Assembly: GCA_022361155.1 (NCBI GenBank)
Contig: JAKSBK010000299.1
Location: 1-50,930, forward strand
Source of the DNA: Pseudomonadota bacterium
GTDB taxonomy: Bacteria > Myxococcota_A > Polyangia > Polyangiales > JAKSBK01
Direction of reading: 5' to 3'
Length of the DNA: 50,930 nt
Within the stretch, counting starts at the first letter, position 1. Each line of letters opens with the position of its first letter. The notes below the pieces were generated by a model. It was given only the letters and a program-made list of their open reading frames with translations, did no database searches and had not been told where the DNA came from. Made by a program: the position numbers and the translations under genes. This document shows, one piece after another, positions 1 through 50,930 of this stretch.

Positions 1-118
1 CTGGGCGCCGCTGGCGAGGCGCGACGACGAGGAGTATTGGGGATACTTCGAGGAGGAGCAACATAGCCAGCGGTGGTCAGAACCGGCGAAATGGATGAGT
101 GGTTCTTCCGCGGGCCCT
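1..118 (+). repeat. Partial copy of a dispersed palindromic (MITE-like) repeat
   Basis: Bases 58-118 match the reverse complement of 16302-16362 at 55 of 61 positions, and bases 3-22 match that of 16361-16380 at 18 of 20. The two matching blocks are contiguous in the 16.3 kb copy, but here they are separated by 35 extra bases (23-57). The right end is a GAGT...GGGCCCT arm equivalent to the terminal inverted repeat of the other copy. The left arm would lie outside the window. It is probably an intergenic mobile palindrome; no coding signal is seen. Confidence 0.75.
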
Positions 119-175
119 GAGCCCAGGACACCAGTTCATGCGCCTCCCAGCCCGCAGCGGTCACCCACGTGCAAG

Positions 176-994
176 CTACAGTTGCTCGAGGGCCGCCCTG
201 TCAAGCAAACGAATGCCCGCCTCGCTACTCTGAATGAGCTTGCGCCGCGACATGCTCTTCAAGACCCTGCAGACCGACTCGTGACGGGCCGATACCAGCG
301 CAGCCAGGTCGCGCTGCAGCAGGCCGGGCGGCACCAGGTTCGCGGCAGCGCGCGAGCGCCCCACGATTTCGAGGGCCTCGGGATCCACGGCAGTGCTTGG
401 AAAACAGTCCCTGGCGAGTGTGTCGGCCAAGCAGCACAGCAGCGCCGCCAATCGAGCGTCGAGCCCGGGCTTGCTGCGCGCGTCCGCAAACCGCTCCAGG
501 CGCTCCGCGGCCTCACCTTGCAGCTCGAGTAGATCCGTGGCCGTGACGCCGCCCACCGCCGCGTGATCACACATTGCCTGCCCACGCACCAGGCAGAGCA
601 GCGCTCGCGTCGCCGCGTAGCCGGCTGGCACAACCGAGCACTTCGGGTCTCGTGCTGCGCTCGGGACCGAAAACCCGGCGCCCGGACCGACGACGTCGAC
701 AGCCGTCAGTCGTCCCTGAGCGTCGGAACGCTGGCGAACGAGCAGGCCTCGACGGACCAGCGCGAAGCCATAGGTTTGCAGCCAGCGCGCGGGCACCGCC
801 TCGCGAGCTTCGACCGCGAGCGATACGAAGCTGCAAGGACCCTCGGCCGAGGGCAGCATGGCGTCGAGTACGCCCCGACGGCGCGCCGGGCAGTCCGGAC
901 ACGCTGTCGTGGTGACCGCTGTGCGACGGCCCCCCACCCCGGATGCTCCGCTCGACGCCGTCATGGCCACGCAAAAGGATGCCCGCACGCGCAT
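176..994 (-). CDS. Crp/Fnr-family transcriptional regulator
   Basis: The predicted protein has 272 residues. Its C-terminal 60 residues fit the Crp-type winged helix: a phrase LLQRDLAALVSARHESVCRV resembles the recognition helix of Crp/Fnr proteins, followed by the wing (KLIQSSEAGIRLLD). The middle resembles a cyclic-nucleotide-binding-like beta-roll, but no cAMP-binding signature is clear. Near the N-terminus lie CPDC and a few more cysteines, recalling FNR-type sensors, but the spacing is not convincing enough to claim an Fe-S cluster. An internal ATG at 964 would remove ten residues and is equally possible. It stands alone, divergent from the small membrane protein at 1216. Effector and targets cannot be read from the sequence. 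Confidence 0.75.
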   Translation of the reverse strand: MRVRASFCVAMTASSGASGVGGRRTAVTTTACPDCPARRRGVLDAMLPSAEGPCSFVSLAVEAREAVPARWLQTYGFALVRRGLLVRQRSDAQGRLTAVDVVGPGAGFSVPSAARDPKCSVVPAGYAATRALLCLVRGQAMCDHAAVGGVTATDLLELQGEAAERLERFADARSKPGLDARLAALLCCLADTLARDCFPSTAVDPEALEIVGRSRAAANLVPPGLLQRDLAALVSARHESVCRVLKSMSRRKLIQSSEAGIRLLDRAALEQL

Positions 995-1215
995 CCGCTA
1001 TTCTGAGTGTACTCCCCGCAACAGTGCCTGCAAGTCCTAGTAGGCCCTTAGTAAGCCCTGGTGCCCGACCCTGCAGCGCTGCCAAGTAATGGCAGCCCTT
1101 TCACGCCCAATTGATCCAGCGCAAATCGGGCGGCGAGCCAGGCGGGTAGATTGAATTGCATCGACGGTCGGGGTTCCGCGAGCGGTTCACCCCGCACCTT
1201 GATGCGAGGACAACC

Positions 1216-1398
1216 ATGGCAAAAGAGAACCCTTCACCCGACGCGTTGGCAACCAAGCTTTTTTTGATCACCATTGCATGCGTCGTCATGTACTTGAGCG
1301 CCGTCATGAGCTTCATGCTGGGCACGCAAGGCGCCGTCAAATACTCGAAGCATCAACGACCGACACCGGGCGAGATCCAAATCGCGTCGACCAAATAG
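1216..1398 (+). CDS. Small single-span membrane protein, unknown function
   Basis: This ORF encodes 60 residues. The ATG at 1216 is preceded by GAGG about seven bases upstream; an in-frame upstream start at 1156 has no such site. Residues about 14-36 form one hydrophobic segment (LFLITIACVVMYLSAVMSF), so the product should cross the inner membrane once with short polar tails. I recognise no family. It lies between the Crp-like regulator and the convergent SpoVR gene and has no obvious operon partner. Confidence 0.55.
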   Translation: MAKENPSPDALATKLFLITIACVVMYLSAVMSFMLGTQGAVKYSKHQRPTPGEIQIASTK

Positions 1399-1464
1399 GC
1401 TGACAGGCACCGGGGCGGACTGATGCTCCACGCTCATCGATCGCTCGTCTCGATGGCTTGACAG

Positions 1465-3006
1465 CTACAGCCCCTTCTGCTCGTGGCTGGACCCGTCGTA
1501 CTGCAACAGCGTGGCCTTACCCTCGAGCAGCGTGTGGATCTCGACGGGACGCTTCCAGATGTGTGCCAGCGCCTCCAGCACCGCCCGCGCATAGTCGAGT
1601 CTCAGATCGACTCCCTGATGGTCGTGCCTGAGCAGTAGCTCGCCACGGTTGTTGTGGTTGGCATCCTGCACGTAGATGAAGGGTTGGCCCGCGTTGGTCA
1701 ACTGCGCGAGCAACTTCACCTTCACGTCTCGGAACACCCTCGACTCGATTTCCCAGCGATCGTTTTTGGCATTGAACCCAAAGCTGTAGAGCCTCTGGTC
1801 CATTACGAACTCGGGCGTGAGAAACTCGTCGATGAACGTCACGTCGTTGTAGTGGGAACGCACTTCGAAGATCTTGCGCCGGCCGAGTCCCAGCCTCCTA
1901 TCCCAGGCTTGCCGAGCCTCCAGATCGTCGCACTCCTCCCACTCCTTTCCGAAGCGTCCCTTGTTCCAGCGCTCCTCGATGTGCCGAAACAGCTCCACAC
2001 CTAGCTTGTACGGGTTGAGCTGGTTACCCGACGTGGCCAGCACGCCGGCACAGCGGTCCGCGTAGTCCACGATTTCGGAGGCGTCGAGCGCCTTTTCCGT
2101 CAGGATCTTGGAATGCCAGTAGGTCGCCCATCCCTCGTTCATGATCTTGGTCTGCCCCTGTGGGGCGAAGTAGTAGGCCTCCCGGCGGACAATGGCCACG
2201 ATGTCTCGCTGCCAGCGTTCCAGCGGCGCATGATCGAGCAGAAACTGCAGGACGTCCCGCTCGGGCTCCTTGGGCACCCGCTTGCTCTTGTCGACGTCCT
2301 GCTCGAGCCTCTTCTTCTGCGATTCGACAAACTCGTCCGGATTGATGTACTGCTCCATGTAGTCGCGCTCGACTCGAAGGCGCGGAACCTCTTCGGCCTC
2401 GTCCTGCAGGGTATCCTGATCGCTGTCGCGATCCTTGCGGGGTTGCGGCCCAAACGGGCGGTACGGGTCGATCAGATTCTCGATGCTGAGACAGGTATCG
2501 ATGAACGCCTCGACCTTCTCGATACCGACCCGGTTGGCACAGCGGCGTACGATGGATCCGTGATTCGCCATAGTATCGATCCACTTTCGGCGCAGCAGTC
2601 CGGTCAGCGAGTCGCGACCTTGGTCAGTGGATTGGAAGGCAAAGTTGTTCTTGAAGAAGTCCACATGGGCATAAACATGGGCCATGACCAGTTTCTGATC
2701 GATGATGCTATTGCCCTCGAGCAGATAGGCGATCGCCGGATTGTTATTGATCACCATTTCGTAAATCGTTGACAATCCGTACTCGGCACTCTTCGACAAT
2801 TGTTCGAAAGCCATGCCGAAGCGCCAATGTGGATAGCGGCTGGGAAATCCACCGTAGGCAGCGATCTCGTTCATGTGCGAGTACGACAGCACCTCGAACA
2901 CAGTCGGAAAAAAATCGAGGCCGTAGTTCTTTGCGTACTGCTCGATCTTGCGTTGCTCGTCGCGAAGATAGCCAGGCAGGTCTGTTTTTAGGGCAAACTG
3001 GGCCAT
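1465..3006 (-). CDS. SpoVR family protein
   Basis: The 513-residue protein begins [20 protein letters not shown] and continues with the conserved SpoVR features: an N-terminal [24 protein letters not shown] stretch (start only: [18 protein letters not shown]), the YPHWRFGM segment, and the central [10 protein letters not shown] motif. Its length is normal for the family (about 470-520). SpoVR proteins are cytosolic, were first linked to spore cortex formation in Bacillus, and are usually genetically associated with the PrkA kinase and a YeaH/YhbH protein. Here it follows the YeaH-like gene on the same strand after 216 bp. The molecular function is unknown. An AAGGA lies about 11 bases before the ATG. 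Confidence 0.93.
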
Positions 3007-3222
3007 TCAGCGGCAATCCTTCGCAGGCAACCGTTTACGGGAGACTTCGCTTCGACGACCGGTTCGCTCACGTTGCGCGCAAAGCGCCCCTTGCCTCGAG
3101 CTCGATCCGGGCTGCTCCGCCGGCCCCCGCAGGCGCTGAGGGTCGGCTCCGAAGCCCGGCACGCGCCACGCCTGCTTGGACACCCTGTAGTCGACGCTCC
3201 GCTGCACGCAAGAACGGGACAT

Positions 3223-4329
3223 CTACTTGCCCTTGCCCAGAAACTCGCGGATGGAGTGTACGATGGCATCCCTATCTCGAATCTCGCTGGTGATCAGACG
3301 CTCGTTGTCTTTCAGATGCTCGCCCAGATCCTTGATGAACTGGCCCGATCCGTAGGGGCTCTCCACCTGCCCGTAGCAGAAAACATTGGACGTTGGAAGC
3401 AGCTTGTCGCTGAGGAGCTGGATGCACAGCAATGTGTCGTCCACACTCCAATTGTCGCCATCTGAAAAATGAAACAGATAGATATTCCATTCGCTGGAAG
3501 AGTAGTCACGATCGATTATATCAGAGGCTAGCTTGTAGGCGGACGAGATCATGGTTCCACCCGACTCACGCGTGCGAAAGAAGGTGTCGCGATCCACCTC
3601 ACGTGCCACCGCATCGTGGATTATGAAGCGTGTCTCGATGCCCTGATAGTTGTGCTTGAGCCAGGTGTCGATCCAGAAGGATTCGATGCGCACGATTTCC
3701 TTCTGTTCGTCGCCCATCGAGCCGGACACGTCCATCATGTAGAGAATCACGGCGTTTGCGACCGGCTCGTGCTCCGTTTTCCAGGAACGAAAGCGCATGT
3801 CGTCACGAACCGGCACGATGACGGGGTTGCGAGGGTCATAGGTCCCGAGCGAGATCTGGCGCTTCAGGGCGTGTCGGAAGGTCCTGCGAAAGTGGCGCAG
3901 CGAGTTGGGGCCGACGCGACGAATCCCCACATACCGATCCTTGGCCTCCACGATGGCGTCCTTGCCCTTGTCCTCGATGCGAGGCAGCTCGAGCTCCTCA
4001 CCGAGGATCTCCGCAAGGTCAGCCAGGCTGACGTCGACTTCCAACATGTGCTCGCCCGGCGCGCTACCGGCGGCTCCCTGGCCCGGTTGACCGGGCTGCC
4101 CGGCTACCGGGTCCCCGGGTTCGCCGTCTCCCTGACCCACGCCACCTCGCTGCCGGTCCTCGAAGCGAAAGCGCGGGATGTCGACCTGGGGGATCGGGAT
4201 CGACACCCGTTCCTGACCCTGTTTGCCGATTAATTCGCCCTGCGAGATATACTTGCGTAGGTTTTGACGGATCCGGCCGCGCACAATCTGCCGAAACCGA
4301 GAGTGGTCTTGATCGATGCGAAGGGACAT
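3223..4329 (-). CDS. YeaH/YhbH family (DUF444, UPF0229) protein
   Basis: The 368-residue protein starts [20 protein letters not shown], typical of the family, with a positively charged N-terminus, a Gly/Pro-rich linker at about 60-85 and a C-terminal von Willebrand factor A-like half. [13 protein letters not shown] carries the DxSxS metal-site signature. The family is cytosolic and usually encoded with the serine kinase PrkA and SpoVR, forming a stress or stationary-phase module. SpoVR follows on the same strand, but prkA is not next to it: upstream is a divergent gene. At 368 residues it is slightly short. Its biochemical role is not established. Confidence 0.92.
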
Positions 4330-4464
4330 CCGCTATTGCATAGTCTAACTAGCTAGATCAACCAGGGCTAGCCGCAGCGGTGCGGACACGCATTGCCGGC
4401 GTCGACCCGAACTCCTAGATTGCCCGAGGCAGGGCCGCTTGTGGCCGGCCGACTCAGAGCTTCC

Positions 4465-7410
4465 ATGCACAAGAAACGCTGGATATTCCTGGCCAAGCTG
4501 CTCGTTTCGGGAGGCATTATCGCGTACGTGATCCGCCGGGTGCTGCTGCGCGAAGGTGCCGACGAGCTGTGGGACAAGATGTCGGCGGTGGTGTGGCCCT
4601 GGTTGGGTGCCGCGGCCACGATGCAGCTGTGCGCAATCGCCACCAGTGTGCTGCGCTGGCAGCGCCTACTCGTGGGGCAAGGTATCCGCGCCCCCGCACG
4701 CCATCTGGTGGGCTCGTTCATGATCGGTCGCTTCTTCGGCGCGTTCACACCGGGCGGCTGGACCGGCCTCAACGGCTACCGGCTGTACGATATCGCGGTT
4801 CAAACCGGCAAGGTGTCCAGGTCGACCGCGGTCATCGGAATCGAAATGGTGCTCGGCTACCTCGCCTTTGGTGTGGTGTTGGTGGCAGGCTCGACGTTCG
4901 GGCTGCGCGTCATCGGGATCGAGTGGGTGCTCTTGGTCGATGCGATCTTCGTGATGGCCATCGGGCTTGGGCTGGTGCTCATCATGCGACCGGCCCTGTT
5001 TCGGCTCCTCGGAGGCACGCTGCCGGTGTCGTATCGCTCGCGCCTGCAGTCGGTCATCGACGCCGTGTGCGCCTATCAGGGGCAGGGCACGCTGGTCGTG
5101 CAAGCAGCGGCGCTGGGCGTCGGGACCCACACCTTCAACAGCCTGATCTATGTCTCCACGGCGCGGGCTTTCGGAGTAACGGAGCTCGGCATCGGGGAGA
5201 TCTTCTTCGTATCGACGGTGCAGATCCTCGCCACGCTGTTTCCAGCTTCGGTCAACGGTATCGGCGTGCGCGAAGCAACCGCGATCGAGCTGTATTCGAA
5301 ATTCGGGGTGGCGCAGTCCGTCGGCTTTCTGATTCCCACGCTGGGGTTCGCCGTGGAGATGCTGATATCGAGCGTGGGCGGCCTGGTTTTCCTGGCCCGC
5401 CGGGTCGGCTACAGCGTCGAAATCCAGGTCGAGCACGCCGAGCGCGAAAAGCTCAACGAAGCGCAGATCGAACACGTACCCGCGGCGCGCCGGCCCAGCG
5501 TCACACGCGGCGTGGTCGTGGGCATGGGCGCAGGCCTTTTCGGGGGCATGATCGTGGGCGTGGGCGAGGCCCTGGTCACGCTGGCCTCGAGCGCCGAGCG
5601 AGACTTCAGCGTGCTGAGCTACGCGGGCTGCCTGTACGGCCTGAGCTGCGGCCTGTTTGGCGCTGGCTTGGGCGGAGCCATGGCCGCAAGTGGGCGACTG
5701 ATGCAGCGCGAGGCCGAGCCCGAACCCAGGGTGTATGGCCGCCTCAGCGCTGCGATCGTGGCCGGGGCAGCTTTCGTGCTTGGCGCCTTCCGCGTGCGGC
5801 GCGACCTCTTCCATGAGGAGCTGGTCTGGAAGAGCGGGCGAGGCCTGGCGGTCTTGCTGGCCTGCCTGTTTGCCGCAGCAGCGCTTTACGCGGTCCTAAG
5901 GCTGCTGCTGCGACCGCTGATGGACCGGGCCGCGGGTCGCTTCCTGCTCACGCCCTGGGGGACGCCCGCCCTTGGGGCCGCCTGCATGCTCCTGCTCGCC
6001 ATGCCGGCCCTGGGCGCGCAGGGGGGCGCCGCCGAGCCCGTTGCGACCCGGCCGCGCGCTCCGAAAGCAGCCGGAAACCTGCTGTTTCTCGTGGTGGACA
6101 CCCTGCGGGCCGACCATCTGCCGGCCTACGGCTACCGGCGAGGCTCGACTCCGCACCTGGACGCGTTCGCCCGGGACGCCGTGCGCTTCGACCAGGCCTT
6201 CGCCAACGCGTCGTGGACCCGTCCGAGCTTCGCTTCCATCCTCACGGGGCGCTACGCGGCAAGCCACCACACCATGGCCAAAGCCGACGCGCTGCCCGAC
6301 GAGCTGGTCACCTTACCGGAAGCGCTGCGTGCCGGTGGCTACACCACGCTGGGCGTGGCCACGAACTACAACGTTGCACCGTTCTTCAACTTCCACCAGG
6401 GCTTTGATGACTACCGCTACCTCGAACCCAGCTACGTGCTCTTTGCCAACGACACGTCCTCCAAGCTGCTGATGGTCCAGCTTGCGCGACGCATCGTGGA
6501 GAAATTGCAGCCGGCCCGCCCCGGCAGCGTCTACAAAGACGCCGAGCAGGTAAACCGCGAGATCCTCGACCTGCTCGAGCGCAAGCCCCGAAAACCCTGG
6601 TTCGTGTTCGCCGGCTACATGGATCCTCACGACCCGTACTACGCCCACCCCTACGATGGCGCCGGTTACGCGCGCTCGACTCACCAGCGACCGAGACCCG
6701 AGGAGGCTCCCCGCCTGCAGCGGCTGTACGACGGAGAGATCACGTATTGGGACCACCACTTCGGCCAGCTGCTGTCGGCGCTCAAGGAGCGCAACCTCTA
6801 CGAAGACCTGACCGTGGTGGTCACTTCCGACCATGGCGAGGAGTTCATGGACCACGGCGGGTATTGGCATGGGACGACCCTGTACGACGAACAGATCCGA
6901 GTGCCGCTCCTGCTCAAGCTCCCTGATAACGCACGGGGCGGCACCACGGTGTATCACTGGGTGCAGTCGATCGATCTGATGCCCACGCTGCTTGCTCGGG
7001 CGGGCCTCGAAATTCCCCAGGGCGTGCAAGGGCGCGATGCATTTGTCGGGAGCGACGAGGTGTTCGCGGAGGAAAGCCACGAGGGCAACGTGCTCGGTGC
7101 GCTGCGTCTCAAGCACGACCACGTGGAGCTGAAGCTGATCACGGCCAATCGGGACAACCCGCGCGGGCTTGAAACGCGTGAGCTCTATGAGCTCGACTCG
7201 GACCCGGGCGAGCAGGAGAATCTCGCGCACGCGCGCCTGGCCGAGTTGACCCATGGCGAGCAGCGGCTCGACCAATACCGGCAGCAGGCCGCCGAGGGCG
7301 CGGTGGCCCCCCGCAGCGTGAACGTGGCAGCCGACCAGGCCGCCATCGATCGCCTGCGGGCCCTCGGGTACGCCGCCGAACGGTCAACCAGCAAGCCCAA
7401 ACTGGATTGA
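4465..7410 (+). CDS. Fusion of a flippase-like (UPF0104/AglD-type) membrane domain and an alkaline-phosphatase-superfamily domain
   Basis: The product is 981 residues from the ATG at 4465 (MHKKRWIFLAKLL); an alternative TTG at 4393 adds 24 residues without domain support. Residues 1-310 hold about eight membrane segments with the FFGAFTPGGWTG and RWQRLL phrases of the lysylphosphatidylglycerol-synthase TM/UPF0104 family. A further four or five segments follow to about 530. Residues 537-900 are a sulfatase-like fold: LLFLVVDTLRADHLPAYGY (metal-binding Asp), SDHGEEFMDHG and RVPLLLKLP are clear. The nucleophile site reads WTRPSF, so Thr585 replaces the Cys/Ser of the sulfatase CxPxR motif and its Arg is absent. 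That argues for a phosphohydrolase or phosphoglycerol/phosphoethanolamine-transferase-like chemistry rather than a sulfatase. Substrate unknown; probably a lipid or lipid-linked glycan. Confidence 0.85.
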   Translation: MHKKRWIFLAKLLVSGGIIAYVIRRVLLREGADELWDKMSAVVWPWLGAAATMQLCAIATSVLRWQRLLVGQGIRAPARHLVGSFMIGRFFGAFTPGGWTGLNGYRLYDIAVQTGKVSRSTAVIGIEMVLGYLAFGVVLVAGSTFGLRVIGIEWVLLVDAIFVMAIGLGLVLIMRPALFRLLGGTLPVSYRSRLQSVIDAVCAYQGQGTLVVQAAALGVGTHTFNSLIYVSTARAFGVTELGIGEIFFVSTVQILATLFPASVNGIGVREATAIELYSKFGVAQSVGFLIPTLGFAVEMLISSVGGLVFLARRVGYSVEIQVEHAEREKLNEAQIEHVPAARRPSVTRGVVVGMGAGLFGGMIVGVGEALVTLASSAERDFSVLSYAGCLYGLSCGLFGAGLGGAMAASGRLMQREAEPEPRVYGRLSAAIVAGAAFVLGAFRVRRDLFHEELVWKSGRGLAVLLACLFAAAALYAVLRLLLRPLMDRAAGRFLLTPWGTPALGAACMLLLAMPALGAQGGAAEPVATRPRAPKAAGNLLFLVVDTLRADHLPAYGYRRGSTPHLDAFARDAVRFDQAFANASWTRPSFASILTGRYAASHHTMAKADALPDELVTLPEALRAGGYTTLGVATNYNVAPFFNFHQGFDDYRYLEPSYVLFANDTSSKLLMVQLARRIVEKLQPARPGSVYKDAEQVNREILDLLERKPRKPWFVFAGYMDPHDPYYAHPYDGAGYARSTHQRPRPEEAPRLQRLYDGEITYWDHHFGQLLSALKERNLYEDLTVVVTSDHGEEFMDHGGYWHGTTLYDEQIRVPLLLKLPDNARGGTTVYHWVQSIDLMPTLLARAGLEIPQGVQGRDAFVGSDEVFAEESHEGNVLGALRLKHDHVELKLITANRDNPRGLETRELYELDSDPGEQENLAHARLAELTHGEQRLDQYRQQAAEGAVAPRSVNVAADQAAIDRLRALGYAAERSTSKPKLD

Positions 7411-7424
7411 CACACAGACGTCCG

Positions 7425-7525
7425 GTTCCTGTTCAGAATGGCGCCGGAGCCAGCGCGCCTGCAGAAAAAGCCGCAAGAACAGCAGCGCTGACGCGAGCAG
7501 CTATGGCGCCATTCTGAACAGGAAC
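7425..7525. repeat. Palindromic element with perfect 21-bp terminal inverted repeats
   Basis: Bases 7425-7445 are the exact reverse complement of 7505-7525, separated by 59 bases. The arms read TTCCTGTTCAGAATGGCGCC inward. The element fills the short gap between two convergent genes (stops at 7410 and 7531). It could form a long RNA hairpin and act as a bidirectional terminator, but there is no T-run. The size and arrangement match the other palindromes in this window, though the arm sequence differs. Confidence 0.85.
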
Positions 7526-7530
7526 GGTTT

Positions 7531-8772
7531 TCAGTCCAGGGAGTGAATCAGAAGCCCCGATCGCAACTTGGGCTCGAACCAGGTCGACTTGGGAGGCATG
7601 ATCTCCCCGGCATCGGCCACGCGCATGAGCTGTTCGACCTTGATCGGACGCATGGCGAAAGCCGCGGCCATTTCACCGGAGCTGACCCTGCGCTCGAGCT
7701 CGGCGGTGCCTCGGATACCACCCACGAAGTCGATCCTGGAGTCGCTGCGCACGTCTTTGATGCCGAGCACGGGATCGAGCACGCGCTCATCCAGCAGCAC
7801 ATAGTCGAGCGAACGTACCGGGTCATCCTTGGCGATCGACTCCAGCGCCATACGCACCCGATACCACTTGCCGCCCGCGAACACGCTGAATGCGCCCGAG
7901 CTCACGACCTCCGGCCTACCGGTGGGAACAAGCGTGCCGATCTGCATCAACCGAGCAATAAACGACTCGGCGCTCAGCCCATTCAGATCGCGAACAAGCC
8001 GGTGATAGGGCAAGATGGTCAACTGCTCCGCGCCGAACAGCACGGTCAAGAACCAGTTGTACTCTTCGCTGCCGGTATGCAGCGGATTGCCCTTGCGCCG
8101 GGCGGCCCCGGCCCGCGCCGCAGAAGCCGCGCGATGGTGGCCGTCGGCCACGTAGGCGTGGTCAAGCTCGGCAAACGCCTGGACGAGCAGCTCGCTGCGA
8201 TCTACGCGCCACACGGTGTGCCTGACACAGTCGCTGGCGGTGAAGTCGTACAGCGGCTGCTCGAGCTGGGCCTCCTCGATCAGGGACTTGATGGCGGGTC
8301 GGTCCCGATGCAGCAAGAAAACCGGGCCCGCATTCGCGTTCAGCGCCAGCACGTGACGCGTGCGATCGTCCTCTTTGTGCTGCCGGGTCTTCTCGTGCTT
8401 TTTGATCAGGCCCGCGTCGTAGTCTCCCACGTGGCAGCAGGCCACGACACCGCTCTGGCTTACCTGGCGGCCGAGCAGCGTGGCCTCTTGCCGATACAGG
8501 TAAAGGCAACGCCGAACGTCCCTGATCAGCACGCCCTCGTCGAGCAGCTTGCGCAGGTTGCGACCAGCGGCAGCATACACCTCGTCCGCATAGGGGTCGG
8601 TCCCATCGGGTAAATCGATCTCGGGCCGGATCACGCGCAAGAAGCTCAGTGGATTGCCGTCGGCGAGCGCACGCGCTTCCTCGGTGTTGACGACGTCGTA
8701 CGGCACCGATGCGATTTTCTCCGCAATCTCGGGCCGAGGACGAAAGGCGAAGAATGGTTGAATGCGAACCAT
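7531..8772 (-). CDS. DUF1015 family protein
   Basis: The 413-residue protein begins MVRIQPFFAFRPRPEIAEKI and continues ASVPYDVVNTEEAR, which is the characteristic opening of DUF1015 proteins. The middle contains YVADGHHRAASA, a conserved DGHHR motif of the family, and LPYHRLVRDL follows. The length is normal. The family is soluble and widespread; it is often annotated as a possible kinase or serine-metabolism protein, but no activity should be asserted from sequence alone. It is convergent with the fusion gene at 4465-7410 and divergent from the cupin/HtrA pair. Confidence 0.93.
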   Translation of the reverse strand: MVRIQPFFAFRPRPEIAEKIASVPYDVVNTEEARALADGNPLSFLRVIRPEIDLPDGTDPYADEVYAAAGRNLRKLLDEGVLIRDVRRCLYLYRQEATLLGRQVSQSGVVACCHVGDYDAGLIKKHEKTRQHKEDDRTRHVLALNANAGPVFLLHRDRPAIKSLIEEAQLEQPLYDFTASDCVRHTVWRVDRSELLVQAFAELDHAYVADGHHRAASAARAGAARRKGNPLHTGSEEYNWFLTVLFGAEQLTILPYHRLVRDLNGLSAESFIARLMQIGTLVPTGRPEVVSSGAFSVFAGGKWYRVRMALESIAKDDPVRSLDYVLLDERVLDPVLGIKDVRSDSRIDFVGGIRGTAELERRVSSGEMAAAFAMRPIKVEQLMRVADAGEIMPPKSTWFEPKLRSGLLIHSLD

Positions 8773-8906
8773 GAAGAACGAACACCACTATAGCCGAAGC
8801 CCACCGCAAAGAGAATCGAACGCGAGGCGACCCGGGGGGACCAGATCAAACCGGCGGGTCCGGGGGAAGCCGCATTGAGCGAGCTGGACCTGGTTGAACC
8901 CGGGAC

Positions 8907-8927
8907 GGCCCGCATGCTAGACGGGCC
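8907..8927. promoter_or_regulatory. Short hairpin just upstream of the cupin start
   Basis: GGCCCG at 8907-8912 pairs with CGGGCC at 8922-8927 across a nine-base loop, ending six bases before the ATG at 8934. If transcribed it would cover the region where a ribosome-binding site should be, and no good purine-rich site is visible elsewhere. It may affect translation, or it may be chance in GC-rich DNA. Confidence 0.3.
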
Positions 8928-8933
8928 TGGCTG

Positions 8934-9293
8934 ATGCCCAGGCTCATCGAGGAACCCGCACGCATCGCTGCTGCGGGCAGCAGCGGGAAGCTGATCGAGG
9001 AGTATGTCGGCCGCGTGCGCACGGACGATGCCGAGGTCAGCGTGGCCCTCATGCACAGTCCCGCCGGGTGGGAGGAACCTGGACAGCGCCCGGAGTTCGA
9101 TGAGTACACGCTGGTGCTCGAGGGCAGCCTGATTGTCGAATTCGAGGGTGGCAGCGTGAGCGTGGAAACGGGACAGGCTGTAGTGGCTCGACGGGGCGAA
9201 TGGGTGCGCTACAAGACGCCTGAGGGCGCTCGCTACGTGGCGGTGTGTAGGCCCGCTTTTTCGCCACAGACCGTCCACCGCGATCCGGCCTAG
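8934..9293 (+). CDS. Cupin-domain protein
   Basis: The 119-residue protein carries a single small beta-barrel cupin: RPEFDEYTLVLEGSLIVEFEGG is motif 1-like (EYTLVLEG core), followed by VETGQAVVARRGEWVRY as motif 2. The usual motif 1 histidines (HxH) are replaced (RPEFDEY), so classical metal binding is doubtful. It is probably a cytosolic regulator or small-molecule binding protein. The stop codon lies three bases before the start of the HtrA-like gene, so the two are almost certainly co-transcribed. Function not predictable. Confidence 0.8.
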   Translation: MPRLIEEPARIAAAGSSGKLIEEYVGRVRTDDAEVSVALMHSPAGWEEPGQRPEFDEYTLVLEGSLIVEFEGGSVSVETGQAVVARRGEWVRYKTPEGARYVAVCRPAFSPQTVHRDPA

Positions 9294-9296
9294 TGC

Positions 9297-10499
<1,203 letters not shown>

Positions 10500-10878
10500 T
10501 AATGTGCAAGGTGTGTGCAGCTCTCTGCGTGCCGGCGAGCAGCCGCCGTCGTGGTTCACAGGCCGAGGAAGGGGACACGCTCCCTAACGAGCGGGAGCGA
10601 CCAGTACGTTTCGTGGTGGGTAATTGCGATGACAACGTAAGCCGGACGGGCGACGAGGAACGATTGCTCCCCAACATAAGCCCTAAGGGTTAATACCACT
10701 AAACAAAATCGCTTTTTGTTCGTCCACGGCTCTGGGATCAAAACCGAATCCCGCCTATAGTCTCTGTGGGATCACCGCTCGAAGCGGATTGGCGCGGCTC
10801 TTGCCCAACGCTGTCCAGGGGTGAATCGAGGAGTCCTAGGGGTCTCTTCAGCAGTGCTCGTTTTTGCGGGATGAAGCC
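10500..10878. other. Long leader/intergenic region before the ThDP enzyme gene
   Basis: No convincing gene is seen in these 379 bases. The centre (about 10660-10760) is clearly richer in A/T than its surroundings. It contains a palindrome CCCTAAGGG at 10681-10689 and a hairpin AACAAAA/TTTTGTT (10702-10708 with 10714-10720) that could act as a terminator for htrA. A TATAGT at 10756-10761 is a possible -10 box, but its -35 partner (TGGGAT, 17 bp spacing) is poor. The promoter of the downstream gene should lie here. Confidence 0.45.
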
Positions 10879-12927
10879 ATGGAGCGATTACCAGTTAAGC
10901 CACATGGACGACTCGCGCCGCGCCCCCTTGGGGCGAACCAGCCGGCCGCGGCAGAGCATGCAACAACGCCTCCTGAACACACTCGGATCGCGGTAGACCG
11001 AGAGCTCGCCGAAGGTGGGGAGCCCTCTGGAGGCGACCCGATCGCCGCGCCGCTCGAACGACCCTCTGGGGTACAGGCAAAGCCCCTGCCTGCCAAAGAC
11101 CAAGAGCAAGACGAAGAACACGCCCGCGCCAAGCTGCGGACTCCTCGACCGCCGCCGCAGGCGCCGGCGCTCGGCGCGGAAGTCGGCGCGCCCGCAAGCG
11201 AACCGCGCGCTGTCGACGTCTTTTTGAAGCACTTGAAGGCGGAAGGCGCTCAGGTGGTGTTCGGCATCCCGGGCGGTTTACTGCATCCCTTCTTCGATGC
11301 CGTAGAACACGACGCGGATCTTGGCCTGATCGTCTCGAAGCACGAAGAAGGCGCGGCGTTCATGGCCGACGGCTACGCGCGCGTGTGCGGCCGCCTGGCC
11401 GTCTGTGCGGGCACCTCGGGCCCCGGGGCGACCAACCTGCTCACCGGCGTTGCGTGCGCCTACGCGGATGGCGTTCCCATGCTGGTAGTGACCGGCCAGG
11501 CTGCGAGCGCAGCACTTGGCAAGGGCGCCGCACAGGAAACCAACCGCGAGGACATCGACATCGTGGAGATGTTCCGGCCTGTGACCAAGTACTCCACCAT
11601 GGTCACGTCGGCCGACAGCCTGCCCCACCACGTGCGCCGCGCCCTGCGCCATGCCTTGACCGGAAGAAGAGGTCCAGTCCATTTGAACGTACCGGTGGAT
11701 CTGTGGGCGCAGCAGCTCGCCTACGAGCTCGACGAACACTGGTACAAGCCGAGCAGTTATCGACCCACAACGACCTTCTTTGATCGCGTGGCCGTGCAGC
11801 GCGCAGCTCGGACGCTGCTGCGTGCCCAATACCCCGTGGTCCTGGCCGGCGCCGGTGTCGGTATCGCCGGGGCCGAACAGCACCTGCGGACCCTGGCCGA
11901 GCTCCTGCCAGCACGCGTGGCCACCACGCCCCGCGGCAAGGGGCTTTTCCCTGAAGATCACCACTTGTCGCTGGGAGTGCTCGGCTTTGCCGGCCATCGC
12001 GACGCACGCGAAACGATTCTGGGCGACCTGCCGGATGTGCTGTTCACTGTGGGCGCCTCGCTCAACGAAACGACCACGCTCAACTGGTCACCCAGGCTGC
12101 GCCCCTCGGTAGCGTTGATCCAGCTCGACCTCGACATGGAGCGCATCGGACGCAACTACCCCGTGGACACGGCACTGGTGGGCGACGCACAGACGATCTT
12201 GGTCGAGCTCGTCTACCACGTGCATCGCCTGTTGCGCGAGCACGGCGTGGCGGGCTCCAAATGGAAGGAAGCCGCGCCGCTCGCCCGTGGCCACGAGCGC
12301 TTCAGCGAGCCCGAGCAACGGGTAAGCGATCGCATTCCGGTCAGCCCGCAGCGCTGGCGCGTGGAGCTGCAGGAGGTGCTGCCGCAAAACGCCATCGTGT
12401 TCTCGGACATCGGCGGGCACATGCTGACCAACGTCCACCATCTGTGCATCCGCAAGCACCAAAAGTTCGTGCTGAACCTGGGCTTCGGCTCCATGGGTCA
12501 CGGCACGGCAGCACCCATCGGCGCAGCGCTGGCGGCACCCAAACGACCGGTGTTCGCGATCATCGGGGACGCCTGTTTCGCCATGAACGGCATGGAATTG
12601 CTGACCGCATCCGACAACGAGATTCCGGTAATCTGGATCGTGGAAAACAACAACATGCACGGCATCACCTGGCACGGCAGCCAAATGGTCGGCAGCAAAC
12701 GGCCCCTGAACTCGGTCCGAAATCGGCGCTCGCTTGAAGTCGCGGCCATCGCCCGCGCCATGGGTCTGTACAGCGAGATCGTCAACGCCCCAGGGCAGAT
12801 CGGCGACATCGTGACCAGGGCCCTGGCCTCCCGCCGCCCGGCCCTGATCGAAGTGCGCGTAGACGCCGCCGCCCCGCCCCCGCTCGGTGATCGGGCCCGT
12901 TCCATCAGCGGCTTCATCAAGCGTTAG
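10879..12927 (+). CDS. ThDP-dependent acetolactate-synthase-like enzyme
   Basis: The 682-residue protein has three domains of the acetolactate synthase/pyruvate oxidase family. The PYR domain starts near residue 108 with VVFGIPGGLLHPFFDAV; KHEEGAAFMADGYARV carries the ThDP-activating Glu (Glu156). A central domain follows. The C-terminal PP domain has GDACFAMNGMELLTA and VENNNMHG, the Mg/diphosphate motif (GDG...NN, here GDA), at about 564-595. It could make acetolactate or process another 2-oxo acid; FAD dependence cannot be judged. The first 105 residues are a Pro/Ala/Glu-rich extension not found in typical members. The only in-frame starts there are ATG 10879 and TTG 10864, so the extension is probably real. 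No small-subunit gene is adjacent. Confidence 0.88.
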   Translation: MERLPVKPHGRLAPRPLGANQPAAAEHATTPPEHTRIAVDRELAEGGEPSGGDPIAAPLERPSGVQAKPLPAKDQEQDEEHARAKLRTPRPPPQAPALGAEVGAPASEPRAVDVFLKHLKAEGAQVVFGIPGGLLHPFFDAVEHDADLGLIVSKHEEGAAFMADGYARVCGRLAVCAGTSGPGATNLLTGVACAYADGVPMLVVTGQAASAALGKGAAQETNREDIDIVEMFRPVTKYSTMVTSADSLPHHVRRALRHALTGRRGPVHLNVPVDLWAQQLAYELDEHWYKPSSYRPTTTFFDRVAVQRAARTLLRAQYPVVLAGAGVGIAGAEQHLRTLAELLPARVATTPRGKGLFPEDHHLSLGVLGFAGHRDARETILGDLPDVLFTVGASLNETTTLNWSPRLRPSVALIQLDLDMERIGRNYPVDTALVGDAQTILVELVYHVHRLLREHGVAGSKWKEAAPLARGHERFSEPEQRVSDRIPVSPQRWRVELQEVLPQNAIVFSDIGGHMLTNVHHLCIRKHQKFVLNLGFGSMGHGTAAPIGAALAAPKRPVFAIIGDACFAMNGMELLTASDNEIPVIWIVENNNMHGITWHGSQMVGSKRPLNSVRNRRSLEVAAIARAMGLYSEIVNAPGQIGDIVTRALASRRPALIEVRVDAAAPPPLGDRARSISGFIKR

Positions 12928-13141
12928 GCCCCCCGTGGCCGGTCAGAGGGACTGCGCGTCTGGTCATCAGTGCGGCGAGCGCAGACAGCGCCTGCTTGAC
13001 CTGCGAACAGGCGACGACCTCGGCGTGGGTCGCGCCGGCGCCGATCACGAGCTCAGAGGCCAGCGGCGGGTGCTGCACGTAGCTCTCCGCCGGCAGCCCA
13101 GCCTCGTTTGGACCCGATGCAGCGTCAAGGAGCCGACTCAT
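12917..13141 (-). CDS. Possible small protein, unknown
   Basis: This 74-residue reverse-strand ORF fills the gap between the ThDP enzyme (11-bp convergent overlap) and the TonB receptor. Third codon positions are G or C in 58 of 74 codons by hand count, and the bias is strongest from codon 15 to 55. That is more coding-like than spacer, although the whole region is GC-rich. Residues about 28-60 are Ala/Val-rich and probably helical. I know no relative. If it is real, the receptor cannot easily start at 13140 and more probably starts at 13308. Confidence 0.35.
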   Translation of the reverse strand: MSRLLDAASGPNEAGLPAESYVQHPPLASELVIGAGATHAEVVACSQVKQALSALAALMTRRAVPLTGHGGPNA

Positions 13142-13307
13142 GCCGCCCGGCGATGTCGCGCCTGCGCCGGAAACGAAAGCAGACGTCGCAAACTACAAAC
13201 TGGACAGCAAGGGCATGTACGACCTATGTCTCCAGGGCAATCATTGCCCGAGTGGCGGGCCCCGCGCGGGCAGCATCGACGGGCAGCATCGAAAGGGAAG
13301 CCAACAA

Positions 13308-16292
13308 GTGCACAAGACCTTCAGCGGCTACGTGTGGGCAGGCGCAGCGTTTGTCCTGCCGGCGCTGCTTTCGTTTGCGTCGGCGTTCGCACAAGACAAC
13401 GCACCGGACACCAACCGGCAACCCGACGGCGAAGACGTTGCCACACACGAGACCGGGCGGACCGGCGAAACGCGGCCCGCGCAAGCGCAGCAGTCCGCGC
13501 CGGCGAGTTCCCCGCGCTCGCGCGACAAGAAGATCGAGGAGATCGTGGTGACCGGCTCCTTGTTCAACAGGCCATCCGCCTACAAGGGGCGCTCTCCGAT
13601 CCAGTCCTTGGATCGCGCAGACCTATCCGGCGCGGGGGTGACGCAGACCTCCGATGTGCTCAAGACGTTGACGGTCAACACCGGCTCGACGCTGGCCGTC
13701 GAGCAAAGCGCAGCCCAGGGCACCTCGCAGTTCAGCTTGCGGGGTCTGGGCCTGGGCTCGTCCCTCACGCTGATCAATGGGCGCAGAGCGGGGCTCGCCC
13801 CGGTGAGCAACGGCGCAGGCCATTTCTTCTTCGACATCAACTCGCTTCCGGTCAACATGATCGAGCGGATCGATGTCTTGACCGACGGTGCCTCTGCGAC
13901 CTACGGCTCCGAGGCCGTCGCCGGCGTGGCGAACATCATCACGCGCAGCCAGTTCGAGGGTTTCGAGATCTCGGGTGGCGCTTCCAACGCCAGCAACCGG
14001 AGCTACGATCTCGGACTGGCGTTCGGTGCGGATCACGACAAGGGGCACATCGGCGTGTTCGGTGCGTACTATCGCCAGACCGCAAACTTCCGCACCGATT
14101 TCGACTGGATCGTCGATCGCGTCACCAAGCCCGGCGGCGACTACCTCAGCGGTCGCCACACGAGCAGCGTCGGCTCGCCGGGCAGCTACAACCTGGCCGT
14201 TCCTGATTTCATGACGGGGCGCTTTCAAAGAGCGCCCAACGCAATCCAGGTCCCGGACGTTGATTGCGAAGCAGCGGGTGGCATTCTCAGCGCAACGGGC
14301 GACACCTGCAAGTTTCTATTCGCCGACCAGGTTACTGTCATTCCTGACGAACAGCGGGCGCAGGTCTTCGTCGAAGGCAGCTACGAGCTTGGTGACCAGG
14401 TAGAGTTCTTTACGGAGGTCAGCCATTCGGTCAATAAAATCACCGACCGACTCGGTGCCGCACAGTTCAACAACGGAAGCATCGTGGGCGGCCAGGGGAT
14501 CCACATTCCCGGAGACCATCCCTTCAATTTTTGGATCGCGGACCCCGTCACGCCCGGCGGCCTGCTGTATGTGCCTCCGACCGATCCCGGTTGGGCTAAC
14601 GGGACGTTGCAGGCGGCCGACCTGGCGGCCACCATGCGCCCGCTGGGAAACGAAGCGAACGGTCCTGGCGCGGCCAAGCGGCTGCGCGAATTCCGCAACA
14701 CACGATTCCTAACCGGTTTGAAGCTGGATCTCGGTCACACCTGGTCCGCGGATATCTCGGGAATGGTTGCCGACAACGAGTTCACAGGGCACGAACCCCG
14801 CAACTACCTGGCCGACGTGTTCAATCAGCTGGTCCTCGAAGGGCGCTGGAATCCTTTCGGCACCCGACTGGCGAATCCGGATCTGGTGTCGCCCAAGCCC
14901 GGCAGCCAAGGCGTAACGGCAGCGAACGCTCCGGAGATCCAGGCTCAGTTCGACGGCGTGGGTGTCCAATCTCGACGGATGCAGATGAAGGTGCTCGAGG
15001 CGCACGCGCGTGGAGACGTTGTGCAGACGCCGCTGGGGGTGGTTCCGCTGGCGGTCGGTGTCCAATACCGCAGCCTTGACTACCAGCGTACGCCCGACTC
15101 GCTCGAGGCCGCAGCGGAGGCCAACGGTCGCGACAAGGAGCTGCAGATCAAGGGAGCACAGGACGTCTACGCGCTGTTCGCCGAATCCGTGATCCCGTTG
15201 GGACAAATCGGTGAGATGCAGCTGGCGGGCCGATACGAAGACTACGGTGGGGGGATGAACACCGTCGACCCCAAGGTCGCGACCGAGATCAGACCTCTCG
15301 AATGGCTACGCCTGCGAGGATCCTGGGGAACCTCGTTTCAGGCGCCCACCATGACGCAGGTGGCTGGCGAGCAGACCTCCCGCAGCCTTTCCGACCCTGA
15401 AGTGCGCGAGATGGGTCAATCGGTTTGCCGGATGAACTCCGGCGAGAACTTCAACACGGTGGAAAAGCGAGTGGGGTCGCCCGATCTCGAGCCTCAAAGC
15501 GCAAACAATTTCAACCTCGGGCTCGTGGTGGCTCCCGTGCGATCGCTTCGCTTTGCCGTCGACTTCTGGAACTATCGCTACCATGGTCTGATCGGCCTGG
15601 ATGCCAACGGTCAGACGCTGGTCGACAACACCTGCCTCAATCAGGATGGGACGTTTCGAGAGGGCCTTGCACCGAATCCCGATCCTCGGGTGGTGAGGAA
15701 CGCCGCCGGCCAGCTGCTATCGACGACTTCCAATTTCATCAACGTGGGCCAGGTACGAGCGAGCGGCCTCGATCTGAACGCGAGCTACGGCTTGCAGACT
15801 CCCGGAACGGGCTCGTTCGATCTGCGGCTGGCTGCCACCCTGCTCACCCAGTTCGAGGCCGATGTCGACGGAGATGGGAATTTCGAGAACCGACGCGGGT
15901 ACCGAAACTCCGACCTCGACGCATTCGCTCCGCAGCCCCAGCTCCGGGCTGTGCTGAGCGGCTCGTGGGCGCTTGGAGGCCACGCCGCGCATCTGGCCGT
16001 CCGCTACATCGGTGGTTTCAAACAGGACGAAAAACCGCTTCGCGCCGTGGATAGCATGGAGATCACGTCCAGGGTCGCACCCTGGACGACGCTGGATGCG
16101 CAATACGCCTTGCGTCTGTCGGGTGTGGTGGAGGGCGGTGAATCGGTTCTCGTAGTAGGGGCCAACAACGTGCTCGATCAAGACCCCCCTGGCTTGCCCG
16201 CCGACGGAGTCATCCGTCCGGGGTACGAGGGAACCGTGCACGACATTCGTGGACGGCTGGTCTATGTCAAGCTCAAGCACACCTTCCTGTAG
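13308..16292 (+). CDS. TonB-dependent outer-membrane receptor
   Basis: From the GTG at 13308 the protein has 994 residues. It begins with a signal peptide (VHKTFSGYVWAGAAF..., cleavage near FASAFAQ), followed by a TonB-box-like EEIVVTGS and a plug domain with SQFSLRGLG, LTLINGRRA and DGASATYGSEAVAGVANII. A 22-stranded barrel follows to the end (VYVKLKHTFL). The family imports siderophores, vitamins, glycans or peptides across the outer membrane using TonB energy; the substrate is not evident. An in-frame ATG at 13140 has a strong AAGGAG seven bases upstream, but it would bury the signal peptide behind 56 polar residues. I prefer GTG 13308, with AGGGAAG just upstream. The neighbouring 775-residue envelope protein may be its partner. 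Confidence 0.92.
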   Translation: MHKTFSGYVWAGAAFVLPALLSFASAFAQDNAPDTNRQPDGEDVATHETGRTGETRPAQAQQSAPASSPRSRDKKIEEIVVTGSLFNRPSAYKGRSPIQSLDRADLSGAGVTQTSDVLKTLTVNTGSTLAVEQSAAQGTSQFSLRGLGLGSSLTLINGRRAGLAPVSNGAGHFFFDINSLPVNMIERIDVLTDGASATYGSEAVAGVANIITRSQFEGFEISGGASNASNRSYDLGLAFGADHDKGHIGVFGAYYRQTANFRTDFDWIVDRVTKPGGDYLSGRHTSSVGSPGSYNLAVPDFMTGRFQRAPNAIQVPDVDCEAAGGILSATGDTCKFLFADQVTVIPDEQRAQVFVEGSYELGDQVEFFTEVSHSVNKITDRLGAAQFNNGSIVGGQGIHIPGDHPFNFWIADPVTPGGLLYVPPTDPGWANGTLQAADLAATMRPLGNEANGPGAAKRLREFRNTRFLTGLKLDLGHTWSADISGMVADNEFTGHEPRNYLADVFNQLVLEGRWNPFGTRLANPDLVSPKPGSQGVTAANAPEIQAQFDGVGVQSRRMQMKVLEAHARGDVVQTPLGVVPLAVGVQYRSLDYQRTPDSLEAAAEANGRDKELQIKGAQDVYALFAESVIPLGQIGEMQLAGRYEDYGGGMNTVDPKVATEIRPLEWLRLRGSWGTSFQAPTMTQVAGEQTSRSLSDPEVREMGQSVCRMNSGENFNTVEKRVGSPDLEPQSANNFNLGLVVAPVRSLRFAVDFWNYRYHGLIGLDANGQTLVDNTCLNQDGTFREGLAPNPDPRVVRNAAGQLLSTTSNFINVGQVRASGLDLNASYGLQTPGTGSFDLRLAATLLTQFEADVDGDGNFENRRGYRNSDLDAFAPQPQLRAVLSGSWALGGHAAHLAVRYIGGFKQDEKPLRAVDSMEITSRVAPWTTLDAQYALRLSGVVEGGESVLVVGANNVLDQDPPGLPADGVIRPGYEGTVHDIRGRLVYVKLKHTFL

Positions 16293-16301
16293 TGGCAACT
16301 A

Positions 16302-16421
16302 AGGGCCCACGGAAGAATAACTCATCCATCTCACCGGTTCCGACCACCGCTGGCTATGTTGCGCCTTGCCAACGGCGCCCGGCCCTCGGCGATACAGACG
16401 AGTTATTCTTCCGTGGGCCCT
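16302..16421. repeat. Palindromic (MITE-like) element with perfect 22-bp terminal inverted repeats
   Basis: Bases 16302-16323 are the exact reverse complement of 16400-16421; the arms read AGGGCCCACGGAAGAATAAC inward. The element begins ten bases after the TonB receptor stop. The core is about 76 bp. A second copy, in opposite orientation and with 35 extra core bases, lies at 1-118. Two diverged copies with conserved ends suggest a non-autonomous mobile repeat; no transposase is seen in the window. Confidence 0.88.
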
Positions 16422-16520
16422 AAGGCAGCCGTGAAGCTCCAGGCCCCCCAAAGAGCAAGCCCGCGGTCCGGCTCAACCTGCGCGTTGACTGCGGCGGCAG
16501 AGTGTGCTCTTTGACGCGCG

Positions 16521-18848
16521 ATGCCCGCCGCTCTGCCACGGCTCGCGGCGCGCCACGTCAGGTTGCCGGGGTGGCTTGCCGTGGGGTTGGCGCTCTGTTG
16601 GGCCGGCCGGACCGCCGCTCAGGCCGATGCTCAGGTGACCCGACTCATCGTATCGTCCGGTGTTGCCGGGCGCCTCGCGCACCCTGTCTGCGCTGGTGGG
16701 GAAACGCTCAGGCCGAGCGACTTCGCCCGGAGCGCTGCGGCCTTGACCTGGCAACCGGCGTTGCGAGAGCGACCGCTGGCCTTTGATACCGGTGGCTTGC
16801 TGGCAGCTCGCGGGCCCACCAACTACGCTCTGCGCGAGCAGCCCAAGCAGCTGGCGAATCTCGTTGCGGAGCTGGGCTACGCGGCTCTGGTATTGGGTGT
16901 GGACGACCTCGGCGCTCGCCGCACGGACCTGGCTGCCGTCGTGCAAGCCCTTCGCGATCTCGCGATTCCGGTCATCGCCAGCAACCTCCGCTGTGGTGCC
17001 CGGGCAAAGGAGTTTTGTGCGGCGCTCGTGAGTGTTGACGACCCTGTGTGGCTGCACGACGACGGCAAGGCCAAGGTCGCGCTGATCGGCGTCATGCCGA
17101 GGCAGGCGTTCCTTGGGCTGTCGCCTGCGCGGGCGCGAAACTTCTCGCTCGCAGATCCCCTCGACACGATGCTCGCCAAGACGCGAGAGGCGCGCGAAAG
17201 GGGCGCCGAGCTGGTGATCGTCAGCTTGGATGCCTGGCGGGACCCGGACGCGGCTGCAAGCGCGTTGTCGCTAGTGCGCGGCATGCCGGAAGAGGAGCGC
17301 CCGGACGTGATGGTGGTGTCGACCCTTGGGGCCGAGCTGCTGTCCGCCCGTCCCGCCAGCGTTCGCCCGGTGATCGCGGCTGGGCCTCCGGGGGGATTGT
17401 TGGAAGTGCACCTCAGCCCCGCCAGGATGGGCGCGGGCTACGCGCTGGACGCCCGGCCGCTGCATGCGGGCTCCAGCGCGCCGCCGCCGCTTTCGGATTG
17501 GATGGCCGAGATCGGTCCTGAGTACTGCCGCCGCTGGGCAATGCCGCTGCCGAGTCGACGCCGTGTCGCGCGACCAAGGTCGAGGCAGCAGCTGCTCAAT
17601 CTGGCCGCGAACGTGATGCTCACGACCTCGGGCGCCGAAATCGCGGTGGTGGATGGTGCTCTCGTGGACCAGCCGTGGTCGCCGCTGCAGCCGCGTGGCG
17701 TCTCGCGCAGCGACATCGAAATGGCAATCGCCCGCGATGAGCCGCTCGTCGTGGCCGAGGTTGATAGGCGCTGGCTCAAGAAGGTCTACAGGGAGCTTCG
17801 GCGGCGGCGCAAGGCAGCCGGCCCGGACTCGAGCTCCTTGCTGCGACTGCACGGTGTTCACCGAGAGGGTCGCAAGCTGCATGTTGGCTGGCGTCGAGCC
17901 AGCAGCCGCGCACGCTACCGCATCGTGGCCACCAGACACGCGGCCCAAACTCGCCTGCGCAAGGGACCACGGTGGCGACCCGTTGCCGAGCCCCGGTTGC
18001 GATCGGCGATACTGCGCTACCTGTCGCGCACGGACGATCCTCGGGCGCAGGTGCTGGCGAATCCGGACCACTACGTGGAATGGCGAGCTCGGGTGGACAG
18101 CGAGGTGCAGTCAGCGGGTACTGCGATACGCAATCCCCGTTCCTACGATTCGGCCCAGCTCGACCGCAAGCAGAGCGCCACGCTGGGGGGACGGGCTTCG
18201 ATGCTTCTGGAGGGCAATCATGCGGATTGGGTGCTGCGCTTCAGAACAACGGCGCGCTACCAGAGCACCCGCGTCTTCGGGGACGAGGCCAGGATCAGCG
18301 AGGGAGACGACTTGATCACCAGCGAGCTGAGCGCGCGCTGGAGCCGGCTGCGGGCGCGCTACGCTTCCCGCAAGGTTCCGGACTTGTACGCGGCTTCCTA
18401 TCTCGAGAGCGAGTTCACGCTTCCCGAGGACAGGAGCTACAGGCACATGCTGTTTCGTCCCACGGTAGGCTTGAGCTTCATGGCTCTGTACGAGCTCGAG
18501 CTGCGCGTGCAGAGCGGCTTCGAAATGCAGCTCAAGGACCCCGAAGGGCGGGCTCGTCCGGGTGCGGGCGTGGAGCTGCTGCTCGACGACTGGGAAATCA
18601 TCGATCGCGACGACGATCTGGTGGAGCTCGACGCTCAGCTCAACTACTTCGTGACCGGGCTCGGAGGCAGCGCCCTGCAGACCCTGCGCGCTTCGTTCAA
18701 GACCAGGATCGAGCTCGAGCGCCGATTCGATCTGCGGTTTCAGGTGAACCTGTATGGGGAACACCGCCAGGGCGAGCCCCTTGCTGTGGCTGTGAACGTG
18801 AGCGTGGGGTTGGGGCTGACATGGTACACGCGTTCAACGGGTGGCTAA
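16521..18848 (+). CDS. Degenerate 5'-nucleotidase-like (UshA-type) protein fused to a C-terminal beta-barrel-like domain
   Basis: The 775-residue protein has a signal peptide (1-33). Residues 40-300 follow the metallophosphoesterase domain of UshA-type nucleotidases in order. Every metal-ligand position is changed: TNDxHG becomes SSGVAG (45-50), DAGD becomes DTGG (89-92), GNHxFD becomes GVDDLG (126-131), and the SH and GHxH histidines near 237 and 268 are missing. Residues about 355-445 resemble the C-terminal 5'-nucleotidase domain, with the substrate motif GGIR replaced (DGALVD). From about 530 to the end, alternating amphipathic strands rich in Tyr, Arg and Glu suggest an outer-membrane barrel. 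It is probably a non-catalytic binding or scaffolding envelope protein. It follows the TonB receptor on the same strand, with the palindrome between them. Confidence 0.6.
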   Translation: MPAALPRLAARHVRLPGWLAVGLALCWAGRTAAQADAQVTRLIVSSGVAGRLAHPVCAGGETLRPSDFARSAAALTWQPALRERPLAFDTGGLLAARGPTNYALREQPKQLANLVAELGYAALVLGVDDLGARRTDLAAVVQALRDLAIPVIASNLRCGARAKEFCAALVSVDDPVWLHDDGKAKVALIGVMPRQAFLGLSPARARNFSLADPLDTMLAKTREARERGAELVIVSLDAWRDPDAAASALSLVRGMPEEERPDVMVVSTLGAELLSARPASVRPVIAAGPPGGLLEVHLSPARMGAGYALDARPLHAGSSAPPPLSDWMAEIGPEYCRRWAMPLPSRRRVARPRSRQQLLNLAANVMLTTSGAEIAVVDGALVDQPWSPLQPRGVSRSDIEMAIARDEPLVVAEVDRRWLKKVYRELRRRRKAAGPDSSSLLRLHGVHREGRKLHVGWRRASSRARYRIVATRHAAQTRLRKGPRWRPVAEPRLRSAILRYLSRTDDPRAQVLANPDHYVEWRARVDSEVQSAGTAIRNPRSYDSAQLDRKQSATLGGRASMLLEGNHADWVLRFRTTARYQSTRVFGDEARISEGDDLITSELSARWSRLRARYASRKVPDLYAASYLESEFTLPEDRSYRHMLFRPTVGLSFMALYELELRVQSGFEMQLKDPEGRARPGAGVELLLDDWEIIDRDDDLVELDAQLNYFVTGLGGSALQTLRASFKTRIELERRFDLRFQVNLYGEHRQGEPLAVAVNVSVGLGLTWYTRSTGG

Positions 18849-19001
18849 GGCCCCCCCAAACCCTTGTGTACGACTATTGCGCGTGCCGTGAAAGGCTCTT
18901 GCACAACTCCCGCGTCGGCGTCAAGCTCCGAGCTCCAACCGGGCTGACACCAGCAGGGTTGGAATCGCACTTGCGGGCTATCGGGGAGAGGAGAGATTCG
19001 G

Positions 19002-20114
19002 ATGGACGGGCAAGGGCAGGGGGCAGGATCGCGACCGGTAGCGCAGGACGCCGTGGGTTTGCCCGAAGGCCACATCGGCTCGACCGATCCCGCCGATCGG
19101 AACCTGAAGCACTCGTGGGCATGCCGGTCGCTTGCTCCCCTTTCGACCTGGCGCTTCGCCGATCGATCGTCGAGCAGCAAGCCTCGCGTTGGGGACGTCG
19201 TAGTGGCAGAGATCGTCAAGACGGGCAAGCACCAGCGGGTCATGACCGCGAGCAACAAGCGGCTGCGCATGTACCCCGGAGACAAGATCCTCGGAGCGCT
19301 GGGCAACCGCTACGCCACCATGGCCTTCGAGGCTCGGGTCTCTTCCCTGCATAAGCTGCACATGCTCACGGGTGCCGGCATGTTGGGCACGGTGCGGTCG
19401 CGACACAGCGAGCAGCGGGCGCCGACCGAGCTCAGGTATCTGGGTCATCTGCTCGACGAATCCGGCAAGCCGGTCAACCTCAAAGATCGCCTGTTTCCAA
19501 CGGAGACTACGGAACTTGCTCCTTGCCGTACCTTGCTGGTCGTCGGCACGGCCATGGACACCGGCAAGACCACGGCGGTAGCCAGGCTCGCTCGGGGCCT
19601 TGCCCGCAGGGGCAAGCGAGTTGCAGCATGCAAGCTGACCGGCAGCGTATCGCACCGCGACCCCGATGAGCTTCTTGCGACCGGAGTTGTCGACGTCAGG
19701 GACTTCAGCGACTACGGGCTGCCCTCCACCTACCTTTGTCCGCAAGACGAGCTGGTGCGGCTCTACACGCGCATGCTCGAGGATGCGGCGCGCTGTGAGC
19801 CGGAGATCGTGCTCATGGAGCTCGCCGACGGTCTGCTGCAGCGCGAAACCTCCATGCTTCTCAGCGAGCCCGGGCTGCGCCGGCGCGCGGCGGGCGTCCT
19901 GCTTACCGCACCGTGCGCGGCATCCGCGCTCTATGCCGTAGCCGCGGTCGAGCAGCTGGGGCACCGAGTCGTCGGGGTCAGCGGCGTGATCACGAACTCT
20001 CCTCTGCTGGTCGCCGAGTTTGGCGGCCGCAGCAGCGTCCCGGTCGCAAGCTCGGCCGGCAGCGGCGACGCGCTCACGGACTTGGTCCTCGAGCGCCTGC
20101 GGATGGCGGTGTGA
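19002..20114 (+). CDS. P-loop NTPase (BioD/DUF1611-like), first gene of a five-gene operon
   Basis: The product has 370 residues. Residues 60-125 form a compact basic domain (GDVVVAEIVKTG, LRMYPGDKILGALGNRYAT). Residues 175-365 are a P-loop domain with VGTAMDTGKTT at 181-191, which resembles the dethiobiotin-synthetase/CobB/DUF1611 loop (TxTxxGKT). LMELADGLLQRE may be the Walker B-like region. Such proteins usually couple ATP or GTP to acyl or amide bond formation, but the substrate here is unknown. GGAGAGGAGAG directly before the ATG is a strong ribosome site. The last bases overlap the ABC gene start as GTGA (20111-20114), implying translational coupling. Confidence 0.7.
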   Translation: MDGQGQGAGSRPVAQDAVGLPEGHIGSTDPADRNLKHSWACRSLAPLSTWRFADRSSSSKPRVGDVVVAEIVKTGKHQRVMTASNKRLRMYPGDKILGALGNRYATMAFEARVSSLHKLHMLTGAGMLGTVRSRHSEQRAPTELRYLGHLLDESGKPVNLKDRLFPTETTELAPCRTLLVVGTAMDTGKTTAVARLARGLARRGKRVAACKLTGSVSHRDPDELLATGVVDVRDFSDYGLPSTYLCPQDELVRLYTRMLEDAARCEPEIVLMELADGLLQRETSMLLSEPGLRRRAAGVLLTAPCAASALYAVAAVEQLGHRVVGVSGVITNSPLLVAEFGGRSSVPVASSAGSGDALTDLVLERLRMAV

Positions 20115-21940
20115 AGCTCGATCCGCGCTTGCGGCTCGTGGTTCAGCATCTGAAGCACCACAAGTCGTTGCTGGTGTCGGCTCTCGGCCTGCGGCTGGCG
20201 CACGAGACGCTGCCGATGCAGGTGCCGGTGCTTACCGGGGCGATCGTAAGCGTTCTCGCCGGTGAGGCTCCTGTAGTGTACGCCTACCAGTGGCCTGACG
20301 CAGCTCCGCGGGAGGCGCTCGGCGTGGTTTCGCTGGGCCTGCTGGCGCTCGCCGTGCTGTACGGCTACGGCGCCTATGCGCGCCAGGTTGCCAGCGCCCG
20401 GCTGGGCCGCAGCCTGCTGGCATCGCTGCGCAAGGCGGTGACACGCAAGCTTCTGATGCTCGACGCAGAGCAGCAGAGGAACTACGGCACCGGCGAGCTG
20501 CTGGATCGTGCCCTCACGGATACCAGCTCGGTGCGCCGCTTCACCGAGGATGTGTTCGTGCACCTGCCTTCCAACGTGCTTCGGATCGTATATCCGACCG
20601 CGATGCTGCTGGCCTGCGACGCCGTGCTTGCCGGCCTCGCGTTTGGAGTGCTCGTACCGCAGTGGTCTGTGGCACGCTACCTCCAGAAGAAGTTGCACCG
20701 CGCCACGCGTCGCACACGGTCGGCTCACTCCGAGCTGGCCACGCACATCAAGGAGCACTCCGATGCGATCGAAACGGTTCAGGCGCTCAATGGCGAACAG
20801 CTGGCCGCAGCGCGGATGGAGCGACGGGCCGACGAGCTCGAGCGTGCCGAGCTGCGTGCCAGGCGTCTATCCGCGACCATCAACGGCTCGGTGCTCTTCA
20901 CCACGAGCCTCGGCCTCGCCCTGACGTGGTGGCAGGGTGGGCTGCGGGTGCTTCAAGGGTCGATGGCGGTCGGGACGCTGGTCACGTTTTGCGGCTTCGT
21001 GGTGCTGCTGTATGCGCCCATCCGTCGCTTCACGAAGATAGCCCACACCTGCCGTCGTGGCCTGGTTAGCCTGGAGCGACTTTCGGAGTTGTTGCAGCGT
21101 CCGGAGCCCCTGCGCGATCGAGCAGGGATGCGCGATCTCGAGGTCTCGAGGGGGGCGATCTCGCTCGAGGCAGTCTCGGTCAAACATGGCGGTCGGCGCA
21201 TCCTTGACGGCATCGACCTGCACATCGATCCCGGCCTGCTCACCGCGGTTGTCGGACGCAGCGGGGCCGGCAAGACCACGCTGCTGCGCTGTCTCGACCG
21301 CTTGCAGGAGCCCGATGCAGGTCGAGTGTTCATCGACGGTCAGGAGCTGGCCCAGGCACGACACGGTTCGGTCCGTTCGCAGGTGGCATTCGTGCCGCAA
21401 CAACCGATGGTGTTCACCGGCACGATCCTGGACAACATCCGTCTGTTTCAACCGGAAGCTTCCGCGGCCGACGTTCGCGCGGCCTGCGATCGGGCGCACG
21501 CCACGGAGTTCATCGAGCGACTACCCACCGGCTTCGGCGCTCAGCTTGGCCGGCGCGGCACCGACCTGCTGGGTGTGACGGTTCAAGGCGCCGCCAAGGT
21601 GGGGCTGCTGTCCGGTGGCGAGCTGCAGCGTTTGGCCATTGCTCGCGCCCTGCTCGCGAAGCCCAAGGTCCTGCTGCTGGACGAACCTACTTCCGCGCTT
21701 GATCCAGGTTCGGGCAGAGCGGTGCTCGCTGCGCTCAGGGAGCTCAGCGCCACGACGACCATAGTGGTGGTGGCCCACCATCTTCAAACAGCTCGCAGCG
21801 CCGATGCTGTTGTCGTGCTGGATGGCGGCAAGGTGGTGGCCCAGGGAACCCACCGGCAACTGCGCAATACGTGCTCCATCTACCAGACGTTGTTCAACCT
21901 CCATGCCGAAGGCGTTTCACATCTCCGACGCGCCCTGTGA
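20111..21940 (+). CDS. ABC exporter (membrane and ATPase domains in one chain)
   Basis: The 609-residue protein starts at GTG 20111, overlapping the previous stop. Residues 1-330 hold about six membrane segments in the MsbA/LapB-type export fold. Residues 350-600 are the ATPase: Walker A GRSGAGKTT near 381, signature LLSGGELQRLAIARA near 499, Walker B VLLLDEPTSALD near 520 and switch His in VVVAHH near 555. There is no N-terminal peptidase domain. It is a homodimeric half-transporter by architecture; its cargo is unknown. The upstream in-frame part of the open frame (from 19913) is non-coding shadow. The M14 peptidase gene starts inside its 3' end. Confidence 0.93.
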   Translation: MKLDPRLRLVVQHLKHHKSLLVSALGLRLAHETLPMQVPVLTGAIVSVLAGEAPVVYAYQWPDAAPREALGVVSLGLLALAVLYGYGAYARQVASARLGRSLLASLRKAVTRKLLMLDAEQQRNYGTGELLDRALTDTSSVRRFTEDVFVHLPSNVLRIVYPTAMLLACDAVLAGLAFGVLVPQWSVARYLQKKLHRATRRTRSAHSELATHIKEHSDAIETVQALNGEQLAAARMERRADELERAELRARRLSATINGSVLFTTSLGLALTWWQGGLRVLQGSMAVGTLVTFCGFVVLLYAPIRRFTKIAHTCRRGLVSLERLSELLQRPEPLRDRAGMRDLEVSRGAISLEAVSVKHGGRRILDGIDLHIDPGLLTAVVGRSGAGKTTLLRCLDRLQEPDAGRVFIDGQELAQARHGSVRSQVAFVPQQPMVFTGTILDNIRLFQPEASAADVRAACDRAHATEFIERLPTGFGAQLGRRGTDLLGVTVQGAAKVGLLSGGELQRLAIARALLAKPKVLLLDEPTSALDPGSGRAVLAALRELSATTTIVVVAHHLQTARSADAVVVLDGGKVVAQGTHRQLRNTCSIYQTLFNLHAEGVSHLRRAL

Positions 21941-23228
21941 CAACACGGGCGCAAGCACCACCGTGACCTCGAGCTTCGGTCGCTCGGTGGAGGATAGACC
22001 GCTGCGTGCCCTTCACTTCGGGCGACCAGACGCCACGCTGCGGGTGCTTGTCGTGGCCGGTCAGCACGGCGACGAACGCCACGCCCGCATCGCCGTCGAG
22101 GAGTTTGCCGGGCAGGCCTCCACACGAGCCCGCGAGCTCGACATGGCGCTTACGCTCGTGCCCGACGCGAATCCGGACGCAGCGCTACAACGGCAGCGTC
22201 GCAACGCCCTGGCAGTGGACCTGAATCGGGATCATCAACTGCTTTCGAGCCCCGAAACCCGAGCGCTTCACAGGCTGATGCGCGCGCTCGAACCGCACCT
22301 GTTCGTGGACGTGCACACCTACCCGACACGCCGGCGCCATCTGCTCCAACTCGGGCTCGCCTACTGCCACGATATCTTCGTCGAGCTGCCCACGAATCCA
22401 AACGCCGGACACGCCTTCGATGGTCCAGCGGGCGCGGGCTTCCTTGGCGGCGTAACAGGCGATCTCGAGCGCGCCGGCTTTCGTTCCGCACGTTACACGC
22501 TGTTCCGTCCCAAAGGACGCGTTCGTCACGGGACGCTCGACATCCGAGACGCGCGCAACTGGCTGAGCGTTCGCTACGGCCTGCCCTGCGTGCTTGTGGA
22601 GGGTCGTACGCCTCGACGCAGCGACGGCAGGCCCGGTCGCAACCGGGCCCGCGAGGCCCTCAAGACCGCCTTGCGGAGCGTTCTCGAGACGGCGAGCGCA
22701 CGGCGAGCCGAGCTGTGCAGCACGCCGGAGCGCCGCCGCAAGGTGGCGCTGTCGTGCCGCTACGTAGCGCAAGCGCAACCGCGCTGCTTCGATTTCCTCG
22801 ATCTGCGCTCGGGACAGGTTCGGAGCGTGCGCTGGCCGAGCCGCTTCGAGTCCGTGGTGCGACCGTACCGCCATGTGCATCTGCCCTGCGCGTATGCGAT
22901 CCCGAGCGGCCTCGGGAAGGTGATCGAGGTACTGAGCAGGCACGGCTTCCACGTCCGCAAGGCAGACTTCGACGGACCGGTCGAGGCCGTTCGCTACCGC
23001 ATGCTTGAAACCGAGACGGGGTTGACACGACGCCGGCCGCGCGTCCGTGCGGTGCGTGAGCCGACGCGGTTGCGGGACTACGTGCAGGTCAGCGCCCGGG
23101 AACGCTCCGGCGTCGCGCTGGCCCTGCTGCTTGAACCGCGCTCACGTTTCGGCTTGGTTCGCTACCCGGGGCTTGGCCTTCGGTTCGATCCCGACGGCGC
23201 CTATCCCATCCTGAGGCTGGAGCGATGA
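21903..23228 (+). CDS. M14-family zinc carboxypeptidase or deacylase
   Basis: From ATG 21903 the protein has 441 residues; GTG 21963 is an alternative. Zinc ligands of the M14 fold are visible: His55 and Glu58 in GQHGDERH and His138 in DVHTYP. Asn108-Arg109 match the substrate-carboxylate site, and Glu233 in VLVEGRT matches the catalytic base. A C-terminal region after 300 (CAYAIPSGLGKVIEVLSRHG) is seen in many M14 enzymes with an accessory domain. The general reaction is removal of a C-terminal residue or an N-acyl group. No export signal is seen, so it is probably cytosolic. It overlaps the ABC gene by 38 bp and the next gene by ATGA. Confidence 0.82.
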   Translation: MPKAFHISDAPCDNTGASTTVTSSFGRSVEDRPLRALHFGRPDATLRVLVVAGQHGDERHARIAVEEFAGQASTRARELDMALTLVPDANPDAALQRQRRNALAVDLNRDHQLLSSPETRALHRLMRALEPHLFVDVHTYPTRRRHLLQLGLAYCHDIFVELPTNPNAGHAFDGPAGAGFLGGVTGDLERAGFRSARYTLFRPKGRVRHGTLDIRDARNWLSVRYGLPCVLVEGRTPRRSDGRPGRNRAREALKTALRSVLETASARRAELCSTPERRRKVALSCRYVAQAQPRCFDFLDLRSGQVRSVRWPSRFESVVRPYRHVHLPCAYAIPSGLGKVIEVLSRHGFHVRKADFDGPVEAVRYRMLETETGLTRRRPRVRAVREPTRLRDYVQVSARERSGVALALLLEPRSRFGLVRYPGLGLRFDPDGAYPILRLER

Positions 23229-23797
23229 CCGCCGCCAGGCAGCAAAGCTCGCGACCGACCGCGAAGCAGCACGCCGCACAGCGGCCGGCCGCCGGGCTGC
23301 GTTCGGCCACACGCTTCCAAGCACCTTCAGCGCCGTTGCTGAGCCGGCGCGGGGCAAGCCTGTTCGGGCTGGTTTTGATCCTTGCCGTGGTTTATCCCGT
23401 GGTCGAAAACTGGAGCCGCCGGCCGCGGGACAACTTTCCATTGTCCTACTATCCCATGTTTTCCCAGAAGCGGGGCGAAACCGTCAAGGTGGCGTACGTT
23501 ATCGGGGTCGACCGCGATGGAAACGAGCAGCACTTGCCCAGGCGGGTCATCGGCAGCGGCGGCCACAATCAAGTACGCCGCCAGATCAACCGTGCTGTCA
23601 AACGCGGGTGGAGCGATGAGCTGTGCCGTGAGGTCGCCTCCCGCGTCGCGGCTCGCAGGGAAAAGTACCCGGATGTGACCACGATCAAGGTCGTCCGAGG
23701 CAGCTTCGGGATCGCAGATTTCATGCACCACCAGATAAGCACGCCGCGCAAGCGAGTTACACACGCGACGTGTAGCGTGCGCAGCGGAGAGGCATGA
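23225..23797 (+). CDS. Single-span membrane protein with YPMFS motif, partner of HTTM protein
   Basis: The 190-residue protein has a basic N-terminal tail, one membrane segment at about 44-61, and then DNFPLSYYPMFS at 69-80. The remainder is a soluble, basic domain with two cysteines. A YPMFS/WRMFS phrase following a transmembrane helix is characteristic of small proteins encoded next to HTTM (vitamin-K-dependent carboxylase-like) genes; the second pair in this window (45174-47104) has the same layout. The start overlaps the M14 stop (ATGA) and the stop overlaps the HTTM start (ATGA). Function not known. Confidence 0.65.
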   Translation: MTAARQQSSRPTAKQHAAQRPAAGLRSATRFQAPSAPLLSRRGASLFGLVLILAVVYPVVENWSRRPRDNFPLSYYPMFSQKRGETVKVAYVIGVDRDGNEQHLPRRVIGSGGHNQVRRQINRAVKRGWSDELCREVASRVAARREKYPDVTTIKVVRGSFGIADFMHHQISTPRKRVTHATCSVRSGEA

Positions 23798-24801
23798 GCT
23801 CGATCAAGCAAAGCAGCTCGATCAAGCAAAGCAGCTCGATCAAGCAAAGCAGCTCGATCAAGCAAAGCCTGGCGGGCTTCTGGTTCATGGAGGCTCCAGC
23901 CACCCGTCTTGCCATCGTGCGCATCCTGATAGGCGCCTACGGCCTGTTCTACGTCGGCACGCGCTATTCGATGCTGCTTGAGGTCGCTCACACGCGCGTG
24001 TCCATGTTCAAGCCCGTGGGGCCCGTGGCGTTGCTCGAGCAGCCCCTGCCGCCCGGGCTGTTCCAGCTCATCGTGATCGCCACGCTCGTCTTCAACGTGG
24101 CCTGGCTTTTAGGGTGGAAGTTCCGCTGGACCGGTCCCCTCTATGCGCTGCTGCTGCTCGTGGTGTTGAGCTACCGCAACTCGTGGTCGATGATCTACCA
24201 CAGTCACAACATAGTGGTGCTTCACGCCCTCGTTGTGGCCTTCAGCCCCGCGGCCGACCGCTACGCATACCGTGGTGGGCTGTGGCGTTCGAGCTTGAGC
24301 GACGTGTCGCGGGTGGATTCGCCGTCGGGCTGGCAATACGGGTGGCCGCTGCAGCTGATCTGCCTGCTCACCGCCCTGGCTTATTGGCTTGCTGGAGTCG
24401 CCAAGCTGGCCGGCGAGCTCGGGCTCGCCTGGATGGGCGGTAGCGCACTGCGCGACCAGATCGCGGTCGACGCCATTCGCAAGGAGGTGCTCGGCAGCGT
24501 CGTGTCGCCGCTGGCCTTCGAGCTCTACGACCAGATTGCGCTGTTCACCGTGATCGGAATCCTGACCATGGTTCTCGAGCTCGGCGGGCCGGTTTCGTTG
24601 CTGAACAGGAGGGCCGCCCGAATCTGGGCCCTGGCCACCTGGGGCATGCATTGGGGGATCTTCGCCCTGATGCACATCAAGTTCCGTTACCAATTGTCCG
24701 GACTCGTTTTCGCCGCTTTTTTCCCGGTAGAGCGGCTCGTAGCCTGGCTTGGGTCGTATCTTGCTCGCCTGCTACCTCGCCGGGGGGGCAACCAGGCGTG
24801 A
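23794..24801 (+). CDS. HTTM-domain (vitamin K-dependent carboxylase-like) membrane protein
   Basis: The 335-residue protein has about seven to eight membrane segments. EAPATRLAIVRILIGAYGLF opens the domain, as is typical of HTTM proteins, and conserved HSHN and AYWLAGVAKL phrases follow. HTTM domains are related to gamma-glutamyl carboxylase, but most bacterial members lack proven carboxylase activity. The first 24 residues are four exact SSIKQS units encoded by an 18-bp tandem repeat directly after the start codon. It is the last gene of the coupled operon starting at 19002; a 69-bp gap separates it from the next gene. Confidence 0.8.
   Translation: MSSIKQSSSIKQSSSIKQSSSIKQSLAGFWFMEAPATRLAIVRILIGAYGLFYVGTRYSMLLEVAHTRVSMFKPVGPVALLEQPLPPGLFQLIVIATLVFNVAWLLGWKFRWTGPLYALLLLVVLSYRNSWSMIYHSHNIVVLHALVVAFSPAADRYAYRGGLWRSSLSDVSRVDSPSGWQYGWPLQLICLLTALAYWLAGVAKLAGELGLAWMGGSALRDQIAVDAIRKEVLGSVVSPLAFELYDQIALFTVIGILTMVLELGGPVSLLNRRAARIWALATWGMHWGIFALMHIKFRYQLSGLVFAAFFPVERLVAWLGSYLARLLPRRGGNQA
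23797..23868 (+). repeat. 18-bp tandem repeat, four exact copies, inside the HTTM gene start
   Basis: The unit AGCTCGATCAAGCAAAGC occurs four times without mismatch, beginning at the first base after the ATG. It encodes SSIKQS repeats in frame. Exact copies indicate recent expansion or ongoing slippage. Since 18 is a multiple of three, copy-number change would alter tail length but not the reading frame. Confidence 0.97.
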
Positions 24802-24870
24802 GCGCGCGCGACTATGCACCGCTTGACACTGGCCGCAGACCTGCCATTTCCCTGTGAGGTGCGATTCCAA

Positions 24871-25875
24871 ATGCGCAGATTGGGAATACTGTTGGCGTTC
24901 GGAGTCTCGCTTTGCATGGCATCGACCGCACCGGCGCAATCTTCGAAGGCCAAGCGGCGCTCGGCACTAGGATGGGAGCGTGCCGCCGCGCTCTACGACT
25001 CGGGTCGCAGCGCCTTCGAGCAGGGCAACTACGAGCGCGCTCTGGCCGATCTCGAAGCTTCCTATGAGCTCAGCCGCCGGCCGTTCCTGCTGTTCGAGAT
25101 CGCCTTGTGTATGGAGGCGCTGCATCGCGAGGCCGAGGCACTGATAGTCTATCGCCGCTACCTGCGGAAGGCGCCCAATGCGGAGCACTCGCGCGAGGCG
25201 CGTTCGAGGATCGACAACCTGCAGTCGGAGCTCGGAGCCGCACCCGAAGCGCAACGGCGTGGCGCGGCAGCGACCGGCGGAGGCGACTCGGATGCAACGG
25301 GGCCACGCGATTCCGCGCCCGCTTCGCGCGAGCGCTCCGGCTCGCCCCGGGAGGCGCGAGCCGACCGTGGTCCACGCACCCAGGTCAGGGCAAAGGCGCT
25401 TCCGCGGCCTGGCGCGGCCACCCAGCCCAAGCCGAAGAAATCGCAATCAGCGACCGCGCTCCCCCCCGCGCCGACTCTCGATGCCGACGCTGCCGGCAGC
25501 GGCGCCGAGACCGAGCAGAGCCGAGGCGGCAGTCCCCGGGTCCTTACCTGGATTGCGGCCGGGGCGGCTTTGGTAGCCGGTGGCTCGGCTTACTTCTTCT
25601 GGCAAAAAGCCGAAAGCGACTACCGCAACCTGCTCGACTGGTGCAGCTTCGAGGATCCCATCTGTACTCCAGAGCAGCATGCAGCTTGGGAGTCGAACGT
25701 CCACCGCTACGACCTGCTCACCAACATCACGCTCGATGCATCGGCGATCTGTCTGGCGGCTGCGGTGGCATTGTACTTCATCGAGGGGGACGGCGACGAC
25801 GACGACGATTCGGCCGGACGCGACACCACGCTCGCAGTGGGTCCGGGCGGCATCGTCCTGAGCGGCAGTTTTTGA
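24871..25875 (+). CDS. TPR-like protein with signal peptide and C-terminal membrane region
   Basis: From ATG 24871 the protein has 334 residues with a clear signal peptide (LGILLAFGVSLCMASTAPAQ). Residues 35-110 are TPR-like helices (AAALYDSGRSAFEQGNYERA, then FEIALCMEALHREAEALIVY). A Pro/Ala/Arg-rich linker (120-210) leads to one or two membrane segments (WIAAGAALVAGGSAYFF and a later one). This architecture is common in myxobacterial proteins of unknown role. The upstream in-frame ATG at 24814 would hide the signal peptide. It may be read with the operon upstream (69-bp gap), but it is not coupled. Confidence 0.72.
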   Translation: MRRLGILLAFGVSLCMASTAPAQSSKAKRRSALGWERAAALYDSGRSAFEQGNYERALADLEASYELSRRPFLLFEIALCMEALHREAEALIVYRRYLRKAPNAEHSREARSRIDNLQSELGAAPEAQRRGAAATGGGDSDATGPRDSAPASRERSGSPREARADRGPRTQVRAKALPRPGAATQPKPKKSQSATALPPAPTLDADAAGSGAETEQSRGGSPRVLTWIAAGAALVAGGSAYFFWQKAESDYRNLLDWCSFEDPICTPEQHAAWESNVHRYDLLTNITLDASAICLAAAVALYFIEGDGDDDDDSAGRDTTLAVGPGGIVLSGSF

Positions 25876-26253
25876 CCCGGAGCTTCGCTCCCACGATTTC
25901 CCACGATAGGACCCCCAAAAAACGCAGCTTCGGACCGCCACCCAGCCTTCCGGCCACCGGAATCATTGAAAAAAGATCTTCTCCACTTTCGCACCAGCGT
26001 GCAGCTAGCGTCAGGCTTGCGAGGCCATGCGTAGCGCCACGCGGCCCGGCAACCGTTCAGGTCCCGGGAAGCCGTCACCGAAGCAAAGACCCCGGTGAAC
26101 GGTTACGCGGCCTGGCACCTGGCGCGGCCGTGGGGTATGAGTACCGCACGGCATCGCATGCCCTCCGCCGCCCAATCCCCGCAACGGCGCGCCCTGGATA
26201 CACATCCTGGGGAGGCGCCGCGGCATTCGGATGTCGTGCCGAGCACGAGCGAC
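25876..26253. other. Intergenic region before glycosyltransferase, with two hairpins
   Basis: Just after the TPR gene stop, GGAGC (25879-25883) pairs with GCTCC (25887-25891) over a three-base loop; it lacks a T-run, so it is only a weak terminator candidate. A larger stem is annotated separately at 26041-26112. The reading frame of the next gene stays open upstream (GTG 26095, ATG 26137), so part of this region could be its N-terminus, although those residues show no domain. Confidence 0.4.
26041..26112 (+). ncRNA. Candidate structured leader RNA
   Basis: AACCGTTCA (26051-26059) is perfectly complementary to TGAACGGTT (26096-26104). GGCC at 26043-26046 and 26109-26112 can extend the stem beyond a 4x4 internal loop. 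The 36-base loop contains GGTC and GACC, which can pair again inside. This resembles a folded leader RNA upstream of the glycosyltransferase. It does not match a riboswitch class I know. It could also be a small palindromic repeat. Confidence 0.3.
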
Positions 26254-26985
26254 ATGGCCGAGTCGGCTCCTGCAACACCCTGCGACCTGAGTGTCGTCAT
26301 ACCCGCTTTCAACGAAGGGCAGCGCATCCGCGACACGCTCAAGCGCACGGTCGCGCATCTGGGGCGGCGTTTCAGCTACGAGTTGATCGTGGTCGACGAC
26401 GGCTCCCGCGACGACACGGCCGGCGTGGTCGAGTCCTTCGAGGACGCGTGCCTGCTCAAGCAGCCCTGCAATCGTGGCAAGGGAGCAGCCGTGCGTCGCG
26501 GTGTGCTTGCGGCTCGCGGCAAGCGCGTGCTGTTCATGGATGCCGACCTGTCCACTCCCATCGAAGAGGTGGACAAGCTCATCGACTTCGCGGCCGATGC
26601 CGACGTCGTGATCGGATCGCGCCGGCTACCGAGCAGCAACATCCTGGGTGAGCAGCCGCTGCATCGGCGCTTGTTGGGTAGTTGCTTCAGTGCGCTCGTG
26701 CGCGCGCTGCTGTTGGGTGACTTCAGCGACACCCAGTGCGGCTTCAAGCTGTTTGGCCGAGACGCCGCCGAGGCCATCTTCTCTCAGCAGCGTCTGGACG
26801 GCTTTGCCTTTGACGTGGAGGTGCTGATGCTGGCGGAGCAGCTCGGCTATGTCATCAAGGAGGTCCCGGTGGCCTGGCAGCACAGCGATGACTCCAAGAT
26901 CTCTCCCGTGCTGGACTCGGCGTCGATGTTCAGGGATCTGGTGCGTCTAAAGACGCGGCAGCTGCTAGCTGCCAGGACTACGTAG
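26254..26985 (+). CDS. GT2-family glycosyltransferase (dolichyl-phosphate glucose synthase-like)
   Basis: From ATG 26254 the protein has 243 residues. It opens with DLSVVIPAFNEG and contains YELIVVDDGSRDD and LFMDADLSTP, the two Asp motifs of family 2 inverting transferases. GSRRLPSSN, DTQCGFKLF and QRLDGFAFDVE are typical of dolichyl- or polyprenyl-phosphate hexose synthases (ALG5-like). The probable reaction is transfer of a sugar from a nucleotide sugar to a polyprenyl phosphate at the inner membrane. Starts at 26137 or 26095 are possible and add only disordered residues. It is convergent with the methyltransferase (8-bp overlap), so it is not in that operon. Confidence 0.88.
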   Translation: MAESAPATPCDLSVVIPAFNEGQRIRDTLKRTVAHLGRRFSYELIVVDDGSRDDTAGVVESFEDACLLKQPCNRGKGAAVRRGVLAARGKRVLFMDADLSTPIEEVDKLIDFAADADVVIGSRRLPSSNILGEQPLHRRLLGSCFSALVRALLLGDFSDTQCGFKLFGRDAAEAIFSQQRLDGFAFDVEVLMLAEQLGYVIKEVPVAWQHSDDSKISPVLDSASMFRDLVRLKTRQLLAARTT

Positions 26986-27775
26986 CGCGCTTGACCGCTA
27001 CGAAGCCAAGACCAACCGAATGCGTGCTGGCCACGCGCCTGTCGAGCGCGATCAGCCAGTCGGTCGCCGCCACCCAACGGGGAATCGCACGTGAAGGCCG
27101 CAAGCGCGCTCTCGTGTGGCCTGCGGCGGCGCGATTGCCTGGGTTCGCCTTGAGCATGCGTTGCAGCACGCCCGGCCAATAGCACTCCAGGCCGGCTGCC
27201 AGCGCGCCCGTGAGCCTGCTCGTTTGTGTGACCTCGAAGGCCGCCGCGTGCAGCCAGGCCTCGAGATCGCGCTCGCGTACCAGCCAGCTGTGGCCGTAGC
27301 CGTACGCGCCGAACGGTCGCTGCAGCTGCCAGCGCTGCAGCAGGAAGTTCACTGGATCGTAGCTTGCGGGAAAGCAACGGTTGGGACAGGTCAGCAGCAG
27401 CGTGCCGCCTGGACGCAACACGCGCGCCACCTCCGAGAGCAGAGCCTGCGGATCGTCCACATGCTCGATGACATCGACACACGTCACCAGATCGAAGAAG
27501 CTCGCCTGATAACCGAGCGCCTGCGCGTCCTCGACCGCGTAGTGCACGTTCGGCAGATCGCTGTTCAGCCTGCGTGCGAACTCGACGTCCGCCGCATTGA
27601 TGTCGCAAGCGAACAGCTCGCCACACTGCTGCTTGATCAGCGGATCGAAGTCCCCTTCGCCCGTACCGAGATTGAGCGCGCGCTCTATCGTGCCGCGGGC
27701 GCGCACGCGGCCGAGAGCACGCTCGATGAACAGCCAGCGCGTGCGGTAGGTTGGAAACAGCAGCTTGTAGCTCAT
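26978..27775 (-). CDS. Class I SAM-dependent methyltransferase
   Basis: The 265-residue protein has the Rossmann motifs of class I methyltransferases: ALNLGTGEGDFDPLI (motif I, GxGxG variant), ACDINAADVEFA (motif II), FFDLVTCVDVIEHVDDP (motif IV) and LLSEVARVLRPGGTLLLTCP (motif V/VI). It belongs to the Methyltransf_11-like group; the substrate is unknown. The start overlaps the DUF2079 stop as ATGA at 27772-27775, so the two are translationally coupled and may act on the same lipid or glycan. Confidence 0.88.
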   Translation of the reverse strand: MSYKLLFPTYRTRWLFIERALGRVRARGTIERALNLGTGEGDFDPLIKQQCGELFACDINAADVEFARRLNSDLPNVHYAVEDAQALGYQASFFDLVTCVDVIEHVDDPQALLSEVARVLRPGGTLLLTCPNRCFPASYDPVNFLLQRWQLQRPFGAYGYGHSWLVRERDLEAWLHAAAFEVTQTSRLTGALAAGLECYWPGVLQRMLKANPGNRAAAGHTRARLRPSRAIPRWVAATDWLIALDRRVASTHSVGLGFVAVKRAT

Positions 27776-30366
27776 GGGGGGCCGGCAGGCGGCGTTGGTG
27801 CAGGCGCCGGTGCAGGCGATGGTTGCGGCTGTTGGTAGGACGGATGAGGCCCGGGCCGCAGCCCCAGTGCGGAAAGTGCCCGGGGCGTCTCGGCGGATCG
27901 ATGTCCCTTCTTGAACAGAAACAGCTGTTTTCGCTGCGCGAGCAAGCCATACGGGTGCTTGAAGATCGCGTCCTGCAGCTGGAAGTGGCTGTGGGGCAGC
28001 CCCAGGTGGTGCTGGTGCACCAGCAGATAGTCCGCGTGGCCATGGGTTGTGCGCAGCGCATAGGCGTTGGATCGCGCCGAGATGTGGGGCGTCTCTTGCT
28101 CCGTCGCGGCCACGGGCGCGTCGTCAGGGATCATGGCCGACAGCTCCTTGAGTCCCTGATAGAGCTCCCTTTCGTCCTGGCTCATTTCGAAGCTGATCTT
28201 GCCGAAACCGGCCATGAAGGTGTTGCGCTGCAGCAGCGCGCCGTAGACGTAGCTGTGGCACAGCACACCGAGGCACAACGCGCCGAGCGCCGCCCTGCGC
28301 GCTTGTGGCGCAAGCAAACCGAGCGCAACGGCCGAGCCTGCAAAAAGCCACGGGACCCAATAGCTCGAGTACTGGAAGCCGAGTGAAATGGTGGGAGGAT
28401 AGCCCGTCGTCATCAACGTGAAAAAGAAAGGCGAAAGAAACAACACGAGCAGCATCACGCGACGCAGCGGAACAAAGGCGAGAGGCGCAGCCATGTGCAA
28501 GAAATAGATAAGCTTGCTTTCTTTGAGGACGGTGGTGAAGAAGTAATTCGGATTGGTGACGATCGTGCGTACGATGCTGCCGTAACCCATCTCGCCGGGA
28601 GCCACCAGATCCTTGTAGATGTTGGAGAACCACCACGGTCCCGCCAGCGGCATCACCACGAACTTCGCCGCCACGAACCAGACCAGCGAAACCAGCGTCA
28701 AGACGGCGCCGAAGCCCGCCCAGTGATCGACCAGCACCAGGAATACACCGAGGACGGCCAGCGTGACCGAAATATCCTCTCGCAAGAGAAGCAGCACCAG
28801 CGTGGTGCCGATCGCGAGCCACAGCTTCTTGTGCGCCAGCGCGACAAAGAGCAGGAAGTAGAACGGCAGCGACATCGGCATCCAGTGAAAGTCGTAGAAG
28901 TTGGCGCCGTGCAGGGGTGCGAACAACAGGTAGGTAAGCGCCAGGAGCGCGGCCGAAGCGCGCGGGACCCGCGTCGCGGCAAACAGGTACAGGGGTACCG
29001 ACGCGAAGCCGATGAAGCAGGACTGACCGATCAGAAGCGTCTCCGCGCCGGGCTGCAACGCGTACAGTGGCACGAACAAGAGCATCGCGAACTCGGCGTG
29101 ATTCGACAGGTAGCTGCCCTGCGGGACGGCCACGGACGAGTAGAAGGGTCGCCCGGACATGGCGTTGAACATGAGGTTGTCGAAGATGCCGAGATCGAAC
29201 GCAGCGGTGCCCAGGCGATGGTGGTGAAGCAACGTGTAGTAGGACGCGTAGACGGAGTAGACGGCCGCGCCCACAAGCACAAGCAGCAGCGGGGCCGCCC
29301 TACGAAGCTGCTGGGGAACGCGGTCGAGCCGGTCCTGCAGGGCTTCGCCCCAGATGGCCGCGGCGGCCCGGGCCGAGCGGCGCAGCAGTTGCTCGAAAAC
29401 CAAGACCGTGGCCGACAGAAGCGTCAGGTACACGAGCGGCCGGTGATAGAAGACGCGATAGGAAAGAAGCGCCGGCACCACGAACGCCACACACAGCGGC
29501 GCCAGCAGGTCCGCGACACGCTCGATGGCTCGCCGGGCTTTGGCGCGCTGCCACAGCGCATAGCTGCCCGCCACCAACACCGGCGCCAAGCCCCCGGCCA
29601 GGACCCCGATCAGCGCTCGCAATCGACTGCCCGGCGCCAACAGGTTGGATTGGATCAACCGATCGAACTCCGGCCCTTCAAGCGTGACCAGGACCGCGGT
29701 CAGGACCACGGAAGCACCTGCGGCAGCGAGCGTCAGACACGCCCGCGCGAAAGCTGGCCAGGCAAACGAGTCCACCCGGGTGTCGACGGCGGCTGCCACA
29801 GCCTCGGGTGGGGCGGGCGAGCGGACGGACCGCGGTAACGTAATGCGCTTGGGGACCTCGAATCCCGACTCGACGGGAGCCGCGTTACCGGCAGCAGCCG
29901 CGCCGGGCACGAGAGCAGACAACGGCGTGGAGTGGGGCAAGGTCTCTCTAGCTCCCGCCGAGCTCGGGCTCGCTGCCGCGATCGCATCCTCAGGGACTTC
30001 CGGGCCGAGGTCCTTTTGCGCGGGCGGCCGCGAACCCGCGTGCAGCTCGTCCGCTGCGTCCGGCGGCTCGCCCGATTCGGCAACCTGCGACTCCCGTCCG
30101 ACGTCTGCCAGCGCGGGCGGCGCAGGAGCCACGGGCGGCTCGGCGGTTTCGCGCTGGGGCTCGCTGAATGGGGCAACCTGCGGCTCCTCGCCGCCGGGCG
30201 GCGGCGCGCTCCAGACCCCCATCGGCGTGGCGAGCTCGGCGTGATCGGCAGTGGCGTCCGGCTCTGGCGGCGCCGTCGCCGATTCGTCCCCACCGTCCTC
30301 GCTCGAGTCCGGTTCCCGATCCCCCGGTTCCGTTGGCTGGTCCGGCGTGCTCACGCTGTGGCCCAT
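27772..30366 (-). CDS. DUF2079 multi-pass membrane protein with long disordered N-terminus
   Basis: The 864-residue protein starts with about 230 Pro/Ala/Glu-rich disordered residues. About 12 membrane segments follow. YTLLHHHRLGTAAFDLGIFD and SVAVPQGSYLSNHAEF are the typical DUF2079 signature, followed by REDISVTLAVLGVFLVL. DUF2079 proteins resemble GT-C glycosyltransferases (mannosyltransferase-like), so a polyprenyl-phosphate-sugar-dependent transferase is plausible. Its acidic motif is at FDLGIFD. It is coupled by ATGA to the methyltransferase. The nearby polyprenyl-glucose synthase-like gene could supply the donor; that link is inference. Confidence 0.85.
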   Translation of the reverse strand: MGHSVSTPDQPTEPGDREPDSSEDGGDESATAPPEPDATADHAELATPMGVWSAPPPGGEEPQVAPFSEPQRETAEPPVAPAPPALADVGRESQVAESGEPPDAADELHAGSRPPAQKDLGPEVPEDAIAAASPSSAGARETLPHSTPLSALVPGAAAAGNAAPVESGFEVPKRITLPRSVRSPAPPEAVAAAVDTRVDSFAWPAFARACLTLAAAGASVVLTAVLVTLEGPEFDRLIQSNLLAPGSRLRALIGVLAGGLAPVLVAGSYALWQRAKARRAIERVADLLAPLCVAFVVPALLSYRVFYHRPLVYLTLLSATVLVFEQLLRRSARAAAAIWGEALQDRLDRVPQQLRRAAPLLLVLVGAAVYSVYASYYTLLHHHRLGTAAFDLGIFDNLMFNAMSGRPFYSSVAVPQGSYLSNHAEFAMLLFVPLYALQPGAETLLIGQSCFIGFASVPLYLFAATRVPRASAALLALTYLLFAPLHGANFYDFHWMPMSLPFYFLLFVALAHKKLWLAIGTTLVLLLLREDISVTLAVLGVFLVLVDHWAGFGAVLTLVSLVWFVAAKFVVMPLAGPWWFSNIYKDLVAPGEMGYGSIVRTIVTNPNYFFTTVLKESKLIYFLHMAAPLAFVPLRRVMLLVLFLSPFFFTLMTTGYPPTISLGFQYSSYWVPWLFAGSAVALGLLAPQARRAALGALCLGVLCHSYVYGALLQRNTFMAGFGKISFEMSQDERELYQGLKELSAMIPDDAPVAATEQETPHISARSNAYALRTTHGHADYLLVHQHHLGLPHSHFQLQDAIFKHPYGLLAQRKQLFLFKKGHRSAETPRALSALGLRPGPHPSYQQPQPSPAPAPAPTPPAGPP

Positions 30367-30460
30367 GTAGCTGGGGCGCCCTGCCCTAGCAAGTTCCCAT
30401 CCCGAAACTCCGGACCGAGCATGGCGCAGCGCTGCAGGGTTGGATGGCGTAGCACCAGCG

Positions 30461-31870
30461 CTAGCCAGCCGAGTGTTGGCCGACTCGAGCTTGCTTCGAG
30501 AGCAATTCCACGACGTAAGGGAAGCCCACCTGGAGCATGTCGACGTCCGGCGCGATCTGACCCACCAACCAAAACAACATCACGAGGGAGCGCTCGATAT
30601 AGAACCAACCCTCGGGGTATACAAAGGCACGCGCCAGCTCACGCAGCTGCTCGAACTCCAGCCTCGGGTTGGCAAGGTTGCGCAGACGCTCCTGGTCGGC
30701 GCGCATGACCGCCCCCGGAGTCCGGTGCTTGACTTGAAGCAGGCGGCGGAAATAGAGCATGACGGTTTCCTCGAGCAGCTCGCGGTTGCCCTCGGCCGCC
30801 ACGAAACCCATGCGCTCGAAGCCGTGCAGCACGCGAGCGCCGTCCTGGGCGAAGAAGCCCTGCAGCTGTTCCAGCATGCCGTCGATCAGGTTGTCGCGCG
30901 CGATGGTCACGGTACCGAAGTCGAGCAGCACAAGCTCAGGCCGTGACGGGCTCGGGCCAGCGCGAACTAGAAAGTTGCCCGGATGCGGATCCGCATGGAA
31001 ATAGCGATCCACGAACAGCTGTTTGTAAAAGCTCTGAACCAGGCGTGTCGCCACGGCGTCGGGGTCGATGCCGGCCGCGCGCATCTCGTCGATGTGCGTG
31101 ATCTTGATGCCGCGCATGAACGTCATCGTCAGCACCTCGCGTGACGTGAGCGCGTCGATGACCTCGGGTGTGAACACATCGGGCACCGCGACGAAGTTGT
31201 CCCTGATCCGCCGCATGCACTCGGCCTCGTGCAGATAATCGGTCTCTCTGCGCAGCAGGTCGACCAGCGACCGGTGCACCACCTCGATGTTACCCACCGG
31301 CATGAAGCGCTTGTAGATCGCCAGTGCCAGCTTCACGACCTTCATGTCGAGACGAATCGTTTCGCGTATGCGCGGATAGAGGATCTTGACCGCCACGTGC
31401 GTGCCGTCTGGCAGCCGGGCCGCGTGCACCTGACCGAGCGAGGCCGCAGCAATGGGCTCGGCCTCGATGCTGGCAAAGCACTCCTCGGGGGGGCGCCTCA
31501 AACTGCGGACCAGCACCGTGCGAACCTCGGAGAAAGGCCGCGCCGGGACCTTGTCCTGAAGGGTTTCCAGCCTGCGGAGGTAAGCTGCCGGCATGAACCC
31601 ACCCAAGATGGACAGCACCTGGCCCAGCTTGATGTAGACCCCGCGCAACCGCAGGATGCCGCCCAACAAGCGCACGGCATTGCGCTCGTCGGTGCGTTTC
31701 CGCCGCTCCGTCAGCCACTGCGGCCGCCCCAGCTCCCGAACACCGTCTTTTCCCTGCTGCACACGGCCGAAGAGCCGGACGAGCGCGAACTGAAGCATGT
31801 AGCTACAGAAGATGACCGCCAGTAGGATCCACGCGCGGAGCAGACGCGCCGTCAATCGCATCGCCCGCAT
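30461..31870 (-). CDS. ABC1/UbiB-family atypical kinase
   Basis: From ATG 31870 (31861 and 31927 also possible) the protein has 469 residues. An N-terminal membrane-proximal helix (LLRAWILLAVIFCSYMLQ) precedes the UbiB core: the YIKLGQVLS KxGQ motif, the Ala-rich loop IAAASLGQVHAA, Lys in VAVKILYP, FHADPHPGNF and LLDFGTVT. These are the signature residues of ABC1 proteins. UbiB/Coq8 relatives support ubiquinone or other isoprenoid-lipid metabolism through ATPase activity. It is on the same strand as DUF2079, about 95 bp upstream. The nearby HMG-CoA reductase is consistent with isoprenoid context but not proof. Confidence 0.93.
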   Translation of the reverse strand: MRAMRLTARLLRAWILLAVIFCSYMLQFALVRLFGRVQQGKDGVRELGRPQWLTERRKRTDERNAVRLLGGILRLRGVYIKLGQVLSILGGFMPAAYLRRLETLQDKVPARPFSEVRTVLVRSLRRPPEECFASIEAEPIAAASLGQVHAARLPDGTHVAVKILYPRIRETIRLDMKVVKLALAIYKRFMPVGNIEVVHRSLVDLLRRETDYLHEAECMRRIRDNFVAVPDVFTPEVIDALTSREVLTMTFMRGIKITHIDEMRAAGIDPDAVATRLVQSFYKQLFVDRYFHADPHPGNFLVRAGPSPSRPELVLLDFGTVTIARDNLIDGMLEQLQGFFAQDGARVLHGFERMGFVAAEGNRELLEETVMLYFRRLLQVKHRTPGAVMRADQERLRNLANPRLEFEQLRELARAFVYPEGWFYIERSLVMLFWLVGQIAPDVDMLQVGFPYVVELLSKQARVGQHSAG

Positions 31871-32153
31871 TGTCCCAGCGGCGCGCCCGGAAGCCAACCC
31901 AGCCGGCACACTGCACGGATGGACCATGATGCGAGGACTCTACAGGCGTCCTGTCCTGGCCACGCTGATGAGCGCACCAATGTGCATTGGCTGCCAGCCG
32001 CTGCGCTCGGCTTGCGCATTCGAGGACACACCGCACGGCTGCGCCTCATGCTTCGTTACCAGCGCCTGCTCGACACGGGGTTCGGGTGCCGACGCTCCGG
32101 AGCGGATCTGGTCGCCGCGCGGGTCGGGTTTCGGTGGTGAAGGGCTCCAGGCC

Positions 32154-33464
32154 TCAACCTGGATTGGAGCTCGCAGCGGAGATGGGCGCGGCCGTGCCAA
32201 CGCCCTGCAACAGGGCCTGTCTAGCGGCCTCGATCGTGATACGACCCGCCGCGTGGATGGCGCTCGCGATCCGCTCTACGTCCGCGCCCGTGGCGCCGGC
32301 GGCGCTGGCAACGCTGCGCGCGTGCAGCATCATGTGGCCACGCTGAATGCCCTCGGTCGCAAGGGCCTTGAGTGCGGCGAGGTTGCTGGCCATGCCCGCG
32401 GCAGCGGCAACCATGGCCAGCTCGGTGGCGCTCCGCGCTCGCACCAGCCGCAGCGCGAGCTGCGCCGCCTGGTGCACCCGGTTGGGGCCACCCACGGTGC
32501 CGAGCGCCAGCGGCAGCTCCAGCGTGCCCTCCAGCTCGCCGGTTTCGGCCACCTCCCAGGTGCACAAGGGCAGGTAGCGGCCGCTGCGTGCAGCGTAGGC
32601 GTGCGCGCCTGCCTCGATCGCACGCCAATCGTTGCCCGTGGCGATCACCACGGCATCGATGCCGTTCATGATACCCTTGTTGTGTGTGGCGGCCCTGTAA
32701 GGGTCCCGCTCGGCGAAGCGCGACGCTTGCACGATACGTTCACGCACCGCCTGGCCCGAATGTAGCTTGGACTGAAGCGAGCGAGCGGGCACACGCCCCT
32801 TGATACGCACTCGGCGCCGGTCGCTGAGGTTCGACAGGATGCGCAGTCCCATGCGGCCGCCGATGAGCTTTGCCACCGAGGCCGCCAGCTGCTCGGCCAC
32901 GGTGTTGACCAGGTTGGCGCCCATGGCGTCACAGCAATCGACCAGCACGTGAACCACGACCATGCCGTCGCCAAGGTCCCGCACCTCGATGGAGCGCACA
33001 CCACCACCGTGGCCGACGAGCGTGGGCACCGCCCGGTCGCCCAGCTGCATGAGCTCGGCGCGATGCTCGAGCAACCTGCGCTCGGCCTTTGTGGGGTCAT
33101 CGACCCCGTCGAGCTGGATCTGCCCGATCATCAGGGGCGGGTCCGCCTCCCCCACGAACCCTCCACCCAAGCGGATCATCTTGGCAGCGTTCGACGCCGC
33201 GGCCACCACCGAAGGTTCCTCGATGGCCATGGGCACGAGGTGGTCGCGCCCGTTGAGCCTGACGTTGAGCGCGAGCGCCAGCGGCAGCGTGTAGGTGCCA
33301 ACCACGTTCTCCACCAGCTTGTCGGCTTGATCGCTCGCTAGGCCCCCGTGCTGGAGCGCCCCCTCAAGCTGGTCTAGCGGCATGTCCAAGAGCTCCGCCG
33401 CTAGCCGGCGACGCTGATCCAACGAAAGCCGATAAAAGCCCGGGATTCTCGAATTGTGGCTCAT
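32154..33464 (-). CDS. Hydroxymethylglutaryl-CoA reductase, class II
   Basis: From ATG 33464 (MSHNSRIPGFYRLS) the protein has 436 residues, the normal length for class II enzymes. Conserved elements include the catalytic Glu in ENVVGTYTLPLAL, AIEEPSVVAAAS, the Lys in THNKGIMNGIDAVV, the Asp in ATGNDWRA, and the C-terminal catalytic His in HMMLHARSVA. The reaction interconverts HMG-CoA and mevalonate using NAD(P)H, the committed step of the mevalonate route in bacteria that lack the MEP route, or a catabolic step in Pseudomonas. No other mevalonate gene is in the window. The upstream in-frame start at 33533 adds only Arg-rich residues. Confidence 0.95.
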   Translation of the reverse strand: MSHNSRIPGFYRLSLDQRRRLAAELLDMPLDQLEGALQHGGLASDQADKLVENVVGTYTLPLALALNVRLNGRDHLVPMAIEEPSVVAAASNAAKMIRLGGGFVGEADPPLMIGQIQLDGVDDPTKAERRLLEHRAELMQLGDRAVPTLVGHGGGVRSIEVRDLGDGMVVVHVLVDCCDAMGANLVNTVAEQLAASVAKLIGGRMGLRILSNLSDRRRVRIKGRVPARSLQSKLHSGQAVRERIVQASRFAERDPYRAATHNKGIMNGIDAVVIATGNDWRAIEAGAHAYAARSGRYLPLCTWEVAETGELEGTLELPLALGTVGGPNRVHQAAQLALRLVRARSATELAMVAAAAGMASNLAALKALATEGIQRGHMMLHARSVASAAGATGADVERIASAIHAAGRITIEAARQALLQGVGTAAPISAASSNPG

Positions 33465-33626
33465 GCTGAGACGTCCTCGCTGCTGCCGGCACCCGCGGCC
33501 CCGATCGCCAAGGGATCGGCACCGCGCCCGCACGAAACTAGCGCTGGCACCATACCCGCAAATCTCGCTCCTGACACCACCGCCCCGGAACTTCCGTTTC
33601 CGCCTAGCCTCATCGCCTCCATTGCG

Positions 33627-34880
33627 TCAAGGCAACAGCTGCCGCGACGCCATCACGGCAAAGAAAAAGAGCGTCGCAACGAGCAACCCCGTTCCCAGCG
33701 CACCCGTGCGCAAGGCACCGAAGGCGGAAGGCCGGCGATTGAGCAACAGCAGGGCAGCTGCCAGCACGGGCATGAACCAAGCGCCTACGATCGCGTACGC
33801 CCTCTGAGCCTGTTCAAAGCTCCCCGCAAGCCCAAACAAGGGGACGGTCGCCAGCGCAACAAGGTAGGCGCGGTACGCGGGTCTGGCCGCGCTTGGCTGG
33901 GTCTGGCTGTCGCCTCGCGCAAGGCGGAAAACGTCCGAGAACAGGTAGGGCACCGATTGCCAGACACCGAGAAGACTGCTGCTGATCGCGCACCAGGCTC
34001 CTGCCAGGAAGAGCCAGCGTCCCGGCGCTCCCAGCGATTGCCCGAGGCGGTCGGCCAGCGCGACCAGCAGGGTTGCACCCTTGCCCTCTGTGCTCAGCGT
34101 GCTTCCGATCACGACCATGGCCAGGCCGAAGATGGCCGTTGCCGTATAGCCGACGGCGAGGTCGATCCTGGAGACGTGAAGGTGCTCGGGCTGATCCCGC
34201 TGCGCCTCACGAATCCAGTAGCCGTAGCAAAGCACCGTGACGGTGCCGCCCACGCCGCCCACGAGCGCAAGCGTCCAGCCGAGGCCCGCGCCCTGTGCGT
34301 CGGGGATGCTCGGCAACAACAGGCCCTGCGCAACGGTCGCGGTTCCGGGCCACAGCGAGCCTGCCGTCACCACCACGATCACAAACATCACGCCGATCAG
34401 CGCGCTCATGATGCGCTCGAAGAGGACAAACCCGCCCGCAAGAACCAAGGCTAGTGCCGCGGCGCTGTGCGCCGCTCCGAAAACGAGCTTCGCGCGAACG
34501 GCATCGTCGAAGATCGGAAGGATCGCGGCCGCGGTCACTGCGCACGCGGCGAGCAATGCCCTGCCGACAAAGAAGCTCCAAGCGATCAGGTACGGTAGGA
34601 ACAGCCAGGCCACGGTCTTGCCCCAGCGGTCCACGCATCGCTCGAGAAGCGTCCTTCCACTGGCAAGCTGAATGCGCGCCAGGCCTTCGTTCAGGCCGTA
34701 CTTCAGGACGGCTCCCACCACCACCGCCCACAGAACGCCAACACCGAGGTGGCTTCCTACCAGGCCGGCCGTCGCGAGATCGCCGGCTCCCACGCCCGTA
34801 GCAGCAACCAGCAGGCCCGGGCCCAACGTCCAGAGCAATCCTCCGGTCGTCGGGGTCGCGCTACTGCGTTGCTTTCCCAT
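33627..34880 (-). CDS. Nramp-superfamily transporter lacking canonical metal motifs
   Basis: The 417-residue protein has about eleven membrane segments and the Nramp fold phrases LLWTLGPGLLVAATGVG and GLNEGLARIQLASGRTLLER. The TM1 metal motif DPGN is replaced by GAGD at about 31-34. The TM6 region (GGVGGTVTVLCYGYWIREA) lacks the MPH motif. Standard manganese or iron transport therefore cannot be assumed; related non-canonical Nramp proteins move magnesium or aluminium, or have unknown cargo. It is probably proton- or ion-coupled at the inner membrane. It is upstream of HMG-CoA reductase on the same strand with a 162-bp gap, so not necessarily an operon. Confidence 0.85.
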   Translation of the reverse strand: MGKQRSSATPTTGGLLWTLGPGLLVAATGVGAGDLATAGLVGSHLGVGVLWAVVVGAVLKYGLNEGLARIQLASGRTLLERCVDRWGKTVAWLFLPYLIAWSFFVGRALLAACAVTAAAILPIFDDAVRAKLVFGAAHSAAALALVLAGGFVLFERIMSALIGVMFVIVVVTAGSLWPGTATVAQGLLLPSIPDAQGAGLGWTLALVGGVGGTVTVLCYGYWIREAQRDQPEHLHVSRIDLAVGYTATAIFGLAMVVIGSTLSTEGKGATLLVALADRLGQSLGAPGRWLFLAGAWCAISSSLLGVWQSVPYLFSDVFRLARGDSQTQPSAARPAYRAYLVALATVPLFGLAGSFEQAQRAYAIVGAWFMPVLAAALLLLNRRPSAFGALRTGALGTGLLVATLFFFAVMASRQLLP

Positions 34881-34949
34881 GCTGGAGCCGAGCTAACCCC
34901 AATTGCGGATGTCCACCGGGACCACCCGCTACAGCCGAATCGCTCGATC

Positions 34950-37217
34950 CTACAGGGACTTGAGATAGGTGATGAGGTCGTCCAGCTCGGAAGGAGTCAA
35001 GTGCGATGTGTCGCCGTGCGACGCGCCACCGCAGGCGCCGAAGCGTTCTTCGAGCGTTGCAGCGCAGCCGTTGTGCATGTACGGCGCACGGAAGCGCAGG
35101 CCCAGCAGTCCGGGGACCTGCAAGGGTTGGCCTGTGCCGACGTCCACGCTCTCACTGTTGGTCAATTTGGGACCCGCATGGCACGAGGAGCAAGCGGCCT
35201 GTTGGGACTCGAAGACCTTTTTGCCTAGCGCCACCGCCGCAGCGTCGGCCGGACTGGACCGCAGTGCCGGCTGCGCGTCGATCCATTGGGCTAGGGCCTC
35301 GATCTGCTCGGCGGACGGCGTGAAGCCGCCCATGCGGCCAACGAACACCTCGTGCACGAGCATGCCGAAGTCCTTCATGTCGCCTTGCCAATGAAAGGGC
35401 TCGGTTCCCAGGATGCCGCCGCGCAGGTGCTGTGTGCGCCGCCGGCCGAAACCCTCGAAGTCCCAGACCCGGCCATCGTCTCCAGCTTCGGCGTGGCACT
35501 GAGCACACGCGATACTGCCACCGCTGTTGCGATGGAACAAGGCGTGGCCGCTGTCGCTTCGGCGCTCGAGGCTGAGCGGAATCGTGGCAAACGGAGTCTG
35601 CGAGGCCGCTGCATTCAGATCGAAGAGCGCCAGCTCGGCCGGTTCCCTGGACTGGACCACCAGCGTCGCCTCGTCCAGGAACATCACACTGGTGGCTTCG
35701 CCCCGCATGCGCAGCTGTCGGCTGGCTGCCGCGCACTCGAGCTGACCCCGCGCGGGATTGGTCGGAAGGGATCCGCCCGGCGCGCTGTAGACCAGGACCT
35801 GCGTCGACAGGCCGCTCGGCAGCGGCAGCGACGGCTCGAAGTCCGCTGCAGCCACCAGCGGCGGCCCGGAAGCTGCGCTCGCTGCGTTGCCCGGACTTGC
35901 CACGGCCATTCTACTGCGGCCGGGCGATACAGCGAGATCCACCGCCAGCACGGCCGAGGTCAGCACGGGAGCCGCCGGAGCCGCCGGTCCGCCGCCTGTC
36001 GAGGCACTCAACGAAGTCACGCTGGCGTGCACGATGCTCGAGCCGCAGCCGCCGCTGGCATAGCCCCCCGGCGTCTTGGTTCCGATCAGCGAAGCGTCCG
36101 AGCGCTGGTGGAGCATGGCGACGCCCGAGCGCGGTATTCGCACAAGGCGCCAGGCCACGTTGGCTTCGAAGGACACTTCCACGGGCATCACTCTGCACAT
36201 GCCTTGCCCCGCCTGAACCGCACGTTGCTCCATGGACTTCGCCGGGGCTGGCGTCATGCGCTGGCTGATCTGTCCTTGTGCGTCGAGCACGAGCAGCTCC
36301 GCAGCGCGAAACCGGGATACATAGAGTCGATCGTCCGCCGCCACCACGTCGCGCAGGTCGGGGGCCAGGGTCAGCGAGCGGCTGGGCGGCCCACCACCCG
36401 CGGGCAAGGTTAGGAGAACCCCTTCGGCACAGGCGACGTGCAACGAGTCGGTCGTCTGGTCGTAGGCGATGCCGCGGGGATGGTCGCAAGCCGGGCGGCG
36501 CTCCACGAGCGCCGGCTGCTTCGGATCGACACTAACGACAGCGCCTCCGCCGCGCAGAGCGACGTGTACGCGGCCCGCCCTGTCTTCGACCAGACGACCC
36601 GGCTCGTCGCCCGCCTCGAGCTTGATCTCGGCGATCCGCTCGAAGCTGCCGAGGTCGGCGATGTACACCGCGTCCCGATCGGGATCGGACACCACGGCTC
36701 GACCGCCGTTGCTGGTCAGAATCAAGGTGCCGCCGCTAATGGGCGGCGGCGGGGTCTTGGCCCGCACGACCGGAACCGCCGGAGCCGCCTGCAAGCCCGC
36801 GAGGCCCCCGAAGCCCCCGAGGGGCAGGCCCAGCCCCCCAAACCCCGGAAAACCGCCCGGGCGGCCGCCGACAGCACCACACGGCACGATCGCGCCCGTC
36901 GTGCCCCCGATGCCCGCCACACCTGCGGTGCGACCGCCGATCACGCCCGCGGGACCCAGGACGCCGCCGCGGCCCCCTCCGGATCGCGGGCTCGGTGCTC
37001 TGACCACGCCAGCCCGGCCTCCGGCTCCGTCCGTGCCCGCGGTTCCTGCGTACGGCCCCCCACCGTGCATGTGCATGGCTGTCTTGTGGTCGCCGCAAGC
37101 ACTCAGCGTGCCGCACAGCGCCAGTACAACGGCGCTCGGCGCCAACCGACCAAGACCCCCGGGCACACGTGCTCGCGCAAGCCCCGCGGTGCGGGAAAAA
37201 CAGGCTGGTTTCGTCAT
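34950..37217 (-). CDS. Lipoprotein with Gly-rich linker, beta-propeller and two c-type haem motifs
   Basis: From ATG 37217 (AAGGAGG five bases upstream) the protein has 755 residues. It has a lipoprotein signal with lipobox LSAC (Cys41) and a Gly/Pro/Ala-rich linker at 52-158. A propeller-like region (about 160-540) contains YVTN-style repeats such as VSDPDRDAVYIADL. A C-terminal region carries CAQCH near 570 and CSSCH near 675, with MHNGCAATLEERF typical of MauG/cytochrome c peroxidase relatives. It probably binds two haems in the periplasm or outer membrane and could be a peroxidase or oxidase; the electron partner is unknown. The frame remains open to 37595 upstream, without domain support. 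Confidence 0.82.
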   Translation of the reverse strand: MTKPACFSRTAGLARARVPGGLGRLAPSAVVLALCGTLSACGDHKTAMHMHGGGPYAGTAGTDGAGGRAGVVRAPSPRSGGGRGGVLGPAGVIGGRTAGVAGIGGTTGAIVPCGAVGGRPGGFPGFGGLGLPLGGFGGLAGLQAAPAVPVVRAKTPPPPISGGTLILTSNGGRAVVSDPDRDAVYIADLGSFERIAEIKLEAGDEPGRLVEDRAGRVHVALRGGGAVVSVDPKQPALVERRPACDHPRGIAYDQTTDSLHVACAEGVLLTLPAGGGPPSRSLTLAPDLRDVVAADDRLYVSRFRAAELLVLDAQGQISQRMTPAPAKSMEQRAVQAGQGMCRVMPVEVSFEANVAWRLVRIPRSGVAMLHQRSDASLIGTKTPGGYASGGCGSSIVHASVTSLSASTGGGPAAPAAPVLTSAVLAVDLAVSPGRSRMAVASPGNAASAASGPPLVAAADFEPSLPLPSGLSTQVLVYSAPGGSLPTNPARGQLECAAASRQLRMRGEATSVMFLDEATLVVQSREPAELALFDLNAAASQTPFATIPLSLERRSDSGHALFHRNSGGSIACAQCHAEAGDDGRVWDFEGFGRRRTQHLRGGILGTEPFHWQGDMKDFGMLVHEVFVGRMGGFTPSAEQIEALAQWIDAQPALRSSPADAAAVALGKKVFESQQAACSSCHAGPKLTNSESVDVGTGQPLQVPGLLGLRFRAPYMHNGCAATLEERFGACGGASHGDTSHLTPSELDDLITYLKSL

Positions 37218-37754
37218 TGGTTCCTCCTTGCGCTGCCGTGGCTTCATGCACCGCGTCCCTTTCCCGGTCACAAAGCAAGGCTTGCTCGGGCCGCGATCCG
37301 AATGTCGCGGGATCGGGGTCTGTAGCGCTGACCCGAGCTCATCCTGCGGCAGGAGTGCAAGAGCGATGCCCTGCCCCAGACGTGGCCCGATGGTGTCGAG
37401 GACACCCAACTGACGGACACCCAACCGTTCGAGATCGAGCCGGGCGCCGCGTTCCATGTCCGCGGACGCGAACCACGTGTACGCTCTCGGGTGGAGCCGC
37501 AGCCGGCCTGGAGCCAGATCGGACGCGAAAAGCCCCCTTATCGCCGCCAAGAAAAGCAGTGGCAGGCTAGCGAGCACACGATGGTGGCTGACCATATGGT
37601 TCGCAGATCAAGCTCCTGCGTCTCGGCGCCGGTAGCAGGTTTCCCGGGACGTTTTGCGACAACCTTTTACATTCCCGTGACAACTGCGCGGACGCTCGGT
37701 GCTCCCATGCACGCCGACGCCGGTGGCTGGGGGCCGGCAACGAGCACACGGCCC
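37218..37754. other. Divergent intergenic region between cytochrome lipoprotein and GT2 genes
   Basis: Both flanking genes must be transcribed from promoters in or near these 537 bases. The reverse frame of the lipoprotein gene stays open up to 37595. Those 126 codons include a hydrophobic start (ASLPLLFLAAIRGLF), but they sit upstream of a strong ribosome site and lipoprotein signal, so I do not include them. The GT2 frame is also open upstream from 37491. No repeat or RNA structure stands out. The 37655-37680 stretch is comparatively A/T-rich and may hold a promoter. Confidence 0.4.
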
Positions 37755-39200
37755 ATGGAAACAGCCGTCGTCATCCTGTACCTCGCGGTGCTGTCGATTC
37801 TCGGAGCCTACGGCTTTCACCGCGGCCAGCTGCTGTTTCTGTACTGGAAACATCGACGGCGCGCCCCGGTGGCTGCCGCGCGCTTTGAACAGCTGCCCTC
37901 CGTCACCGTTCAGCTGCCCATGTTCAACGAGATGTACGTGGCGGAACGCCTGCTCGAAGCCGTCGCGAACATCGATTACCCGCTGGACAAGCTCGAAATA
38001 CAAGTGCTGGACGACTCGACCGATGAAACCCAACACATCGTGGCCCGCAAGGTGGCGAACCTGCGAGCCCGGGGCCTGTGCGTGGTGCACCTGCACCGTC
38101 GCGATCGGGTCGGCTTCAAGGCTGGAGCGCTCGAAGCAGGACTGAAGGTGGCCCGGGGCGACTATCTGCTCGTGCTCGACGCCGACTTCCTGCCGACACC
38201 CGGCATCATCAACGAATTGATCCACCACTTCAGCGATCCAAGGGTAGCCATGGTGCAGGCCCGCTGGGGCCACATCAATCGCAACTACTCGGTATTGACG
38301 CGCGTGCAGTCCATGATGCTGGACGGTCACTTCGTGATCGAGCACACGGCACGCAACCGCTCCGGGCGCTTCTTCAACTTCAACGGCACCGCGGGCATGT
38401 GGCGGCGTTCGGCCATCATCGATGCGGGGGGTTGGCAGCACGACACGCTTACCGAAGACATGGACTTGAGCTTTCGCGCGCAGCTGCGCGGCTGGCAGTT
38501 CGTGTACGTGCACGAGGCTCTGGCGCCGGCCGAGGTACCCTGTGAGATGAACAGCTTCAAGGGCCAGCAGTATCGCTGGGCCAAGGGCTCGGCCCAGACC
38601 ACCAAGAAGCTCATCATGCAGGTGCTTACAGCCGACATCCCTTGGAAGGTGAAGCTCGAGTGCATGTTTCACCTCACCAACAACTTCGCCTATCTGTTCC
38701 TCGTGATCCTGGCATGCTTGCAGCTACCCAACATGCTGCTGCGCAGACAGATGGATCGGCCCGAATTGCTGCTTCTCGACGTGCCCCTGTTCCTGGCCAC
38801 GTGCGTGTCCATCGTGATCTTCTACCTCACCACCCATCGAGCGCTCTACGGCAACCTCGCAGAGGCCGTGCGCAGGCTGCCGCTGATGATGGCCATAAGC
38901 ATCGGCCTGTCTATCAACAACGCGAGAGCCGTGCTCGAAGGCCTTTTCGGGGGTCCATCCGAGTTCGTGCGCACGCCCAAGCACGGTGTCGTCGAGCGCA
39001 GCGACGCCTGGTACTCCAAGCGCTACCGGGCAACCGCGAAGCGACTCGGAAGCCTGATCGAGCTCGGGTTCGGGCTCTACTTCGTGTTTACGATCGCGCT
39101 CGCGGTAGCAACCGGATCCTGGGTCAGCATTCCCTTTCTGGTGCTGTTCATGATCGGCTTCCTGTACGTGGGTACGCTGAGCCTGTATCAGTCGAGATGA
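37755..39200 (+). CDS. Processive-type GT2 glycosyltransferase (cellulose synthase-like)
   Basis: From ATG 37755 the protein has 481 residues; ATG 37707 is possible. A membrane helix opens the protein (VVILYLAVLSILGAYGF). The cytosolic catalytic domain has SVTVQLPMFNE, VLDDSTDET, LVLDADFLP, TEDMDLSFR and QQYRWAKGSAQ. These are the D, DxD, TED and QxxRW motifs of processive family 2 synthases such as cellulose, mannan and hyaluronan synthases. Three to four C-terminal membrane segments follow. It should build or extend a beta-linked polysaccharide or glycolipid at the inner membrane. No BcsB-like partner gene is adjacent. Confidence 0.9.
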   Translation: METAVVILYLAVLSILGAYGFHRGQLLFLYWKHRRRAPVAAARFEQLPSVTVQLPMFNEMYVAERLLEAVANIDYPLDKLEIQVLDDSTDETQHIVARKVANLRARGLCVVHLHRRDRVGFKAGALEAGLKVARGDYLLVLDADFLPTPGIINELIHHFSDPRVAMVQARWGHINRNYSVLTRVQSMMLDGHFVIEHTARNRSGRFFNFNGTAGMWRRSAIIDAGGWQHDTLTEDMDLSFRAQLRGWQFVYVHEALAPAEVPCEMNSFKGQQYRWAKGSAQTTKKLIMQVLTADIPWKVKLECMFHLTNNFAYLFLVILACLQLPNMLLRRQMDRPELLLLDVPLFLATCVSIVIFYLTTHRALYGNLAEAVRRLPLMMAISIGLSINNARAVLEGLFGGPSEFVRTPKHGVVERSDAWYSKRYRATAKRLGSLIELGFGLYFVFTIALAVATGSWVSIPFLVLFMIGFLYVGTLSLYQSR

Positions 39201-39258
39201 CCGGGACCTCGCCCGGTGCTAGGAAGCAGGCCATGGCGGGGGCTCGCGCTAGCACGCC

Positions 39259-40014
39259 ATGAGCGGCCACAGCAAATGGTCCACGATCCGGCACAAGAAG
39301 GGCGCCGCCGACGCCAAGCGCGGCAAGGTGTTTACCAAGATCATCAAGGAGATCACCGTCGCAGCCCGCTTGGGTGGAGGTGACGCGGATGGCAACCCCC
39401 GCCTTCGGCGAGCCATGGACCTCGCCAAGTCGCACAACATGCCGAACGACAACGTTGTACGGGCAGTCAAGAAGGGTACCGGCGAGCTGGATGGGGTCAA
39501 CTACGAAGAGCTCACCTACGAAGGCGTGGGCCCCGGAGGCACGTTGTTCGCCATCGACGTGGTGACGGACAATCGGAACCGCACCGCCCCGGAAATCCGG
39601 AAGATCTTCGAGCGCCACAACGGTCAGCTTGGCAGTGCGGGCTCGGCACTGTGGGCGTTCGACGACAAAGGGGTCGTGCGCCTCCCGCTTGAGGCTGCGG
39701 GCGAGGAGCGGATCTTCGAGGTAGCCGTGAACGCGGGCGCCGATGACGTGGAGGCGCTGGACGACGAGTGGGTGGTCACCACGCCGCGCGACGGCCTCGA
39801 CGAGGTGCGGGAGGCGCTGGAAAGGGCTGCGATCAAGGTCACCAGCACCGAGCTCGACCGCAGCGCGCGAAACAAGAAACACGTGGACGCACAGGACGCC
39901 GAAACGCTGATGAAGCTGATCGACACCCTCGAGGACCACGACGACGTGCAGCGAGTGAGCTCGGACTTTGAACTGTCCCAGGCTGCCCTTGAGCGACTAG
40001 CCACGGACGGCTAG
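39259..40014 (+). CDS. yebC: YebC/PmpR-family protein (translation or transcription factor)
   Basis: The 251-residue protein begins MSGHSKWSTIRHKKGAADAK, the invariant start of YebC proteins. It continues with the three-domain signature NPRLRRAMDLAKSHNMPNDN, YEGVGPGGTLFAIDVVTDN and FERHNGQLGSAGSALWAFD. YebC-type proteins act in the cytosol; members are described as transcriptional regulators and as factors that relieve ribosome stalling at proline-rich stretches. It lies eight bases before ruvC, the usual arrangement in many bacteria, so co-transcription is very likely. Confidence 0.98.
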   Translation: MSGHSKWSTIRHKKGAADAKRGKVFTKIIKEITVAARLGGGDADGNPRLRRAMDLAKSHNMPNDNVVRAVKKGTGELDGVNYEELTYEGVGPGGTLFAIDVVTDNRNRTAPEIRKIFERHNGQLGSAGSALWAFDDKGVVRLPLEAAGEERIFEVAVNAGADDVEALDDEWVVTTPRDGLDEVREALERAAIKVTSTELDRSARNKKHVDAQDAETLMKLIDTLEDHDDVQRVSSDFELSQAALERLATDG

Positions 40015-40022
40015 CCCATAGG

Positions 40023-40526
40023 ATGGCGCGCTCGCTGCTCGTCTTGGGCGTAGACCCTGGATCGGTGTGTACCGGCTGGGGCGTGGTGGAGCGCTCGGGC
40101 TCGCGCCTGGCCGGACTGGAAGCGGGCGCCATCAGGACCTGTGCGAACAGCGAATTCCACGAGCGGCTGCGCGATATCTACGACGGAGTCAGCGCGGTTA
40201 TCGCGCGGCACCGCCCGCAAGCGGTCGCCGTGGAGGACATCTTTTTCGCGCGCTCGCCCCAAGCCGCGCTCAAGCTTGGGCACGCGCGCGGAGTCGCGCT
40301 GTTGGCCGCCGCCAAGGCCGAGCTCAGCGTGCATGCGTACCCGCCCGCGCTGGTCAAGCGGGCTGTCGCAGGCAAGGGGCGTGCTCCCAAGGAGCAAGTC
40401 GCGCGCATGGTTGCCGCGATCCTGGGCTGGCGCAACCTACCCTCGCTGGACGCCACCGATGCCCTTGCCGTCGCGATCACGCACTTGAACGTGGCGCCGC
40501 TCGAGGCTGCCCGGCGCGCAACTTGA
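40023..40526 (+). CDS. ruvC: RuvC Holliday-junction resolvase
   Basis: The 167-residue protein has the RuvC fold with acidic active-site residues: Asp in VLGVDPGSVCTGWG, Glu in AVAVEDIFFARSP, and the C-terminal acidic pair in SLDATDALAVAITH. The length is normal. It resolves four-way junctions delivered by RuvAB during recombination repair. It follows yebC closely. ruvA and ruvB lie 2.3 kb downstream, past a reverse-strand symporter gene that interrupts the usual block. Confidence 0.97.
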   Translation: MARSLLVLGVDPGSVCTGWGVVERSGSRLAGLEAGAIRTCANSEFHERLRDIYDGVSAVIARHRPQAVAVEDIFFARSPQAALKLGHARGVALLAAAKAELSVHAYPPALVKRAVAGKGRAPKEQVARMVAAILGWRNLPSLDATDALAVAITHLNVAPLEAARRAT

Positions 40527-40535
40527 ACAGATGAA

Positions 40536-42452
40536 CTACCAGAACACGGCGTACAGTATCAGCGTGAGGACCACCACCACGCCCCCAAAGGTCTTGGCGC
40601 CCTTGGTGGAGGTCATGTCCATGTCTTCGTTGACCGGCAGCACGACCGGTTCTTTCAGCGGTCTTGCTGCGGTGAGCACGGCCAGCACGACCAGGACCAC
40701 GCCGAAGCAAATGGCCATGCGGTCGAGAAACGCGACTTGGGGCAAGACTACCTTCAACGCGCCGTACAGGATTGGGTTGAGCACGAGACCGACCATGCCC
40801 ACGACGCGAGGTGCCTTGGGCACCAGCAACCCGAACAGGAATATCGCCAAGATGCCGGGCGAAATAAAGCCCTGAAACTCCTGGATGAAGGTGAAGATGC
40901 CCCCGAAGCGCGGGCTGCCGAGGTGCGGAGCGATCAACATGGCGATCAAGACAAAGACGACCACCCCCGCCCGGCCCACGCTCACGAGCTCGAATTGGGA
41001 ATGCGCCTTCTTGACCCGAGCGTAAACGTCCATCGCAAAAATAGTAGACGCCGAGTTGAGCATGGAAGCCAGTGAGCTCACCACCGCGCCGAAGATCGCG
41101 GCCAGCACGAAACCCAGCAGACCGTAGCCCGGCACGAGCAGGTTGCGCAGCAGCGTGGGGAACGCGGCATCGTAGTCGTAGCCGATGAGTGTTCCCAGCG
41201 TGGGCAAACCGCGATCCGCCCCGCTTCGTGCGCACAGGGCGTTGGCGGCGACGAGCTGCGCCGGCTGCATGGGTCCGGGCTCGGGCTGACCGAGCAGCGC
41301 CCGGTTGTGCGCGAGCACCTTGAGACCGAGCTCGGGGTTGTCCCTGGCGAAGTCTTCCGAGAATTCGATCAGCCCTCGCTCGCCGCGCTCGAAGGCTTCC
41401 ACGATCGGCGCGTTCTTGCGCTTGGCCTCGTGCTGCAGGTCGGTGCCGAACAGATTGAAGGCGAGCACGCCCGGAATCACGACGACAAAGGGAATGAGCA
41501 GCTTGAGAAACGCCGCGAAGACGATCCCCTTCTGGCCTTCGGCAAGCGACTTGGAGCCCAAGGTGCGCTGCGTGACGTACTGGTTGAGCCCCCAATAGAA
41601 GAAGTTCGGTATCCACAGGCCCACCACGAGCGCGGACCAGGGGATCTCGGGGTCGTCGCTCGGCCGCACCATGTGCAGCTTGCCTTCGGGCAGCGCGCCG
41701 CCGTTCAGCTCGACGAAACGCGCCACCGGACCGCCCGCGGTGAGCCGCTCCAGGCTCACATCCGGGTTGACGGCATGCGCCGCTAGAAACTGCGGATCGG
41801 CCGCAGCCAGGGCGTTCATGGCCAACACGAGGACGACGCCTCCACCGAGAATCAGCGCGGCACCCTGGATCAAGTCGGCCCAGGCGCAGGCCTTCAGGCC
41901 GCCCGCAAAAACGTAGACCGCCGCCAGCGTGCCGATGATCCAGCAGGCCACCGTGATGTTGCCGAGGTCCAGGCCGAGCAGGCTCTGGCCCTGAAAGAAC
42001 ACGCAGATCACCTTGGCGCCCGCGAAGATCACCGATGCCGTGGGCACGCCGACCAGAATAACGAGCGTGCTGATGGCCATGATCGTGCGCGCAAACGGGT
42101 TATAGCGGTATTCGAGGAACTCGGGGATGGTGTAGATCCCGCTGCGCAGGAAGGTCGGCAAGAACACGAAAGCCACGACGACCAGTGTGATGGCGGCCAT
42201 CCACTCGTAGCTGGCGATGGCCATGCCCAGCCAGTCCGCGGCCTTGCCGCTCATGCCGACAAACTGCTCGGTCGAGATGTTGGCGGCGATCAGCGAAAAC
42301 CCGACCAGCCACCAGCGCAGCCCCCTGCCAGCGAGGAAATAGTCCTGGGCGCCGTGCTCGCTGTGGGTCTCCTCGCCCCGGCTCTTCCAAAGACCGATCG
42401 AGATCACCGAGATCACGAACAAGACGAAGACGAGTATGTCGGAGCCAGCCAT
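40536..42452 (-). CDS. Sodium/solute symporter family transporter (SSS, SGLT-like)
   Basis: The 638-residue protein has about fourteen membrane segments and SSS-family phrases: DYFLAGRGLRWWLVGFSLIA near the start, ANISTEQFVGMSGKA, and the GxxxGxY-like GGLKACAWADLIQGA. FYWGLNQYVTQRTLGSKSLAEG (start: FYWGLNQYVTQRTLG) is a known SGLT-type segment. A 100-residue loop (about 330-440) lies between segments. It probably imports a sugar, inositol or amino acid with sodium. It is convergent with ruvC (9-bp gap) and divergent from ruvA, so it looks inserted into the ruv cluster. Confidence 0.92.
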   Translation of the reverse strand: MAGSDILVFVLFVISVISIGLWKSRGEETHSEHGAQDYFLAGRGLRWWLVGFSLIAANISTEQFVGMSGKAADWLGMAIASYEWMAAITLVVVAFVFLPTFLRSGIYTIPEFLEYRYNPFARTIMAISTLVILVGVPTASVIFAGAKVICVFFQGQSLLGLDLGNITVACWIIGTLAAVYVFAGGLKACAWADLIQGAALILGGGVVLVLAMNALAAADPQFLAAHAVNPDVSLERLTAGGPVARFVELNGGALPEGKLHMVRPSDDPEIPWSALVVGLWIPNFFYWGLNQYVTQRTLGSKSLAEGQKGIVFAAFLKLLIPFVVVIPGVLAFNLFGTDLQHEAKRKNAPIVEAFERGERGLIEFSEDFARDNPELGLKVLAHNRALLGQPEPGPMQPAQLVAANALCARSGADRGLPTLGTLIGYDYDAAFPTLLRNLLVPGYGLLGFVLAAIFGAVVSSLASMLNSASTIFAMDVYARVKKAHSQFELVSVGRAGVVVFVLIAMLIAPHLGSPRFGGIFTFIQEFQGFISPGILAIFLFGLLVPKAPRVVGMVGLVLNPILYGALKVVLPQVAFLDRMAICFGVVLVVLAVLTAARPLKEPVVLPVNEDMDMTSTKGAKTFGGVVVVLTLILYAVFW

Positions 42453-42804
42453 TGCCGCAGCCTTTCCATCATCGCGCCGTGTCCCAGAACGCCTGCGTTG
42501 AAGCGGGCCGGCGTCCGCGCCCCGGCGGATTGAAGCGGAGCGACTCTACACACAGCCGGCTCGACCCACCACGGTTTCCTGAACGCTCGGATGCAGAATT
42601 CGGAAATGGACCCGCAAGCGGCCGGCCAGCCCGCCACCGCGCTGCCGTCAGTAGTCGGTATCGCCGGGCACGCGGGCCGTGCGCCAAGGGAAACCCAAGC
42701 CTGTGTGGCCAAGCGCGCTGCTGGCGAGGGTGGCTACCGCCGGCCCCCGGCCATGCTACCCTCGGCGCCGTGATCGCCAGGCGCCCAGCGATCGGAACCG
42801 GCCA
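42453..42804. other. Divergent promoter region between symporter and ruvA
   Basis: These 352 bases separate the reverse symporter start and the ruvA start. Several open frames run through, but none has codon use or motifs worth calling. The ruvA promoter and symporter promoter should lie here. No clear -10/-35 pair, repeat or hairpin is seen. Confidence 0.4.
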
Positions 42805-43413
42805 GTGATTGGCAGGCTGCGCGGTGTAGTAGTGGGGCGGGAATCTGACGGTACCTGTGTCGTCGACGTCGGCGGGGTGGGCTACGAGGTGCTCTTGCCG
42901 GTCCGCTCGGCTCGAGGGCTGCCCGCGGCGCCCGAGCAAGTGTCGCTTTTCGTGCACACCCACGTGCGCGAAGACGCGCTCACCCTGTTCGCCTTCGCCA
43001 GCGTCGAGGATCGCGCCGTGTTTCGCGCGTTGCTCGGGGTTGCAAGCGTGGGTCCGAGGATCGCCTTGGCCATCCTGGGTCACCTGAGCGCCAGCGACCT
43101 CGTCACCGCGGTAGCGCGCGGCGACAAGAGCCGCTTCAAGGGCATCAGCGGCGTGGGCAAGAAGACCGTGGAGCGCTTGGTACTCGAGCTCAAGGATAAG
43201 CTGCCGGCGGTCGCGAGCGCCACGCGTCCCAGCGCAGCCCCGGCACGCGAAGCCCCGGGCCTGCCCGAACAGCGTGCGATCGTAGCCAACGCGCTCGTTC
43301 ACCTGGGTTACCGCAAGAGCGAAGCCGAGACGGCAGCCGGCAAGATCCCCGATGGCGACCTCGACAAGCCGGTCGAGGAACTGCTGCGAAAGACGTTGCT
43401 GCTGCTCGGCTAG
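42805..43413 (+). CDS. ruvA: RuvA Holliday-junction DNA-binding subunit
   Basis: From GTG 42805 the protein is 202 residues and begins VIGRLRGVVVGRE, the normal RuvA start; the open frame extends upstream to 42679 without support. VDVGGVGYEVLLP, HTHVREDALTLFAFAS, LLGVASVGPRIALAIL and the helix-hairpin-helix ISGVGKKTVERLVLEL are characteristic, and the C-terminal domain III (ANALVHLGYRKSEAE) contacts RuvB. RuvA binds four-way junctions and loads RuvB hexamers for branch migration. ruvB follows 19 bases downstream. Confidence 0.97.
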   Translation: MIGRLRGVVVGRESDGTCVVDVGGVGYEVLLPVRSARGLPAAPEQVSLFVHTHVREDALTLFAFASVEDRAVFRALLGVASVGPRIALAILGHLSASDLVTAVARGDKSRFKGISGVGKKTVERLVLELKDKLPAVASATRPSAAPAREAPGLPEQRAIVANALVHLGYRKSEAETAAGKIPDGDLDKPVEELLRKTLLLLG

Positions 43414-43432
43414 CAGGTCCGGAAACACGCCA

Positions 43433-44473
43433 GTGCACCAACGACTCGACCCCAGAGCCAACCAGCCGCTCGACGCAGACGCAAGCGACGACGATCGCGA
43501 CTACGACGTGACGCTGCGACCGACCTGCTTTGACGAGTTCGTCGGGCAGGACAAGGTCAAGAGCAACCTGCACGTCTACACCGAGGCCGCAAATCGGCGC
43601 AGGGACCCGCTGGATCACACGCTGCTGTGCGGGCCCCCGGGCCTGGGCAAGACCACCATGGCACTGATCCTGGCGCGAGAGCTCAATGCAAACGTGGTAC
43701 GTGCGGACGGTCCGGCCATCGAGCACAAGGGGCAGCTTGCTGCCCTGCTCACCAAGCTCGAACGACGCGACGTGCTGTTCGTCGATGAGATCCATCGCCT
43801 GACGCCGACTGTCGAGGAGAGCCTGTACGGTGCCATCGAGGACTTCAAGATCCAGATCGTCCAGGGTGAGGGCCCGTATGCAACCTCGCTCCAGCTGCCG
43901 CTGCAACCCTTCACGCTGGTGGGAGCCACCACGCGCACCGGCTTGCTGACGAGCCCCTTGCTGTCACGTTTCGGTATCGTGTCACGACTCGAGTACTACC
44001 CCGTCGACGCGCTGGCGCGGATCCTGGTGCGCAGCGCCAGGCTGCTGTCGCTGCCGCTCAGCAACGACGCCGCGCTGGAAATCGCTCGGCGCGCCCGGGG
44101 CACTCCACGGATCGCAAACCGCCTGTTGCGGCGCGCGCGCGATTTCGCCGAGGTGCTCGCCGATGGCCGCGTGGACCACGACCTTGCGAGCGATGCCCTG
44201 GAGCGCGAGGAAGTGGACGCGGCAGGTCTGGACGCCATGGACCGGCGCTATCTCCGGGTGATCGTGGAGCACTATGCCGGCGGCCCGGTCGGCATCGACA
44301 CCCTCGCAGCCGCACTGGGCGAGCCGCGCGACACCCTCGAGGATGTGTACGAGCCCTACCTCATCCAGCAAGGCCTTGTGGGCCGAACGTCCCGAGGCCG
44401 CATCGCCACGGGCCGCGCCTACGAGCACCTCGGCATGGCGAAACCGGCCAAACGCCAGGCAGATCTGTTCTGA
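43433..44473 (+). CDS. ruvB: RuvB Holliday-junction branch-migration ATPase
   Basis: From GTG 43433 the protein is 346 residues, with AGGTCCGG upstream. The open frame to 43352 overlaps ruvA and is not used. Motifs: LRPTCFDEFVGQDKVKSNL opening, Walker A GPPGLGKTT, Walker B FVDEIHRLTPTVEE, sensor 1 VGATTRTGLLTSPLLSRFG and the sensor 2 region ARRARGTPRIANRLLRR. It drives branch migration with RuvA. It ends 87 bases before the convergent small lipoprotein gene. Confidence 0.98.
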   Translation: MHQRLDPRANQPLDADASDDDRDYDVTLRPTCFDEFVGQDKVKSNLHVYTEAANRRRDPLDHTLLCGPPGLGKTTMALILARELNANVVRADGPAIEHKGQLAALLTKLERRDVLFVDEIHRLTPTVEESLYGAIEDFKIQIVQGEGPYATSLQLPLQPFTLVGATTRTGLLTSPLLSRFGIVSRLEYYPVDALARILVRSARLLSLPLSNDAALEIARRARGTPRIANRLLRRARDFAEVLADGRVDHDLASDALEREEVDAAGLDAMDRRYLRVIVEHYAGGPVGIDTLAAALGEPRDTLEDVYEPYLIQQGLVGRTSRGRIATGRAYEHLGMAKPAKRQADLF

Positions 44474-44559
44474 TGACCGAGGGCTCGTCGAGCCCTGAGG
44501 AAGGCCTTGGGGCCCTTACGATCCAGCCGATCCGCCGGCATGCATCCGGCAGGAGCCGA

Positions 44560-44814
44560 TCACGGCAGGGGCGTATTGCCGATCTGGCACTCGACGAGGT
44601 CGTCAACGCACTGGCAATGGCAGAAGCTGCCCACGTCGGATATGGGTATCGGATCGGCTTCGTCGCATTCGAGCCCCTCGTCTTCGGGGTCGTAGCAGTC
44701 GGTCAGCTGTGCAGCATCTCCGGTATCGCCCCTCAGCGGGATCGGGTAACCCTCGCCCCCGCAGGCGCTGATCAGCAAGCTTATAAGCGCGCACCAGAGT
44801 GTGAGCCGTCTCAT
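44560..44814 (-). CDS. Small cysteine-rich lipoprotein, unknown function
   Basis: The 84-residue protein starts at ATG 44814, after a GAGAGGG ribosome site on the reverse strand. It has a lipoprotein signal (LTLWCALISLLISAC, lipidated Cys18). The mature part is acidic and has six more cysteines (40, 50, 65, 67, 69, 76), including a CHCQC cluster, suggesting disulphides or metal binding. I know no family. The longer frame that continues upstream to 45789 is a shadow of the HTTM and rpmG region. Confidence 0.6.
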   Translation of the reverse strand: MRRLTLWCALISLLISACGGEGYPIPLRGDTGDAAQLTDCYDPEDEGLECDEADPIPISDVGSFCHCQCVDDLVECQIGNTPLP

Positions 44815-44988
44815 GGTTGGACCCTCTCCCCCCAAGTGTCGAATTCTAGGTACACACATCGCGGCGTCAAACCAGGCACGAAAAACTCCCGCAAGCCGCC
44901 GTGACACGCGGTGGCCCCGGCTGCCGGTTCGGGCCAACGGCGGCCTCGTCTTGCCGAGGGAACACCCGGGGGCTATGCCCGCCTCGTC

Positions 44989-45150
44989 ATGCGAGACCTC
45001 ATCAAGCTGAGCTGCGATGCGTGCGGGCGCGATAACTACGTAACCGACAAGAACAAGCGGAAGATGACCGGCAAGTTCTCGATCAAGAAGTTCTGCCGCG
45101 CCTGCCGCTCTCACACGCTGCACAAAGAGGGTCGCATCTCCAAGGGCTAG
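44989..45150 (+). CDS. rpmG: 50S ribosomal protein L33 (zinc-ribbon form)
   Basis: From ATG 44989 the protein has 53 residues, the normal L33 length: MRDLIKLSCDACGRDNYVTD, then FCRACRSHTLHKE. The CxxC...CxxC pairs mark the zinc-binding version. It is part of the large ribosomal subunit. It stands alone here, not beside secE/nusG or tRNA-Trp as in many bacteria. The longer open frame from 44911 adds unrelated residues. Confidence 0.96.
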   Translation: MRDLIKLSCDACGRDNYVTDKNKRKMTGKFSIKKFCRACRSHTLHKEGRISKG

Positions 45151-45173
45151 GCCAGCCTGAGGCCAGCCTATAG

Positions 45174-46634
45174 CTAGATCCCCAGTTGGCGCTTGAGACG
45201 CGCGATCTTGTCCTTGCGCGACTCGCCTTCGGGAGCGTAGCGCTCGGCCTTGAGGTAGGCTGACAGCGCGTCCTCGAGCCGGTCGCGACGGCTCAGGTCG
45301 CCGCCAACGAATCGGTAGTAGTCGTAGCGTACGTCGCTGTTGGTGACGCTGAGCCACAGCAAGCCCACTGCCGCGACCGTGGCCAGCGCCTCGCGTTGAA
45401 GCCTCGCGCGTCCCGCGGCGCTGCGAGCCGACACGACCGCCCGAACGAGGAGGAGCACCGCGACCACGAGCGCCGCTTGCGGGGCGCCCGGCAGATCGAG
45501 AGCCCGTCCAGCGAACACCGTGAGCGCCGCCGCGCCGCAAGCGAGCACCAGCGTCACGAGCGGGCCCTCCCGGCGCGCGGTTTGCTCCTGCTCCCAGCGC
45601 GTGAGGCCGGCTTGTAGGAGGCGCGCCGGCCAAGTCGCCGCCATGCCGAGGCGATGCAGCCACGAGGCCGGCAGCAGCGCGACCGACGCGGCCCACAGCA
45701 TGTAGTAGCTGAACCAACCGATGCTGAGATCGATCAGCTCGATCATCGCATGAAGGCCGAGCGCCAGCAGCCAAGTAGCGAGACACCACAGCCGCAGCCA
45801 GGCTCGCTCCAGTTGGTCGCTGTAGGCCACAACCACGTAGCCCAGCGCGAGCAGCACCTCGGCCAGCACGACCGAGCTCGCCATCAGCTCCCAGAAGCTC
45901 TCCGACGACATGCCGAGCTCACGCGCATGGACCGAGAGCGGCTCGAGCAGGCGGCCGGCATCACCGATCGAGCGAAACGTATGCCCCTTGCGCCACGTGT
46001 CGTCGACCTTGGCGAGTGCCGTATAGCCGTAGACGATGCCGACGAACGTAAGCAGCATGCGGTAGCTCCACGCGCTCGTCGTGGCTAGCCGCCAGCCACG
46101 CCCCCCCACGACGATCCCGAGTGTCGCACTGCAGCGCTGTGCAGCCGCACGCAGCGACCACGTGGCCGTGGCCGTGGGCTGGCTGCAGCGCTGGGCCGGC
46201 CGCCGGCTGCGGATCCCGGACAGGGCATACAGGCCCGAGGCATCTGCCGGCGGGAAGAACACCAGGCAGAAAAGGACGACCGACAGCAGGTAGTGGTGCT
46301 GGTAGCTATCGAGCATGCTCATGCACCAGGAGTACGTGTACAGCAGCCACAGCGCCGCCATACCGGTTCGCGACTCGCCGACGAGCGCCATGACGAGCGC
46401 AAGCAGCCCCACGACAAGCACGACGCCGATGTACAAGCCTGGCACCGGCAGCGGCTGCGCAGCATCGAGCCAGAGGAAGTGCGCCACATTGAAACCGCCC
46501 GCTCCATAGCGACCCGCGTGGCCGAGCATGAGCAGCCAGGCGTCCAGGGCGAGCAGCACCAATACGCCCTTGCGCAGAAGGTAGGGGCGCAGCGCGATCA
46601 CGTCACCGTACCAGTGTCGCTCCCAAACGCTCAC
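45174..46634 (-). CDS. HTTM-domain membrane protein, second copy
   Basis: From GTG 46634 the protein has 486 residues; GGGGAG lies just upstream and the GTGA overlaps the partner stop. There are about ten membrane segments. RPYLLRKGVLVLLALDAWLL near the start, SWCMSMLDSYQHHYLL and GIVYGYTALAKVDDTW follow HTTM-family patterns, with HH equivalent to the HSHN of the first copy. The C-terminal part has a short TPR-like tail (LEDALSAYLKAERYAPEGE). It is longer than the 335-residue HTTM at 23794. Carboxylase activity is unproven. The ATG at 46661 would overlap the partner by 31 bp and is less likely. Confidence 0.72.
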   Translation of the reverse strand: MSVWERHWYGDVIALRPYLLRKGVLVLLALDAWLLMLGHAGRYGAGGFNVAHFLWLDAAQPLPVPGLYIGVVLVVGLLALVMALVGESRTGMAALWLLYTYSWCMSMLDSYQHHYLLSVVLFCLVFFPPADASGLYALSGIRSRRPAQRCSQPTATATWSLRAAAQRCSATLGIVVGGRGWRLATTSAWSYRMLLTFVGIVYGYTALAKVDDTWRKGHTFRSIGDAGRLLEPLSVHARELGMSSESFWELMASSVVLAEVLLALGYVVVAYSDQLERAWLRLWCLATWLLALGLHAMIELIDLSIGWFSYYMLWAASVALLPASWLHRLGMAATWPARLLQAGLTRWEQEQTARREGPLVTLVLACGAAALTVFAGRALDLPGAPQAALVVAVLLLVRAVVSARSAAGRARLQREALATVAAVGLLWLSVTNSDVRYDYYRFVGGDLSRRDRLEDALSAYLKAERYAPEGESRKDKIARLKRQLGI

Positions 46635-47104
46635 CGGCCGCTCCCCATGACCCGGATCCACCCCTCTGTGCAGTCGATCGCCAGCCTGTCTGCGGGTACT
46701 TCGCTGCCGTCGGGTTCACGGCACGATCGTGTGAACACCGCGCTCGTGGTTCCCGGCTGCTCGCAGCGCCAGCGCAAGAACTTGTCGACCACATTGCGCC
46801 GGAAACGCTTGAGCGAGCTGACCCAGGCGGAGTGTAGCGCCTTGTAGAGCGCGAGCTCGCGCGAGACCCGCTCGCCGCTCTCGGAGCGGGTCTCGAGCAC
46901 CAAGACACTGCAGCTGCGCATGCGCAACGTGGAGAACATGCGCCAGCAGAAGCGCTCGTCGGAGCCGCGATCCGCTAGGTAGCAGCTCAACGGCAGCGCT
47001 AGCTGGACCAGTACGAACCCAGCGATGAGCACGTCTGTCAAGCGACGTGCTCTCCCCTGAGGCGGGTCGGCGAGCCTCGCGGGCTCTTCGGCTGCCTTCG
47101 GCAT
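46631..47104 (-). CDS. Membrane protein with WRMFS motif, partner of second HTTM
   Basis: The 157-residue protein has one membrane segment (about 25-43) followed by DERFCWRMFS at 49-58. The same position in the 23225 protein holds DNFPLSYYPMFS. The soluble part is basic and has several cysteines. As in the first operon, it directly precedes an HTTM gene with overlapping stop and start (GTGA). The pair probably forms one membrane complex, but the reaction is unknown. Confidence 0.62.
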   Translation of the reverse strand: MPKAAEEPARLADPPQGRARRLTDVLIAGFVLVQLALPLSCYLADRGSDERFCWRMFSTLRMRSCSVLVLETRSESGERVSRELALYKALHSAWVSSLKRFRRNVVDKFLRWRCEQPGTTSAVFTRSCREPDGSEVPADRLAIDCTEGWIRVMGSGR

Positions 47105-47183
47105 GGGCCTTGCGCGGCAACCTTACCATCCACGGGCTTCGGAAGCGGTGGGACCCGTCGAAATCGTGCTGCAGAGGCACTAG

Positions 47184-47290
47184 ACTAGTGTCCCGGATTC
47201 CAAATCTCGCACATAATTCACCGGCCCTTGACGCCGCTCGAGCCAGCGACCGTCCTTTCATGTACGAAATCAGGGATCCAGGACACTAGA
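47184..47290. repeat. CTAG-bounded palindromic (MITE-like) element
   Basis: The left arm starts CTAGTGTCCCGGATTCC at 47185; the right arm reads ...GGATCCAGGACACTAG to 47289. Pairing continues imperfectly for about 38 bases on each side, so the whole 105 bp can fold into a hairpin. A copy of only the right end is found at 50511-50533 (20 of 23 bases). GAGGCACTAG, the end of a different palindrome, abuts the left side (47174-47183). No coding content. Confidence 0.8.
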
Positions 47291-47336
47291 GCCTATCGCA
47301 AGCGTATCGTCATCCCACTGCCCAGGAGCATCAAAC

Positions 47337-47891
47337 GTGGTCGCCTACTCCAAAGGAATGCCCCTCGATACCCCCGCCCCACCGTTCTCGCTACCCGCGA
47401 CCGACGGTCAAAGCTACTCGCTCGACTCCTTCAACGACGCACGGGTGCTCGTGGTCGTGTTCACCTGCAATCACTGCCCCTACGCCCAGGCAGTCGAGAG
47501 CCGGCTAGTGCGGCTCCAAGAGGACTTTGGACCACGAGGAGCGCAGCTAGTGGCGATCAACCCGAACGACGATGTCAACTACCCCGAGGATTCGTTTGAC
47601 AAGATGGTGCAACGCGCGCGAGATCGGGAGTTTCCTTTTCCCTACCTGCGGGACGAGAGTCAGGAGGTGGCGCGCGCCTACAACGCCGCCTGCACCCCCG
47701 ATTTCTTTGTATTCGACCAGGCGCGCAGGCTCCGCTACAACGGCCGCTTGGATGACAACTGGCAGCACGCCGACCAAGTCAAGCGTCATGACCTGCGGGA
47801 GGTGATCGACTGCCTGTTGGCCGACGCCACCCTGAGCTTCGCGCCGGTAGCTTCTATGGGGTGTAGCATCAAGTGGAAAGCGCGGGCGTGA
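47337..47891 (+). CDS. Thioredoxin-fold (AhpC/TSA-like) protein
   Basis: The 184-residue protein starts at GTG 47337, with AGGAG nine bases upstream. It begins with TPAPPFSLPATDGQSYSLDSF and VLVVVFTCNHCPYAQAVE, placing a CxxC (CNHC) in the thioredoxin position; NPNDDVNYPEDSFDKMV (family pattern) follows. Proteins of this type are common, often annotated as thioredoxin family or redoxin. The exact partner is unknown. No export signal, so it is cytosolic. Its stop overlaps the start of the methyltransferase gene. Confidence 0.88.
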   Translation: MVAYSKGMPLDTPAPPFSLPATDGQSYSLDSFNDARVLVVVFTCNHCPYAQAVESRLVRLQEDFGPRGAQLVAINPNDDVNYPEDSFDKMVQRARDREFPFPYLRDESQEVARAYNAACTPDFFVFDQARRLRYNGRLDDNWQHADQVKRHDLREVIDCLLADATLSFAPVASMGCSIKWKARA

Positions 47892-48424
47892 GGGTAGCTC
47901 CGCTCGGTTATCCCAGCGAGGAAGTACGGCGCGAGCTGGCGCGATTGCGGCACCCGCTTCGGATTGCCGTGGACCGCTTCAAGAATCCCTTCAACGTGGG
48001 GGCCATCATCCGCACAGCGCATTCGTTCCTGGCCCAGGAGATCCTGCTCTTGGGTGAAGCTCCCTACTACAAACGGGCATCCATGGGAATGGAAAAATAC
48101 GAGCACATCGTTCATGTGGCCTCGCCAGCCCGGTTCGTTCAGCTGGCAAGCGAAAAGGACTGGCGCATCATCGCGTTCGAGCGGGATCACGCACGAGTTG
48201 GGCTGTGGCAGGCCGAATTGCCGGCGCGGGACGCGGTCCTGGTCTTCGGCAACGAAGACACGGGCGTGGACCCGAGCATCCTGGATGCGGCCGAACAGGT
48301 GGTGGCCATCCCCATGTTCGGCGTCAACCACTCGTACCCCGTCTCGGTGGCGGCCGGTATCGCGATGGCCGAGTGGACCCGACGCTACTACCCGCGCGGC
48401 CGCGGCATCCTTGGGTGGCAGTAG
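47888..48424 (+). CDS. TrmH/SpoU-family RNA methyltransferase
   Basis: From GTG 47888, which overlaps the previous stop as GTGA, the protein has 178 residues; GTG 47873 is an alternative. Knot-fold motifs are seen: VDRFKNPFNVGAIIRTAHSF (motif 1, NxxNxGAxxR), VLVFGNEDTGVDPSILDAAE (motif 2) and IPMFGVNHSYPVSVAAGIAM (motif 3, NVSVAxAI-like). These enzymes 2'-O-methylate rRNA or tRNA using SAM. It is a minimal SPOUT domain without an added RNA-binding domain. Target unknown. The tRNA-His gene is immediately downstream. Confidence 0.9.
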   Translation: MRVAPLGYPSEEVRRELARLRHPLRIAVDRFKNPFNVGAIIRTAHSFLAQEILLLGEAPYYKRASMGMEKYEHIVHVASPARFVQLASEKDWRIIAFERDHARVGLWQAELPARDAVLVFGNEDTGVDPSILDAAEQVVAIPMFGVNHSYPVSVAAGIAMAEWTRRYYPRGRGILGWQ

Positions 48425-48479
48425 TGCTAGTACAACGTTGACTTGACCGGCAGCGCGGTTATGGTCCTGGCAGCTCCTT

Positions 48480-48556
48480 GGTGGGCGTAGCTCAGTAGGT
48501 AGAGCGCTGGTTTGTGGTACCAGTCGTCGCGGGTTCGAATCCCGTCGCTCACCCCA
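48480..48556 (+). tRNA. tRNA-His (anticodon GTG)
   Basis: A complete cloverleaf: G-1 at 48480, acceptor stem 48481-48487 with 48546-48552, C73 at 48553 and encoded CCA at 48554-48556. The anticodon stem CTGGT/ACCAG encloses a seven-base loop with GTG at 48514-48516. The D arm (AGCTCAGTAGGTAGAGC) and T arm (GGGTTCGAATCCC) are normal. The extra G-1 opposite C73 is the identity element for histidine. Confidence 0.97.
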
Positions 48557-48635
48557 GTCCGACATTCCGCGCGCGGGAGCGTTCGTGGCCGCGCGCGGAA
48601 GGCACGGTAACCCAACCCGAATCGGAGCTTCCGGC

Positions 48636-50489
48636 TCAGAAACGCTCGATGCCCTGGGCACCGAACTTGACACGGACTCCGTGAAGCACCAGCTCGGCTT
48701 GCTCGACGTGCGCCATGCCCGCGGGAAGGGCAAACGTGACGCGCTCGGCCTCCCCGTCCACGTCCTTGATGGCGCTCACGGCCAAACGCTGGCTCCAGCG
48801 CCCGCCAACCTTGACCCGCGCGTACTGGTCCGGGCTCACGACCGCGCCCGGCTCGCTCAGGTCCCCGCTCACCTCGAAGAAGGTGCGGGTGTTGCGGATC
48901 CGGTTCGGGTCGGTGCTGACGTAGCCCTCGAACGAGCGCAGGTCGGACTCGAGCTCGGGCGTGGCGGGCACGTCGGGCGGCGCCGTACGCGTGAGCCTCT
49001 TGGTCACTTCGTGAAGCTTGCCGATGCTCCAGTCGGCGATCCAGCGCGGCCGGCAATAGCCCATGAAGTCTTTCCACATGTCCCTGTGCATGAACTCGCC
49101 CACGGTCACGCGGTAGCCCTGCTGGCCTATATCGCCGTTCTGATAAGGGAATGTCGGGTCGACGCTCGCCGGGCCCCCGCAGTCGATGTGCGGGCGCTCG
49201 TGGTTGTGGCCGAACTCGTGTGCCACCGAATCCATCTTGGTGGTGATCGAGTTCGTGTAGCTCCCGTAGTTGCCTAGATTGAAGGCCAGCCTGGAGCACG
49301 GCATCAGCGTGCTCGTGCGGCCGGTCGAGCTGCCGCCCTTGCTGAAGCCGGTCTTGGAGCGATCGATGATCGCCTGGTAGAAGACGCCCAGCTTCGCCAT
49401 GTCCCTGCGGCAGATCCGGCCGAGCGCCGTCCAGATGGGCGCGTTTTCGGAAACGCCCTGGGGCACGCCGTCCAGCGTGGTCGGACCCCTCACGTCCATG
49501 TTGACCTTCTGCACCGGGAAGATGTCGTAGTGGTAGTCCTCGAGCTCCTTGGCCTCGGCGGGCGTGTGCGTGGGCGTGCTGCCGCCCAACGTAGCCGGAA
49601 GGATCACCACGGTGAGCTCGGAGCGGGTGTCGTCGGCCTTGACCGGCAGCGTACCGGTCTCGGGATAGCGGGGTGCCGGCACGGGCGGTGCCCCGGGCGC
49701 GGCCGTGGCATCGAAGAGCTCGATCGCGAGCTGCATGCCGTCCTTGACGTCCTCGGCTTCGAGTATCCAGTTGAAGGCTCCGTCCTCGGGCACCGAACCG
49801 CTGTTGAGCGGCTTGGACGGCTTTTTGACCATCTTGGTGTCCTCGAAGCGCTTCATGGTCCCGCCCATCTGCGTCACCGTCAGGATCCCCAAGACGGAGC
49901 CCGGCTGCGCGCCGGCCTGCCAGTAGCCGCGCACCAGCGCCTTCTTGCCACCCACGACCGGCGCCATCTTGTAGGGATCGGCGACCGGCTGGCCAGCTTT
50001 GGCGAGCACGATGGCGTTGCCTTGGTTGATCTCCACCCGCACGATGTTGACGCCTTGAGCGCCGACGGTGGGCAACGGCGGCAGCGCAGTACCACCCATC
50101 GGCGGCAGGCCGCCCATACCACCCATCGGCGGCAGGCCACCCATACCACCCATCGGCGGCAGGCCACCCATACCACCCATCGGCGGCAGGCCGCCCATAC
50201 CACCCATCGGCGGCAGGCCGCCCACACCACCCATCGGCGGCAGGGCTCCGCCCATGCCGCCCACCAGCGGGGGAGCAACCGTTCCGGCCGTCGTCTGGCC
50301 AGCTGCGCCGCCCGCAGCGCCCGTGCCTGCGCCGCCGGACGTCCCGGCTCTAGGAGCCACGCTCGCGCCCGCCGTTGGGGTGGGGTAGTCGTGTCCCGAG
50401 CAAGCAGCGCCTACCAGCGCTACCAGCGCGACGCACAGTGAGCCTCGCGCTGGCGTCGCCTGGGTCCGTGTGGGGTGTTTGACACGCAT
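48636..50489 (-). CDS. Secreted lipoprotein with HExxH zinc-protease motif
   Basis: The 617-residue protein starts at ATG 50489 after AAGGAGA. A lipoprotein signal (lipobox VGAAC, Cys30) is followed by a Thr/Ala/Gly linker and six PPMGGMGGL repeats (about 80-132). The rest is soluble. HEFGHNHERPH near residue 423 fits HExxHxxxxxH (metzincin-type zinc ligands with Glu as base), and a CGG follows. It is probably an outer-membrane or secreted metalloprotease; the family is not recognised by name. The last 110 residues are nearly identical to the truncated gene starting outside the window (50601-50930). Confidence 0.72.
   Translation of the reverse strand: MRVKHPTRTQATPARGSLCVALVALVGAACSGHDYPTPTAGASVAPRAGTSGGAGTGAAGGAAGQTTAGTVAPPLVGGMGGALPPMGGVGGLPPMGGMGGLPPMGGMGGLPPMGGMGGLPPMGGMGGLPPMGGTALPPLPTVGAQGVNIVRVEINQGNAIVLAKAGQPVADPYKMAPVVGGKKALVRGYWQAGAQPGSVLGILTVTQMGGTMKRFEDTKMVKKPSKPLNSGSVPEDGAFNWILEAEDVKDGMQLAIELFDATAAPGAPPVPAPRYPETGTLPVKADDTRSELTVVILPATLGGSTPTHTPAEAKELEDYHYDIFPVQKVNMDVRGPTTLDGVPQGVSENAPIWTALGRICRRDMAKLGVFYQAIIDRSKTGFSKGGSSTGRTSTLMPCSRLAFNLGNYGSYTNSITTKMDSVAHEFGHNHERPHIDCGGPASVDPTFPYQNGDIGQQGYRVTVGEFMHRDMWKDFMGYCRPRWIADWSIGKLHEVTKRLTRTAPPDVPATPELESDLRSFEGYVSTDPNRIRNTRTFFEVSGDLSEPGAVVSPDQYARVKVGGRWSQRLAVSAIKDVDGEAERVTFALPAGMAHVEQAELVLHGVRVKFGAQGIERF
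50095..50250 (-). repeat. 27-bp tandem repeats encoding PPMGGMGGL
   Basis: Six units of 27 bases start at 50095, 50122, 50149, 50176, 50203 and 50230. They differ only at a few bases. On the reverse strand they encode nine-residue Pro/Met/Gly units in the linker of the metalloprotease-like lipoprotein. Unit number is likely to vary between strains without shifting the frame. Confidence 0.93.
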
Positions 50490-50510
50490 GGGGGGTCTCC
50501 TTACCTCTAG

Positions 50511-50533
50511 TAATCACGGATGCAGGACACTAG
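50511..50533. repeat. Solo end of the 47.2 kb CTAG palindrome family
   Basis: Twenty of 23 bases match 47267-47289, the right end of the palindrome at 47184-47290. CTAG flanks it on both sides (50507-50510 and 50530-50533). It sits 20 bases upstream of the lipoprotein start and abuts the 50529-50605 palindrome. Confidence 0.6.
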
Positions 50534-50605
50534 TGCCTCGCCACGCCGCCAGCGGGCGCCAGGGCTGGGGCCAAACGATCAGGATTCCTGTGGCGAGGCA
50601 CTAGT
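50529..50605. repeat. Palindromic element with perfect 16-bp CTAG-ended arms
   Basis: ACTAGTGCCTCGCCAC at 50529-50544 is the exact reverse complement of 50590-50605. The core is 45 bp. Its right end contains the TAG stop of the upstream truncated paralogue (50601-50603), so the element may have truncated or re-terminated that gene. It fills the gap between the two tandem lipoprotein genes. Confidence 0.88.
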
Positions 50606-50930
50606 AGGGCTCGATCATATCAGCACGGATGTCGACGCGGACTCCGTGAAGCACCAGCTCGGCTTGCTCGGCGTGCGCCATGCCCGTGGGAAGGGCAAAC
50701 GTGACGCGCTCGGCCTCCCCGTCCACGTCCTTGATGGCGCTCACGGCCAAACGCTGGCTCCAGCGCCCGCCAACCTTGACCCGCGCGTACCGGTCCGGGC
50801 TCACGACCGCGCCCGGCTCGCTCAGGTCCCCGCTCACCTCGAAGAAGGTGCGGGTGTTGCGGATCCGGTTCGGGTCGGTGCTGACGTAGCCCTCGAACGA
50901 GCGCAGGTCGGACTCGAGCTCGGGCGTGGC
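50601..50930 (-). CDS. 3' end of a tandem paralogue of the HExxH lipoprotein (partial)
   Basis: The gene continues beyond the right edge. Bases 50637-50930 match 48672-48965 with three differences by eye (about 99%). The predicted C-terminus is almost identical (SGDLSEPGAVVSPD... VTFALPTGMAHAEQAELVLH), until the last 13 residues, which change from VKFGAQGIERF to VDIRADMIEPY (both given as read). The stop lies inside the palindrome at 50529-50605. The two genes are a recent tandem duplication or are kept alike by gene conversion. Confidence 0.85.
   Translation of the reverse strand, partial: ATPELESDLRSFEGYVSTDPNRIRNTRTFFEVSGDLSEPGAVVSPDRYARVKVGGRWSQRLAVSAIKDVDGEAERVTFALPTGMAHAEQAELVLHGVRVDIRADMIEPY

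What the first reader, a model, noticed from the sequence alone, without database searches (positions are those of the whole stretch)
19002..24801. Five-gene coupled operon: P-loop NTPase, ABC exporter, M14 peptidase, YPMFS protein, HTTM protein
Seen: all four junctions overlap (GTGA at 20111, a 38-bp overlap at 21903, ATGA at 23225 and at 23794), so the five products are probably made in fixed ratio. Known: HTTM domains are relatives of gamma-glutamyl carboxylase, M14 enzymes trim or deacylate peptides, and BioD-like P-loop proteins form amide or acyl bonds. Inference: together with an exporter this looks like a make-modify-export pathway for a peptide or acylated small molecule. No precursor peptide gene was seen, which argues either for a small-molecule substrate or a precursor elsewhere.
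Basis: partly seen in the sequence, partly recalled or inferred. Interest (0 to 1): 0.8.

Follow-up and report, generated by a model that had tools for sequence, protein, structure and literature searches.

The report
Enzyme-exporter-hydrolase trio joined to HTTM pair
The five-gene operon is real but is two unrelated modules joined together: a rare trio (an unnamed ATP-binding enzyme, an exporter and a zinc hydrolase) that also occurs in one distant bacterium, and a common membrane-protein pair; relatives of the first enzyme sit in arginine-making operons of genomes that lack the usual first enzyme, so it may belong to an undescribed family that acylates glutamate-like molecules.

Summary
The observation largely holds: five co-directional ORFs at 19002-24801, three genuine 4-base start/stop overlaps, and a 38-base overlap at 21903 that depends on an uncertain start. 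The reading as one pathway is only partly supported. NTPase-ABC-M14 recurs in the same order in a Desulfobacterales MAG (L035) with no YPMFS or HTTM gene beside it; YPMFS-HTTM is a free-standing pair, widespread in the window's phylum. So the operon is composite.

The strongest lead is the NTPase: a beta-barrel plus SIMIBI P-loop protein under every family cut-off tested. Its wider family sits in arginine operons (argG-NTP-argC-argD-argF'). Of 60 phylum genomes with an arg-linked copy, 56 lack ArgJ, and 18 checked further have no ArgA over cut-off; 11 of 12 genomes with the non-arg clade (the window's included) have ArgJ. The arg-linked proteins are thus candidates for the missing N-acetylglutamate synthase. 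The window's paralogue keeps the core with an altered pocket. Best model: acylation (or similar amide step) of a Glu/Asp-like molecule, export by a half-ABC transporter, cytosolic hydrolysis by M14. Substrate and reaction are untested. The HTTM protein keeps the equivalent of gamma-carboxylase Lys218.

The parts
19002..20114 (+). NTP: 370-aa protein, N-terminal beta-barrel domain (~50-151) plus SIMIBI-class P-loop domain (Walker A GTAMDTGKT 182-190, K211-L-T213-G214, D220, F235-D237-G239, E273, D276-G277)
   Evidence: ORF; fold; family alignment and conservation; 50-52% identical homologue in L035
20111..21940 (+). ABC: 609-aa half-size ABC exporter (membrane + ATPase domains), MsbA-like, Walker A/signature/Walker B/H-loop intact in the sequence, no C39 leader-peptidase domain
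   Evidence: Pfam PF00664 and PF00005 over cut-off; 41% identical neighbour in L035
21903..23228 (+). M14: metallo-hydrolase, no TM or signal peptide seen; HGDE (H55, E58), H138, DLNR (N108, R109) and E233 conserved with L035; start codon uncertain (21903 or 21963)
   Evidence: Pfam AstE_AspA_cat 4.9e-10 and Peptidase_M14 8.4e-7; alignment; PDB profile hits; TM scan
23225..23797 (+). YPMFS protein, 190 aa, one N-terminal TM helix, invariant FP.S.YPMF motif and two invariant Cys
   Evidence: Alignment of 7 relatives; TM; no Pfam family
23794..24801 (+). HTTM protein, 335 aa, membrane protein; invariant AG.AK (K204) aligns with Lys218 of vitamin K gamma-carboxylase
   Evidence: HTTM PF05090 in 4 of 8 relatives, best 4.7e-17; profile hit to gamma-carboxylase structures E=3.6e-4
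23797..23868 (+). Perfect 18-bp tandem repeat, 4.0 copies, coding SSIKQS repeats at the HTTM N-terminus; absent from the other 7 aligned relatives
   Evidence: TRF, alignment
18983..19001 (+). Ribosome-binding region GGGGAGAGGAGAG before the NTP start
   Evidence: Sequence

Best explanation
The operon joins two modules. Module 1 (NTP-ABC-M14) is a small-molecule cassette. The NTP is a paralogue of an undescribed arg-operon protein family that probably makes N-acetyl(acyl)glutamate; in the cassette it would acylate (or form a comparable amide bond on) a different, probably Glu/Asp-like, amino acid or short peptide in the cytosol. The half-ABC transporter exports the product. The cytosolic M14 enzyme, related to N-acyl-amino-acid deacylases, MpaA and cytosolic carboxypeptidases, hydrolyses the same kind of bond, recycling unexported product or trimming a precursor. 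Module 2 (YPMFS-HTTM) is a separate membrane module, common in the phylum, that has been joined to the same transcript. Shown: gene order, homology, module recurrence, conserved core residues, arg-operon link and ArgJ/ArgA absence. Inferred: acyl transfer, substrate, direction of transport, role of M14.
For: Trio recurs in L035 with the same order and overlaps and no duo; duo is free-standing in the phylum. NTP family in arg operons, 73 loci; ArgJ absent in 56/60 arg-linked phylum genomes but present in 11/12 genomes with the non-arg clade and in 15/20 NTP-negative genomes; in 18 arg-linked genomes ArgA (TIGR01890) matches strongly over the kinase part only, none over cut-off, and short ArgA (PRK07757) none over cut-off; argH in view is not GNAT-fused. 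Window NTP keeps the family-wide core residues but differs at 280-283 and 331-333. Non-arg clade is one group, SH-aLRT 98. The sister clade also pairs NTP with a hydrolase (4 of 5 loci) and with ABC or HlyD-type transport genes (4 of 5). M14 best Pfam match is the AstE/AspA catalytic domain.
Against: No biochemistry for any NTP-family member. Only two trio genomes were found. M14 relatives by PDB profile are carboxypeptidases and MpaA rather than AstE/AspA, and L035 M14 falls just under the AstE/AspA cut-off. The ArgJ/NTP anticorrelation is not corrected for phylogeny, and four genomes have both. A GNAT-type N-acylglutamate synthase (Cabys_1732/BT3761 type) was not directly excluded. SIMIBI folds also include metallochaperones and GTPases. 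The M14 AlphaFold model failed (pLDDT 39).
Confidence: 0.4

Rival explanations
1. Non-ribosomal peptide / cyanophycin-like system: NTP modifies an Asp/Glu/Arg-rich peptide or its dipeptides, the ABC moves it and M14 is the trimming peptidase.
For: Two close relatives of the NTP (L231, L232) start operons with an HlyD adaptor, a 7TM-ATP-grasp protein, cyanophycinase (TIGR02069 over cut-off) and, alongside, a cyanophycin-synthetase-like gene. The window ABC scores 257 bits to CphA_assoc_ABC.
Against: No ATP-grasp or cyanophycinase beside the cassette in the window or L035; ABC is far below the CphA_assoc_ABC cut-off (257 vs 880) and closer to MsbA (334).
Confidence: 0.25
2. One five-gene pathway: a peptide or small molecule is made, carboxylated by HTTM, trimmed by M14 and exported.
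For: Overlapping genes; HTTM keeps the Lys218 equivalent of gamma-carboxylase.
Against: Trio without duo in L035; duo without trio across the phylum; no precursor ORF; no C39 domain in the ABC.
Confidence: 0.12
3. The NTP is a SIMIBI assembly factor (HypB/MeaB/ApbC-like) that loads or repairs the metallo-hydrolase or another enzyme.
For: VIA Z 17.3 for ApbC and 16.6 for HypB, tied with DUF1611 (17.1) and BioD (16.2).
Against: Arg-operon position and ArgJ/ArgA absence point to a biosynthetic step; Zn hydrolases of M14 type have no known need for such a factor (own knowledge).
Confidence: 0.12

Closest known systems
DUF1611 / DgcN family (PF07755; 2g0t, 2obn)
   Same: SIMIBI P-loop domain: VIA Z 17.1 (2g0t) and 15.9 (2obn); profile-profile E 5.6e-6 over 172 columns. 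DgcN is, from my own knowledge, a D-Glu N-acetyltransferase of this family; PMC12363236 only calls dgcN the key gene of a D-Glu racemization pathway.
   Different: Below the Pfam cut-off (19.7 vs 25 bits); N-terminal domain is a predicted beta-barrel and did not align in the profile comparison; the K-x-T-G / F-x-D-x-G motifs lie in a stretch poorly aligned with DUF1611.
Dethiobiotin synthetase BioD (TIGR00347)
   Same: P-loop fold; only sequence hits in the PDB
   Different: 13.1 bits vs cut-off 83.3; similarity limited to the Walker A region
N-acetylglutamate synthases: ArgJ, ArgA, NAGS/K (PMC3236213), ArgH(A) (PMC1382215), GNAT ArgA2 (PMC9026213, PMC7311316)
   Same: Same slot in the arginine pathway, by genome context, for the arg-linked NTP family
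   Different: No sequence relation seen; P-loop instead of GNAT or ArgJ fold; the window's own copy is in an ArgJ-containing genome and outside arg operons
Vitamin K-dependent gamma-carboxylase / HTTM (PF05090)
   Same: HTTM-type membrane region, Lys218 equivalent invariant
   Different: 335 aa, lacks the large C-terminal part; partner is a YPMFS protein; His160 equivalence uncertain
MpaA, AstE/AspA and cytosolic carboxypeptidases (M14)
   Same: Zn-binding and DLNR motifs; Pfam, NCBIfam and PDB profile hits
   Different: Full-length relative found only in L035; ~200-residue C-terminal part unassigned

Membership tests
DUF1611 (PF07755) | Pfam gathering score | tested here: not met
   19.7 bits vs 25; whole-genome scan 20.8 bits, not over cut-off
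DUF1611 (PF07755) | Shared P-loop fold | tested here: met
   VIA Z 17.1, rmsd 3.0, 174 aligned; tied with other SIMIBI folds, so not specific
BioD | NCBIfam equivalog cut-off | tested here: not met
   13.1 vs 83.3 bits
ABC exporter (half transporter) | ABC_membrane plus ABC_tran in one chain | tested here: met
   94.2 and 104.1 bits, both over cut-off
M14 metallopeptidase / AstE-AspA | Pfam cut-offs and zinc ligands HxxE...H | tested here: met
   29.3 vs 21.6 and 39.7 vs 25 bits; H55, E58, H138 conserved in L035
M14 metallopeptidase / AstE-AspA | Deacylase versus carboxypeptidase activity | not testable with these tools
   needs an assay
HTTM (PF05090) | Pfam match | tested here: inconclusive
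   window protein no match; 4 of 8 aligned members match, best 4.7e-17
Vitamin K gamma-carboxylase | Active-site Lys218 | tested here: met
   K204 aligns to the second Lys of AGVKKL and is invariant in 8 members; role of Lys218 from PMC9146348
Vitamin K gamma-carboxylase | His160 | tested here: inconclusive
   invariant H136 lies about two columns from His160 in the alignment
RiPP cassette | Precursor peptide gene nearby | tested here: not met
   no small ORF shared by window and L035 other than antisense echoes
N-acetylglutamate synthase (arg-linked NTP relatives) | Located in arg operon where ArgJ/ArgA are absent | tested here: met
   73 arg-linked loci; 56/60 phylum genomes without ArgJ; no ArgA over cut-off in 18 checked; GNAT ArgA2 not tested
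N-acetylglutamate synthase (window NTP itself) | Located in arg operon where ArgJ is absent | tested here: not met
   no arg genes next to it; own genome has ArgJ at C314
N-acetylglutamate synthase | Acetyl transfer to glutamate | not testable with these tools
   needs enzyme assay or complementation

The most novel reading that the evidence does not exclude
A previously unnamed beta-barrel + P-loop protein family is a separate, non-GNAT, non-ArgJ class of N-acylglutamate synthase in arginine operons of this phylum and of Bacteroidota/Rhodothermales, and a divergent branch of it has been recruited into make-export-hydrolyse cassettes (NTP-ABC-M14 here; with alpha/beta hydrolases, exporters and cyanophycin genes elsewhere).
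Probability: 0.35. Interest if true: 0.85.

Novelty: new variant of a known kind. Interest (0 to 1): 0.58.

Why it matters
If right, it fills the first step of arginine biosynthesis in many genomes that look complete except for N-acetylglutamate synthase, with a fold not known for that step, and it predicts the chemistry of a cryptic export cassette. Both are testable with one complementation experiment. It also shows that tight gene overlap in one genome can join unrelated modules, so overlap alone is poor evidence for one pathway.

Tried and rejected
Five-gene unit as a conserved system: rejected by L035 and by the free-standing YPMFS-HTTM pairs. Anti-phage defence: PADLOC gave only generic ATPase matches to the ABC ATP-binding domain. 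RiPP with precursor: no shared small ORF. More trio copies: none in 379 phylum genomes, 38 relatives, 395 genomes of the L035 phylum or the plasmid set, beyond the window and L035. M14 structure: unusable model, no fold search made. YPMFS: no Pfam family or meaningful PDB profile match. The beta-barrel half of NTP is barely covered by the fold search, so no claim of a new fold. GNATs found by the short-ArgA model in G265 and G353 lie in Mur-ligase-like ORFs, not in argH fusions. Two tree rows (L195, L172) are very long branches, probably wrong-frame ORFs, and were left out of the residue counts. The DgcN paper itself is not held.

Full report
Observation. The five ORFs exist as described: NTP 19002-20114, ABC 20111-21940, M14 21903-23228, YPMFS 23225-23797, HTTM 23794-24801, all on +. 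Three junctions are 4-base overlaps. The fourth (38 bp) depends on ATG 21903, which has no ribosome-binding site and whose N-terminal residues do not align with the homologue; GTG 21963 would leave no overlap. The window is contig C299 of a 5.4-Mb genome, 99% complete. Its name is not given; genomes of 9-13 Mb in its order suggest Myxococcota (Polyangia), which I did not confirm.

Domains. ABC: PF00664 + PF00005. M14: AstE_AspA_cat 4.9e-10 and Peptidase_M14 8.4e-7, with MpaA as best NCBIfam match; the nearest PDB sequences by profile are M14 carboxypeptidases (3k2k, 4b6z, 4a37) and MpaA. NTP: only sub-threshold CbiA, AAA_26, DUF1611 and BioD matches. HTTM: no match itself, but 4 of 8 aligned members match PF05090 (best 4.7e-17), and the family profile aligns with vitamin K gamma-carboxylase (E 3.6e-4), K204 falling on Lys218. 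Lys218 initiates the carboxylase reaction (PMC9146348).

Two modules. One locus in the genome collection, L035 (Desulfobacterales MAG), carries NTP (50-52%), ABC (41%) and M14 (40%) in the same order, with a 4-base NTP/ABC overlap, and nothing like YPMFS or HTTM follows. In 379 genomes of the window's phylum the full-length M14 occurs only in the window's genome, whereas HTTM relatives (28-46% identity) occur in 46 genomes, the window's included, with a YPMFS gene just upstream in most of the 20 loci read and no constant third partner. In 395 genomes of the L035 phylum no further trio M14 was seen (one partial match, E 5e-18, without trio neighbours). The five-gene operon is thus a rare trio joined to a common duo.

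What the NTPase is. A 10-sequence AlphaFold model (pLDDT 69) gives a beta-barrel (about 50-151) and a P-loop domain. The P-loop domain matches SIMIBI proteins: ApbC Z 17.3, DUF1611 2g0t Z 17.1, HypB 16.6, BioD 16.2, effectively tied. A profile comparison with DUF1611 proteins from the phylum gives E 5.6e-6, over the P-loop domain only.

Arginine link. Homologues at 25-39% identity were found in 77 of 379 phylum genomes (window's included) and, at 26-32%, in Bacteroidota/Rhodothermales. Reading the neighbourhoods, 73 loci lie within 400 bp of argG or argC, usually argG-NTP-argC-argD-argF'-argB; argG, argC, argD, N-acetylornithine carbamoyltransferase and argB were confirmed by NCBIfam/Pfam in sample loci. 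ArgJ (PF01960) is missing from 56 of 60 arg-linked phylum genomes; it is present in 11 of 12 tested genomes with the non-arg clade and in 15 of 20 NTP-negative genomes tested. In 18 arg-linked genomes, ArgA (TIGR01890) gives strong matches over its kinase part only (up to residue 286, consistent with ArgB), with a few weak GNAT-like matches, none over cut-off; the short ArgA model gives none over cut-off. argH genes in view have normal C-termini, so the ArgH(A) fusion (PMC1382215) is not the answer there. The pathway then lacks a known N-acetylglutamate synthase, and the arg-linked NTP is the obvious candidate. Untested: GNATs of the Cabys_1732/BT3761 type (PMC7311316, PMC9026213), and correction for shared ancestry. 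No description of such a family was found in the paper library; two arg-linked members scanned have no Pfam match.

From arginine to the cassette. In the tree the non-arg members form one group (SH-aLRT 98) with three branches: window + L035; L050-L054; and six others. The window NTP keeps R103, the Walker A, K211, T213, G214, D220, F235, D237, G239, E273, D276 and G277, but differs from arg-linked members at 280-283 and 331-333: same core, different pocket. In the sister branch NTP is followed by an alpha/beta hydrolase (L054, L231, L232, L233) and is linked to an ABC protein (L053, L233) or to an HlyD adaptor, a 7TM-ATP-grasp protein, cyanophycinase and a cyanophycin-synthetase-like gene (L231, L232). 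So NTP + hydrolase + transport recurs with unrelated hydrolases.

Mechanism. Most likely (0.4): NTP acylates or otherwise amide-links a Glu/Asp-like amino acid or short peptide; ABC exports it; M14, cytosolic by lack of a signal or TM segment, hydrolyses the same type of bond. Every functional step is inferred. Rivals: cyanophycin-like peptide chemistry; one five-gene HTTM pathway; SIMIBI assembly factor.

Verdict. Ordinary as an 'operon of five'; interesting for the NTP family, which turns a gap in arginine biosynthesis into a one-plasmid complementation test.

Noticed in passing
L036-L048, L056-L059, L061-L069, L154-L208 (most): Relatives of the NTPase lie between argG and argC in arginine operons of genomes that mostly lack ArgJ and, where checked, show no ArgA over cut-off: candidate unnamed N-acylglutamate synthase.
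   Followed up: yes
L231:287-9397 and L232:1-8871: NTP relative heading an operon with two PHB-depolymerase-like hydrolase domains, HlyD adaptor, 7TM-transglutaminase/ATP-grasp fusion and cyanophycinase, with a cyanophycin-synthetase-like gene next to it.
   Followed up: partly
window 23797-23868: Perfect 18-bp tandem repeat (4.0 copies) right after the HTTM start codon, coding SSIKQS repeats absent from the aligned relatives; copy number could vary in frame.
   Followed up: partly
window 16521-18848: 775-aa secreted-looking ORF just upstream of the operon with no Pfam or NCBIfam match.
   Followed up: no
L101-L119, L120-L139: YPMFS-HTTM pairs are widespread in the phylum; the HTTM protein keeps the gamma-carboxylase Lys218 equivalent while YPMFS has two invariant cysteines and a single TM: possibly a two-subunit carboxylase-like membrane system.
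   Followed up: partly
G147:C449:81167-82057 (L190) and G215:C165:3109-3996 (L193): Two arg-linked NTP copies have one in-frame stop codon each; sequencing error or decay not examined.
   Followed up: no
L154 (G337), L155 (G253), L157 (G301), L158 (G310): Four genomes with an arg-linked NTP also have ArgJ; contamination or redundancy not resolved.
   Followed up: no
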